A stretch of 37,553 bases of DNA from a virus, in the IMG/VR virus record IMGVR_UViG_3300000956_000125, positions 1-37,553 of that record. One strand, given 5' to 3'. The position numbers and the translations under genes are program-made. Within the stretch, counting starts at the first letter, position 1, and each line of letters begins with the position of its first letter. The notes under the pieces are model-generated. The model worked only from the letters and a program-made list of their open reading frames with translations, was not told where the DNA came from and ran no database searches. Shown here piece after piece: positions 1-37,553 of the stretch.

Positions 1-228
1 ATGGAGCACGCACCGTTTACGCCGTTCATCGTCCTGTCCCGACTCTCGGACACGGACGCGCAAGCCGTCATCAAAGACGGAGCCAGCGCGTTTATAGACA
101 AGCGTATCGGCCCGATGGCCGATGACTTGTATAAGCGCATTGAGCTCGAACGCGAACGGCTGAGACACCAGCAGGCCGGCGCGGAGTCTATGGCGAAAAT
201 TCAGGCGATGGCGAAGCGGGGGAAGTAA
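1..228 (+). CDS. Hypothetical protein, possibly 5'-truncated
   Basis: The frame is open from the first base of the window, so the ATG at position 1 may be internal and the gene may begin upstream. The 75 visible residues are hydrophilic, with a charged, probably helical C-terminal half (residues 45-75, rich in E, R, K and Q). There is no recognisable domain. It ends two bases before a strong hairpin terminator, so it is probably the last gene of a rightward operon. Function unknown. Confidence 0.5.
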   Translation: MEHAPFTPFIVLSRLSDTDAQAVIKDGASAFIDKRIGPMADDLYKRIELERERLRHQQAGAESMAKIQAMAKRGK

Positions 229-229
229 A

Positions 230-253
230 AAGTCCCGCGCTGAGGCGGGACTT
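230..253. terminator. Bidirectional intrinsic terminator
   Basis: A perfect stem, AAGTCCCGC (230-238) with GCGGGACTT (245-253), encloses a 6-nt loop. On the minus strand it is followed by a run of five T, so it is a good terminator for the leftward operon ending at 257. On the plus strand the trailing sequence (TATAT) is weaker. It sits between two convergent genes. Confidence 0.8.
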
Positions 254-256
254 ATA

Positions 257-592
257 TCAATCGCTCTGTCTTGAGTATATGTAACTGACCTTTACACCCA
301 AGCACTCGTAGCCTTTTGACGAAAGATGGTTACGCGCTTCGGATTCGGTTGAGAACTTGTCATCAAGGGCGTAGTAATGCGTACCAGGACTCCACTTATA
401 AATCCAATCTACGGGTTTTGCTTGTTGCCAATCGCGTAATAGTTTCTCGGCCTTTGTCCTGTCAAGACGCATCAGGCAGGAGTCAATAATGTACTCCTGA
501 ACATTAGTCAAGGACACGCGCAAACCTTTTTCCTGCATTTGCATGATGAAAATTCGCTTGCGAATCTCAAAAGGCAGTGGTTCCAACATCAT
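257..592 (-). CDS. Hypothetical protein, 111 aa
   Basis: Last gene of the leftward operon. The frame is open to 613, but the ATG at 592 overlaps the upstream stop codon by one base (TAATG) and fits the coupled layout of this operon, so I place the start there. The C-terminal part (about residues 63-105) is rich in aromatic residues (WIYKWSPGTHYYALDD), resembling a small alpha/beta domain. No family recognised. Confidence 0.6.
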   Translation of the reverse strand: MMLEPLPFEIRKRIFIMQMQEKGLRVSLTNVQEYIIDSCLMRLDRTKAEKLLRDWQQAKPVDWIYKWSPGTHYYALDDKFSTESEARNHLSSKGYECLGVKVSYIYSRQSD

Positions 593-822
593 TACATCCA
601 GTACGCATCGCAAACGGCATCCGCAAAACGCTTATCAATTCTTTCAATGGCGCGGATGGACTTTGCGACTCTTAGTTCGGATGCTCGGAGTTGATGTCTG
701 GTAGGCGATGGTGCAAGCCCGCGTTTTTCGTAAGCCGATTTTATTTCGTCGCGTGCGACCAGAGAATTGATATAGCGTGTCCAGAGATTTTCCCACTCTT
801 CGCTTTCTGATTTCTGTTTCAC
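592..822 (-). CDS. Hypothetical helical protein, 76 aa
   Basis: Charged and probably all-helical, with alternating K/R/E and a tryptophan-rich N terminus (EEWENLWTRY). Its ATG overlaps the stop of the upstream HNH gene by 4 bases (ATGA), so translation is probably coupled. No family recognised. Confidence 0.6.
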   Translation of the reverse strand: MKQKSESEEWENLWTRYINSLVARDEIKSAYEKRGLAPSPTRHQLRASELRVAKSIRAIERIDKRFADAVCDAYWM

Positions 823-1220
823 TCTCTCATCTCCTTCTCCCCCAACTCAATCAACCACTCGATACAAACCGCTTCAGACTCTCCACGTCGCTTTCTAAGC
901 GTAGTCAGGCGGCGCATGTAGTCAGTCGTTAGTCTGCCGGTGAGACGCGCGGTATGTCCTTTGTGCATGTGGCACGAGACGCACACCATAATGAGTCTGT
1001 CGCTGTTGTAGTCTTCGTGATGGCCGTCCAGTTTGTTGGACGGCTTGCCGCATTTCTGACACTTACCGTTAGCGGCAATACGGAGTTTTTCAAGTTCTGA
1101 CTTTGGGATGGTAACAAGCTGCTGGGCGCGTTGTTTTGTCACTCCCATTTTCTCACCGATTTGGGAGTAGGATAATCCTTCGCGCTTTAGCTTCCGGGCT
1201 TGTTCGCGTCTTTCATTCAT
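819..1220 (-). CDS. HNH-type endonuclease with N-terminal helix-turn-helix
   Basis: Residues 14-37 (GLSYSQIGEKMGVTKQRAQQ) look like a helix-turn-helix of the sigma70 region 4 type. A zinc-binding HNH module follows, with CQKC near residue 54, the DGHHEDY core near residues 65-71, and CVSCH near residues 79-83. HNH proteins of this layout are usually free-standing phage nicking or homing nucleases that recognise sites through the helix-turn-helix. The last histidine of the core is less clear than in standard members (KGH follows). The start overlaps the upstream ribbon-helix-helix gene by 8 bases. Confidence 0.75.
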   Translation of the reverse strand: MNERREQARKLKREGLSYSQIGEKMGVTKQRAQQLVTIPKSELEKLRIAANGKCQKCGKPSNKLDGHHEDYNSDRLIMVCVSCHMHKGHTARLTGRLTTDYMRRLTTLRKRRGESEAVCIEWLIELGEKEMRE

Positions 1221-1392
1221 TTTTACAATTCTCCTTGTGAAACTCCACGGCCACGCGAATCCCCCTTGAGTAGTTTCGCTTCCCCAAATTTTTCAGGTAT
1301 AGGAAAACGTCTTCGGGGATGGTAGCTGTTTTCCTGACCGTCTTGACTGCGCTGAGTTTGGGGCGGCCCTGTGTTCTTTTAGGTTTTGGCAT
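1213..1392 (-). CDS. Ribbon-helix-helix (CopG-like) DNA-binding protein, 59 aa
   Basis: The frame is open to 1452, but the ATG at 1392 gives a protein starting MPKPKRTQGRPKLSAVKTV and only a short overlap with the upstream gene. A basic arm precedes a beta-strand (VRKTATIPED) and two helices (VFLYLKNLG and YSRGIRVAVEFH), the ribbon-helix-helix pattern of small repressors. It may regulate this operon or the divergent promoters. Assigned by pattern only. Confidence 0.6.
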   Translation of the reverse strand: MPKPKRTQGRPKLSAVKTVRKTATIPEDVFLYLKNLGKRNYSRGIRVAVEFHKENCKNE

Positions 1393-1627
1393 AACCAATC
1401 TCCAGGTTTTGTAGATGCTGATCCCACTCTTGGCCTTGTTCGCGGTTGGCACTCCACGGCCAAGAGTAAGTTTCCATCAGCGCGTTTTGTTCAGCGTCTA
1501 ATTTCTCGTACTCACTCCAATCACCCGACTCTTTAGCGGTCATCGCCGCGAGAAAAATGTACGCCTGGTTGGTACACATGCGCGAGAATATTTTTACCGG
1601 CATGGAACGGCTTTGTTTATATGTCAC
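1379..1627 (-). CDS. Hypothetical protein, 82 aa (GTG start)
   Basis: The GTG at 1627 overlaps the upstream TAG by one base, giving a coupled start; an ATG eight codons in is an alternative. The C-terminal half is acidic and tryptophan-rich (SWPWSANREQGQEWDQH). No family recognised. Confidence 0.5.
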   Translation of the reverse strand: MTYKQSRSMPVKIFSRMCTNQAYIFLAAMTAKESGDWSEYEKLDAEQNALMETYSWPWSANREQGQEWDQHLQNLEIGYAKT

Positions 1628-1794
1628 TAGAAAGAAATGTGGGAATTTCTTCTCACATACACCTTTCCGGGTTTGCCAAGACGTTTTATCTCAATCACTA
1701 TATCGCGTACTTCAATCTTGACGATCTTTCCGTAATTATCCTTACGCCCACCGGCAATAACAGTCTTCTTTTCAGTATCCTTGATTGTGTACAT
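1627..1794 (-). CDS. Hypothetical small protein, 55 aa; first gene of leftward operon
   Basis: I chose the ATG at 1794 over the longer frame (to 1839) because a good SD (AGGAGAG) lies just upstream, and because the longer version would start inside the promoter -10 region. It is beta-rich and basic (KIVKIEVRDIVIEIKRL), possibly a small OB or SH3-like barrel. It is the first gene after the promoter at 1830-1859. Confidence 0.65.
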   Translation of the reverse strand: MYTIKDTEKKTVIAGGRKDNYGKIVKIEVRDIVIEIKRLGKPGKVYVRRNSHISF

Positions 1795-1829
1795 GGGTGT
1801 CTCTCCTGTTTGTTTACTATCCTGCCATA

Positions 1830-1859
1830 ATAATATCATACTAAAACATTGCTTGTCAA
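1830..1859 (-). promoter_or_regulatory. Sigma70-like promoter of the leftward 1794-257 operon
   Basis: On the minus strand, TTGACA (1859-1854) is followed after 18 bp by TATTAT (1835-1830), about 35 bp before the first ATG. The -35 is perfect and the -10 matches 5 of 6. Confidence 0.7.
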
Positions 1860-1872
1860 CTAGGACTTTAGT

Positions 1873-1901
1873 TTCCCGCTACGCCCGACTGGTTGTATAA
1901 T
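1873..1901 (+). promoter_or_regulatory. Possible promoter of the rightward 1945-2900 genes
   Basis: A perfect TATAAT at 1896-1901 lies 44 bp before the TTG start at 1945. No good -35 is visible at 17-18 bp (TTCCCG), so the call rests on the -10 and on the divergent position opposite the promoter at 1830-1859. Confidence 0.4.
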
Positions 1902-1944
1902 CCGACCGTTGCTCTACCCGACTCATCCACTATAGGAGAATCGC

Positions 1945-2322
1945 TTGGGAACAATCGGAGTCGGAATGCCGCAAACCATCCTCCTGAATCACTTCGGGCG
2001 ACTCATCTACGATGCCTTTGGCGAGTACCCGTATCTGGTCGGATCGGCCACGCAATCAAAGCAATGGCGCGACGTAGATGTGCGCGTGATTTTGTCCGAT
2101 GAAGACTACGCGCGGATCGTTGGCAGCTTAGAGAGTCCGCCAATTCTAAATAAGCGCTGGTCTGCGCTCTGCCTAGCGTTCTCGGTCTTGGGAAAGGAGA
2201 TGACCGGCCTACCGATTGATTTTCAGATTGACCAACAAACCGACGCCAACGAAAAATACAAAGGGGATCGTCACTCGCTGATTTTGTATGGGGATATTCA
2301 ACTCAAAGGAGATTCAACATGA
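1945..2322 (+). CDS. Predicted nucleotidyltransferase-fold protein
   Basis: The TTG at 1945 has an ideal SD (TAGGAGAA, 6-nt spacing), so I accept it as the start. Around residues 33-50 the protein has GSATQSKQWRDVDVRVILSD. This resembles the nucleotidyltransferase signature, in which GS is followed by a D-x-D pair that binds metal (here DVD). The domain is minimal, about 125 aa. Similar stand-alone proteins are common in phages; the substrate is unknown. It overlaps the next gene by 4 bases (ATGA). Confidence 0.6.
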   Translation: MGTIGVGMPQTILLNHFGRLIYDAFGEYPYLVGSATQSKQWRDVDVRVILSDEDYARIVGSLESPPILNKRWSALCLAFSVLGKEMTGLPIDFQIDQQTDANEKYKGDRHSLILYGDIQLKGDST

Positions 2323-2900
2323 CCCGCATCAAACCTTCGCCTATCTCATTCTCGCTCTTGTTTCTCATCGCTCTATTTCTCGGCATCTCGGCCCGGCTCC
2401 CGATGCCCGCGCACGCGCAGGACTTCGGCCCCACCCCAACCGTTACACCAACTGAGACCCCTGGCCCCACCGCCGAACCCGTCACACAGGAGCAATCGGA
2501 TACCGTCACCGGCAACGCCGAAGACGCGCCGATTGACATCCCCGCCGCGCTTACGATTGTTGTCTCACTCATCGTACTCTTTTCGTCACTCCCTGGCGTC
2601 GCGTTTTTTCAATCGGCGCTGGTAAATATTGGTAAGGCGTTAGGTGTCGTCACCGACGGCAACGCACCACGAGCGTTTGCGCTGTTGTCGCTGGTGCTGT
2701 TCGGTGTTCTAGTCTATTTCCAGTTAGGCCAGCACGCGGTTGATCTCAAAGCGCTTGACTCCGTTCTCGGCCAGATCGGCCAAGTGGCCGCGTTCGTCGG
2801 TGCGCTCGTTGTCAGTCTCATCATCGGCCCGCAGACGCACGACGCGCTCAAGGCGCTCAATCTTCCCGGCGTGAGCACGTCGCACAGTAACACTCGCTAG
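2319..2900 (+). CDS. Signal-peptide membrane protein with TP-rich spacer (holin-like size)
   Basis: The N terminus is a clear signal sequence or first membrane segment (about residues 9-27) ending at an AHA-QD cleavage site. A threonine/proline spacer follows (PTPTVTPTETPGPT). Three hydrophobic segments come next, at about residues 74-98, 118-138 and 151-168. It has a good SD (AAAGGAG), couples to the upstream gene and is followed by a terminator. A holin or an envelope protein would fit, but there is no specific homology. TP-rich linkers of this type are frequent in Chloroflexota secreted proteins. Confidence 0.65.
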   Translation: MTRIKPSPISFSLLFLIALFLGISARLPMPAHAQDFGPTPTVTPTETPGPTAEPVTQEQSDTVTGNAEDAPIDIPAALTIVVSLIVLFSSLPGVAFFQSALVNIGKALGVVTDGNAPRAFALLSLVLFGVLVYFQLGQHAVDLKALDSVLGQIGQVAAFVGALVVSLIIGPQTHDALKALNLPGVSTSHSNTR

Positions 2901-2927
2901 ACGACTCCATAACTGACTCCAGAATCA

Positions 2928-2961
2928 AACAGGCCCCCGGACATCCTAACGGGGGCCTGTT
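2928..2961. terminator. Bidirectional intrinsic terminator
   Basis: A 12-bp stem (2928-2939 with 2950-2961; core CAGGCCCCCG/CGGGGGCCTG) has a 10-nt loop. It lies between convergent genes ending at 2900 and 2995. T-runs are short on both strands (GTTG on plus, GTTTGATT on minus). Confidence 0.75.
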
Positions 2962-2994
2962 GCATCAGTGGATTGTGCTGCTGGTTGGCGGTGG

Positions 2995-3222
2995 CTAGGC
3001 TCCTTTCTCGGCGGTGCAAATATTTCTGAACCAGTCATCCTCGCCAGTCCACGTTACCATATCTGCCACGACCGCGTTGGAAAACTCGCGCGCGCCTTCG
3101 TCTTCCAAGAAATTGAATAACTCATCGGCGGACGCTGGCTTGAATCCATTGTTTTTCAGGATTCCCCGGATGACCTTCTGGATTCGGTATTCAAATTTTT
3201 CTTCTGCGGTTCCGGTCGTCAT
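2995..3222 (-). CDS. Hypothetical protein, 75 aa
   Basis: Good SD (AAGGA) about 9 nt before the ATG. Acidic and helical (ADELFNFLEDEGAREFSN), with tryptophan and aromatic residues near the end. Last gene of the leftward operon starting at 6134. No family recognised. Confidence 0.6.
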   Translation of the reverse strand: MTTGTAEEKFEYRIQKVIRGILKNNGFKPASADELFNFLEDEGAREFSNAVVADMVTWTGEDDWFRNICTAEKGA

Positions 3223-3227
3223 GCTGA

Positions 3228-3425
3228 TTATCCTTTCTTGATTGACTTCATCTTGTCAAATAGTTTGCGCGTCGCACGTTCGATCTCTACGCGACTATGA
3301 CCAGCGACTATAAGCCGAGAGACTCTATACTCGGCATCGGTCAATGGAATGTAATCAAGGTCGTCAATCTTGGCCGTGGAGCTATGAAATGATCCGTCCG
3401 AGAGCCGCAGGTAATAGTAGTCCAT
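3228..3425 (-). CDS. Hypothetical protein, 65 aa
   Basis: The frame is open to 3530, but the ATG at 3425 has an SD (AAAGGAC) at good spacing and avoids a long overlap with the neighbouring gene. It starts MDYYYLRLSDGSFHSS, a probable beta-hairpin, then a basic helical tail. No family recognised. Confidence 0.6.
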   Translation of the reverse strand: MDYYYLRLSDGSFHSSTAKIDDLDYIPLTDAEYRVSRLIVAGHSRVEIERATRKLFDKMKSIKKG

Positions 3426-3463
3426 TCTTGAGTCCTTTCTTGGTCGCCTATCGTTATTGTCTG

Positions 3464-3673
3464 CTATCGCTGGTTGATTTGCTTTTTCTTTTTCGGTGTT
3501 TTGTTTTCGTCTCCAGAACTTAGCACCCATTCTAGAACAGCCACCTTGTTTTCAAGAGCCACTTGAACTAGAGCCAGTGGCGCATTAATAGAAACGTCGG
3601 CGGGTGGATAACCAAGGCGCTCGTCCGATTTTAGACGATCAAGTACCTGCCTGATCTCATCTTCTGATTTCAT
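3464..3673 (-). CDS. Hypothetical helical protein, 69 aa
   Basis: A GGGGAG SD lies about 9 nt before the ATG, inside the end of the tiny membrane gene upstream. It is helical (EIRQVLDRLKSDERLG, LALVQVALENKVAVLEWVL) with a lysine-rich tail (KTPKKKKQ). No family recognised. Confidence 0.6.
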   Translation of the reverse strand: MKSEDEIRQVLDRLKSDERLGYPPADVSINAPLALVQVALENKVAVLEWVLSSGDENKTPKKKKQINQR

Positions 3674-3676
3674 ATT

Positions 3677-3781
3677 TTATCTCCCCGCCACTTCCAGCAC
3701 CATCCCCGCCGCGTACACGCCGAACGGTAACGCGAAGGCGGCGACGATCATAGCGATGATGGCGATTTGGCTCTTGGTCAT
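3677..3781 (-). CDS. Tiny single-pass membrane protein, 34 aa
   Basis: A short frame fills the gap between two leftward genes. Its ATG (3781-3779) overlaps the upstream stop in ATGA style, and its stop lies 3 bases before the next ATG. It starts MTKSQIAIIAMIVAAFALPF and is almost wholly hydrophobic after four residues, so it should form one membrane helix. Function unknown. Confidence 0.5.
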   Translation of the reverse strand: MTKSQIAIIAMIVAAFALPFGVYAAGMVLEVAGR

Positions 3782-4158
3782 TTCTGGCACACAACGCAGT
3801 GCCGCTTCCCGGATTGTAAATACACAAACGTGGTTGAGCCGCAGGCGCATGGCGTCTCTGGATTGATGGCCGGCGCGGCCTCCTGTGGCTGGAGCGCTTC
3901 GCGGGCAATATTCATGCAGGACTCAAGGGACGTTGCGTCAATTTCAATCGTCCTAAGTGCTTCTCGTAGCCGCTCAATCTCGGCGGCTTGGGCGTAAACT
4001 TCGGCGCGTTTTGTTTCCGCTTCCTGACACAATCCAGAAATGATAGCGTCGCGCTCGTCCAGCAACTCAACCACATCGCCGGTGTAGGCATTGAGCTTAT
4101 GGAGAGCATCGGAGTGCGCCTCGCGCCGCATGTGTTGTTCTAGAGTCTCGCTCATCAT
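3778..4158 (-). CDS. Coiled-coil protein with C-terminal zinc ribbon, 126 aa
   Basis: The N-terminal 80 residues are a charged helix or coiled coil (ETKRAEVYAQAAEIERLREA). The C terminus has a CACG and CVVC pair about 17 residues apart (residues 108-125), the layout of a zinc ribbon. It overlaps the upstream gene by ATGA; a second ATG directly follows the first. No family recognised. Confidence 0.6.
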   Translation of the reverse strand: MMSETLEQHMRREAHSDALHKLNAYTGDVVELLDERDAIISGLCQEAETKRAEVYAQAAEIERLREALRTIEIDATSLESCMNIAREALQPQEAAPAINPETPCACGSTTFVYLQSGKRHCVVCQK

Positions 4159-4496
4159 TCACCTTTTGCTTTCTTGAGCACAGCAGCGGTAATATTTAGG
4201 CACGCATTCGCGGCGTCGTAAGGATCGCGGGCATTTGATAAAACGTCTCCTATTTTCTCAAGCGCCGACGTGAGTTCCGCGATGGTCTGCCGATCGTCTC
4301 CATAGGCGTTGCAGGCCGTGACGATAAACTCGGCGTTTGATAAAGCTATCTCCGGTTCGATAACATCTGCCGCATGTATTCGGCAAAAAGTCTCGGCAAT
4401 GACGCCCGGTATACCGTCTGCCAGAATTCCACAATCCTGCTCATATCCTGGCCGTGGCCTAACAATTTTCCACGGCGTCGGCGTGTGCTTGCTCAT
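4155..4496 (-). CDS. Phage protein of the 'HTPTPW' family, function unknown
   Basis: It starts MSKHTPTPWKIVRP and later has ALSNAEFIVTACNAYGDD. This combination (an HTPxPW start, then an ANAxFIVxACN helix) marks a very common phage and prophage family of unknown function. At 113 aa the length is normal. It overlaps both neighbours by a few bases. Confidence 0.65.
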   Translation of the reverse strand: MSKHTPTPWKIVRPRPGYEQDCGILADGIPGVIAETFCRIHAADVIEPEIALSNAEFIVTACNAYGDDRQTIAELTSALEKIGDVLSNARDPYDAANACLNITAAVLKKAKGE

Positions 4497-4621
4497 CGCT
4501 TCAAAAATCCTTTCCGCTTCTGGCGACCGTCCGCGTAGCGCTTGGTATAGATGCGCCGATGCTTAGGACGCAATGGTAGTTTGTCGAGCCAGCCGAATAA
4601 AGACGAACGCTTGATAATCAT
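4493..4621 (-). CDS. Tiny basic protein, 42 aa
   Basis: A short frame runs exactly from the stop of the upstream gene (1-base overlap, TGATG) to the start of the next (ATGA). Its sequence is strongly basic (KLPLRPKHRRIYTKRY). Because it fills the gap with coupling on both sides, it is probably translated. Function unknown. Confidence 0.5.
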   Translation of the reverse strand: MIIKRSSLFGWLDKLPLRPKHRRIYTKRYADGRQKRKGFLKR

Positions 4622-4806
4622 CACCGCACCGCCTGACTCAGCCACATAATGAGCATGGCAACCGGATAGCCGAACATCAGGATAAGCACAGCGATAACCG
4701 TTGCGACCATCTTGGCGTTACTGCGCCGCAGGATTGATCGGCTTCGGCGAAGTTGATCGTCTACGATGACAGGGATAGGTGGGTAGTGTCTGGGCGTGGT
4801 TCGCAT
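4621..4806 (-). CDS. Small C-terminally anchored membrane protein, 61 aa
   Basis: The ATG at 4806 has an SD (AAGGA, 8-nt spacing) and is preferred to the ATG at 4824. The N-terminal half is basic (RRSRSILRRSNAK). A membrane helix follows at about residues 34-56 (VATVIAVLILMFGYPVAMLI). Function unknown. Confidence 0.6.
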   Translation of the reverse strand: MRTTPRHYPPIPVIVDDQLRRSRSILRRSNAKMVATVIAVLILMFGYPVAMLIMWLSQAVR

Positions 4807-4807
4807 G

Positions 4808-4876
4808 TTAGGAATCCTTCTCAACGTGCTTGCCTAGCATCGGGTCAGGCGGCCACATTCCCGCCAGAATCATCAT
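4808..4876 (-). CDS. Possible 22-aa leader peptide
   Basis: A short frame (MMILAGMWPPDPMLGKHVEK...) ends 1 base before the ATG at 4806 and contains that gene's SD. It would explain the gap between 4806 and 4922, but it has no clear SD of its own. Confidence 0.3.
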   Translation of the reverse strand: MMILAGMWPPDPMLGKHVEKDS

Positions 4877-4921
4877 CGGAACGGCTTCTATCTCTAGAAG
4901 GCGCGGCGTTCGTCCTTCGCC

Positions 4922-5236
4922 TCACACGCACCCGCATGAGCCGCAGTAAAAAACGGTGTCGGGGTCTTCGGTGACATTGATGTCACCGTGGCAGTTGGGA
5001 CACAGGCCGGCCAACTCCGCGAGCGGTTCGTTTGTGTACGTCTTTCCGGTTTCGGGATCAATGTCTCCATCAGAGATGGAGTTTTCCAACTCGGCTGATA
5101 GGTAACACGACTTGCAGAGTTGCACTCCAGCGCCCCCTTCGCCGGTGTCGCGTGTTTTCTTGCCACAGTCCAGGCAATTATAGAATCCGGAACCTTGACG
5201 TGCCCTGTTAAATTTTGGAGTGTATTTTGTTTGCAT
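4922..5236 (-). CDS. Multi-zinc-ribbon protein, 104 aa
   Basis: Four cysteine pairs are visible: CLDC (about residue 21), CKSC (about 41), CPNC (about 79) and CGSCGC at the end. Together they suggest two zinc ribbons joined by an acidic linker. A strong SD (AAGGAGAG) precedes the ATG. Such proteins often bind nucleic acid or modify host transcription, but no family is recognised. Confidence 0.65.
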   Translation of the reverse strand: MQTKYTPKFNRARQGSGFYNCLDCGKKTRDTGEGGAGVQLCKSCYLSAELENSISDGDIDPETGKTYTNEPLAELAGLCPNCHGDINVTEDPDTVFYCGSCGCV

Positions 5237-5267
5237 GGCCGTTCTCTCCTTGATGACCCTTCCCTGC

Positions 5268-5438
5268 CTATGACTGATTCTGATTTACAGCCTTTGTCGT
5301 CGGATTGACCTGTTTGACGACACGTCCGGAGCCCGTCTCAATCATCCATTGGCTACGGCGTAGGTCGCCGGTTGTAGTCAGCGGCGCGGGTTTACGGACG
5401 AGCTTGCTATTTTTGAGTGTGGGCGTTGGGTCTTTCAT
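5268..5438 (-). CDS. Hypothetical basic protein, 56 aa
   Basis: A short frame with a good SD (GGAGAG, about 7 nt before the ATG) fills the space between neighbours. It starts MKDPTPTLKNSKLVRKPAPL, then has LRRSQWMIETGSGRVVKQ. Basic, T- and P-rich, no membrane segment. Function unknown. Confidence 0.55.
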   Translation of the reverse strand: MKDPTPTLKNSKLVRKPAPLTTTGDLRRSQWMIETGSGRVVKQVNPTTKAVNQNQS

Positions 5439-5471
5439 GGCTATTCTCTCCAGTCCGGGATTGGCCCGGTG

Positions 5472-5762
5472 TTAGAACGTGCAAGTCCACGAGCAGGACT
5501 CGCCTTCGATTTTGTACGTCCCGTCATCATTCGCGCTGAGTTTGAAATGCTTGTTAGCGCGGCAAGCGGCCACTACCATTTTAACCGTAGTGTTGAGATG
5601 GGGATCGCCGCCGCCGATGACCGTGGCGGTTTGGATGTTATTTAGGATGTGCTCGAACCGCCTTGAGTTGCGCTTGACGACGGTTGATTTAGTTTTACTA
5701 ACCACCACATCAACGCCGTTTTCGGTTCGGTATTCGTGTCTTAGTGCGATTGGCTTTGTCAT
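5472..5762 (-). CDS. Hypothetical protein, 96 aa
   Basis: Two start codons lie close together. The ATG at 5768 overlaps the upstream stop but sits only 3 nt from the SD (GGGAG); the ATG at 5762 has normal spacing, so I use it. The body is alpha/beta with one glycine-rich turn (ATVIGGGDPHLN) and ends in a cysteine pair (SCSWTCTF). No family recognised. Confidence 0.55.
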   Translation of the reverse strand: MTKPIALRHEYRTENGVDVVVSKTKSTVVKRNSRRFEHILNNIQTATVIGGGDPHLNTTVKMVVAACRANKHFKLSANDDGTYKIEGESCSWTCTF

Positions 5763-5764
5763 CT

Positions 5765-5986
5765 TCATTCTCTCCCGTTTTGTCCGGTGTCGTCGTACAT
5801 TTGCTTGTAGCACTCGTAGCAAAGTTCTGGTGAGTGCTTTGTTATTGAAATGTTGTTACCATCAACGTAAGAGTACAAGTGCTTGAGACAGAAACTCTTT
5901 CGGCACTTCGCGCAACGGCTCAGCTTTCTAAAGCCTGGCCGTGTGCCACAGTGATTACATGCGGCGCACAGAATTCTTCCTGACAT
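5765..5986 (-). CDS. Small zinc-binding protein, 73 aa
   Basis: Cysteine and histidine pairs are spaced as in zinc fingers: CAACNHC (residues 7-13), CAKC (25-28), CLKH (33-36) and CYEC (56-59). The pattern resembles a cross-brace (FYVE or B-box-like) fold that could bind two zinc ions. SD AGGAA precedes the ATG. Its end overlaps the next gene's start region. Function unknown. Confidence 0.6.
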   Translation of the reverse strand: MSGRILCAACNHCGTRPGFRKLSRCAKCRKSFCLKHLYSYVDGNNISITKHSPELCYECYKQMYDDTGQNGRE

Positions 5987-6134
5987 TCTTGTTATTCCTG
6001 GTTAGATTTGCGCCGTACAATTGAGACATATAGACGAAGAAAACAAGGTGAGAGTCTTCGTTTATATTGACACCTTTGATTTCTTTTGTCTCACCATGCA
6101 ACTGACCTGCTAACTGACTGATTATTTTTTCCAT
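5955..6134 (-). CDS. Hypothetical protein, 59 aa; first gene of the large leftward operon
   Basis: This is the first frame after the leftward promoter at 6173-6202. It has an SD (GGAGAG) 5 nt before the ATG. It starts MEKIISQLAGQLHGETKEIK and continues with a beta segment (HLVFFVYMSQLYG). It overlaps the next gene by 32 bases; the true stop is TAA at 5957-5955. Function unknown. Confidence 0.5.
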   Translation of the reverse strand: MEKIISQLAGQLHGETKEIKGVNINEDSHLVFFVYMSQLYGANLTRNNKNVRKNSVRRM

Positions 6135-6172
6135 CTCATCTCTCCGCTCCCCTTAGTTTTTCTTACGGTTCA

Positions 6173-6202
6173 AATATACAACAATATGCACAAATTAGTC
6201 AA
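6173..6202 (-). promoter_or_regulatory. Leftward promoter of the 6134-2995 operon
   Basis: On the minus strand, TTGACT (6202-6197), an 18-bp spacer, then TATATT (6178-6173; 5 of 6 to consensus), about 40 bp before the first ATG. The -35 and spacer coincide with the left arm of a perfect 22-bp inverted repeat, mirroring the rightward promoter. Confidence 0.7.
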
Positions 6203-6249
6203 GGGGCAAACCTAGTACATTTGGGTATTGACTAATTTGTGCATATTGT
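6181..6249. repeat. Perfect 22-bp inverted repeat (likely operator pair)
   Basis: The arms are 6181-6202 and 6228-6249 (TTGACTAATTTGTGCATATT plus two bases, and its complement), separated by 25 bp. No mismatch occurs in 22 bp. Each arm is the -35 element and most of the spacer of a promoter firing outward. The spacing suggests a regulator binding both arms, or simply shared promoter recognition. No other copy was noticed in the window. Confidence 0.85.
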
Positions 6250-6257
6250 GTTACTAT
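6228..6257 (+). promoter_or_regulatory. Rightward early promoter
   Basis: TTGACT (6228-6233), an 18-bp spacer, then TACTAT (6252-6257; 4 of 6). The -10 is weaker than the leftward one, though -35 and spacer are identical by symmetry. It would start the rightward operon with an untranslated leader of about 260 nt. Confidence 0.65.
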
Positions 6258-6263
6258 CGTTTT

Positions 6264-6525
6264 TGTAGATGGGGGATGTAACACCAAAGCTGGACTAACC
6301 GCTCGGCCTTGTTGGGCCACAACAGAGCGTGAAAGTGCGTGACCTACAGCGGCAGTGACCGCCGACATGCACGGTCGAAGGTGGCAGCCGGATAGACGGC
6401 GTACTCCGGGGGATGGTATGTAGCAATGTGTGAGCATGGCGCGGCGAGAATAATTTAGATGCGTCGTCAGAGCGTACACCGCACAAAATACCATCTCCCG
6501 GAATATCACTATAAGGATACTCTCG
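6264..6525 (+). other. Structured untranslated leader of the early operon
   Basis: No convincing gene lies here. The RNA can form a hairpin at 6300-6329 (CGCTC/GAGCG enclosing TGTTG/CAACA, with a 5-nt bulge on one side) and a 15-bp helix pairing 6405-6419 with 6488-6502 (one G-U). The strand TCCGG (6405-6409) could instead pair with CCGGA at 6388-6392, so two folds exclude each other. The helix ends about 10 nt before the SD of the gene at 6526. Confidence 0.5.
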
Positions 6526-6840
6526 ATGGCAAACTCGAAACTTCGCGCCCGACCCGCTCTCCGTCCAAGCGGCCTTAGTCGCGGGCGGCATGTGAATAAT
6601 CTATCGCATGAGTTCTGGAAAGCGTTTGTGAAGGCGGTAGATGTTTCTCGCGGTTCGGGCGGGGCGGGATCACGCACCATTGAATGCGCTGGCTGGCTCT
6701 GGCTCTACATCTACACCGGACGCCAGGAATACCTGGACCAATACCGACTAAAACTCGGAGAGATTGTCACTGACTCCGACAAGCGGCAGCAGATGGACGA
6801 GCGCTTGCGATGTGCGGCGCTCAAGGATGAGACGAAATGA
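6526..6840 (+). CDS. Hypothetical protein, 104 aa; first early gene
   Basis: Has an SD (AAGGA) about 9 nt before the ATG. Basic N terminus (residues 1-22), then a mixed domain with an aromatic stretch (WLWLYIYTGRQEYLDQY) and a charged helical end. Overlaps the next gene by ATGA. No family recognised. Confidence 0.6.
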   Translation: MANSKLRARPALRPSGLSRGRHVNNLSHEFWKAFVKAVDVSRGSGGAGSRTIECAGWLWLYIYTGRQEYLDQYRLKLGEIVTDSDKRQQMDERLRCAALKDETK

Positions 6841-7178
6841 CCAACTCAACATTTCGAGATGACGGATGGAATGACGCTCTGGCTGGTTTGCCGCCTTCCC
6901 CGCTGGATATTCCGGTGTATGCGGCTGAATACATGGAAGGCTATAACGCATTCCTGGCAAAGCATAAAGTCTTGCGCCGCGTCATTGCATGCGCTCACCG
7001 CGCCATGACCGCTTACAACTGGAGTCGCCGCGTCGCTGTCAAGTTTGCCATCGGCCACTACAAGGCCGGGACACTTGGCGACTCAACCAGTTACACGCCG
7101 AAGTTCAAACCCCGCCGTGAGATGAGCGGGGAAACTCAGAACATGCTGACGCACAGACGGCGCAGCATGGCACGGTAA
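6837..7178 (+). CDS. Hypothetical protein with RMF-like motif, 113 aa
   Basis: The segment GWNDALAGLPPSPLDIP...EYMEGYNAF resembles the GYxAGxxGxPxxxxPY...AWxxGW pattern of ribosome modulation factor and related phage proteins. The C-terminal half is basic and probably binds RNA or DNA. Coupled to the gene before it by ATGA. The RMF similarity is suggestive only. Confidence 0.5.
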   Translation: MTNSTFRDDGWNDALAGLPPSPLDIPVYAAEYMEGYNAFLAKHKVLRRVIACAHRAMTAYNWSRRVAVKFAIGHYKAGTLGDSTSYTPKFKPRREMSGETQNMLTHRRRSMAR

Positions 7179-7191
7179 AGGAGAGATGAGC

Positions 7192-7374
7192 ATGGACTAC
7201 AAAATTATCGAATCGAAGTCACCAAACGATTTATCCGCGACGGTGACGGGTCATCTATACGACGGATGGAAACTGTACGGAAATCTCGTGATAACCATCA
7301 GCCCTGAAGATGGACAGTGGTATTACACGCAGGCGGTTGTCAGAGATTTACCTGTCAAAAACAATACCGACTGA
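7192..7374 (+). CDS. DUF1737-like small protein, 60 aa
   Basis: The frame begins at 7186 with ATGAGCATG. The second ATG (7192) has better spacing to GGAGAG, so I start there. It begins MDYKIIESKSPNDLSATV and ends YYTQAVVRD, with LYDGWKLYGN between. This is the pattern of DUF1737 (YxIV...L...V...GWxxxGG...QAM). These small beta-rich proteins are common in bacteria and phages; function unknown. Confidence 0.6.
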   Translation: MDYKIIESKSPNDLSATVTGHLYDGWKLYGNLVITISPEDGQWYYTQAVVRDLPVKNNTD

Positions 7375-7421
7375 AAATTAACAACCTAATCGCCTACCGC
7401 GAAACGCGACAAGGTCAGGAA

Positions 7422-7517
7422 ATGTATGACCCGCACACGAGTGACTTGGCCCCTCGGACACTAGGCGGCGCGGCGGGAAAACTGAATGCTTACGAAGGGA
7501 GAGAGAATGCGAATTAA
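7422..7517 (+). CDS. Possible 31-aa ORF
   Basis: A short open frame (MYDPHTSDLAPRTLGGAAGK...) sits in the 130-bp gap after the DUF1737 gene and overlaps the next start by 11 bases. A weak purine-rich SD (AAGGTCAGGA) lies too close to the ATG. It may simply be untranslated spacer. Confidence 0.25.
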   Translation: MYDPHTSDLAPRTLGGAAGKLNAYEGRENAN

Positions 7518-7812
7518 ATTATTTGGATACAGCCTGAATATCGCACTTGAGAAAGACGAGGTTGACCCGCTTCACTGGACTCTCAAGAAGCAGCGCCGAG
7601 TCGCCGCACTCATTTTGAAGGACGCTCAAAAACGCACGGGGCGCAAAGACATCGGACTCGTTGAACTCATAAGGTCTGCGCGGCCCATCCTGTATAAAAA
7701 CGGAGCACCTAGATTTGGCGGCAAAGCCAACATCGCAGAACTTGGAGTGTCTAAGGATTTTGTGGAGAAAGCTTTTTGTTACGCTCACGGCTACGAGACC
7801 ACTATCTCATAA
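7507..7812 (+). CDS. Hypothetical protein, 101 aa
   Basis: Start placed at 7507 (SD GGGAGAGAG) rather than 7486. It starts MRIKLFGYSLNIALEKDEVD, a beta segment, then has a basic helical region (KKQRRVAALILKDAQKRTGR) and a C-terminal helix. No family recognised. Confidence 0.6.
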   Translation: MRIKLFGYSLNIALEKDEVDPLHWTLKKQRRVAALILKDAQKRTGRKDIGLVELIRSARPILYKNGAPRFGGKANIAELGVSKDFVEKAFCYAHGYETTIS

Positions 7813-7816
7813 GCCG

Positions 7817-7848
7817 CCACGTTCACAGCGCCAACAGGTTGGCCGTGG
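7817..7848 (+). other. Intergenic RNA hairpin with one-sided bulge
   Basis: CCACG (7817-7821) pairs with CGTGG (7844-7848). Directly stacked on it, GCCAA (7830-7834) pairs with TTGGC (7839-7843) around a CAGG loop; 8 nt bulge on the 5' side only. No T-run follows, so it is not a typical terminator. It lies in a 120-bp gap. Confidence 0.45.
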
Positions 7849-7935
7849 GCTAATCAAGGAGATGCCTGACCCGATACTAAATCTTGACAACTCACAAACT
7901 TGACCTAAGCCTAACTTGTGAAAAAGGAAAATAGA

Positions 7936-8541
7936 ATGGACGCAAAATCTTTTCAAGACCAACTCAAAGAAGCCAAGACCACAATCACGATCACGCCCGA
8001 CCCGCTTGTGATGGAGAAAGTCGGGGATACGTTCCGGGGACTTTATCTCGGCATCCGACCATTTGAAAAAATTGACCAGACTACCGGCGAACTAAAGCGA
8101 ATGCCGGTCGCCCACTTCTGGGACGGCGAAAAAGTCGTTTTCAACATGGGCAAGCAGATGACTGACTCAATTCAAGTTCTCCCCCCCGGCACGAGCGTTG
8201 AAGTTAAGCTCAAGGAACTCAAGAAAAACTCGAAGGGCGGCAGCACCAAGATTTACTCAATCACGCCGCTGGATATTCCCCGCGTTGATTTGCGCGATAT
8301 GTTCGGCGGTCACCTGGAAATCTCGGCCCCCGCACCTGAACACTTGGCGCTTCCGAGTCCGCAGCCACAGCGCGACCTCCGCGCCGAGTGGGTTAAGTTC
8401 TGCTCCGCGAACGGGGCCACGGAGACTCATATTCGGCAAGCGCTCGGCATGGATCGAGTCAGTGAATGGATGGCGCAAAATCCCGGACGTACCATCGAAG
8501 ACGCCATGTCTCTGGTTCACGAAGTCTTGCAGCCGTTCTAG
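7936..8541 (+). CDS. Probable OB-fold ssDNA-binding-type protein, 201 aa
   Basis: The frame is open from a GTG at 7918, but the ATG at 7936 has an SD (AAAAAGGA). Residues 22-115 look like an OB-type barrel: VGDTFRGLYLGIRPFEKI, HFWDGEKVVFNMG, LPPGTSVEVKLKEL and KIYSITPLD are alternating strands with aromatic and basic residues. A proline-rich linker leads to a C-terminal helical domain (IRQALGMDRVSEWMAQNPGR). The size and early position suit a replication or recombination ssDNA-binding protein, but this is inferred. Confidence 0.5.
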   Translation: MDAKSFQDQLKEAKTTITITPDPLVMEKVGDTFRGLYLGIRPFEKIDQTTGELKRMPVAHFWDGEKVVFNMGKQMTDSIQVLPPGTSVEVKLKELKKNSKGGSTKIYSITPLDIPRVDLRDMFGGHLEISAPAPEHLALPSPQPQRDLRAEWVKFCSANGATETHIRQALGMDRVSEWMAQNPGRTIEDAMSLVHEVLQPF

Positions 8542-8612
8542 GATTACCCACACCCCCAAGCCGGGGCCGACTTGCAACCAGCTCCGGCGACTGGGGACGA
8601 AGGAGTTACACC

Positions 8613-8837
8613 GTGAGAAAACTAACTCAAGCAGAACTTTGTGAACAAGACGTTGAGATCATTATCCCGCCCGACAAAATTGGGATTGCGCTCGGTGACG
8701 AAGTACAACAGGCACTCACTGGCTACATTCCGCGTGAGCAGAAGGACGGTAGCTGGAAATACATTGTGCCTGCGTATCTGGCGCGCCAGGTCGAAGAGCT
8801 TGGAAAGCGTTTAGAGTCGCCTAATGCCAAAGCCTAA
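8613..8837 (+). CDS. Hypothetical protein, 74 aa (GTG start)
   Basis: The GTG at 8613 has a strong SD (AAGGAG, 8-nt spacing). The longer frame from 8466 would overlap the previous gene and have no SD. It has an alpha/beta pattern (DVEIIIPPDKIGIALGDEVQ, GSWKYIVPAYLARQVEELGK). No family recognised. Confidence 0.6.
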   Translation: MRKLTQAELCEQDVEIIIPPDKIGIALGDEVQQALTGYIPREQKDGSWKYIVPAYLARQVEELGKRLESPNAKA

Positions 8838-9009
8838 TCCACTCTCCGCTCTCCGCCGCCATCTCTCGGCCTGCCTACCGCTCCTGACTGCGCTCCAGCC
8901 CGCGCCCGATGCCGACGCCCGGACGCGCCAAGAATGGGCGGCGTTACGGGATGCGGTGGAGCGGTCGGTAGCGTGTGCTAGTAATGTCAGGACGGAGAAA
9001 ACGAAATGA
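8824..9009 (+). CDS. Hypothetical helical protein, 61 aa
   Basis: Overlaps its upstream neighbour by 14 bases and the next gene by ATGA. Helical, alanine- and leucine-rich (HLSACLPLLTALQPAPDADA, EWAALRDAVERSVACAS). No family recognised. Confidence 0.55.
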   Translation: MPKPNPLSALRRHLSACLPLLTALQPAPDADARTRQEWAALRDAVERSVACASNVRTEKTK

Positions 9010-9245
9010 ACGACGACCATATCACCATCGAGCGCACGACCACCGAGCGCTTAGAGATCACGACGCCGCAACGACTGTGTGCCAGAGCCTTTGACTACAT
9101 GACTCGCAATGGATACACCGTGATTGATTCAAAGTTCATCACGGGGCCTCCGGTGACAATCAAGACAGTTGGCGAGAAAGTTGTAACGACAGAGCCGCAG
9201 ATAATAAGCGCGGTGGCATTAGACGCGCGTGTAATTGGTGGGTGA
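9006..9245 (+). CDS. Hypothetical protein, 79 aa
   Basis: Coupled by ATGA to the gene before it. Beta-rich and threonine-rich at both ends (ITIERTTTERLEITTPQ, PPVTIKTVGEKVVTTEP), with one helix between. No family recognised. Confidence 0.55.
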   Translation: MNDDHITIERTTTERLEITTPQRLCARAFDYMTRNGYTVIDSKFITGPPVTIKTVGEKVVTTEPQIISAVALDARVIGG

Positions 9246-9247
9246 AA

Positions 9248-9991
9248 ATGACCGCCTTTATCTCAACGTCCGAAGACAGCGAGTCCTTCCAGCGCCTTGT
9301 CACCTTCGCCGCTGACATTCCCGGAGCCGTGGACGATACCGGCAAGCGCGGCCTGAAAAATCTAGGCGACCGGATCAAGCGCGTGCTCATCCATCACTAC
9401 AAATGGACGCAGTACATCGCCAAGCGATACGATGACGCTTGCGCCGATGTCCTAGATTACTACACCAAGCGCCTCGCGCGCCTGAATAGAGTCGGCTGGA
9501 TCAATCGGGAACAGGCTTTTGAGTTAGGTCTTCCGATTGTAGAGCGCAGCACCGCGAACATGCTGGAGATGGCTCGACTCGCGCATGAACAAAAAGGAAA
9601 CAAGGAAGCCCTGGACGGATTCACTGACGCCTTTTGGTACAAAGCGGAATACATGGCTAATGCCGTCGAATGGTGGCCGGAGTGGTTCGACAAAGATTCT
9701 CAGCGTGCGTCATCGGTGTATGAGTGCTTGATCTTGTTCAAGCTCGGCAGCCTGAAAAAGAGATTGGCCGGGGTCGCCTACAACTATTGGCGCGATCACC
9801 AGACCTTGAGCTATCGGGAGATGGAGAGTTACATTGACACGCTCAAAGCCAACAAGCCAACCCAAAATACAAATCAATTCCAAGAAATCAAAGGGGAGGC
9901 CGTGGCGAAGCTAGAGAAACTGAATAAACACGCGGAGAACAGCAAACAAAACGAGATCGCGGATATTATAGAGAGAGTAGGTAAGCTATGA
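9248..9991 (+). CDS. Hypothetical alpha-helical protein, 247 aa
   Basis: Start at ATG 9248; a GTG at 9242 is an alternative. The protein is almost entirely helical, with conserved-looking tryptophans (HHYKWTQYIAKRYDDACAD, NAVEWWPEWFDKD) and a lysine- and asparagine-rich end. It is among the largest unknowns of the early region. No catalytic motif seen. Confidence 0.6.
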   Translation: MTAFISTSEDSESFQRLVTFAADIPGAVDDTGKRGLKNLGDRIKRVLIHHYKWTQYIAKRYDDACADVLDYYTKRLARLNRVGWINREQAFELGLPIVERSTANMLEMARLAHEQKGNKEALDGFTDAFWYKAEYMANAVEWWPEWFDKDSQRASSVYECLILFKLGSLKKRLAGVAYNYWRDHQTLSYREMESYIDTLKANKPTQNTNQFQEIKGEAVAKLEKLNKHAENSKQNEIADIIERVGKL

Positions 9992-10179
9992 AAGTCTTAC
10001 CCGACGAAAACGGTTTAGATCGTAGGCCGCACAATCTAGCGCCTGATGCTTGGTACTACGAAGAGAAAAACGGACTTAGCATTTACTACAACGGGAGTCT
10101 TATCTGCGTCATTCCGCGCCGTAAACTGGAAGCGTCGTTGAAGCGGATCAACGTGGCGCGGAAGAAGTCAAAAAAGTAA
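9988..10179 (+). CDS. Hypothetical basic protein, 63 aa
   Basis: Coupled by ATGA to the 247-aa gene. Begins with an acidic segment (LPDENGLDRRPHNLAPDAWY), then a basic tail (PRRKLEASLKRINVARKKSK) that could bind nucleic acid. No family recognised. Confidence 0.55.
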   Translation: MKVLPDENGLDRRPHNLAPDAWYYEEKNGLSIYYNGSLICVIPRRKLEASLKRINVARKKSKK

Positions 10180-10198
10180 AACTCATAAGGAGAATAAC

Positions 10199-10387
10199 GT
10201 GAACACCTATCAGGTAAAAATCGGACGTAGCGCCCAAACACCCTTTGACACTCTAATTGTCCGGGCGACATCAGTATCCAACGCCGAGAAGAAGGTCAAC
10301 CAGAAACGCAAAGAGCTTATGCGTGACGGAGATAAGACACTGCGTGTCCTATCAGTCGTTGAATTGATCGGTGACTTTGTGGACTAG
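10199..10387 (+). CDS. Hypothetical protein, 62 aa (GTG start)
   Basis: The GTG has a textbook SD (AAGGAG, 7-nt spacing). Reads MNTYQVKIGRSAQTPFDTLI then helical (NAEKKVNQKRKEL), ending in strand VLSVVELIGDFVD. No family recognised. Confidence 0.6.
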   Translation: MNTYQVKIGRSAQTPFDTLIVRATSVSNAEKKVNQKRKELMRDGDKTLRVLSVVELIGDFVD

Positions 10388-10427
10388 CGCCGCCCCCGGC
10401 CTATTCTGACCGTCGTTCGGGGCGGCG
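10388..10427 (+). other. Strong 9-bp hairpin between genes
   Basis: CGCCGCCCC (10388-10396) pairs perfectly with GGGGCGGCG (10419-10427) across a 22-nt loop, starting at the base after a stop codon. No T-run follows. It could stabilise the upstream mRNA 3' end, act as a processing site or slow polymerase. Confidence 0.6.
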
Positions 10428-10445
10428 GGTGAATGGAGAGTGAGT

Positions 10446-10646
10446 ATGAAACGAGACAGCTTAGGAGAACCCTACTCCGCCGCACTTCTAAAAATCTTGG
10501 AAGGCATGGAGAAGGACAACCGATTATTGATCTTGGACGGCTCGGACGAACTACTGTCACTCTGTGACCTAATCAACATCAAACACCAAGAGCGGATGTT
10601 GGCGATGCAATTACGCAGTGTCGCGGAAGACAAGCTAAAGGCATGA
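10446..10646 (+). CDS. Hypothetical protein, 66 aa
   Basis: Start at the ATG at 10446, with GGAGAG just upstream; a GTG six bases earlier is possible. Helical (ALLKILEGMEKDNRLLILDG, DLINIKHQERMLAMQLRSVA). Overlaps the next gene by ATGA. No family recognised. Confidence 0.55.
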   Translation: MKRDSLGEPYSAALLKILEGMEKDNRLLILDGSDELLSLCDLINIKHQERMLAMQLRSVAEDKLKA

Positions 10647-10909
10647 TCCTATACGACGGGCGCGGACACAAGTATAACTTCGTCAAAGCGCAGCGACGCT
10701 TTCAACACTACGGCGTCAACGGAAAGCGTTACCAGTTTTGGTACGAAGTTGGACGCGGTACGTGGCTGTACTTTAGAGCGGACGACGGCTGGCGCAAGTG
10801 CCGCATGTGGTTCATGCCAGGCGGTGTCGGGGAACTGTTTACAACACACGCGCTTTACCGGGAATGCCCCGCCGTTGACGCCAGCGCGGCCACTGGAGAT
10901 AAGCCATGA
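10643..10909 (+). CDS. Hypothetical aromatic-rich protein, 88 aa
   Basis: Coupled on both sides by ATGA overlaps. Beta-rich and unusually rich in W, Y, F and R (RYQFWYEVGRGTWLYFRADD, WRKCRMWFMPGG). This could be a small nucleic-acid-binding barrel. No family recognised. Confidence 0.55.
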   Translation: MILYDGRGHKYNFVKAQRRFQHYGVNGKRYQFWYEVGRGTWLYFRADDGWRKCRMWFMPGGVGELFTTHALYRECPAVDASAATGDKP

Positions 10910-11109
10910 CCTATCCAGGAATAATTGAACAGCGTAAGCGCGACGAAGCCGCCAAACAAATACGGTTGTGGCGCGGGATCATATACTCGCAGCGGCGCGA
11001 TCCACGCTATGACGTGCATACCGAGATCAGGATCAATAACGGAATCATCGCCATTCGTGCCTATCGGTACGCGCTGAAACTGTTCGGGGACGCCAACGCG
11101 GGCGGGTGA
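10906..11109 (+). CDS. Hypothetical basic protein, 67 aa
   Basis: Coupled by ATGA. A basic N-terminal helix (IIEQRKRDEAAKQIRLWRGI) is followed by short strands (HTEIRINNGIIAIRAYRYAL). No family recognised. Confidence 0.55.
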   Translation: MTYPGIIEQRKRDEAAKQIRLWRGIIYSQRRDPRYDVHTEIRINNGIIAIRAYRYALKLFGDANAGG

Positions 11110-11132
11110 CGCGGGCGGGTTCGTGGTTGACG

Positions 11133-11369
11133 ATGATCCGAAAGTGTCCTGAGTGCGGCCAAGAGTTTTACTTCGTCTGGGAGTCTGGCGCTGAAACACT
11201 CGCGCATATATTCAGCGTCAATCCCGACCTGAAAATAATCTGTACTCGTTGCGGTCGCCTGCAAATGCTCAGACAGTGTAAGCGCGTTGACTTCCGGGAA
11301 GACGTTCGGGCGGTCGTAGCCTACAACGGGTTTATGTGCTGGCCGGAAGCGCGGGAGTTTGTGGCGTAG
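11133..11369 (+). CDS. Zinc-ribbon protein, 78 aa
   Basis: CPECGQEFYFVWESG near the N terminus and CTRCGR about 35 residues later form a zinc ribbon. The frame is open from a GTG at 11106 that would couple to the previous stop. I start at the ATG at 11133 because the first nine extra residues carry no signal; either is possible. Last gene before a new promoter. Confidence 0.55.
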   Translation: MIRKCPECGQEFYFVWESGAETLAHIFSVNPDLKIICTRCGRLQMLRQCKRVDFREDVRAVVAYNGFMCWPEAREFVA

Positions 11370-11393
11370 GTGTGGCGAATGGCGGGGAAGGTG

Positions 11394-11423
11394 TTGACAA
11401 GCGACGGTGACGCATGGTAATAT
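11394..11423 (+). promoter_or_regulatory. Strong internal promoter with extended -10
   Basis: TTGACA (11394-11399), 18 bp, then TAATAT (11418-11423) preceded by TGG, an extended -10. Transcription should start near 11430. The -35 is perfect. It feeds the attenuator-like leader that follows. Confidence 0.65.
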
Positions 11424-11452
11424 TGATTTGGCGTCGCGGCCATCTGACAATC

Positions 11453-11564
11453 GGGAACAAAAACACGAAAGCATCCGGTTTTGTTCTCAGGGTGCGGGAA
11501 TAGGGCTACTCGATGGCCCACCGCGACCCCGTATCCTGAGAAGAGAACCGGATTTTTTATTTAT
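11453..11564 (+). promoter_or_regulatory. Attenuator-like leader: antiterminator/terminator pair
   Basis: Terminator: ATCCGGTT (11473-11480) with AACCGGAT (11546-11553), then a 3x3 internal loop, then TTCTCAGG (11484-11491) with CCTGAGAA (11535-11542). The helix continues through 11492-11498 with 11528-11534. An apical GGGC/GCCC hairpin (11503-11506 with 11516-11519) lies inside, and TTTTTTATTTAT follows the stem. Alternative: 11453-11462 pairs over 10 bp (one G-U) with TTTTGTTCTC at 11479-11488, destroying the terminator's 5' arm. The gene at 11581 starts just after. It could equally be a small RNA with its own terminator. Confidence 0.65.
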
Positions 11565-11580
11565 ACAAGGAGAAAATGAT

Positions 11581-11799
11581 ATGGCTGTACAAATGTTTGT
11601 CATGCGATACGGAAACTCGGAAGAAAGCCTTGACGGATGTATTGTGTTCATCGAATCAGAAAAGGTTACTCCAAAGGATAGATCGGAAGCAACTCGCATC
11701 GCAGAAGACGCCGGTATCAAGGATGCTGATATACAGAGCGTCACTACACTCGACGAGTTACCCGATGGTCTGTACCCCGGCCAAGCGTATACCGGATAA
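11581..11799 (+). CDS. Hypothetical protein, 72 aa, downstream of the attenuator
   Basis: SD AAGGAG about 8 nt before the ATG. Reads MAVQMFVMRYGNSEESLDGC, then KDRSEATRIAEDAGIKDADI, ending DGLYPGQAYTG; an alpha/beta mini-domain. Its position right after the terminator-like hairpin suggests it is the gene controlled by it. No family recognised. Confidence 0.6.
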   Translation: MAVQMFVMRYGNSEESLDGCIVFIESEKVTPKDRSEATRIAEDAGIKDADIQSVTTLDELPDGLYPGQAYTG

Positions 11800-11811
11800 A
11801 CAACAAGACTA

Positions 11812-11882
11812 GGGCCTCGGCGCGGAGCCGATAACGGTTGTCTCTACAACCGAAGCGAAGTTCAAGCCTTCGAGACCCACCA
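11812..11882 (+). other. tRNA-like cloverleaf ending in CCA
   Basis: Four helices occur in tRNA order. The acceptor is GGGCCTC/GAGACCC (6 of 7 pairs), the D-like arm is CGGC/GCCG, and the anticodon-like arm is CGGTTGT/ACAACCG around a 4-nt loop (11835-11852). The T-arm is perfect: CGAAG-TTCAAGC-CTTCG (11856-11872). An A and CCA follow the acceptor (11879-11882). The anticodon arm has no 7-nt loop and adjacent helices share a base, so it is not a normal tRNA. A tRNA mimic, a decayed tRNA or chance are the options. Confidence 0.4.
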
Positions 11883-12166
11883 TGCCACACTTTTATGCGT
11901 GCAGGACAACACTCAAGCAATCCGTTCGGCGTCTGCAATAATGACGATGGCCCGGCTAGTCGTGACGGCTTGAGCGCATCGCTTCGGGATAACGATGGAG
12001 ATCACCTGAAAGCGAGCCGGAGTAGTGTAAGCGGCGAACATTTTATAGGCAGCGGGTGAGACCGCGCTATCAAAGTCTGAACGCAAAGAACGGTTGACGA
12101 TAGATACCGCACTTTTTGACACTATCCACAGGCCTCTAACCCGATGCTGTATTGGAGAATTAGATA
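11883..12166 (+). other. Noncoding stretch, no gene seen
   Basis: About 280 bp with no convincing reading frame on either strand. Small potential hairpins occur (for example CATCG/CGATG near 11980). Two TTGAC words near 12092 and 12113 lack matching -10 boxes. It ends in the SD (GGAG) of the gene at 12167. Together with the cloverleaf it forms the largest untranslated gap of the operon. Confidence 0.5.
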
Positions 12167-12595
12167 ATGGACATCATCGAACGCCTGGAAGACGAAGAAC
12201 TGTACGTGGACGCCGTTGACGACGCCATCGCCGAGATCAAGCGCTTGCGGGCGCTGACGGCTAATACGCCAGTGGCGGCGTTCGATCCGATTTGTTATCA
12301 GTTAGATGTGTATGATAATCTCATTGACGTGCGCCTTGAAAAGACAAGGCATGGGAATGATCCGCTTTGGGCAATTCGGGAGTCTGGTTACTGCCTTAAT
12401 AAAGACGGTAAGTGGGTGATTGAGATCATAAACTCTAACAAGGATAAAGACTTTTTTGAGCGTTGTCGCTGGTCATCGGCTGAAGAAGCGATTAGTTTTT
12501 GGGTGAACGAAAAACACAAGAGTCGCTTTGAACACTACCGAAACCAAGAGCACAAGTGGCAGCCGCTACCGGAACCGCCGGGGCAAGGAGAGTAG
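12167..12595 (+). CDS. Hypothetical protein, 142 aa
   Basis: SD GGAG lies 9 nt before the ATG. An acidic helical N terminus (DIIERLEDEELYVDAVDDAI, AEIKRLRAL) resembles a motif found in many phage early proteins. The rest is mixed and aromatic (CRWSSAEEAISFWVNEK). No family recognised. Confidence 0.6.
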   Translation: MDIIERLEDEELYVDAVDDAIAEIKRLRALTANTPVAAFDPICYQLDVYDNLIDVRLEKTRHGNDPLWAIRESGYCLNKDGKWVIEIINSNKDKDFFERCRWSSAEEAISFWVNEKHKSRFEHYRNQEHKWQPLPEPPGQGE

Positions 12596-12598
12596 GCG

Positions 12599-12775
12599 AT
12601 GAACGAAATCGCTGAATGGTCTTGGAGAGCGTTTCATTACGGATTTACGTTCGGACTCTTCGCTGGTGCTGGTGCGTTTATTGCCGGATACCATTTCGAG
12701 CGCTGGCGCGAGATCAGGCGCAAGCAGGCCGCGCCACCAGCCACCGCGCAGACGGTGGCCGAGGGCGGGGAGTAG
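12599..12775 (+). CDS. Small membrane protein, 58 aa
   Basis: A short frame with a strong SD (AAGGAGAG) right after the previous gene. It begins MNEIAEWSWRAFHYGFTFGL. A glycine- and alanine-rich membrane segment covers about residues 14-31 (GFTFGLFAGAGAFIAGY), followed by a basic helix and an alanine/proline-rich tail. Single-pass, N-out or N-in unknown. Function unknown. Confidence 0.6.
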   Translation: MNEIAEWSWRAFHYGFTFGLFAGAGAFIAGYHFERWREIRRKQAAPPATAQTVAEGGE

Positions 12776-12784
12776 GTGGAACGA

Positions 12785-13006
12785 ATGGCAAAATTATTTC
12801 CTGGAGAAGTTGAAGCAGTAAAGAAAGTAATCGAGATCGCAGATACCTATGGCTACGGAAATCTTATAGCTCATCTAAAACAAAGATGGGCAAAGAAGCT
12901 CATGCTCGGAAACGAACGTCTTGATTATGAACAGGCACTTAAGGCAACAGATGTTTCCGCTTACCCTTTTGATCTAGATATTGAGAAAATAAATGATGGG
13001 GAGTAG
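12785..13006 (+). CDS. Hypothetical protein, 73 aa
   Basis: Start at the ATG at 12785; a GTG at 12776 is also in frame. Helical (GEVEAVKKVIEIADTYGYGN, LIAHLKQRWAKKLML). The tail after ALKATDV is acidic. No family recognised. Confidence 0.55.
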   Translation: MAKLFPGEVEAVKKVIEIADTYGYGNLIAHLKQRWAKKLMLGNERLDYEQALKATDVSAYPFDLDIEKINDGE

Positions 13007-13011
13007 GTGAC

Positions 13012-13542
13012 ATGCCAGAGCAAACGATACACCAAGTAAGAAAACTTATTAGCTACGATGACCCGTGGGGCAATGAGTACCGCGCCATTCTCTGCCCGGT
13101 GTGCAAGTACGAGTACAATCACATTCTGTCATCGGAAAAGATTGAAGGAGAAGACAGCCACAAAGCACCCTGGCAAGGACGCGGTGATTTAGTTCTCACT
13201 AAGATGCGGTGCGAGAATTGGCATGAGTGGGAATTGTGCCTCGGCTTCCACAAAGGTCAATCCTTTATCTTCATCCGAACCACAGAAGCAATCAAAATAA
13301 ATTATTACGAATACATTCAATCTCCGGTATGGCGCGCGAAGGCTGAGGCCGCGAAAGAACGCGCCGGTCATCGTTGCCAAGTCTGCAATCGCGGTAAGGC
13401 TGACGGAGTTATTCTAAACGCGCACCACAGGACATACGAAAGACTCGGAAACGAACTCCCTGAAGATATAACCGTACTTTGCAAACATTGTCACGAACTC
13501 TACGAGAAAAATAAATCGAATATCAAGGCGGTGACAGCATGA
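13012..13542 (+). CDS. HNH endonuclease domain protein with N-terminal zinc motif
   Basis: The N-terminal half has CPVCKYEYNH (near residue 28) and a later CENWHEWELC region. The C-terminal half is a clear HNH module: SPVWRAKAEAAKERAGHRC, CQVC, then LNAHHRTYERLGNE, then VLCKHCHELY. The HH pair, the spacing and the CxxCH match the HNH (McrA-like) fold. It sits just before the primase and overlaps it by ATGA. Possible roles are homing, packaging-linked or recombination nuclease. Confidence 0.75.
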   Translation: MPEQTIHQVRKLISYDDPWGNEYRAILCPVCKYEYNHILSSEKIEGEDSHKAPWQGRGDLVLTKMRCENWHEWELCLGFHKGQSFIFIRTTEAIKINYYEYIQSPVWRAKAEAAKERAGHRCQVCNRGKADGVILNAHHRTYERLGNELPEDITVLCKHCHELYEKNKSNIKAVTA

Positions 13543-14474
13543 CAAACACCGTGCCACTCGCCGCTAATCTCCGCGACGCATGGCCCCAGTTGAGATTTGT
13601 AAAATCCGTCAGCAGTCGGGAGTGGCACAGCGAATGCCCGAATTGCGGGGACGTAGGCCATGAGGGTAAGGATTGGCCGGATCGCTTTGTCATGCGCTAT
13701 GACGGCGAACGTTCGCGGGGCTGGTGTCGTAGATGCGGGTATGCTCAATTCGCGGTGAACGTGGTCAGGGACGGCCAGCTTCCTAAGTGGTCGAAGGATG
13801 AGCTAGACGAATTTAGGCGGCAGCGTGAACGGGAAGAGAACGAACGCGCCGCAGAACTCCAGCAACGCCTCAAGCAATTCACAACCGCCGAGTTATGGTC
13901 AGAACTCAATCGGCGCATGACAGAAGAGAATAGAAATTGGTGGCTCAAACGCGGCATACCTAATGATTGGCAAGACTTCTGGAAACTCGGATACCGCGCC
14001 GACAAACAAGCCTACAGCATCCCCTACTTTGATCCGTCATCTAATCCCGTCACCATCCAATACCGACTCGTAAACCCACCTGAGCCAAACGACAAATACA
14101 GATGGGAGTATGGCCTACACTCCGCACCGTATATCACGCGACCGGATATGGGCCTATCGGGATCGGTCATCATCTGCGAGGGCGCAATTAAGGCGATGGT
14201 GACATTCATCTACGGCGCACAGGCCAAGATGCAAGTATTAGCGGTTCCAAGCAAGGCCGACTTCGCCGGGATAGAGTCACTGGTTGAAAAAAGCAAAGCC
14301 GTATTCATCATGCTCGACCCAGACGCCAGAGACCGCGCGCAGGAGTTAGGCGAGAACATTGGCCGACGCTCAAGGATTGTAGAACTTCCGGGGAAGGTAG
14401 ACGATTTGATTTTGAGATACGGCCTTCGGCAGCATGAATTAAGAATGGCGCTTAGGTACGCGAGGCCGATTTGA
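13539..14474 (+). CDS. DNA primase (zinc ribbon plus TOPRIM)
   Basis: A zinc ribbon is formed by CPNC (residues 33-36) and CRRC (63-66). A TOPRIM core follows, with VIICEGAIKAM (catalytic E at about 214) and FIMLDPDA (about 257-263), the metal-binding acidic motif. At 311 aa it is shorter than bacterial DnaG (about 580 aa) and lacks a clear helicase-binding C-terminal domain, as in many phage primases. It lies close upstream of the DnaB-type helicase, so the pair probably forms the phage primosome. Confidence 0.85.
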   Translation: MTNTVPLAANLRDAWPQLRFVKSVSSREWHSECPNCGDVGHEGKDWPDRFVMRYDGERSRGWCRRCGYAQFAVNVVRDGQLPKWSKDELDEFRRQREREENERAAELQQRLKQFTTAELWSELNRRMTEENRNWWLKRGIPNDWQDFWKLGYRADKQAYSIPYFDPSSNPVTIQYRLVNPPEPNDKYRWEYGLHSAPYITRPDMGLSGSVIICEGAIKAMVTFIYGAQAKMQVLAVPSKADFAGIESLVEKSKAVFIMLDPDARDRAQELGENIGRRSRIVELPGKVDDLILRYGLRQHELRMALRYARPI

Positions 14475-14731
14475 AGAAGCTATACAAGCGAATCGGATTC
14501 GGTAGAACTTGCCCGAACTGCGTACAGACTAAGGTAACTATTCTCTTAGAGATTGAGACCGGAAAATATTTTGATAAGTGTAGCTCGTGTAATCGGACAT
14601 GGGATAGCACGCATTCTAAAACGGTAAATATGGAAAATAAAACTCAGTGGCCCTACGATAAAAGGATTGCTCACCAGTATGATTCACTGACAGAGCAAGC
14701 CTGCGCTTTTTACGATCCAAGCGCTGAGTAA
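14471..14731 (+). CDS. Small zinc-ribbon protein, 86 aa (TTG start)
   Basis: The TTG overlaps the primase stop by 4 bases (TTGA), implying coupled translation. CPNCVQTK and CSSCNRTW about 24 residues apart form a zinc ribbon like those in transcription factor S or primase. It may be a primosome accessory. No family recognised. Confidence 0.6.
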   Translation: MKKLYKRIGFGRTCPNCVQTKVTILLEIETGKYFDKCSSCNRTWDSTHSKTVNMENKTQWPYDKRIAHQYDSLTEQACAFYDPSAE

Positions 14732-15068
14732 CGCTTTGTAAATCAACCCACCCCGTGAGAGTGCGGCGGGTAAGTGGTAAATAGGGTATCGGCCTTCTAA
14801 TCCGGTAAAGGGAAATGCACTCAAATCCGGTTGTCCAGAATATGCCCATCCGGTGAAAAGCGTAGTGGCGGCAATTCCGCCAGTCTGGTTCGATGCGGAG
14901 AACCGGCAGATGGTACTTACCCGCGCTGAGTAACACACTCTTGACCTGATAATCTCAGGCAATGCGTCCATAACAAGACGGTTGTGAGTGGCCGATACCC
15001 GATTTGAAAGGCTCAAACGGCCCTTTGAGGGCGGATTCCGTCTTTCAAACAAACACAGGAGTCTCTAA
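14732..15068 (+). ncRNA. Structured noncoding block between primase and helicase genes
   Basis: No frame is convincing on either strand. A 10-bp helix (14766-14775 with 14915-14924) closes a 139-nt domain. Inside are TGGCGG-caatt-CCGCCA (14866-14882), TCTGGTTC/GAAC..CAGA and three copies of ATCCGGT (near 14800, 14825 and 14848). Downstream, CCTGA/TCAGG forms a small hairpin. TTTGAAAG (15003-15010) pairs with CTTTCAAA (15042-15049) around CTCAAA/TTTGAG, just before the SD of the gene at 15069. A structured RNA or leader is likely; no known family recognised. Confidence 0.45.
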
Positions 15069-15467
15069 ATGCAAACTAGGTCTCAGGTCATAAGAAGTAA
15101 AATACAGTCAGTGTTAAGAAAATACCCATCGGCTTACGATGAGGTAATCATTGCTGATCTCTACACGGCGTTCAACGAGCTTCTGGCTCAACTAAATGAG
15201 TCGGGCGAAACCACATGGAATCATCCGGCGATCCGTGCCGTTAAAAGTGTTTGCAAAGAAACGATCCCACCCGGACTCATGCAGACGATTATAGATACGG
15301 TGGGTGGGTCGCCTGACGTTGATAAACTGAAAGCCTGTTACACCGAATGGCACTCGCGTGGAAAGGCGCGCGGGGGTTGGGGTTGGATTTTAGAATGGTA
15401 TCGGGACGGCATCCCCGAACGTTTCAAAAAAGACAACGGCGAACGCTCATTGCCATTTGATGTGTAA
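15069..15467 (+). CDS. Probable replication accessory protein (helicase-loader position), 132 aa
   Basis: SD AGGAG before the ATG. It is helical, with a conserved-looking aromatic end (GGWGWILEWYRDGIPERFKK) of the kind seen at the end of phage replisome organisers and in proteins next to DnaB. It ends 2 bases before the helicase gene. The role as loader is inferred from position only. Confidence 0.45.
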   Translation: MQTRSQVIRSKIQSVLRKYPSAYDEVIIADLYTAFNELLAQLNESGETTWNHPAIRAVKSVCKETIPPGLMQTIIDTVGGSPDVDKLKACYTEWHSRGKARGGWGWILEWYRDGIPERFKKDNGERSLPFDV

Positions 15468-15469
15468 CC

Positions 15470-16474
15470 ATGCAGCAAGATAAATTTCAGCCTTCCGATG
15501 TTTTATTCCTTCCCAATGAAGCCGCGACTGCGGCGCGGATGGAACTTGAATACCGACGACAGCACAGGGACGAAGGTATCACGCTTGGCATATCCGAGAT
15601 TGACGCCGTTCTAAATCCTATCCTGTCTGATAATCTGGTGACAATCATTGGCCGGCCAGGGTCGGGCAAGACAGGATTCAAAATGCGATGGGCCAGGAGT
15701 CAGGCGCAGGCCATCTCAAGGCGCGGCGAAGAAAATAAGGTGGTGCTGTATATCACCTATGAGCAAAGCGTCGAAGACCTGACCGCCTTCAACGTGGCCG
15801 CAAACCAGCGCGTGAGTATGAGTCAGTTAGCGCGGGGGACAACGAGCAACCAGGATTGGGAGAAGGTAATCACAGGTCTGAGCAGACACATAGGCTTGCC
15901 GCTGGCGATCATCGGCCACAGTAAAGAGCGCCGTGAGCGGAGGCCGCGCCTAACGCTCACGAATGTCTTCCAGACGATTGAGTACATGATTGACGAGCGC
16001 AAGGTCATCCCCTACATTATTTTTGTAGACTACTTGCAGCGGATACCGGGAGAGAAATATCAGGGCGACCGCCGCCTAGAAGTCTCAGAGTCACTTGACC
16101 GTTGCAAGGACGGGGCCTTGCGCTATGGGTCGCCGTGGGTTGTGGGTGTCCAGGCCCGGCGCGAAGTAGACAGCCGCAAGGTGCAAGTGCCGCAGTTAGA
16201 TGATGGTCAAGAAACATCGAACATCGAACAGGCCAGCGATTGTATTTTCTCGCTCGTGAGGCCGATAAAGTATCGCAAGGAAGGCGAAGACTTTGGAAGC
16301 GTCACCGTCAAAGGCCACTGTCAGATGTTCGTGACTCTGCTCAAGCAAAAGATGGGCCGCGATAATGTTCCGTTCTGGATTGAGTTTGATCCTGAGTATA
16401 ACGAGTTATTGCAGACGGAGCCGAACGCGGCTATAAAGAACGCAGCGCGGCACGTTGATCTGGTGAACGCATGA
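15470..16474 (+). CDS. DnaB-type replicative helicase (C-terminal RecA-like domain)
   Basis: Walker A GRPGSGKT (residues 61-68), a Walker B-like VDYLQ (IIFVDYLQRI, about 183-192), and the later DnaB signatures QETSNIEQASDCIFSL and LLKQKMGRDNVPFWIEFD. Together these define the superfamily 4 helicase core. At 334 aa it lacks the N-terminal primase-binding domain of host DnaB (about 470 aa), as in several phage versions. It would unwind the replication fork 5' to 3' as a hexamer with the primase encoded upstream. Confidence 0.85.
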   Translation: MQQDKFQPSDVLFLPNEAATAARMELEYRRQHRDEGITLGISEIDAVLNPILSDNLVTIIGRPGSGKTGFKMRWARSQAQAISRRGEENKVVLYITYEQSVEDLTAFNVAANQRVSMSQLARGTTSNQDWEKVITGLSRHIGLPLAIIGHSKERRERRPRLTLTNVFQTIEYMIDERKVIPYIIFVDYLQRIPGEKYQGDRRLEVSESLDRCKDGALRYGSPWVVGVQARREVDSRKVQVPQLDDGQETSNIEQASDCIFSLVRPIKYRKEGEDFGSVTVKGHCQMFVTLLKQKMGRDNVPFWIEFDPEYNELLQTEPNAAIKNAARHVDLVNA

Positions 16475-16656
16475 CACCCCACCCCATTGACCTATGTACC
16501 CTAGAAGAGTCCGAACGCATCTGGCGCGAGATCGCCGCAACGCGCGGGATGACGCTGGAAGAGTTTGATAAACGCTGCGGCGTAATTACCCCCGTGCTGC
16601 CGCCCGCGCCGCGCCTGACCCCGCGCGCTCGACCGGGTGCGGGCGGGAAAGGATGA
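16471..16656 (+). CDS. Hypothetical protein, 61 aa
   Basis: Coupled by ATGA to the helicase gene. A helical first half (TLEESERIWREIAATRGMTL) is followed by a proline/arginine-rich tail (PPAPRLTPRARPGAGGKG). No family recognised. Confidence 0.5.
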   Translation: MTPHPIDLCTLEESERIWREIAATRGMTLEEFDKRCGVITPVLPPAPRLTPRARPGAGGKG

Positions 16657-16660
16657 GCAG

Positions 16661-16858
16661 ATGAGTATTCAAGATGCGATCAATTCTGGAAAAAGGTTTA
16701 GGCGTCCGAGTTTTGTCTTTTGGGGAATAGCACCTGCTTGGATTGAAGTTGTGGATGGCGGTCTGGGTGACAAGAGAAAATTGATTTGGTCTCATAACGA
16801 CGAAAAATGTATGCTGGATGTGGATGATCTTTTGGCGGAAGACTGGATTACTGAATAA
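16661..16858 (+). CDS. DUF2829/Tad2-like small protein, 65 aa
   Basis: Start at the ATG at 16661 (SD AAAGGA); the longer frame from 16637 overlaps the previous gene. The pattern is a short N-terminal helix (IQDAINSGKRFRRPSF), strands with WGIAPAWIEVVD, and a closing DDLLAEDWITE. This is the signature of the DUF2829 family, which includes Tad2, a phage protein that sequesters the Thoeris signal molecule. The anti-defence role is inferred; many DUF2829 members are untested. Confidence 0.5.
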   Translation: MSIQDAINSGKRFRRPSFVFWGIAPAWIEVVDGGLGDKRKLIWSHNDEKCMLDVDDLLAEDWITE

Positions 16859-16876
16859 GATAGTGGAGGCATGCTA

Positions 16877-17218
16877 ATGGACGCAAATAAAAGTCTTGAA
16901 GTTATTATCTCTGCCGCGCGTTGCCTTATGCGCCTATGCGACGACGGCGACACCGCGAACTTTGACAATGACTCGGATGAGCAATTTGGAGTTGAGATAA
17001 GGCAAGCTTTTTCGGCGCTGATGAAAGACGACGCTATCAGCACCGTCGCGTTGGTCGAGATTTTATCCAAGCGTGAAGGCGTGGAGCGCGTGGACGTAGC
17101 GCCGCATACTGAGAAATACGAGATTTCCGTCTGTGACAATCACGGGAAATACCGAACCGATGGCGTACACGCAGAAGTCCACACTGGGCCGGCGGTTATC
17201 TTGGTGGTCACGGACTGA
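16877..17218 (+). CDS. Hypothetical protein, 113 aa
   Basis: Start at ATG 16877, because GGAGG is 7 nt upstream (an ATG at 16871 would be too close). An acidic helical first half (DGDTANFDNDSDEQFGVEIR) is followed by a beta-rich second half (EKYEISVCDNHGKYRTDGVH). No family recognised. Confidence 0.55.
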   Translation: MDANKSLEVIISAARCLMRLCDDGDTANFDNDSDEQFGVEIRQAFSALMKDDAISTVALVEILSKREGVERVDVAPHTEKYEISVCDNHGKYRTDGVHAEVHTGPAVILVVTD

Positions 17219-17263
17219 TTCGTTGGAATATCGGTAACAATCAATCATGTAAGGATTTAGCAA

Positions 17264-17479
17264 ATGAACAAAACAACTTCAACTCAAAGCGGTTATACCT
17301 GTGTCAGGTGCGGATATTTTGTTCTTTCAGGCTCTACGCATACTTGCTGGCCCAATCAACAGCAATACTTCCCGCCAATGACAGACCAGCGCTTGATTAC
17401 TGCACTTGAACGGATCGCGGATGCGCTTGAGAAATGCCTTTCGGAGATAGAGTCTCAACGGAAGGAGGATTCAAAATGA
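17264..17479 (+). CDS. Small zinc-finger/helix protein, 71 aa
   Basis: SD AAGGA before the ATG. Near the N terminus, CVRCGYF and STHTC form a CxxC...HxC zinc motif. A helix follows (LITALERIADALEKCLSEIE), likely a coiled coil. It ends 4 bases past the next gene's start. No family recognised. Confidence 0.6.
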   Translation: MNKTTSTQSGYTCVRCGYFVLSGSTHTCWPNQQQYFPPMTDQRLITALERIADALEKCLSEIESQRKEDSK

Positions 17480-17670
17480 CCAACGATCCAGGCGAGATGA
17501 TTAACGGGCTTGACATTGTTCGCCAGTGGTTCCCAACCGCCACAGAGGACGAAGCTGGATATATTTTGTGGAACGAAACTGGCTGGCCGTGTTTTTGGGA
17601 TGGTGACGACGCGGTTGCTTGCTTGCACGAGCAACTCAAGGATTTATCTGACCGTATTTTCGCGGAGTAG
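17476..17670 (+). CDS. Hypothetical acidic protein, 64 aa
   Basis: The ATG at 17476 has a perfect SD (AAGGAGG, 8-nt spacing); the longer frame (17434) has none. Acidic, with tryptophans (IVRQWFPTATEDEAGYILWN, GWPCFWDGDDAVACLHEQL). No family recognised. Confidence 0.6.
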   Translation: MTNDPGEMINGLDIVRQWFPTATEDEAGYILWNETGWPCFWDGDDAVACLHEQLKDLSDRIFAE

Positions 17671-17673
17671 AAA

Positions 17674-18033
17674 ATGAAACCCCTAACGCCTATCTATGAA
17701 CCGCTTGATAAGGGAATAGCCGACTTGGTAAAACTCCTTCGGGACAACGGCGTTGACACCTTCACGTCTTGCGAGGGCGGTCATCATATTACAAGCTGCG
17801 GTTTTGAACTTCCGACCATTAGAATAAATCCGACCGATAAAAACAACATGGACGCGGATCGAAATAAGATCGCAGCGATCCTGTCTAAGGCCCGCTACGC
17901 TGGATACAATATCAAATACTGCTATCCCTACAATGGCGAGGCGATCCCGTGGGACATTCAGCAACACGGGATTTTCATCGAAATTGAGTTTTGGGCAATT
18001 GGAACGGCTGTACCCGACGATGGCGAGGCGTAG
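17674..18033 (+). CDS. Conserved phage protein with SCEGG motif, 119 aa
   Basis: Contains LVKLLRDNGVDTFTSCEGGH then FELPTIRI. This resembles a phage family in which an N-terminal helix is followed by (T/S)xxSCEGGxGH and PxI. Two-domain alpha/beta; the cysteine and histidine could bind metal. Function unknown. GGAG in the SD. Confidence 0.6.
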   Translation: MKPLTPIYEPLDKGIADLVKLLRDNGVDTFTSCEGGHHITSCGFELPTIRINPTDKNNMDADRNKIAAILSKARYAGYNIKYCYPYNGEAIPWDIQQHGIFIEIEFWAIGTAVPDDGEA

Positions 18034-18241
18034 AAATCGCTTTAGGTTGCAAACCAACGCAGCCAAGTACAGCGTGAAAAACAGGCTGTGTTACGGGAAG
18101 AAGTTTTACGCCACGCACGATAGCGCTAATCAGGCGATGAACTCTCTAGTCTCTCAAGGACTGGCAATGGTGCCGATGGACGTTTATCCATGTGAGCATT
18201 GCGGCGGCTATCACTTCGGCCATACGGCCAACTTCCGATAA
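18020..18241 (+). CDS. Conserved basic phage protein with CxxCGGYHFGH motif, 73 aa
   Basis: Start at ATG 18020, inside the end of the previous gene. Very basic N terminus (MARRRNRFRLQTNAAK). It ends with VYPCEHCGGYHFGHTANF, the cysteine/histidine cluster found in many small phage proteins (CxxCxxWHxGH). It probably binds zinc and nucleic acid. The longer frame to 17933 is unlikely because it lies inside the previous gene. Confidence 0.6.
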   Translation: MARRRNRFRLQTNAAKYSVKNRLCYGKKFYATHDSANQAMNSLVSQGLAMVPMDVYPCEHCGGYHFGHTANFR

Positions 18242-18284
18242 CTTGCCAGCGTTGTTTATACTGCATAGATATAGCGGAGGAGAA

Positions 18285-18617
18285 ATGCTAAAACCTTACA
18301 TGATCTTTTCAAGAAGCGCGGGCAGTGAACAATGCGCGGGGTTGGCTTTCGCTCTCAATCATAAGCAGGCCCGGCGAGTCGGGTGGCAGTCCTTCGCTAA
18401 CGAGATCACGGATGAGTACACCGACCTTGCGGCGAATATTATCCGTGGTTGTAAATGGCTCCTTGAAGAAGCGGATGCTATCAAGTTTGCGAACAACGAA
18501 GCGCATTGCATTTATCCTAAGTCCTGTAAGCGCTGTGAATGTTGGGGACAAGCGCCTATCGGAGATGATGGCATTTGCTACGATTGCAAATCATCTCTTG
18601 AAGTTGTCAAGGTTTGA
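18285..18617 (+). CDS. Protein with C-terminal zinc knuckles, 110 aa
   Basis: The ATG at 18285 has the SD GGAGGAG. The C-terminal third has CKRCECWG and CYDCKSS with a preceding HCIYPKSC, consistent with a zinc-binding module. The N-terminal part is alpha/beta (LAFALNHKQARRVGWQSFAN). Function unknown. Confidence 0.6.
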   Translation: MLKPYMIFSRSAGSEQCAGLAFALNHKQARRVGWQSFANEITDEYTDLAANIIRGCKWLLEEADAIKFANNEAHCIYPKSCKRCECWGQAPIGDDGICYDCKSSLEVVKV

Positions 18618-18650
18618 TAAACAGAATAACCGGGCATAAGTCACTGGATA

Positions 18651-18762
18651 TGGTCATTCATTATGACCAAAGCGGAGGGGAGAGATCGGGCCGGGCCGTT
18701 GGTAAAGCAATGAGGTAGTGGCGCTAACCGCGATGGGGGCCAGAGGGCCCGCCGCGTGGTCA
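18651..18762 (+). other. Structured leader with two exclusive folds
   Basis: TGGTCAT (18651-18657) pairs with ATGACCA (18663-18669) as a hairpin. The same TGACCA..GCGG strand (18664-18675) can instead pair with CCGC.TGGTCA (18752-18762) to close a 76-nt domain. That domain contains GGGCC-agag-GGCCC near the 3' side. The SD of the next gene (GGAGG) lies about 10 nt beyond. No gene fits the 167-bp gap from 18618 to 18784. Confidence 0.45.
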
Positions 18763-18784
18763 AAGGGGTTTGGAGGATGAGTAC

Positions 18785-19102
18785 ATGATAAATACCGTAG
18801 CAGTTGTATTCGTGTCCACGCTCCTGCTTTTCACAACGCTATTATGCGCTGCGTTCTGGTTTGTCACGGACAGGCGACTTCAGGCAACTTGGAAGGCGTT
18901 GCAGAGTCAGAGCGTGTACGTGGTGGTGGTCTACGATGGCGATAAGACGCGAGAGATTATCGTATTTATTGATCGGGAACGCGCACTAGAATATTGGCGG
19001 CATTGCAACGAGATTTACGGCGCGTCAAATGTCTGCTTTGCGTCGCGGGGAATTGAAGTTGTACCGGAAACGCTATTTGATTATGCACTGAACGCGCTGT
19101 AG
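18785..19102 (+). CDS. Membrane-anchored protein, 105 aa
   Basis: The ATG at 18785 has SD GGAGG. One N-terminal membrane helix (about residues 4-26: NTVAVVFVSTLLLFTTLLC) is followed by a soluble alpha/beta domain (VYVVVVYDGDKTREIIVFID, ERALEYWRHCNEIYG). No family recognised. Confidence 0.6.
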   Translation: MINTVAVVFVSTLLLFTTLLCAAFWFVTDRRLQATWKALQSQSVYVVVVYDGDKTREIIVFIDRERALEYWRHCNEIYGASNVCFASRGIEVVPETLFDYALNAL

Positions 19103-19156
19103 GCGAACAGTCCGCGCAGGCCGTGGGCAAGGCGTTACGCTGAGATAGGAGAAACC

Positions 19157-20062
19157 ATGCTAGAAGAATTCGTTACCAAAAACTTTAGCGCCGCCAATGA
19201 AGCGCTCATCGCCGTCCTGGACAAAATCATCCAGGAGTATTCGGCGCAAGGCTACCGCCTGAGCGTGCGCCAACTCTATTATCAACTCGTGGCGCGTGAC
19301 ATCGTTGAGAACACTCAGAAATCCTACAAACGCATCGCTGGCTTGGTGTCCGATGCGCGGCTGGCTGGACTGATTGATTGGGAAATGATCGAAGACCGGG
19401 GCCGCGAGACAATCACGCCGCCGATGTGGAAGAGTCCCGCTGAGATCGTTTTAGCGGCGGCGCGTCAGTTCGCAACGGATCGCTGGAAAGACCAGGATAA
19501 CCACGTTGAAGTTATGGTGGAGAAGGCCGCACTCGAAGGCGTGCTTATTCCTGTCTGCCGTGCCGAAGGCGTGCGCTTCACTGCGAACCGTGGCTATAGT
19601 TCGCAGTCGCTCATGTACGAGACTGGCAAGCGGCTTGAGCAGGCGCTATCCGATGGCAAAGATGTATACATGATTTATTTTGGCGATCACGACCCGTCTG
19701 GTATTGATATGACTCGTGACGTTTCGGATCGCTTGGAAATGTTCTGCCGGTCGGCTGTCGAAGTTCAACGGCTGGCTCTGAATTGGAATCAGATAGAAGA
19801 ATGGAAACCGCCGGAGAACCCGGCGAAACAAACCGACAGCCGCTTTATGCAGTACGTTGAACTGCATGGCGAGTCGTCTTGGGAACTTGACGCGGTGGAA
19901 CCGGCGACCTTAGCCGAACTTTGTCGTAGCGCGATTATAAAACTGCGCGACGAAGACTTATATCAGGAGGCGCTTATGCGCGAGGCCGAGATGAAACAAG
20001 AGCTAGAGCGCTTCGCCGTAGAGTACAACGAAGGCAGCAAGAAGAAAAAGAGCAAATCCTGA
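19157..20062 (+). CDS. TopoVIA/Spo11-like 'mini-A' protein (wHTH plus Toprim)
   Basis: N-terminal winged helix (about residues 35-75) with SVRQLYYQLV, matching the region that carries the catalytic tyrosine in TopoVIA/Spo11 (candidates Y41 or Y42). A Toprim domain follows: VEVMVEKAAL (E122) and MIYFGDHDPSGIDM (D177, D179), the metal-binding acidic residues. At 301 aa it fits the mini-A family of TopoVIA-like proteins described in mobile elements. No B (GHKL ATPase) subunit was seen in the window. The C-terminal tail is lysine-rich. SD AGGAG. Confidence 0.75.
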   Translation: MLEEFVTKNFSAANEALIAVLDKIIQEYSAQGYRLSVRQLYYQLVARDIVENTQKSYKRIAGLVSDARLAGLIDWEMIEDRGRETITPPMWKSPAEIVLAAARQFATDRWKDQDNHVEVMVEKAALEGVLIPVCRAEGVRFTANRGYSSQSLMYETGKRLEQALSDGKDVYMIYFGDHDPSGIDMTRDVSDRLEMFCRSAVEVQRLALNWNQIEEWKPPENPAKQTDSRFMQYVELHGESSWELDAVEPATLAELCRSAIIKLRDEDLYQEALMREAEMKQELERFAVEYNEGSKKKKSKS

Positions 20063-20095
20063 CGACCGATAATTGTCTTAATCGCCAAGTGACCC

Positions 20096-20521
20096 ATGAG
20101 AAAAAAGTATCAATCTCAATACAGACCCGAGCCTTACAGAAAAACAGAGCGGCGAGATCGAGTTCTCGCCTTCATCATAAAATACAAATCCGAGAATGAT
20201 GGGGCTGGTCCTTCAACGCGTGAGATTATGGCCGCGTGCGGCATCAGTGCTACTAGCGTTGTGCATTACACAATTGGACGACTGGTATCAGGCGGCAAGC
20301 TATACATCAATGCCAATCGCCATATCTGTGTCACTGGTGGTCAGTGGCAGATGATGGGGACGGAAGCGGTAGAAAGCGAATTGAATCCGCCTTCAACGAT
20401 GGTTATTGCCAATGCCTTCGAGAAACACCTTGAAGAAAAGCACAACGCTGATTTTGAAGTCTGCTCAAATCCAGAATGCGAACGAGCGTATGCGTTAGAG
20501 ATTGGAGAATTTAAGCAATGA
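20096..20521 (+). CDS. Winged-helix (LexA N-domain-like) protein, 141 aa
   Basis: Residues 22-75 (RVLAFIIKYKSENDGAGPST, REIMAACGISATSVVHYTI, then a wing KLYINANRHICV) match the LexA DNA-binding domain layout. There is no LexA protease domain (no S/K dyad region). The C-terminal part ends in a possible metal site (CSNPECERA). It may be a regulator of the phage's own promoters. Couples to the next gene by a 4-base overlap. Confidence 0.65.
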   Translation: MRKKYQSQYRPEPYRKTERRDRVLAFIIKYKSENDGAGPSTREIMAACGISATSVVHYTIGRLVSGGKLYINANRHICVTGGQWQMMGTEAVESELNPPSTMVIANAFEKHLEEKHNADFEVCSNPECERAYALEIGEFKQ

Positions 20522-20757
20522 CTACGGATAATGAATCTGAATCATCCCAAGCACTTAATGAACTTGACTTGACGGTGGGCACACTGCAAGACCAATACAC
20601 CGAATTGGATATGCATCACTTTCAACTCAAGAACGCGGCGCGTCTAGCCTATCTCCAGATGGTTCGGATGGGCAATGAACTTAACTGGGAACCGCCGATG
20701 GATCAAGAATTCGTTGACGCGCTGAATGGCATTAGAGCGTTAGTGGCCGCTGAATGA
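20518..20757 (+). CDS. Hypothetical helical protein, 79 aa
   Basis: Coupled by ATGA. Acidic N terminus, then helices (LTVGTLQDQYTELDMHHFQL, AARLAYLQMVRMGNELNWEP), possibly a coiled coil. No family recognised. Confidence 0.55.
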   Translation: MTTDNESESSQALNELDLTVGTLQDQYTELDMHHFQLKNAARLAYLQMVRMGNELNWEPPMDQEFVDALNGIRALVAAE

Positions 20758-20800
20758 CCGCCCAACGCGATCACTGCTACATTAGTTGTTAGGAGCGAAC

Positions 20801-21028
20801 ATGTTAGCCTATTATCCAACTTGGTACGATCAAATCAGCAACGAGGACCGGAGCGCAGCCGTTTATGCGGCGGCTAAGAAGATGTCACCATCCGATACGC
20901 GCCACATTGAATCTGAAATGAGCCGTATTCTTGAAAGAAAGATACCCAACTTGGGCTACGCAGGAGCTTTGGAACTCGTGGCCGCGCTTGGTATGTGGCT
21001 AGAAGAAAACAAGGTGGCGAATCCTTGA
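20801..21028 (+). CDS. Hypothetical helical protein, 75 aa
   Basis: The ATG at 20801 has an AGGAG SD; the frame runs back to a TTG at 20786. Reads MLAYYPTWYDQISNEDRSAA, with further helices (KKMSPSDTRHIESEMSRILE). The next gene overlaps its stop by TTGA. No family recognised. Confidence 0.55.
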   Translation: MLAYYPTWYDQISNEDRSAAVYAAAKKMSPSDTRHIESEMSRILERKIPNLGYAGALELVAALGMWLEENKVANP

Positions 21029-21252
21029 ACGTCCACCGCATCCGTGCGCTAAAGATCGCCCGCGAGTTGATGCGCGATCAGTTACAGCGCGTGGCGTTCG
21101 ACGCGAACCTGCACGAGAAATATAAGTCGGACTGCCCAGTGACGATCAAGGCTTATAAAGAGCGTGCGAAGCTGCGGGAGGCCGTGGCTGAGATTGAGAA
21201 GATGATGAAGGAGTCTGAAACCAATACCAAGCCAATACAGTTACAGTTTTAG
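21025..21252 (+). CDS. Hypothetical basic helical protein, 75 aa (TTG start)
   Basis: TTG at 21025 overlaps the previous stop (TTGA) with AAGGTGG upstream. An in-frame GTG at 20995 is an alternative. Helical and basic (RIRALKIARELMRDQLQRVA, KAYKERAKLREAVAEIEKMM). No family recognised. Confidence 0.55.
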   Translation: MNVHRIRALKIARELMRDQLQRVAFDANLHEKYKSDCPVTIKAYKERAKLREAVAEIEKMMKESETNTKPIQLQF

Positions 21253-21275
21253 GTAATATCTATATAGTGTTTATA

Positions 21276-21303
21276 TTGACTTCCGCGCCAACCGCAGTAT
21301 ACT
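21276..21303 (+). promoter_or_regulatory. Promoter giving a leaderless or near-leaderless mRNA
   Basis: TTGACT (21276-21281), 16 bp, TATACT (21298-21303; 5 of 6). The ATG at 21311 is 8 bases after the -10, at the expected start of transcription. No SD is present before that ATG. Confidence 0.6.
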
Positions 21304-21310
21304 TATCTCC

Positions 21311-21607
21311 ATGCCAACACAAAAACCACGCAAACAGTCCAAGAGCAAATCCAGTAATACAAAGTCAAATGCCGAGAGTGTCCCGCTTGTTCTATCTCGC
21401 GCCATTACTGAGTCCGTCAAGCGTATCAATAACAGCCGAGGCGCTAAGGCGCTTGGGATTAGAACGACGAAGACCGATTTTTACTCCAACCTTGCGCCGC
21501 ATGTTCGCGTGATTGAGAAACGCATCTCTCACTTTATCCGCAAGCAAACTCGGACGAAGCGCAAACCGAAAGTCGCGCCAGTTGCGGACACGGGAGATAA
21601 TCCATGA
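21311..21607 (+). CDS. Hypothetical basic protein, 98 aa (probably leaderless)
   Basis: A lysine- and serine-rich start (QKPRKQSKSKSSNTKSN) precedes a helical core (LSRAITESVKRINNSRGAKA) and a basic tail (RKQTRTKRKPKVAP). Likely binds nucleic acid. There is no SD; the promoter at 21276-21303 would place the mRNA 5' end at or next to the ATG. No family recognised. Confidence 0.6.
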   Translation: MPTQKPRKQSKSKSSNTKSNAESVPLVLSRAITESVKRINNSRGAKALGIRTTKTDFYSNLAPHVRVIEKRISHFIRKQTRTKRKPKVAPVADTGDNP

Positions 21608-21855
21608 AACAGACCATCCGCAAGCGCATCGTCGGCAAGCATCGCCCCGGCTGTCGGGCAGTCCGAGAACAGAACGAAGGCCGGTGGAAAACTCCGTGGA
21701 GTTTGATTCACAAAACGAAATTCCTAAACGTCTTGGGATATGGCAAGGGCTATCATCTCTGGGCCGAGTTTGGTTGCAACGATATTCAGTGCAACGCGAA
21801 ATTGCTGGTGAACGAAGAAGATATTCTCAAGGTGGCAGGGGAGTGGAATGCCTAG
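21604..21855 (+). CDS. Hypothetical basic protein, 83 aa
   Basis: Coupled by ATGA to the gene before it. Basic N terminus (TIRKRIVGKHRPGCRAVREQ), then a beta-rich C terminus (GKGYHLWAEFGCNDIQCNAK). Overlaps the VRR-NUC gene by 8 bases. No family recognised. Confidence 0.55.
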   Translation: MKQTIRKRIVGKHRPGCRAVREQNEGRWKTPWSLIHKTKFLNVLGYGKGYHLWAEFGCNDIQCNAKLLVNEEDILKVAGEWNA

Positions 21856-22162
21856 AACCTTCGCGCCCGCCAAGAAAGACCTGACGCAAACAGGAATCGA
21901 GTTTGCCTTCATCGCGGCGGGTTGGGCGATCTGTGATACTCACGCACTCGGAAAAAAAGCGCCAGACCTGTTTGTGTCGAAGAGTTTGGTAACGATTGCC
22001 ATCGAATGCAAGACGGGCAATCGAAAGCGCAAGGCTCACCAAGTGGAGTGGGCCGAGAATTGGAAGGGCCATTACTTGACCGGGAATGATGCCGAGGCGC
22101 TGTTGAAGGCAGCGGAAGAGATTTACGCTCAGGCTTGTCAGTTGAAGGAGTTGGGCGAATGA
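21848..22162 (+). CDS. VRR-NUC-type nuclease (PD-(D/E)XK fold)
   Basis: Pattern TQTGIEFAFIAAGWAICDTH, KKAPDLFV, then TIAIECKTGNRKRKAHQVEW. This matches the PD-(D/E)XK core: the N-terminal E on a helix, D of APD, and ExK (ECK), followed by a Q-rich helix (HQVEWAENW). Small VRR-NUC proteins of about 100 aa are common in phages and can resolve branched DNA. It lies between replication and methylation genes. Confidence 0.7.
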   Translation: MPRTFAPAKKDLTQTGIEFAFIAAGWAICDTHALGKKAPDLFVSKSLVTIAIECKTGNRKRKAHQVEWAENWKGHYLTGNDAEALLKAAEEIYAQACQLKELGE

Positions 22163-22368
22163 CCGCCATTCTCGCCGTCAACGGCGACAAGCTTCCGTGT
22201 GGGTGTCCGTTGTCCAGCCTAACCATTGACAGAGAGTCAATCTTGGATTTGATTGAGTCTTTCAAGATTGGAAGTCCAAAGAAGTATACAAGATGCATAT
22301 GCAAGAATCACCCGAACGATCAAATATTTCAGTTACCCCTTGCCATTGATGGTGTAGTCGGGAGTTGA
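22159..22368 (+). CDS. Hypothetical cysteine-rich protein, 69 aa
   Basis: Start at ATG 22159 with a 4-base overlap to the nuclease gene. CGCPLSSLTI and a later CICKNHPNDQ give a possible zinc site. No family recognised. Confidence 0.5.
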   Translation: MTAILAVNGDKLPCGCPLSSLTIDRESILDLIESFKIGSPKKYTRCICKNHPNDQIFQLPLAIDGVVGS

Positions 22369-22376
22369 TAAATAAA

Positions 22377-22850
22377 ATGACCATTGACCTTGAAGCAATC
22401 AAAGCGCGAATGAACGCGGCTACACCTGGGCCGTGGTTTCACAAAGAAGGCGTTATCAAGCATTACGTTTACAGCAAGAACGAAGATTTAGGTTTCTCGC
22501 TCCAAGAACTTCACCCCATTGATGGCAGGGAATGGCCCACGGAAGCCACAGCGAAACTCATTGCACATTCCCGTCAAGACATTCCAGCGCTTGTGGAAGA
22601 GATTGAGCGGTTCAAGTCCAAATTATCCAAGTGGCAGAACTGGCAACCGGACGATGGTGACTTGAGCGAGATGAAGCGGCAGGCGCAAGGCTTGAGCGGA
22701 ACATATACCGACTCGTTGGCGGCGAATGCGGTTTACATCCACGGATTGGAAGCGCGGCTTAGGCGTATGGCAGAAGAGAACGCGCGACTGCGCGCCGAGA
22801 TCAACGGATTTTTGACAGGGGATGTCCAACCAGAAGAGTTGAAAGACTAG
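22377..22850 (+). CDS. Phage protein of the 'ATPGPW' family, 157 aa
   Basis: Begins MTIDLEAIKARMNAATPGPW, and later has LIAHSRQDIPALVEEIERF. This is the hallmark of a very common phage and bacterial family (RxxAATPGPW then a conserved R-x-DIPALL helix). The C-terminal half is a coiled coil (LEARLRRMAEENARLRAEIN). Function unknown. A TTG at 22365 could give a slightly longer start. Confidence 0.65.
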   Translation: MTIDLEAIKARMNAATPGPWFHKEGVIKHYVYSKNEDLGFSLQELHPIDGREWPTEATAKLIAHSRQDIPALVEEIERFKSKLSKWQNWQPDDGDLSEMKRQAQGLSGTYTDSLAANAVYIHGLEARLRRMAEENARLRAEINGFLTGDVQPEELKD

Positions 22851-22853
22851 CAA

Positions 22854-23615
22854 ATGCTTTTTCAATTCTCTTATCAAGGTCGTGAATACTCGCTCACTGT
22901 GGCCGCGCTTGCTATTGCGACTCTGTGCGCCAGCGCGACGGAGATAGGACTTGTGATCGCGTCGTGGATAGTTGAATTCAATCCGACTGGCCCGCAAGCA
23001 ATCGGCTTTGTGTCACTGGTATTTGTTTTGGCGTTATCGGCGGTCATGGCGTTTGTTGGTCTCAATCTGCTGATTGTGTTCTACGAGACCAACGACACGC
23101 ATGTCCAAGTCTTGCAAAAGCAGTGGCGCGAAGCGAATGGGGAACGGGAACCTTTGACCGAAGTACAGCAGCCAGTCTATCAGGACACGGTTCCGCTCAA
23201 TACCGCGCGTGGTTCGCGGGAGTTGGTGCTAGAGCGTCCGCTGACGTTGGCGCAGATCGAATTAGGCCGTGCGCTACAGGCGCTGTTTCTTCACGCCTGG
23301 AACACTGGCGAAGACATTTCTTCGGCGGCGCTGGTGGGTAAAGGCAAGCCACTGTCCAGCACCGAGGCCTGGGGGGAACTCACCGACTACGCTCACCAAA
23401 TGGGTTTTGTTAGCAAGGGCAACGGCAGTAAAACGGTTCTGGTGACCACCTACGAAACTGCGGTCAAGGGTGTATGGGGACGGCTGTCTAGAGTGAGTGT
23501 CCCAGTGGGGTACAAGGCCCCCAAGATCGCCCCCCTGCCCCAAGCGGCTTGGTCAAAAATTGAGCAGAGTGAGCGTAAAGCCGAAAGCAATATAAAGCTG
23601 TCGGAATGTCAATAA
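22854..23615 (+). CDS. Two-pass membrane protein with soluble domain, 253 aa
   Basis: Two membrane helices near the N terminus (about residues 15-39 and 51-75) leave a long cytoplasmic domain (residues 80-253) that is alpha/beta and alanine-rich. It overlaps the methyltransferase start by 10 bases. No family recognised; a phage-host membrane effector is one guess. Confidence 0.6.
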   Translation: MLFQFSYQGREYSLTVAALAIATLCASATEIGLVIASWIVEFNPTGPQAIGFVSLVFVLALSAVMAFVGLNLLIVFYETNDTHVQVLQKQWREANGEREPLTEVQQPVYQDTVPLNTARGSRELVLERPLTLAQIELGRALQALFLHAWNTGEDISSAALVGKGKPLSSTEAWGELTDYAHQMGFVSKGNGSKTVLVTTYETAVKGVWGRLSRVSVPVGYKAPKIAPLPQAAWSKIEQSERKAESNIKLSECQ

Positions 23616-24409
23616 GGTCTGGAAAAGCCGTGAAAAAGGTCGTTAAATTCATTTCACTCTTCGCGGGCATCGGTGGTCTTGATCTAGGACTCGAAAGAAC
23701 GGGGATGGAGTGCGTTGCTCAGGTTGAGATTGACGAATTCTGCCAAAAGGTTTTGAATAAACATTGGCCCAATGTTCCCAAGTTCAAGGATGTACGAGAT
23801 GTCGGAAAACACAACCTACCAACAGCAGAACTTATTTGCGGAGGCTTCCCTTGCCAGGATGTTAGCGTCGCCGGCGACAGACTTGGACTCGAAGGAGAAC
23901 GTTCAACGCTCTGGAGTGAGTTCTTTAGAATTGTTTGCGAAGTTCGTCCCGGATGGGTCGTTATTGAAAACGTCACAGGGTTACTTTCAAGTGACGATGG
24001 AGGGTTCTTTAGAAAAATTCTCAGAGAGCTTTCCGAAGTCGGGTATGATGCGGAGTGGAGAACTATTTCAGCTTGTGAATTCGGACTGTTCCACTTGCGA
24101 GAACGAGTCTTTGTTGTTGCCTACTCCCGTGCGGACTCTCGACCGGGGTTATTCGGTCGGGACTGCCAAGAGACTGGAGCAAGGAATAAAATCAAGGCCG
24201 AGTGGCGCAAAGATTGGCGTTTCGTTGAACTGGTTTCCACCGCTGCTGAACTTCTTTTTTGTTGGCAAAAAGAACTTGGTCAATCCCCGCTTGTTAGAGT
24301 GGTTGATGGGATTCCCCATCTCTTGGACAGAATTAGAGCAAACGGAAACGCCGTAGTCCCGCAATGCGCAGAGTTTATCGGGCACTGCATTTTGAATGCA
24401 ATTCGGTAA
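23606..24409 (+). CDS. C5-cytosine DNA methyltransferase (Dcm/M.HhaI type)
   Basis: All main motifs of the family are present: FAGIGGLDLG (residues 19-28, SAM binding), GGFPCQDVS with catalytic C83, VIENV (119-123), RERVFVVA (165-172) and RIRANGNAVVPQ (242-253). At 267 aa the target-recognition part is short. An in-frame GTG at 23630 is an alternative start. The gene is the host frame of a second overlapping gene (23799-24356). It probably modifies phage DNA against restriction. Confidence 0.85.
   Translation: MSIRSGKAVKKVVKFISLFAGIGGLDLGLERTGMECVAQVEIDEFCQKVLNKHWPNVPKFKDVRDVGKHNLPTAELICGGFPCQDVSVAGDRLGLEGERSTLWSEFFRIVCEVRPGWVVIENVTGLLSSDDGGFFRKILRELSEVGYDAEWRTISACEFGLFHLRERVFVVAYSRADSRPGLFGRDCQETGARNKIKAEWRKDWRFVELVSTAAELLFCWQKELGQSPLVRVVDGIPHLLDRIRANGNAVVPQCAEFIGHCILNAIR
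23799..24356 (+). CDS. Overlapping gene inside the methyltransferase, 185 aa
   Basis: Lies entirely inside the methyltransferase in another frame. The ATG at 23799 has its own SD (AAGGA, 8-nt spacing); the frame is also open to an ATG at 23772. It starts MSENTTYQQQNLFAEASLAR, has SFPKSGMMRSGELFQL in the middle, and ends NPRLLEWLMGFPISWTELEQ then TETP. These blocks resemble phage proteins with FPKSGMMRNGxLY and WLMGFPxGWT that I recall seeing annotated beside or within Dcm genes (recall only). It could be an unrecognised methyltransferase partner. Confidence 0.6.
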   Translation: MSENTTYQQQNLFAEASLARMLASPATDLDSKENVQRSGVSSLELFAKFVPDGSLLKTSQGYFQVTMEGSLEKFSESFPKSGMMRSGELFQLVNSDCSTCENESLLLPTPVRTLDRGYSVGTAKRLEQGIKSRPSGAKIGVSLNWFPPLLNFFFVGKKNLVNPRLLEWLMGFPISWTELEQTETP

Positions 24410-24412
24410 TAA

Positions 24413-24772
24413 ATGTTACTCTCACTCTTCCCAATCTCTTCGTTACCCTTCGCCGTCCAGTCCCCGGACTGGCGCACTGAGTCCGCATCGAGACCGCAGT
24501 GGCTCATTGACCAAGCCGGCCACATCAGCCACATCATGCGTTCACATCGCTATCGCTTGGCGCATGTGATAAACGTGATGCTGTATCCGGACGAGCGGAT
24601 CAAGTCGTATCTAGTGGATGTGCCGGGCATTGTCTATCCTGGTAACATAGCGTTGTTGCGAGATGATTTTGAACAATTCGTGACGCATACGTCGCCGGTG
24701 CGTCTGGCGTTGTACGGGACGGGCGGCGGGAGTCTATTGAGAGTGGAAGCGCCGATGGAGAGTGCGGAATGA
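24413..24772 (+). CDS. Hypothetical protein, 119 aa
   Basis: Begins 3 bases after the methyltransferase stop. Alpha/beta, with central helices (HISHIMRSHRYRLAHVINVM) and a glycine-rich end (LALYGTGGGSLLRVEAP). Coupled by ATGA to the DUF4031 gene. No family recognised. Confidence 0.55.
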   Translation: MLLSLFPISSLPFAVQSPDWRTESASRPQWLIDQAGHISHIMRSHRYRLAHVINVMLYPDERIKSYLVDVPGIVYPGNIALLRDDFEQFVTHTSPVRLALYGTGGGSLLRVEAPMESAE

Positions 24773-25062
24773 CTGTCTATGTTGATGAGATCATGAATTA
24801 TGGTTGGCGGCTTGGGCCGTCATGCCATATGTTCACGGACGATATTGACCTACACGAGTTACACGATATGGCGAAGAAGATAGGTCTTAAACGTGGCTGG
24901 TTCCAAGCGCGCGGAGGCGATACGCCGCATTATGATTTGACCGAATCAAGGCGTGTGTTGGCGCTAAAGCACGGCGCTGTTGAAGTTGATTTCTTGCAGG
25001 CGGTCGCGTTGTGGCGCAAGCGTCGTGAGATGGTTGAGCTTAGGCAAAGGATGAAGCGGTGA
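24769..25062 (+). CDS. DUF4031 protein, 97 aa
   Basis: Begins MTVYVDEIMNYGWRLGPSCH, then MFTDDIDLHELHDMAKKIGL, HYDLTESRRVLALKHGAVEV. This matches DUF4031 (MTVYVDxxxxxxxxxxxxH, D-D, ELHxxAxxIGL, HYDL, A-x-x-x-GA). These proteins are common in phages and bacteria; function unknown. Confidence 0.75.
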   Translation: MTVYVDEIMNYGWRLGPSCHMFTDDIDLHELHDMAKKIGLKRGWFQARGGDTPHYDLTESRRVLALKHGAVEVDFLQAVALWRKRREMVELRQRMKR

Positions 25063-25454
25063 CTAACGATCAATACTCAATCCGAGAAGTCATCCCCTAT
25101 GGTCGCACGCCTGACTTTATTGAGCACGTGCGTTTGGATATGTTGCGGCGATCCGGCTTGGAATTACTGAAAACATTCGAGTCGGGCAAGATGTATACCG
25201 TTCGCATGGTCGAAGAGCAGCGGACAGTTCCAGTGTTTTACGATGTAACGGGCGAGAACGATACGGAAATAACGCTTAGGTTTGATGTATCGGAAGTTGA
25301 ACTTAGGCAATATCCCTATGTGATGGTGAGTGATGGATACCCCAATGCTTTATTGATGAAATCGGCCTTGAGCGAGATCAAGCACCGTGTAAAGAATTGG
25401 GTGTATTTCAAGAGACTGAGGGTTGAGAACTTCTTTAGGCGCATGAAGCGGTAA
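25059..25454 (+). CDS. Hypothetical protein, 131 aa (GTG start)
   Basis: GTG start overlapping the previous stop (GTGA). Beta-rich in the middle (TVRMVEEQRTVPVFYDVTGE, TEITLRFDVSEVELRQY) with a basic helical end. No family recognised. Confidence 0.55.
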   Translation: MTNDQYSIREVIPYGRTPDFIEHVRLDMLRRSGLELLKTFESGKMYTVRMVEEQRTVPVFYDVTGENDTEITLRFDVSEVELRQYPYVMVSDGYPNALLMKSALSEIKHRVKNWVYFKRLRVENFFRRMKR

Positions 25455-25463
25455 GGAGTTGGG

Positions 25464-25673
25464 ATGCTAATCAATCCCGCTATCGCCTTACTCAAACTCG
25501 TGCGCCAACTCTGGCGGCGCTTTATCTGGCGCTATTGTTTCCAGCGCATGAACAGACGCATGGATGAGTTGGCGCGGACTATCGGAACGAAGCTGATACC
25601 GGCGCTAGGACAGGCAACGGAAGCGATGGACGGATTGACGGCGGTGCGGGTGGAAGACTACGAGAACGACTAG
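25464..25673 (+). CDS. Hypothetical helical protein, 69 aa
   Basis: SD AAGGAG before the ATG. Basic amphipathic N terminus (ALLKLVRQLWRRFIWRYCFQ) that may touch membranes, then helices. Last gene before the terminator at 25678-25719. No family recognised. Confidence 0.55.
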   Translation: MLINPAIALLKLVRQLWRRFIWRYCFQRMNRRMDELARTIGTKLIPALGQATEAMDGLTAVRVEDYEND

Positions 25674-25677
25674 AGCG

Positions 25678-25719
25678 GCCAGCGCTCCGCCCGTTCGGGT
25701 GTGGGCGCTGGCTGTTTAA
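25678..25719 (+). terminator. Intrinsic terminator of the early operon
   Basis: GCCAGCGC (25678-25685) pairs with GCGCTGGC (25705-25712), with CCCG/CGGG in the inner part and TGTTTAAT after the stem. It lies directly before a new promoter, so it separates early and packaging transcripts. Confidence 0.7.
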
Positions 25720-25748
25720 TTGACCTGACGTGATAGCGATAGTATAAT
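25720..25748 (+). promoter_or_regulatory. Promoter of the packaging operon, near-leaderless
   Basis: TTGACC (25720-25725), 17 bp, TATAAT (25743-25748). ATGs lie at 25750 and 25756; the second sits where transcription should begin. No SD is present before it. Confidence 0.65.
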
Positions 25749-25755
25749 TATGCCT

Positions 25756-26157
25756 ATGACTAACCCACTAACCCCCGCCGAAGTAAACGCTCTGCAAGGC
25801 CGCGAGTTGGACGCGGCGGTGCGTGATGCAATGAGACTTGTCTATCCTGTGCCTTACAGCCAGGACTATACCTGTGCCGCAGTTCTAGAAGATGAAATCA
25901 GAATGCGCGGCTTGACAAATCAGTACATCGAAGCACTCTCGCAAGTCGTCGCTCCCGAATACGCTAGTATCTTCAACTCCGCGATTGAACTGGATCGGCA
26001 CGGCGCGGACATCAACGGCCATGAGTTTATGTGGCGCATGGCGCACGCGACTCCCGAACAGCGTGCGCGGGCCGTTGTGTTGATGTCGCAGGAGATTGCC
26101 GCGCAGGATCGGCTCATGCACCAGATGAGCGATCATGCGATGGGGGCGGCGAAATGA
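25756..26157 (+). CDS. Phage ABA-sandwich-like protein, 133 aa (probably leaderless)
   Basis: Reads LTPAEVNALQGRELDAAVRD then YPVPYSQDYTCAAVLEDEIR. This resembles the phage ABA sandwich domain, whose N terminus is usually GRELDxxVA...PYSTD. The first ATG (25750) is possible, but 25756 is at the predicted transcription start of the promoter at 25720-25748. Function unknown. Confidence 0.5.
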   Translation: MTNPLTPAEVNALQGRELDAAVRDAMRLVYPVPYSQDYTCAAVLEDEIRMRGLTNQYIEALSQVVAPEYASIFNSAIELDRHGADINGHEFMWRMAHATPEQRARAVVLMSQEIAAQDRLMHQMSDHAMGAAK

Positions 26158-26588
26158 GTAAGCCGATACTGCTCTTGGACTTTGACGGTGTATGCCACAG
26201 CTATGTTAGCGGTTGGCAAGGCGCGACGGAAATAAACGACCCGCCTGTGCCTTTCATGTTTAACTGGCTATGGGTTTATAAAGATCACTTTGAAATCCAT
26301 GTACTCTCTTCGCGCAGTAACGAACCGGGCGGCATCTATGCAATGCAGGCATGGTTTGGACGTTACTGGCGAGAGTGGACTAATCCAAAGCAAAGTTCTC
26401 AGGAAGTTTTGAATGATGTTTATCCACAATCTGGTTGCCCGCTCTGGATACACTTTCCAAAAGAGAAACCTGCCGCCTTCGTGACGCTGGATGATCGCGC
26501 TATCACGTTTACCGGCAGGTGGCCGCAAGTGGATGAGTTGAAAAACTTCAAGCCGTGGTACAAGTCGGGGACGGTGGGTGGGGAGTAG
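26154..26588 (+). CDS. HAD-superfamily phosphatase-like protein, 144 aa
   Basis: Residues 6-13 read LLLDFDGV (D9 and D11, motif I). VLSSRSN is motif II (S/T) and FVTLDDRAI is motif IV; PKEKP supplies the motif III lysine. This is a small phage HAD protein, possibly a phosphatase of nucleotides or nucleic acid ends. Start at ATG 26154 because the longer frame (26031) lies inside the previous gene. Coupled by ATGA. Confidence 0.7.
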   Translation: MSKPILLLDFDGVCHSYVSGWQGATEINDPPVPFMFNWLWVYKDHFEIHVLSSRSNEPGGIYAMQAWFGRYWREWTNPKQSSQEVLNDVYPQSGCPLWIHFPKEKPAAFVTLDDRAITFTGRWPQVDELKNFKPWYKSGTVGGE

Positions 26589-26590
26589 GC

Positions 26591-27265
26591 ATGGCAAAGA
26601 AACAAAGTAAGTCTGAAAACAAAATAAGCGACACAAATCTTACTCCCAAGCAAATCGCATTTGTCGAGGAGTATCTTGTAAGTCGCAACGCTACCCAAGC
26701 AGCTATAAAGGCTGGCTACTCCCCGGAAACAGCTAGAAGCATCGGAAGCGAAAACCTTACAAAACCTGACATTTCGATTTATATCAAAAAGCGCTTAGGC
26801 GAGTTATCGGCTACTGCCGATGAAGTCATTACTCGTCTTACGTCCCACTCTCGCGCTAGTATCGAATTATTTCTTGATGAAGACAATGAACTTGATTTGG
26901 CGGTCGCCAGAAAGAATAACGCATTGGCACTCGCCAAGAAAGTAAAGCGTACTCGGCGTACTGAACCCCGCAAGGATAAAGAACCCGTCGTTGTTACCAC
27001 GCTTGAGATCGAGTTACACGACGCGCAAGCGGCCACGGTTCAGCTCGGTAAGGTTCATGGCCTGTTTGTTGAGAAGACTCAGAACATGAATTGGGAAAAC
27101 GAAATCATTGAACTGCTCAAGACCGGCAAGTTAACTCAGGCGCAATTGAGTAAGGAACTCCCCCATGACGCTGCAAGACTTATTATCGCGGCAGGCTTAC
27201 GGCCAGATGACAGCGCACAAGCTCAAGCGCCAAGCGCAATCCCAGCCGACGCCGGGCGGGGGTGA
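26591..27265 (+). CDS. terS: Terminase small subunit
   Basis: Start at ATG 26591 (SD GGGGAG); the longer frame from 26555 lacks an SD. Residues 18-58 (LTPKQIAFVEEYLVSRNATQ, AAIKAGYSPETARSIGSENL) are the Terminase_2 DNA-binding domain. The C terminus has a helix pair (IIELLKTGKLTQAQLSKELP). It overlaps the large subunit gene by 101 bases, which is long for a phage. It recognises the packaging site and recruits the large subunit. Confidence 0.85.
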   Translation: MAKKQSKSENKISDTNLTPKQIAFVEEYLVSRNATQAAIKAGYSPETARSIGSENLTKPDISIYIKKRLGELSATADEVITRLTSHSRASIELFLDEDNELDLAVARKNNALALAKKVKRTRRTEPRKDKEPVVVTTLEIELHDAQAATVQLGKVHGLFVEKTQNMNWENEIIELLKTGKLTQAQLSKELPHDAARLIIAAGLRPDDSAQAQAPSAIPADAGRG

Positions 27266-28664
27266 GGCGGTCAAGGGCATTCTTGACTTCACCCTAAAAA
27301 CGAAGTCGGACTACAAAATAAATTGGCATCACGAATTGCTGTGCCAGTACCTTGACAAATTCATAGCAGGCCAAATAAAAAGACTCATGGTCTTCATGCC
27401 GCCGAGACATGGCAAAAGCGAGTTGGTATCGCGCAGGCTCCCGGCTTACATCTTTGGAAAGAACCCGGACGCTTCCATCATCGCCTGTTCGTATGGAAAC
27501 GACTTAGCGAGTCGCATGAATAGAGACGTTCAAAGAATCATGGACTCGGACGGGTATAGGCGTTTATTTCCAGACTCAAGACTGTTTGGTGAAAATATTC
27601 GAACAGTCGCGCATGGGTCTTACCTTCGCAACTCCGATATATTTGAGATCGTAAACCATCGCGGCTCTTATAGATCGGCGGGTGTTGGTGGCGGTATTAC
27701 GGGCATGGGGTTTGATTACGGGATCATTGACGACCCAATCAAGCGCCGCAAGGAGGCCGAGTCCGAAGCGTTCAGGGAATCGGTTTGGGAGTGGTACACC
27801 AGCGATTTTTACACACGACAGGAAGGTGACGCTGGGATACTGATAACGACAACGCGCTGGCATGAGGATGATTTAGCCGGACGCATTCTAAAGCAAGAGT
27901 CCAGGGAGTGGGTGACCGTCTCTTTTCCAGCACTGTTTGAGAGCGACAAAAAAACAGAAGGCGATATTCGGAACGAAGGCGATGCTCTTTGGCCTGGAAA
28001 GTTTAGCGCCGAGAGATTGAACGAAATCAGATCAACGATAGGTTTGTATCAGTGGTTGGGACTCTATCAGCAACGGCCAACAGCGCGAGAAGGCAACCGA
28101 ATAAAACGGGCTTGGTTCAAATTTATTGACGTGGCTCCCGCCAGGGCAAAGCGGATACGCTATTGGGACAAGGGCGGCACGGATGACGGCGGGGCTTACA
28201 CTTCTGGTCTGCTCATGTCAAAATCAGAAGATAGACTATACTACGTGGAAGACGTTGAGCGTGGCCAATGGTCTGCATTAGAGCGCGAGAACACAATTAA
28301 AAATACCGCTGAACTAGACAACCGCAAGGGGCGTGTGGAAATATGGCACGAGCAAGAACCCGGCAGCGGTGGCAAGGAGTCGGCAGAGTCAACGACAAGA
28401 AATCTAGCGGGCTATGTGGTTCACGCGGATAAAGTAACTGGTGACAAAGACACGCGCCTTGATCCATTTGAAGCACAGCTTGAAGCGGGAAATGTGTACT
28501 TAGTTCGCGGTGATTGGAATGAAGCGTTTATAGATGAGTTGTGCGCTATCCCAAATGGAAAATTTAGAGACCAAGCAGATAGCGCGAGTGGGGCATTCAA
28601 CAAACTATCCAACAGCAAGACAGTCAAGCGTGGCGCGAGTCCCTTTGACGACTTCCGAGGCTAA
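27165..28664 (+). CDS. terL: Terminase large subunit (ATPase and nuclease)
   Basis: Walker A MPPRHGKSE (residues 78-86), Walker B YGIIDDP (185-191), coupling motif TTTRWHEDDL (228-237). The RNase-H-like nuclease has YWDKGG (D335), HEQEPGSGG (395-403) and FRDQADSASGAF (467-478). At 499 aa it is a normal size. SD AAGGAAC before the ATG at 27165, inside the small subunit gene. It drives DNA packaging and cuts concatemers. Confidence 0.9.
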   Translation: MTLQDLLSRQAYGQMTAHKLKRQAQSQPTPGGGEAVKGILDFTLKTKSDYKINWHHELLCQYLDKFIAGQIKRLMVFMPPRHGKSELVSRRLPAYIFGKNPDASIIACSYGNDLASRMNRDVQRIMDSDGYRRLFPDSRLFGENIRTVAHGSYLRNSDIFEIVNHRGSYRSAGVGGGITGMGFDYGIIDDPIKRRKEAESEAFRESVWEWYTSDFYTRQEGDAGILITTTRWHEDDLAGRILKQESREWVTVSFPALFESDKKTEGDIRNEGDALWPGKFSAERLNEIRSTIGLYQWLGLYQQRPTAREGNRIKRAWFKFIDVAPARAKRIRYWDKGGTDDGGAYTSGLLMSKSEDRLYYVEDVERGQWSALERENTIKNTAELDNRKGRVEIWHEQEPGSGGKESAESTTRNLAGYVVHADKVTGDKDTRLDPFEAQLEAGNVYLVRGDWNEAFIDELCAIPNGKFRDQADSASGAFNKLSNSKTVKRGASPFDDFRG

Positions 28665-30473
28665 ATGAACTTCTGGCAGAGACTACGAGGAGCGGTTATG
28701 GCCGGAGTAAAAGCATTCAATCAAGAGTCGTTTGCGACGGATACCGACAATGCCGCCACATTCGAGAGCAGGGACGCGCGCCTGCTCAGGTACGCTGTCA
28801 ATCAGGCGTACTATGACAATCTGGTGTTTAGCAATATTCATAGCTTCGCCGCTGCCATCAAGCGCAAGCAACCAGCACTCTATAAATATATTCAGAACGT
28901 TTATAACCCGGCCTACCGTCTAGCGGAAACTTATCGCATGAACGTGTGGGGCGGCTTGCTTGACCCGCAGGCCGGGGACATAGGCGCGATCCCGATTGCG
29001 GTAGGCGAAGGCACAGACGAAGACGCAATCAGAAAAGCCATTGCGTATCAGTGGATCGTCAGTAATTGGATGGTTAACAAGGCCGTGTTACCGCTCAACG
29101 GTGCGGTGCTAGGCGACTGTGCGATTATCGTCCGCGATTTGCCGGAGAAAGAGTTAGCCAGAATCGAAGTTCTGCACCCGTCGTCTATCGCGGATGTTGA
29201 GATTGACAACGGCATTGTTAAATCCTATTTCCTGCTTGAGACGCGCCTTGACAACGACGGCAAGGCGGCGACCTATGGCGAGAAGGTTGAACGCGGCGAC
29301 GGTGAAGACGTTATATTCTCTACGTTCAAGAATGACAAGCCCTATGCTTGGAATGATAACAAAGGCGCGGATGGAGTACCGCGTCAAACGTGGACGGAGC
29401 CTTACGGTTTTATTCCGCTGGTTTTGATACAGCATGACAACTGCGGACTCAAGTGGGGGAAGGCAGAAGGTCACACGCTTTTACCTAAAATAAACGGTGT
29501 GGAAGACTTGGCAAGCGCACTACATGACCATATCCGGCGCGCGCAGGCCGGCATGGGTTTACTTGCTGGCGTTGATGATCCAGGTAGTCCGGTGGAAGTG
29601 ACGGGACGAACGCCTACGACTGATAAACAGGAGCCAGGCCGAGAAGAAAACAATATGCTTTACTCTGCCGACCCCGCCGCGCACTATGACCCGATGGTGT
29701 TTCCGCTTGATATTGCTTCTGTGTCGGCTGAGATTCAAAATCGCATGAGTGGCTGGAAAGAAGATTACCCGGAGTTGCGCTCTGACATCTGGCAGGCTGA
29801 TAGCCGCGTTGAAGGCGTGAGGGCAGCGCGGGAGCAAGTGGAAGCGAAGATCATCGAGCGCCGCGCCGCCTACGACGCCGGACTGGTGCGGGCTTTGCAG
29901 ATGGTGATTGCCATCGGTGGCTTTAGAAAATACAAAGGCTTTGAAGGCTTTGACTTGACCAGCTTCAAAGCCGGAAAGATGAATTTTTCAATCTCTGCCC
30001 GGCCTGTATTCAAAGACGACCCGGCTCAGAAATTCAAGGATGTACCCGAACAAATCACGGCGCTGTCAGAGTTGCGCTCGAATAACCCTGGACTGTGGCC
30101 GGATAGTTTTTATCAGGCGCAGATCGGTGCTCTGTATGGGATGAGCGAAGACGAAATTGAAGAGATGGCGTCATCAGCACAGGATCAAACGCAGCGGGCG
30201 CTGGATGAATTGACGGGGGCAAGTGGGCGCGTGGCGGCGGGGACGGGAAGTACAGACACGCCCCCCCCGTCTAATATTGAATCCGAGAAGGGACTCAACG
30301 GGGCGCAGATTACGGCAGCGGTTGAGTTACTCAAGAATGTTTCGGCGGGCGTCACGGCCCCCGGTGTTGCAACTGAGTTATTGATCTCGCTCGGCATAGA
30401 CGAAGTGCGAGTCAAGAAAATGGTGGACGCGGCGAAGGCGATCAGCCTGGAAAGCGATTTGAAGGTAGGATGA
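28665..30473 (+). CDS. Portal protein
   Basis: Directly after terL with no gap. At 602 aa it has the layout of SPP1 gp6-like portals: an N-terminal stem region, central blocks (YRMNVWGGLLDPQAGDIGAI, WMVNKAVLPLNGAVLGDCAI, IEVLHPSSIADVEIDNG), a clip region (PLVLIQHDNCGLKWGKAEGH) and a long C-terminal helix (RVEGVRAAREQVEAKIIERR). It forms the ring through which DNA enters the head. Confidence 0.85.
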   Translation: MNFWQRLRGAVMAGVKAFNQESFATDTDNAATFESRDARLLRYAVNQAYYDNLVFSNIHSFAAAIKRKQPALYKYIQNVYNPAYRLAETYRMNVWGGLLDPQAGDIGAIPIAVGEGTDEDAIRKAIAYQWIVSNWMVNKAVLPLNGAVLGDCAIIVRDLPEKELARIEVLHPSSIADVEIDNGIVKSYFLLETRLDNDGKAATYGEKVERGDGEDVIFSTFKNDKPYAWNDNKGADGVPRQTWTEPYGFIPLVLIQHDNCGLKWGKAEGHTLLPKINGVEDLASALHDHIRRAQAGMGLLAGVDDPGSPVEVTGRTPTTDKQEPGREENNMLYSADPAAHYDPMVFPLDIASVSAEIQNRMSGWKEDYPELRSDIWQADSRVEGVRAAREQVEAKIIERRAAYDAGLVRALQMVIAIGGFRKYKGFEGFDLTSFKAGKMNFSISARPVFKDDPAQKFKDVPEQITALSELRSNNPGLWPDSFYQAQIGALYGMSEDEIEEMASSAQDQTQRALDELTGASGRVAAGTGSTDTPPPSNIESEKGLNGAQITAAVELLKNVSAGVTAPGVATELLISLGIDEVRVKKMVDAAKAISLESDLKVG

Positions 30474-30913
30474 AAGCTAAAGTAATTCGCTTCCGTATTT
30501 ACGGCACTCCGACTTTGTACTTCAACGTGTTTATTCATCCGACTTTCAAATCCATGTACCAAGCCAATAAAGAGATGCGGCCAAACTTTTCAGCCTGTGT
30601 GCGGGGCAAGGATGCTTGGTACAAGCGTGGTCGAAAATTAGGTCACCGGCTTGGGCTGTGCGGGGATATTCACTTCTGCCGACGCGCTATCGCTATGGGG
30701 ATTGTCTCTCGCGAGCTAACGCACGCAACCCTAAGCGCGGCTCGGCGGCTGAGGCTTGACCCGATGACCGAAACTCCTGGTAATCTAATCCGCAAAGGCA
30801 AAAGAGATACCGGCACGACTCCCGATGAAGAAAAGTTTTGCCTGATACATGGCCGTTTGATGAGCGGATTTACGGATAAGGCATATGAGTTGGGACTCTA
30901 CGATGTCGCCTAA
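30470..30913 (+). CDS. Degenerate zinc-metallopeptidase-like protein, 147 aa
   Basis: In GIVSRELTHATLSAARRLRL the usual HExxH site reads RELTH, so the first zinc histidine is replaced. Downstream are DEEKFCLIHGRLMS and a tail AYELGLYD, a layout seen in small phage putative metallopeptidases (HExxH then a D/E-E helix). The loss of the first histidine suggests it is inactive, or that the fold has another role. Coupled by ATGA to the portal gene. Confidence 0.4.
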   Translation: MKAKVIRFRIYGTPTLYFNVFIHPTFKSMYQANKEMRPNFSACVRGKDAWYKRGRKLGHRLGLCGDIHFCRRAIAMGIVSRELTHATLSAARRLRLDPMTETPGNLIRKGKRDTGTTPDEEKFCLIHGRLMSGFTDKAYELGLYDVA

Positions 30914-32039
30914 GCAAACCGTCGCCTCCGCAGCCAATACCGCACTTGATGCGCTCTACACCAAATCCTTCGGCGCGACTCTCAAGCGCATAGAGTCGCT
31001 GAGTAAATCACGCGGCTCTAAAATGCAGGCGTCTCTAAAGAAATTTGATGACGAAGCCAAGCGACTAAAGTCTGAAAAAAAGCGCATGACCGTGGATAAC
31101 GCGCAACTCCGCGAAACGATAAGCGACTATCAGGACTTGCTCAACGAAACGGCGGTACTCATTGACCAGCACGGAAACGCGCTGCAAGAGTCCGCCGTAG
31201 AGTTGGCGATTGTGGCCGTGGCTGCGAAGGTGTTTATAAAGCTGTCGGATCAAATGATTGCGGCGGGTATTTCGCCGGTGTCCGCTAAGGCGCTGGCGTT
31301 TTATGAGAGTCAGATAGAGCGCCTCGGCGCGGGCTTTGTAGTGCCATCGTCGCTAGACTTCGCTAGAAACTATGTTGACTCTGCGGCATGGGTTGCGCGT
31401 CTGGACAAGTGGGGCGCGGGATATGCACAACTCAGTCGGGACGCGGTACTCAAGGCGATCCAGAACGGAGCAGGGCCGCGTGCCGTGGCTTCACAGATGC
31501 GCCAGTACGCCGAAGGTATTCCGGCATCGGCGGCAGAGTCGCTCACACGCACGCTCCAGCTAACGAGTTACCGGGAAGCGTCGCTTGCTATGGAGAAAGT
31601 GAATGGGGATTTTATCTCTGGAAAGATAAGGATAGAAGAGTTAGACGACAAAACGTGTCTGGCCTGTATTGCATTGCACGGTACTCCACTGGAAGTTGGT
31701 GAGAGAGTTGACGGTCATTATAATTGCCGAGGGACTGAGTTTTATATCGTACCTGGCGGTGGTTTGCCTGAGTTTATGCAGGCAGATTCGGAAACTGGAA
31801 GCAGAGCGTTTGTAAACTTTCAAAATGGGGAGGATTGGTTTTCGTCTTTGTCGCCAGAAAGACAGGCGCGGCAAGCTGCTTTTAAGTCATCTCCCGCCTT
31901 GTTAGCTGCTTACAGGGACGGAGTGTCTTTGTCTGATTTTGTAGGTGAACACAACGACTCTGTATTTGGGAATCAGCTAGTCCAGAGAAGTTTGATTGAT
32001 GTCTTGGGCCAAGACGCTGAGAAATACTACTCACATTGA
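30903..32039 (+). CDS. Phage Mu F-like minor head protein
   Basis: C-terminal domain DDKTCLACIALHGTPLEVGE then GHYNCRGTEFYI, the CxxC...H..C(R) cluster of the Mu F family, with a long helical N terminus (KKFDDEAKRLKSEKKRMTVD). An ATG at 30885 is an alternative start; 30903 has GGGA upstream. These proteins sit at the portal/head vertex and help assembly. It is followed by an inserted homing endonuclease. Confidence 0.8.
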   Translation: MSPKQTVASAANTALDALYTKSFGATLKRIESLSKSRGSKMQASLKKFDDEAKRLKSEKKRMTVDNAQLRETISDYQDLLNETAVLIDQHGNALQESAVELAIVAVAAKVFIKLSDQMIAAGISPVSAKALAFYESQIERLGAGFVVPSSLDFARNYVDSAAWVARLDKWGAGYAQLSRDAVLKAIQNGAGPRAVASQMRQYAEGIPASAAESLTRTLQLTSYREASLAMEKVNGDFISGKIRIEELDDKTCLACIALHGTPLEVGERVDGHYNCRGTEFYIVPGGGLPEFMQADSETGSRAFVNFQNGEDWFSSLSPERQARQAAFKSSPALLAAYRDGVSLSDFVGEHNDSVFGNQLVQRSLIDVLGQDAEKYYSH

Positions 32040-32052
32040 GTTATAACAAGAT

Positions 32053-32081
32053 GTGGTGGCAACGCTTGAACGTTCCACCAC
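32053..32081 (+). other. 11-bp hairpin upstream of the homing endonuclease
   Basis: GTGGTGG-c-AACG-cttgaa-CGTT-CCACCAC: 7 plus 4 base pairs with one bulged C. No T-run follows, so it is not an intrinsic terminator. It lies between the MuF stop and the hairpin that holds the SD of the next gene. Confidence 0.55.
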
Positions 32082-32086
32082 ACGAC

Positions 32087-32106
32087 CAAAGCATGGAGGT
32101 GCTTTG
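32087..32106 (+). promoter_or_regulatory. SD site in the loop of a hairpin touching the start codon
   Basis: CAAAGC (32087-32092) pairs with GCTTTG (32101-32106) around the 8-nt loop ATGGAGGT, which holds the SD (GGAGG). The ATG is the next base (32107). This could display or mask the SD and so set translation of the nuclease. Confidence 0.6.
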
Positions 32107-32898
32107 ATGAAAGAAATTGTAAGCGGTATCTACCAGATACGCAATAACATAAACGGAAAGAAGTACATAGGCTCCGAAAAAGATGTTTATGGAAGAATAA
32201 AAACGCATTTATCTCTATTGAAGCGCGGAAAGCACCATAGTAAACATCTGCAAAGTGCTTGGAATTTGTATGGTGAGGTAAGTTTTTCTTTTGAATTAAT
32301 TGAGTGCTGTGAGGGAGTCAAGCACAAGCTGATAGAACTGGAACAGCGTTACATTGACTTCCTGAAACCTGAATACAATGTTCTGCCTGTTGCCGGTAGT
32401 TGTTTGGGAAGAAAGATTTCTGATGAAACAAAAAGGAAGATGTCGGACGCTGCAAAAGGAAGAGTGATAAGTGCAGAACAGATAGAAAGAATAAGAGTTT
32501 CCAACACTGGCAATAAATATAACGTTGGAAAAAAGCGCAGCAATGAATCAAGAATGAAGATGTCTATTTCGCACAAAGGAAAAACAAACTGCTTAGGAGT
32601 GAAACATACCGCAGGGGCACGGGCGAATATGTCCAAGGCGCATAAAGGGAAGAAGCTGACACAACAACACAAGGATAGAATATCTATGAGCAACAAGGGC
32701 AGGGTTCTATCTAAAGATACCAGGGCGAAAATGTCGGCGGCGTCTACTGGAAAGAAGATAAGTAAGGAACAGAGATTGAAGCAATCGCTGGCGATGACAG
32801 GGAGAGAATTAACGAAAGAACACAAGGATAAACTTTCAAAATCTGGAAAGGCGGCGTGGTTATTGCGTAAAACAAAGAAAGCTGAGTTGGCTAAATGA
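32107..32898 (+). CDS. GIY-YIG homing endonuclease with NUMOD3 repeats
   Basis: Start at ATG 32107 (SD GGAGG); the frame is open to 32053 but enters the hairpin. GIY (residues 7-9), YIG (20-22), R30 and E79 form the nuclease core. The C-terminal half has about seven NUMOD3-like repeats (GRKISDETKRKMSDAAKGR, GKKLTQQHKDRISMSNKGR, and others), typical of SegE-like free-standing homing nucleases. The codon use is A-rich with many AGA, unlike its neighbours, suggesting transfer. It sits between head genes. Confidence 0.85.
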   Translation: MKEIVSGIYQIRNNINGKKYIGSEKDVYGRIKTHLSLLKRGKHHSKHLQSAWNLYGEVSFSFELIECCEGVKHKLIELEQRYIDFLKPEYNVLPVAGSCLGRKISDETKRKMSDAAKGRVISAEQIERIRVSNTGNKYNVGKKRSNESRMKMSISHKGKTNCLGVKHTAGARANMSKAHKGKKLTQQHKDRISMSNKGRVLSKDTRAKMSAASTGKKISKEQRLKQSLAMTGRELTKEHKDKLSKSGKAAWLLRKTKKAELAK

Positions 32899-33095
32899 CT
32901 CAATCTCCGCAATCATCCGCGACTCTACCCGTTGAACCTGTAGTGAAGTCGGAAATCGGGAACGGTATCAGGTACGAGTCGGTTGATATTCAGTGCGACA
33001 AGGAAATAGTTCGCGGTATGCGGATGATCGCCAGCGGAGTCGGTGTTATCATATCGGCTTATATCCGCAAACAGCGCCTAAAAGACATAGATTGA
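32895..33095 (+). CDS. Hypothetical protein, 66 aa
   Basis: Coupled by ATGA to the homing endonuclease. N terminus rich in S, P and V; then a helix (EIVRGMRMIASGVGVIISAY) that is partly hydrophobic. Its stop codon overlaps the -35 of the late promoter. No family recognised. Confidence 0.5.
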   Translation: MTQSPQSSATLPVEPVVKSEIGNGIRYESVDIQCDKEIVRGMRMIASGVGVIISAYIRKQRLKDID

Positions 33096-33120
33096 CACAC
33101 AGGCTATTCTTAGCCTATAA
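33091..33120 (+). promoter_or_regulatory. Consensus late promoter with palindrome in the spacer
   Basis: Perfect TTGACA (33091-33096) and perfect TATAAT (33115-33120), 18-bp spacer. The spacer carries AGGCTA-ttct-TAGCCT (33100-33115), a 6+4+6 palindrome whose last base is the first of the -10. A protein bound there could block RNA polymerase, so it is a likely operator. Drives the scaffold and capsid genes. Confidence 0.75.
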
Positions 33121-33140
33121 TCTCATCAACTGAATATTGG

Positions 33141-33229
33141 CTGACGGCCATAAAAACGCTGTCAGAAAAACAATCGGCTGAGGCCCTTTGTGTTTCCAGA
33201 GATGGAGACGCGAAGGGCCTTTCTTATTT
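33141..33229 (+). terminator. Leader with hairpin and terminator-like stem before the scaffold gene
   Basis: First a hairpin (33141-33165; CTGACgGC/GCtGTCAG). Then AGGCCCTT (33181-33188) pairs with AAGGGCCT (33213-33220), with a 3x3 internal loop and GTTTCC/GGAGAC above, followed by TTCTTATTT. Same architecture as 11453-11564: promoter, short RNA, long hairpin with 3x3 loop, T-rich tail, then gene. It could be an attenuator, or the end of a small RNA of about 95 nt. Confidence 0.6.
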
Positions 33230-33272
33230 CCCCACGTCCCGTTGGACGAAAAACTCGAATGGAGAAAAAACA

Positions 33273-33863
33273 ATGACACCGGAAGAAATCGCCGCCGAAG
33301 AAGCACGCAAGAAATCGGAAGCCGACGCTAAGGCCGCCGAAGAGAAAAGCAAGACGGATCACATGATCCCGAAAGCGCGGCTGGATGAAGAGATCGCCAA
33401 GCGCGAAGCATTGAAAGCGGAATTGGCGGCGGCGCAAAAGATCGTAGCCGAGTCTCAAGCGGCAGAGCAGAAGCGCAAGGAAGCCGAACTCAGCGAAGTT
33501 GAACGGCTCAAGGCTGAGAATGCGCGCGAGACCGAGACCCGCAAGAAACTCGAAGCGAGTCTCCAGGAAGAGCGCATCAAGTCGGCCATCATTGCGGCGG
33601 CGAACCTAGCGCAGTACGGCGAAGGCAAGCAACCGTTTGAAGATGCCGAAGTCGCCTATAAGTTGGTCAGTCGGTCGGAGATCAAGATAGAAGGCGATGA
33701 AGTGAAGGGTGTCACCGAAGCGCTAACAGCGCTTGCCGCCAAGAGTAAATTTTTATTGAAGACGCCTGAGCAAAAGGGCGACGGCGTTGGAACGGGACGG
33801 CGCAGTGCCAAGAACATAACCGCCGCCGAGATTCAAAAGTCTTACCCGAAGTCTCGTTACTAA
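33273..33863 (+). CDS. Capsid scaffolding protein
   Basis: Highly charged helical protein with coiled-coil character over residues 1-110 (EEIAAEEARKKSEADAKAAE and similar), a short alpha/beta part (EDAEVAYKLVSRSEIKIEGD) and a basic C-terminal end. This is the usual profile of head scaffolds just before the capsid gene. 196 aa. SD GGAG. Confidence 0.75.
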   Translation: MTPEEIAAEEARKKSEADAKAAEEKSKTDHMIPKARLDEEIAKREALKAELAAAQKIVAESQAAEQKRKEAELSEVERLKAENARETETRKKLEASLQEERIKSAIIAAANLAQYGEGKQPFEDAEVAYKLVSRSEIKIEGDEVKGVTEALTALAAKSKFLLKTPEQKGDGVGTGRRSAKNITAAEIQKSYPKSRY

Positions 33864-33876
33864 AAGGAGTTATCCT

Positions 33877-34281
33877 ATGTCCGCAATCGTAGTTACCGCC
33901 GCGCAAGTGGCGATCAATCAAGGCACACTCACCCGCAGCTATATTGCGGCTGAGACCATTACGGCAGGTCAGGCCGTTTACAAACTGGCAGCCGGAACCG
34001 TGGGCGTAGCCGATGCTAACGCATCCGGCAAACAGCAGTATCGCGGTATTGCCATCAATGGTGGCGCGGTGGGTACGCCGATCATGGTCGCCTATTTTGG
34101 GCCGGTCGAAGGCTTCACCTTGACCGGCAACGTGGACACACTCGTTTACCTGAGCGATACGGCGGGTGGGCTGGATACGTCTGCCGGCTCAATGACTGTC
34201 CCAGTGGGGCGGGTGGATATGCGCGACGACGGGACGAAGTTTCTGTTCACCGATGTTAACTGGCTCGCTCAGTGGGCGTAA
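33877..34281 (+). CDS. Head decoration/DUF2190-like protein, 134 aa
   Basis: Strong SD (AAAGGAG). Mostly beta, with repeats like ITAGQAVYKLAAGTVGVADA and GIAINGGAVGTPIMVAYFGP. The pattern (an initial loop with AGQ(A/P)VY, then GxA) resembles DUF2190-type or decoration proteins next to major capsid genes. It probably decorates or stabilises the head. Confidence 0.6.
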   Translation: MSAIVVTAAQVAINQGTLTRSYIAAETITAGQAVYKLAAGTVGVADANASGKQQYRGIAINGGAVGTPIMVAYFGPVEGFTLTGNVDTLVYLSDTAGGLDTSAGSMTVPVGRVDMRDDGTKFLFTDVNWLAQWA

Positions 34282-34292
34282 GGGAATAAACC

Positions 34293-35372
34293 ATGTCAAC
34301 TATCTTCGGCTATTTGAATCTCAACGACAACGACCGTATTTTCCAAGCCACGCAGGGCCAGCGCGTCATATATGAAGCTGTCACACAATTCTTGGCAGCC
34401 AAGGCGGCGGAGTTGAACGCGGCCTACGCGATCTTCATCGAGAAGACCACCGACGACTTCAAAGAACGCTACGAACTCCCTGGCGGCGGCTACATGCAGG
34501 AGATTCCGCACGCACAACGTCCCGACAGTATCAAGTCCCTGGGTTATTGGGATGTGGCGTATCCGCTCAAAAATTGGGCCGACGCGATCACGGGTTCTCG
34601 CGTGGATATGGCGTATATGACCGTGGCCGCGATGGAGCGCAATATTCTGACCGTTCAGAATCGTTCCATCAACGTCTCGCGGCGCGAATTGCTCCGGGCA
34701 TTGCTGTATAAAGAGCAAGAGACTTTCGTTGATCCTATTCGCGGGAGTCTGTCCATTGAGCCATTGGCGAATGGTGATAGCGTTGTATACCCGCCGCTCC
34801 CCGGTGCGGTTTCGGAAGCGACCCGACAGCGCTACGTTGGCTCCAACTATGCCGCGTCCGCGATCTCGGACACCAATAATCCCTACGCCACTATCAACGC
34901 CGCACTCACGCAAGACTTCGGCCAACAGCAAGGCAATAGCAATGTGGCCGTGTTCATCAACTCCGCGCAGGAAGCCTTGACGCGGGCGCTGTCTGATTTT
35001 GTGGAAGTCACAGACCGCTTTACCGTCCCCGGCAGCGCCACGGATCGGGTGACGAATATCCCTGAGGGCCTTCCAGGTATCGTGATTGGGCGCGTGTCCG
35101 GGTGCTGGGTTTCTGTCTGGGACTTTATCCCGTCCGGTTACATGCTCGGCATTCACCTTGACGCTCCGGCTCCGCTCGTCAAGCGCATTGACCCGGTTGA
35201 CACCGGCTTGGGCAACGGCGACTTGGCCTTGATTGCGGAAGAAGAAGAGTATCCGTTCAAATCATCCTACTGGCAGATGCGTTTTGGGTTGGGAGTCGGC
35301 AATCGCCTGAATGGTTTCGCCATGCAACTCGTGGCAAGCACGACCACTTACACCAGCCCGACGATTAGCTAA
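34293..35372 (+). CDS. Major capsid protein
   Basis: 359 aa, directly after the scaffold and decoration genes. Mixed alpha/beta with a long N-terminal arm (GYLNLNDNDRIFQATQGQRV), a central region rich in N, G and S, and C-terminal WQMRFGLGVGNRLNGFAMQL. It is the only gene of the right size and position for the major capsid; the HK97-like fold is inferred from context, not from a recognised motif. Confidence 0.75.
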   Translation: MSTIFGYLNLNDNDRIFQATQGQRVIYEAVTQFLAAKAAELNAAYAIFIEKTTDDFKERYELPGGGYMQEIPHAQRPDSIKSLGYWDVAYPLKNWADAITGSRVDMAYMTVAAMERNILTVQNRSINVSRRELLRALLYKEQETFVDPIRGSLSIEPLANGDSVVYPPLPGAVSEATRQRYVGSNYAASAISDTNNPYATINAALTQDFGQQQGNSNVAVFINSAQEALTRALSDFVEVTDRFTVPGSATDRVTNIPEGLPGIVIGRVSGCWVSVWDFIPSGYMLGIHLDAPAPLVKRIDPVDTGLGNGDLALIAEEEEYPFKSSYWQMRFGLGVGNRLNGFAMQLVASTTTYTSPTIS

Positions 35373-35384
35373 CGGGAGCCGCCA

Positions 35385-36353
35385 ATGACTAAAGCCCGCT
35401 TCGATGAAATCTCAGCCAGTAAAATAACGGTCAAGAACAGTTTGACCGTGAACGGCCTTGAAGTCTTGCCGCAAGATTCGCCGCATCCCGCGTTGTACGT
35501 GGATACCGTCAATGGCATTGTGGGGTATGACGGCCTGTCTTGGGAGACTCCATTCCCAACGATGGCCTTAGCCTTAGCCGCCGTCGAAACGGGCGGCACG
35601 ATTTACTTTCGCGGCGATGTGCGCGAAGAGTTAGTCGGCTCAAATCTCAAGTTCGATGTGACCATTATCGGCGTTGGGTCTTTGCATCATCCCGACTTAC
35701 CCGCGGCTGGTTATCATCCGGCGTCATGCTGCTGGCGTCCTCCGGCGTCCCCGACTGCTGCGACTCCGCTGCTAAAGGTGCGGGCGCGCGGTTGGAAGTT
35801 TATCAACATCTTTTTCGATTGCCCGGTGGACTCGGCGGCGCTGTATTTAGAGCGCAACGCCTTGAGCGGGACTTCCGAATACGACCCGTCCCACGCTTCG
35901 ATCCTTAACTGTCGGTTTGTGGATGGCAAGTACGGCATTCAGGATGTAGGCGGTTGCTACAATGTGACCGTGCAAGGCTGCGAATTCAAGGCCATGACCA
36001 CGGCGGCGATTGCGAACACGTCCACGGCGGTCGCTAATCCGCTCAACTGGAAGATCGAAGACAATCTTTTCCCGGCCAACGTCTCAGGCTTTGGCAACGC
36101 GACGCACTTGGACTCGCCGCTCAACTCCAGTTATATCTTGTCCAACATCTTCGGAACCGTCACCAGCACGGCGCTGTATATTGACCTGACAGGTGGCAAC
36201 GGTAACAGCGTTTGCGGTAACGTGCTTGCGGGCGCATATGATACCAGCGATTATGTTCCCGGTACGGGCGACGTGTGGTATCAAAACGCTTGCGCTGTGA
36301 AGGCCGTAACCGCGCCCGATGGCCGCTCGCTTGACGTACCCGCCGCGCCATAA
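35385..36353 (+). CDS. Right-handed beta-helix protein after the capsid gene, 322 aa
   Basis: Repeated short strands and N/D-rich turns (FINIFFDCPVDSAALYLERN, ILNCRFVDGKYGIQDVGGCY, NVTVQGCEFKAMTTAAIANT, WKIEDNLFPANVSGF, YILSNIFGTVTSTALYIDLT) are typical of a pectate-lyase-like beta helix. Position between capsid and connectors suggests a head fibre or capsid decoration rather than a tail spike. SD GGGAG. Confidence 0.65.
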   Translation: MTKARFDEISASKITVKNSLTVNGLEVLPQDSPHPALYVDTVNGIVGYDGLSWETPFPTMALALAAVETGGTIYFRGDVREELVGSNLKFDVTIIGVGSLHHPDLPAAGYHPASCCWRPPASPTAATPLLKVRARGWKFINIFFDCPVDSAALYLERNALSGTSEYDPSHASILNCRFVDGKYGIQDVGGCYNVTVQGCEFKAMTTAAIANTSTAVANPLNWKIEDNLFPANVSGFGNATHLDSPLNSSYILSNIFGTVTSTALYIDLTGGNGNSVCGNVLAGAYDTSDYVPGTGDVWYQNACAVKAVTAPDGRSLDVPAAP

Positions 36354-36366
36354 GAAAGGCTAAACC

Positions 36367-36618
36367 ATGATTGTAAAATTCAAGGTTGACCATGAAGTGG
36401 GGGGCCGCGTTTACTTGGCTGGCGAGTCTCGTGACTTTGACGCCGAGATGTTGCGGGCGTTGGTCAGTAAAGGCGTAGCGATTGAGCATGATCCAGGCGC
36501 AATCACGGATACTGCTACCGTCGCCATGCCGGAAGATACACCGGAGGCCGAGACTCAATCCGAAGTCAAAAAAGAAGTGATTGAACCAAAACCGCTGCAC
36601 AAGAATAAACACAAATGA
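36367..36618 (+). CDS. Small head protein, 83 aa
   Basis: SD AAAGG. A short beta-rich N terminus (IVKFKVDHEVGGRVYLAGES) with a helix and an acidic, P/E-rich tail (PEDTPEAETQSEVKKEV). Such tailed proteins between capsid and connector genes are common in phages. Coupled by ATGA to the next gene. Confidence 0.55.
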   Translation: MIVKFKVDHEVGGRVYLAGESRDFDAEMLRALVSKGVAIEHDPGAITDTATVAMPEDTPEAETQSEVKKEVIEPKPLHKNKHK

Positions 36619-36974
36619 CCTACACCTACGCGCCCGCGCTCACCGATGATGTATCTCTCGTCCGCTTCCACGTTGGAGATAATCTCAGCGAAGGCCACTA
36701 TCTAGAAGACGAAGAGATTCAGTATTTCGTGAGCGCGGGCAGCGTAGGGTCGGCGGTTATTGCGTGTATCAAGCATATCATCGCCAAGTTGTCTACGCCC
36801 AACTTTCGCTTGGACTGGCTATCAGTCACCAACGAGCAGGCCCGGCAAGGATTTGAAACGCTCCTGAAACTCAAAGGTGCGGAGTTTGGTATCTCGGTTG
36901 CGTCTAACCGCCTGGGTAGTGGCGTGATTGCGCTCCCGATTTACTCCAACGACTCAGACGATGTGACCATCTAA
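36615..36974 (+). CDS. Head-tail connector (gp6/HK97-type), 119 aa
   Basis: Reads YAPALTDDVSLVRFHVGDNL, then YLEDEEIQYFVSAGSVGSAV, a helical domain, and LDWLSVTNEQARQGFETLLK. This helical pattern matches the phage head-tail adaptor family that sits under the portal. It overlaps the next gene by one base. Confidence 0.7.
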   Translation: MTYTYAPALTDDVSLVRFHVGDNLSEGHYLEDEEIQYFVSAGSVGSAVIACIKHIIAKLSTPNFRLDWLSVTNEQARQGFETLLKLKGAEFGISVASNRLGSGVIALPIYSNDSDDVTI

Positions 36975-37363
36975 TGTCGAAGCTCACGAACCCGCGCCTA
37001 ATAGCGCAGTTGCAGAACGTAGTCTCGCTTTACGCATACAACGACTCGGCATTTCTACTGGTGAAAGTGGCGACCGGGAACGTAGACGCCTATAACAACC
37101 CGGAAACTGTTGAGTCAGGTGTCCCGATTAGTTGCTCCTTCACCGACAAGCCGAACCGCGAACTGTGGCGCGACTTTGCGGACGTTGAAGAAGTGGAAGC
37201 AGAAATAAGGTTTGAGAGTCCGACGCCGACAAAAGGTAATCGCGTGAAGCTGACTAACCGTTTCGGAAACGAAGCCTACAAGGACGCGACTTTTGAAATT
37301 ATCGGCATCAGCGACCGGGGCGAGATGGGCCACGTGTGTGCTTTGAAGGCGGTGACGGTCTAA
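36974..37363 (+). CDS. Head-closure/stopper protein, 129 aa
   Basis: Beta-barrel-like pattern (TDKPNRELWRDFADVEEVEA, EIRFESPTPTKGNRVKLTNR, DATFEIIGISDRGEMGHVCA) and order after the connector fit the head-tail joining (HK97 gp7 / SPP1 gp16-type) family. It closes the head after packaging. Overlap TAATG with the next gene. Confidence 0.6.
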   Translation: MSKLTNPRLIAQLQNVVSLYAYNDSAFLLVKVATGNVDAYNNPETVESGVPISCSFTDKPNRELWRDFADVEEVEAEIRFESPTPTKGNRVKLTNRFGNEAYKDATFEIIGISDRGEMGHVCALKAVTV

Positions 37364-37553
37364 TGGCAAGCGGATTCAAAGTTAACACCAATGGATTCAA
37401 GGCCGCGCTCAAGGCTGTGCGCCTAACGAGCAACGATATGTTGCAGATCGAAGGTGCGGGGGCGCATGTGCTCTTGAATGGTATGCGGGCGCGTACTCCG
37501 GTTTTGTCTGGAGCGACGCGGGCTAGTGAAAACTCGCATATTGTTGAAGCCAC
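37363..37553 (+). CDS. gp10/neck-type tail protein, truncated by the window
   Basis: Begins MASGFKVNTNGFKAALKAVR and later has MRARTPVLSGATRASE. The pattern (a helix, then RxPVxxGxxRxS) matches the HK97 gp10-like family of neck/tail proteins. Only the first 63 residues are in the window; overlaps the previous stop by one base. Confidence 0.65.
   Translation, partial: MASGFKVNTNGFKAALKAVRLTSNDMLQIEGAGAHVLLNGMRARTPVLSGATRASENSHIVEA

Follow-up and report, generated by a model that had tools for sequence, protein, structure and literature searches.

In lambdoid phages, Q antitermination acts from a promoter-embedded site at the late promoter pR' (PMC6606751), and in phage HK022 the put RNA, which is ~70 nt long and forms two stem-loops, binds RNA polymerase and acts on later terminators (PMC9378689). 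Rli51 of Listeria is an example of the terminated leader RNAs that also act in trans (PMC11394854). The window analysed here, which is the whole of a 37,553-base IMG/VR virus record from an uncultured phage, carries at 11394 the pR'-tR' succession of a promoter, a strong intrinsic terminator within about 200 nt and then an operon. The features of this unit are the following.

11394..11423, + strand: sigma70-type promoter, TTGACA-18-TAATAT plus a TG extended -10 (consensus match; predicted start near 11430)
11430..11472, + strand: predicted leader 5' of the terminator, 43 nt, with no ATG, GTG or TTG (sequence)
11433..11439, + strand: 5' strand of the closing helix of a predicted three-way junction, pairing with 11521-11527 (folding; 7.5% of shuffles equal)
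11453..11462, + strand: 5' strand of the competing (antiterminator) helix, pairing with 11479-11488 (29% of shuffles equal)
11473..11498, + strand: 5' arm of the intrinsic terminator (folding, shuffles)
11503..11519, + strand: small hairpin within the terminator loop (11503-11508/11514-11519), common to both folds (folding)
11521..11527, + strand: 3' strand of the junction closing helix, unpaired in the terminator loop (folding)
11528..11553, + strand: 3' arm of the intrinsic terminator (folding, shuffles)
11553..11558, + strand: T6 tract, with the predicted transcript end near 11556-11559 (sequence; d score +36.9)
11567..11572, + strand: Shine-Dalgarno sequence AAGGAG, outside the terminated RNA (sequence)
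11581..11799, + strand: gene of a 72-aa protein with no detectable relative and a low-confidence beta-beta-alpha-beta model (ORF, codon usage)

Both the promoter and the intrinsic terminator (hairpin 11473-11553, T6 11553-11558) are genuine and exceed chance by a wide margin. The promoter named in the preliminary description is present at 11394-11423 with the hexamers and spacing given there, and the TG lies one base 5' of its -10; when the intergenic gap was shuffled 2000 times, an equal or better score was reached in 0.05% of the shuffles (chance 0.0005), promoters being called throughout as matches to the sigma70 consensus only. The terminator stem of the same description was confirmed in all its parts by sequence and folding, namely 8 bp (11473-11480/11546-11553), a 3x3 internal loop (11481-11483/11543-11545), a further 8 bp (11484-11491/11535-11542), pairing above these and T6. 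The stem-loop 11468-11558 folds at -51.4 kcal/mol vs -25.8 +/- 3.3 kcal/mol for shuffled sequences (z -7.8; 0/500 shuffles), and its d'Aubenton-type terminator score of +36.9 lies on the terminator-like side, which begins above zero. The long stem might also be a site of RNase III processing, but the perfect T6 directly 3' of it favours a terminator. The distance from promoter to stop is ~130 bases, and the predicted RNA would extend from about 11430 to 11558 (~125-130 nt); codon scores of 11430-11560 are near zero or negative in every frame. A leader-peptide attenuator was not found, as 11430-11472 contains no ATG, GTG or TTG and so no short ORF before the competing helix, and the leader's sole ATG (11512-11514, MAHRDPVS) is inside the terminator loop.

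The gene that had been placed at 11581, after the terminator, was also recovered. Its frame (11581-11799) comprises 72 codons whose usage resembles that of the phage's other small genes in its own frame only, and AAGGAG is found eight bases 5' of it; the terminator ends 9 bases before AAGGAG, and the gap from the T-run to the gene is 22 bases. The predicted structure of the 72-aa protein has a pLDDT of 71.6, a Foldseek search with this model gave no match at E below 0.1, and no homologue of the protein was found in viral contigs, genomes, phages, plasmids or 18 terminase-bearing records. From 6526 onward every gene is on the + strand, and the terminator marks the boundary between the 6.5-11.4 kb block and the replication block (HNH, primase, DnaB-like helicase). 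No further promoter of at least 9/12 was found on the + strand of 11424-12291. Beyond the gene, the ~365 bases at 11800-12166 are without coding signal in any frame and without an Rfam match, and their folding is unremarkable (z -0.65).

The same window holds a second promoter-leader-terminator unit, at 33092-33219, 5' of the scaffold/capsid operon.

33092..33121, + strand: second-unit promoter, TTGACA-18-TATAAT, 12/12 to consensus (0/2000 shuffles as good)
33182..33219, + strand: strong terminator hairpin of the second unit with a T-rich tail after it, 54 bases 5' of the scaffold gene 33273 (d 27.7)

Gene 33273 is the scaffold gene (PHROG head scaffolding, phrog_4866, E 4e-11) and the capsid gene begins at 34293. 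The unit folds with a z of -7.0 over 33128-33232, and the sequence GAATAT at 33132-33137 was picked out by eye as a candidate -10-like pause element. In the stringent scan, the two terminators of these units are the window's only strong ones on the + strand, and each follows a strong promoter. Within the spacer of the 33092 promoter, AGGCTA-TTCT-TAGCCT forms a 6+6 inverted repeat that may be an operator.

Several other signals were noted in the window. At 6173-6257, divergent promoters overlap a perfect 22-nt inverted repeat (6181-6202/6228-6249), one arm each, an arrangement that resembles a lysogeny-switch operator. The rightward promoter at 6228 is followed by ~265 non-coding bases (6258-6525; folding z -2.9) in which CCGGGGGATGGTAT and ATACCATCTCCCGG form a long imperfect helix. 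A perfect 11-bp helix (GGGTATCGGCC/GGCCGATACCC) closes another ~335 non-coding bases, at 14732-15068, which fold with a z of -2.5 and are possibly an undescribed structured RNA. Two genes are apparently leaderless (25677-25756 and 21276-21311), with the start codon ~8 bases past the -10 of the promoters 25720-25748 and 21276-21303, respectively; the former promoter is preceded by a strong hairpin terminator (25677-25714).

The promoter-then-terminator layout recurs in a 463-kb set made up of the window and contigs fetched mostly through terminase, a sample that is biased to one terminase neighbourhood and not random. Using a stringent terminator scan, looser rules having returned hundreds of matches, 28 promoters with scores of 11 or more were found in this set along with 54 terminators, and eight of the terminators lie at most 250 nt 3' of a promoter vs 0.36 expected under uniform placement, ~20 times chance. 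The reverse order, with a terminator just upstream of a promoter, was found once, and this is the better control because uniform placement ignores that both signals are intergenic; the excess of the promoter-then-terminator order persists at all thresholds tried. Seven further phage records (six cultured and one TPA) showed a weaker excess, with 3 such units vs 0.36-0.48 expected and 1 in reverse order.

The unit of L010, a relative of the phage (16694-16798), is directly 5' of a scaffold/protease-like gene (16813), then decoration-like and capsid-like genes, all named by position and our own judgement, and so corresponds in position to the window's unit 33092-33219. In Vibrio phage XM1 (L042), the unit 28708-28843 stands just before genes leading to terminase, and in Pantoea phage PA-1, a lambdoid phage with an N-like gene, the unit 17051-17189 precedes the lysozyme gene in the lysis region. 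L039, whose capsid protein is 40% identical, has a promoter and no terminator before the gene in the scaffold position, and thus the capsid unit is not universal; the units of L008 and L009, both overlapping open frames, may be weaker examples. Further units were seen in L003 (15056-15288), L012 (4624-4795) and L015 (7893-7992), and several units are located shortly before terminase or scaffold genes.

Pairing of the leader with the terminator arm, assayed as a class over eleven leaders, was not beyond chance (Fisher combined p 0.90), which speaks for control on the polymerase, or for the terminated RNAs as products. A 7-mer, ACAATCG, is common to three leaders, being at 11448-11454 in the first unit, within ACAATCGG just before the terminator in the second, and within GACAATCG in L010; such sharing occurred in 0.4% of shuffles among these three leaders, which were picked after inspection, and over all nine leaders it was not significant (p 0.22). 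That a phage factor of an undescribed antitermination system would recognise the short ACAATCG leader RNAs of both window units and L010, allow the polymerase to pass, and so switch on the replication and capsid operons together, is in our estimate a long shot.

No close relative of the phage was found in the viral and genome collections, where the best matches were terminases of up to 57% identity and one topoisomerase-like protein of 58%. The terminase search returned 31 contigs at 30-57% identity, all without the leader, and queries with the DnaB, topoisomerase-like, 249-aa, primase and capsid proteins returned none or one distant contig each; the terminase scan of the genome collection gave one Treponema MAG contig (43%). 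The 11394 leader itself had no homologue in the collections searched. A covariance model built from this single sequence, and weak for that reason, picked up nothing in 494 kb beyond a self-complementary echo and the window itself; it matched nothing in 36 whole records, which for a one-sequence model is not strong negative evidence.

The preliminary description had further proposed that a 10-bp alternative helix (11453-11462/11479-11488) could break the terminator stem. This helix exists, with 8 perfect bp at 11455-11462/11479-11486, but in the shuffle tests it did not exceed chance: equal arm pairing was obtained in 29% of leader shuffles with the terminator arm fixed, and a second form of the test, by energy gain, gave p 0.18. 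Together with two helices not listed earlier, 11433-11439/11521-11527 and 11503-11508/11514-11519, it forms a three-way junction that is the minimum-energy nascent fold for an RNA ending at 11528-11536; in stepwise folding, the junction flips to the terminator from 11540 onward. The leader-to-loop pairing (11433-11439 side) was equalled in 7.5% of shuffles and the whole antiterminated fold in 7.8% of leader shuffles (terminator region fixed; p 0.078). The most favourable figure, an energy z of -2.8 (5/500 shuffles), came from shuffling the whole of 11433-11527, a tract whose ends had been picked to coincide with those of the helix. For the complete RNA, the terminator fold was calculated at -59.7 kcal/mol vs about -40 kcal/mol for the antiterminated fold, and with this advantage of ~20 kcal/mol the terminator should win without ligand or protein. 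The earlier remark that no known aptamer is obvious agrees with Rfam 15, which gave 0 matches window-wide at gathering and 0 up to E 5 in 11370-12180; relaxed matches, with scores far below gathering, were dismissed as chance. Of the riboswitch or attenuator design suggested earlier, the components (promoter, leader, competing helix, terminator and gene) therefore stand, whereas the switch itself is not supported, given the chance-level helix and the gap between the folds, and neither is a riboswitch claim for the 11394 leader.

The best explanation of the 11394 unit, to which we give an even chance, is a promoter-proximal terminated leader whose downstream genes are reached by permitted read-through in the style of lambda pR'-tR'; a small RNA gene is less likely and a riboswitch least likely. 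RNA polymerase would start near 11430 and by default halt at the T-run near 11558, and the default product would be a ~125-130-nt RNA without the ribosome site of gene 11581. The 72-aa gene, and any replication-block genes read from here, would then be expressed only when transcription continues past the terminator. Such passage would most likely be permitted by something acting on RNA polymerase and not by refolding of the leader, the candidates being an antitermination factor of phage or host and a nascent RNA that acts in cis. We infer these start and stop sites, the read-through and its control. Control on the polymerase is favoured for this unit, with the balance about level, because the gene begins 22 bases past the T-run and no other + strand promoter of at least 9/12 is found up to 12291. 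The terminated leader is supported by a promoter and a terminator beyond chance, by the window's only two strong + strand terminators of the stringent scan both following promoters, by the enrichment of this order in the 463-kb set, by the units of L010, XM1 and PA-1, and by the lack of leader-to-arm pairing in the class. Against the terminated leader, no antitermination (N/Q-like) gene was recognised when ~50 window proteins were compared with PHROGs and 20 with Pfam, a comparison that would miss a diverged one, and the leader lacks a homologue; the excess in the six cultured phages and the TPA record is small, the promoters are consensus matches only and the contigs are not a random sample.

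Three other explanations were weighed. The ~125-nt hairpin RNA could itself be the product of a free-standing small RNA gene, with gene 11581 served by upstream read-through or incidental, which we regard as rather unlikely. As in a small RNA gene, a promoter and a strong intrinsic terminator of its own frame a compact, non-coding and very stable RNA (folding z -5.4 for the whole of 11430-11562), and the geometry is the same as that of lambda 6S RNA, which is itself a terminated pR' leader, so that this explanation overlaps with the terminated leader. However, no conserved small RNA sequence was found, a terminator ending 9 bases before the Shine-Dalgarno sequence of a gene of normal codon usage suits a leader better, and no + strand promoter of at least 9/12 was found between 11424 and 12291. 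The terminator could also simply insulate or attenuate between early gene blocks, in which case the level of the replication block would be set by partial, unregulated read-through and only boosted by the promoter. This would fit the run of + strand genes from 6526, the position of the terminator between the 6.5-11.4 kb and replication blocks, and the absence of a demonstrated regulatory fold. Such an insulator would be expected before the next block's promoter and not after it, as 25677-25714 stands before 25720 in the same window, and it is the promoter-then-terminator order that is specifically enriched; we hold this explanation to be unlikely.

A riboswitch or protein-bound attenuator, in which a ligand or protein would stabilise the three-way junction and prevent the terminator, appears improbable. 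The junction is the nascent minimum-energy fold up to 11528-11536 and flips at 11540, the 11433-11527 tract is more stable than all but 5/500 shuffles (z -2.8), and the hairpin overlaps the 5' arm of the terminator in the manner of BglG/LicT-type antiterminators. These observations are countered by the 7.8% of shuffled leaders that equal the fold with the terminator region fixed (29% for the key helix alone), by the ~20 kcal/mol between the folds, by the lack of an Rfam match or of anything convincing from the single-sequence covariance model (494 kb; 36 records), and by the other promoter-terminator leaders, which are without such pairing.

If transcripts do halt ahead of the replication and capsid blocks unless allowed through, this uncultured phage group would have stop-unless-permitted control although neither N nor Q can be recognised, and an antitermination factor would still await discovery. 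Any phage genome can be searched for the promoter-then-terminator order, which would be a cheap finder of such control points.

Compared with the described systems, the 11394 unit shares with Rli51 a 5'-leader RNA ending prematurely before a gene, and the two sequences are unrelated as far as is known. As with HK022 put, a structured RNA is located near a phage transcript 5' end, 5' of terminators, but the 11394 leader has no two-hairpin element separable from the terminator. The BglG/LicT RAT antiterminators and transcriptional riboswitches likewise use the 3' strand of an upstream hairpin as part of the terminator 5' arm, whereas here the pairing is within chance, there is no Rfam member, and no BglG-type gene was found among the proteins tested. 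We do not assign the unit to the Q system, because no N- or Q-like gene was recognised and the pause element is lacking: unlike lambda, the window phage has no recognised Q-like gene and no identified QBE, the first ten transcribed bases of the unit (GGCGTCGCGG, 11430-11439) show by eye no -10-like pause element, and there are two units, one 5' of replication genes and one 5' of scaffold/capsid genes. With lambda pR'-tR' (PMC6606751), the 11394 unit nevertheless has in common a strong sigma70 promoter, a short untranslated leader, a strong intrinsic terminator and then an operon, together with a default product that is predicted here to be, as in lambda, a short terminated RNA.

Follow-up and report, generated by a model that had tools for sequence, protein, structure and literature searches.

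Two-polypeptide and nested cytosine methyltransferases

M.EaeI is a two-polypeptide system like M.EcoHK31I, and Lee, Kam and Shaw are said to have found in 1995 that the gene for the large polypeptide of M.EcoHK31I also contains, in a different reading frame, the gene for the small one. M.EcoHK31I (YGGCCR) is described as a two-polypeptide enzyme whose larger chain has motifs I-VIII and X together with the predicted TRD, and whose smaller chain has motif IX (PMC3404938). In M.HhaI-like enzymes motif IX is part of the small domain, which recognises DNA (PMC3404938). The same source presents M.AquI (CYCGRG; Karreman and de Waard 1990) as a naturally split C5-methyltransferase with motif X in the small subunit (PMC3404938). 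In the phage ShiLan, the methylase contains an inserted HNH homing endonuclease, which occupies a different frame from the methylase and is confined to its own insertion (PMC11855218).

The DNA analysed here (the window, a 37.6-kb virus record) carries a C5-cytosine methyltransferase gene, alpha, with a second open frame, beta, nested in its +1 frame. By layout alone the pair can be likened to M.EcoHK31I: alpha has motifs I-VIII and X and lacks IX, and motif IX is found in beta. The nesting of the small subunit gene in the large subunit gene, in a different frame, also agrees with what is reported for that enzyme. The two differ in that M.EcoHK31I is part of an enterobacterial restriction-modification system, whereas the window gene is apparently a solitary phage methyltransferase, and in that the TRD is assigned to the large subunit in M.EcoHK31I, whereas the window alpha has only about 70 residues between motifs VIII and X. 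Searches of plasmids and E. coli genomes did not identify the M.EcoHK31I sequence. A small subunit of the M.AquI type, with both IX and X, is not that of the window, where X lies in alpha and the whole of beta is nested; it occurs in the split loci L003, L004 and L033, and M.AquI is similar to the split forms of phages, such as gp6/gp5 of Mycobacterium phage Firecracker, Lilbooboo 32/33 and L033.

The same nested layout as in the window is present in Paenibacillus phage Lily (gp62/gp63), a pair without assigned function, in which the database entry labels gp63 as 'g62 internal gene' and the beta proteins of Lily and the window are about 31% identical. The ShiLan methylase is, like the window gene, a phage C5-methyltransferase with second-frame coding, but its second frame belongs to an inserted endonuclease, whereas in the window it is native enzyme sequence that is dual coding; ShiLan gp70 (locus L010) is a fused relative, which keeps the first half of beta in the +1 frame. 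The literature searched yielded no report of phage genes in which motif IX is nested. The two-subunit kind of enzyme is already known; the breadth of the nested form and the strength of selection in two frames appear to be new in that literature.

The methyltransferase gene and its nested frame

The window encodes terminase subunits, a major head protein, a DNA primase, a DnaB-like helicase and a topoisomerase-like protein (19157-20062; phrog_6247, E=1.6e-109). An ORF flanked by structural genes (32053-32898) has, judged by eye, the look of a GIY-YIG homing endonuclease (GIYQIRNNINGKKYIGSE).

Alpha (23606-24409, plus strand, as are all features below; 267 aa) matches PF00145 (E=6.8e-55), the match being confined to its residues 14-175 (profile positions 2-163 of 324), and the solved sequence closest to it is that of M.HhaI. 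The initial annotation had listed motifs I, IV, VI, VIII and X, and all of them are readable in the methyltransferase frame: motif I (LFAGIGGLDLG, 23657-23689), recognised from the sequence, the family alignment A4 and the alignment with M.HhaI; motif IV with the catalytic PC (GGFPCQDVS, 23840-23866), motif VI with ENV (ENVTGL, 23966-23983) and motif VIII with RxR (RERVFVVA, 24098-24121), each placed by the M.HhaI and family alignments; and motif X (GNAVVPQ, 24344-24364), in which synonymous constraint stops with the end of beta at 24356. Motif I, the PC, ENV and RxR place alpha among the C5-methyltransferases. Neither the Pfam match nor a search of the frames revealed motif IX in alpha between VIII and X; it is present only in the +1 frame. 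No noteworthy promoter or terminator was seen inside the alpha gene.

The position and sequence of beta had been given correctly in the initial annotation: it occupies 23799-24356 (185 aa and a stop) in the +1 frame inside alpha, and is recognised by the openness of that frame, synonymous constraint, its HMM score and a match to phrog_1008. Counted from the first ATG, the ORF spans 23772-24356 (194 aa), wholly within alpha, and 23790 is a further in-frame start besides 23772. The start at 23799 is better supported, because MSE or MSD starts are found in the relatives L011, L017, L046, L057 and L065. The Shine-Dalgarno sequence proposed for this start (AAGGA, 8 nt before the ATG) is present at 23786-23790, but across the family the support is weak: 41 of 64 relatives have four or more matching nt ahead of some candidate start, against a background of 0.15 per codon with several candidate starts each, and such counts discriminate poorly.

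Block 1 of beta (FPKSGMMRSGELF, 24030-24068) lies opposite EVGYDAEWRTIS of alpha, in a zone where identity at the fourfold sites of alpha is about 0.68 compared with a baseline of 0.28, and the motif IX block (NPRLLEWLMGFPISWTEL, 24282-24335) lies in a zone where it is about 0.86. The overlap had been claimed to fall on conserved parts of both proteins, and this is the case: the same DNA reads GYDAEWRTIS in alpha and GMMRSGELF in beta, and likewise VVDGIP and WLMGFP, and both zones are constrained. Between the blocks, LLPTPVRT (24114-24137) corresponds, by sequence comparison, to a single copy of the PTP module, of which relatives carry several. In L034, L076, L085, L253 and L256 this '(L/W)PTPxxxDxxG' stretch forms a module of about 30 residues with variable copy number, opposite which a matching 'VADxxxxG' repeat is read in the alpha frame. 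From their position between motifs VIII and IX, we infer that the PTP modules are target-recognition elements, and their repetition could provide variable target recognition.

The database search suggested for beta was productive in part. The family phrog_1008, annotated as DNA methyltransferase, matches beta residues 10-125 (E=3.2e-19), but no family for beta was found in Pfam, NCBIfam or PADLOC. Comparison with PDB sequences gave chance matches only, and viral contigs searched with a single beta sequence gave no match.

Motif IX and structure models

When the full beta profile was compared with 43 full-length canonical phage methyltransferases, the two aligned in one place, motif IX (prob 88, E 2.8e-6), with LNPxxVEWLMGFPxGWTDL of beta lying on the canonical RRLTPxECERLQGFPDxWT. 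Cut segments gave a prob of 96.9, a figure inflated by the fact that the segments were pre-selected. At the level of sequence comparison, the last block of beta is shown to correspond to motif IX. The profile A5, searched against solved methyltransferases, matched in motifs I-VIII only. The identification of beta as a putative motif IX subunit, similar to that of M.EcoHK31I, goes beyond what the initial annotation had proposed.

Beta alone was modelled poorly (mean pLDDT 57, pTM 0.24), which may be what is expected of a part that needs a partner and is not proof of one. The AlphaFold2 model of a fused relative (L255) adopts the C5-methyltransferase fold (pTM 0.77), with about 90 pLDDT in the IX-X region and mostly below 50 in the PTP region, and its best Foldseek match was M.HhaI (E 1.2e-15).

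Nested, split and fused layouts

Dual coding had been suspected to be widespread and conserved, and the survey agrees with this view. In 80 viral loci picked by alpha only, the motif IX block was found in the +1 frame in 70 and in frames 0 and +2 in none; closure of the second frame by stops in many lineages did not occur. Seven of the other ten loci carry an alternative nested family and three carry neither, one of these being a diverged form and one a cut contig.

A sample picked by beta comprised 160 loci, 80 of them viral and 80 from bacterial and archaeal genome records, with an Alkanophagales archaeon, Bacillota, Bacteroidota, Actinomycetota, Cyanobacteria and Pseudomonadota among the taxa. 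Beta was nested in the +1 frame, with alpha spanning the block, in 156 of them; alpha contained motif X in 153 of these 156, and no standalone beta without alpha was found among the 160. A translated search of GenBank phages matched 215 records, and in the class to which one gammaproteobacterial locus belongs, 16 of 369 genomes had a match. E. coli prophages, e.g. that of strain PT62 (L503), also carry the nested gene. In the E. coli PCP07014 prophage (L504, 1874-2635), one damaged spot stops both the alpha and beta frames. Among the records read, usually alpha only is annotated, the exceptions being Lily gp63 and the split genes of actinophages.

The motif IX block occurs in three layouts, i.e. 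nested, split and fused. In the split layout (26 loci classed as +1 split, e.g. those named above), alpha ends after motif VIII and the +1 gene holds IX and X; in split phages the +1 frame is an annotated second gene. In the fused layout (18 loci, e.g. L252-L266 and ShiLan gp70), the PTP modules, IX and X all stand in the methyltransferase frame, in a chain of the pattern PTP...WMMGWPxGWV...GNGVVPQQA. A separate case is L073 (1501-2700), with a canonical motif IX (RRLTPAECERLQGFPDGWT) in the +1 frame and motif X in frame 0, an arrangement that could stem from a frameshift or a misassembly, or be a nested form of recent origin.

A predicted two-subunit methyltransferase

The locus combines dual coding, motif IX in beta, a constant association of beta with alpha, and the existence of split and fused versions. 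As motif IX is missing from the outer protein and carried by the inner one, we consider it quite probable that alpha and beta form a two-subunit C5-cytosine methyltransferase, encoded by one stretch of DNA, which methylates the phage genome. One mRNA would yield both proteins, beta being translated from an internal +1-frame start, presumably that at 23799. Alpha (23606-24409) would supply motifs I-VIII and X, in the large catalytic domain, and beta (23799-24356) motif IX and probably the target-recognition segment. The two would associate into one enzyme, a putative heterodimer, and this enzyme would methylate the phage genome, most likely protecting it against host restriction, as the family to which it belongs suggests.

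Beta might also be translated and yet be an independent phage protein, e.g. a regulator or a host-takeover factor, that is housed in alpha. The first half of beta is kept where motif IX stands in the methyltransferase frame, in fused and in canonical genes (see below), as such a protein would lead one to expect. However, motif IX is absent in alpha and present in beta, not one standalone beta was met in 160 loci, and the fused and split versions put the block in the enzyme, so we regard beta as unlikely to be such an independent protein.

It seems very improbable that programmed frameshifting yields a single chain that starts with the N-terminal half of alpha and continues in the beta frame. 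In L003, L004 and L033, the split phages in which alpha stops after motif VIII, such a shift would produce an enzyme with the full set of motifs I-X, but in the nested form two opposite shifts would be required, because motif X is in the alpha frame. Moreover, block 1, which lies opposite the interval between motifs VI and VIII of alpha, would be left out of the fusion, even though it is strongly conserved.

Selection in both reading frames

The openness of the second frame was assessed by keeping the alpha protein fixed, shuffling its synonymous codons and comparing the stop-free runs. The +1 run of the window is 199 codons long compared with 110 expected (p=0.023), and across 64 alpha genes the mean is 213 compared with 101 (p<=0.05 in 54/64, p<=0.01 in 46/64), whereas the +2 frame equals expectation (62 vs 62; p<=0.05 in 3/64). 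As these 64 genes were picked partly for carrying the motif, selection was measured on a cleaner sample of 77 loci, i.e. the window and 76 loci found by alpha alone.

In the 77 loci, third-base identity at the fourfold sites of alpha was 0.283 5' of beta, 0.675 at block 1 (FPKSGMMRSG), 0.855 at the motif IX block (NPxxxEWLMGFPxGW) and 0.285 past the end of beta, 0.255 being expected from base composition, and the bootstrap intervals of alpha-only DNA and the beta blocks did not overlap. Pairs with less than 42% alpha identity gave 0.27, 0.62, 0.80 and 0.26 for the 5' part, block 1, motif IX and the 3' part, respectively. The test of synonymous constraint that had been recommended at the outset reveals raised identity only at the two blocks of beta, and purifying selection beyond that imposed by the methyltransferase is strong in these two zones. 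The claim that the two proteins are locked together in evolution holds there, but not for alpha residues 66-110, most fourfold sites of which are near free (about 0.3).

Identity at alpha codon positions 1/2/3 changes from.64/.73/.33 in alpha-only DNA to.48/.70/.66 in the motif IX block, where the third position of beta is the least identical (0.48) and its first and second are high (0.70, 0.66). The codon periodicity flips to the frame of beta, the pattern expected if the +1 frame encodes a protein, and not that of an RNA element. That a conserved DNA or RNA element, and not a protein, fixes the synonymous sites would suit the concentration of the constraint in two short zones, but it is hardly credible given this periodicity, the +1 frame that is open far past expectation across a linker of variable length, and the RNA near the beta start, which folds no better than shuffles.

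A beta HMM built without the window scored the +1 peptide of the window at 150 bits and the +2 frame at -0.7, and 2000 synonymously shuffled alphas gave a mean of 65, sd 10 and a maximum of 106 bits. An echo of alpha in the +1 frame exists, e.g. AEDSPAKTS, which is the +1 reading of GGFPCQDIS and whose fourfold sites are free, but it cannot account for the beta signal. The notion that beta is untranslated, its open frame and blocks merely echoing conserved alpha residues and codon use, as the shuffled average and AEDSPAKTS might suggest, is already refuted by the synonymous sites of alpha, which are conserved only within beta and at its motifs, unless a nucleotide element mimics the +1 codon periodicity, and is further contradicted by a real score above all 2000 shuffles, a silent +2 frame and the annotated second gene of split phages. 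The data show dual coding with selection in both frames, and the observation of a nested second gene is confirmed.

A second nested family and the first half of beta

Within the two-subunit reading, the first half of beta needs a role beyond motif IX, because it is constrained in fused genes and a related nested frame is present in canonical ones. In the fused genes, +1-frame constraint is kept opposite alpha residues 126-135 (0.91 vs about 0.45 in 16 related sequences). In L252-L266 and L010 (ShiLan gp70), the first half of beta is open and constrained in +1, and motif IX is in the methyltransferase frame.

In canonical phage methyltransferases, where motif IX is in frame, the +1 frame holds another nested gene, here called type B, whose end block reads YYLSPKACxGILRRAxKRGKxLPxxL. 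It was found in about 80 loci (L332-L411); P1 dmt has it, as do genes of Vibrio, Streptococcus and mycobacteriophages, and examples are L332 902-1360, L069 1676-2182 and L329 (phage P1) 1516-1716. Type B loci picked by the beta peptide are biased by that choice; in the unbiased sample, picked by the methyltransferase alone, type B occurs in 60 of 79 loci. Fourfold identity is 0.29 at residues 1-45, 0.69 at residues 150-195, where many sites reach 0.9-1.0, and 0.29 at residues 200-300. The first part of type B aligns with that of beta (prob 98.8, part of which is the alpha echo). No relative of type B was found in NCBIfam, PADLOC or PDB, and its PHROGs match, phrog_16143, merely repeats the name of the host gene. 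We know of no precedent for a nested family without motif IX in canonical phage methyltransferases.

These observations allow for a tentative suggestion, which we find slightly easier to doubt than to believe, that most phage C5-methyltransferase genes contain an ancient nested +1 gene with a separate function in its first half, with type B in the canonical genes and type A, the form of the window, later joined to motif IX in the window's lineage. If this is true, the beta of the window would be a nested gene that captured a piece of its host enzyme.

Implications

Outside small viruses, few nested genes are known that are dual-coding throughout and clearly under selection in two frames. The gene described here recurs in phages, in many bacterial phyla and in archaea, and it is mostly unannotated. 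It offers hundreds of natural alignments in which the evolution of one stretch of DNA under two proteins can be measured. In practical terms, codon optimisation of a phage 'Dcm' gene before cloning would remove part of the enzyme.
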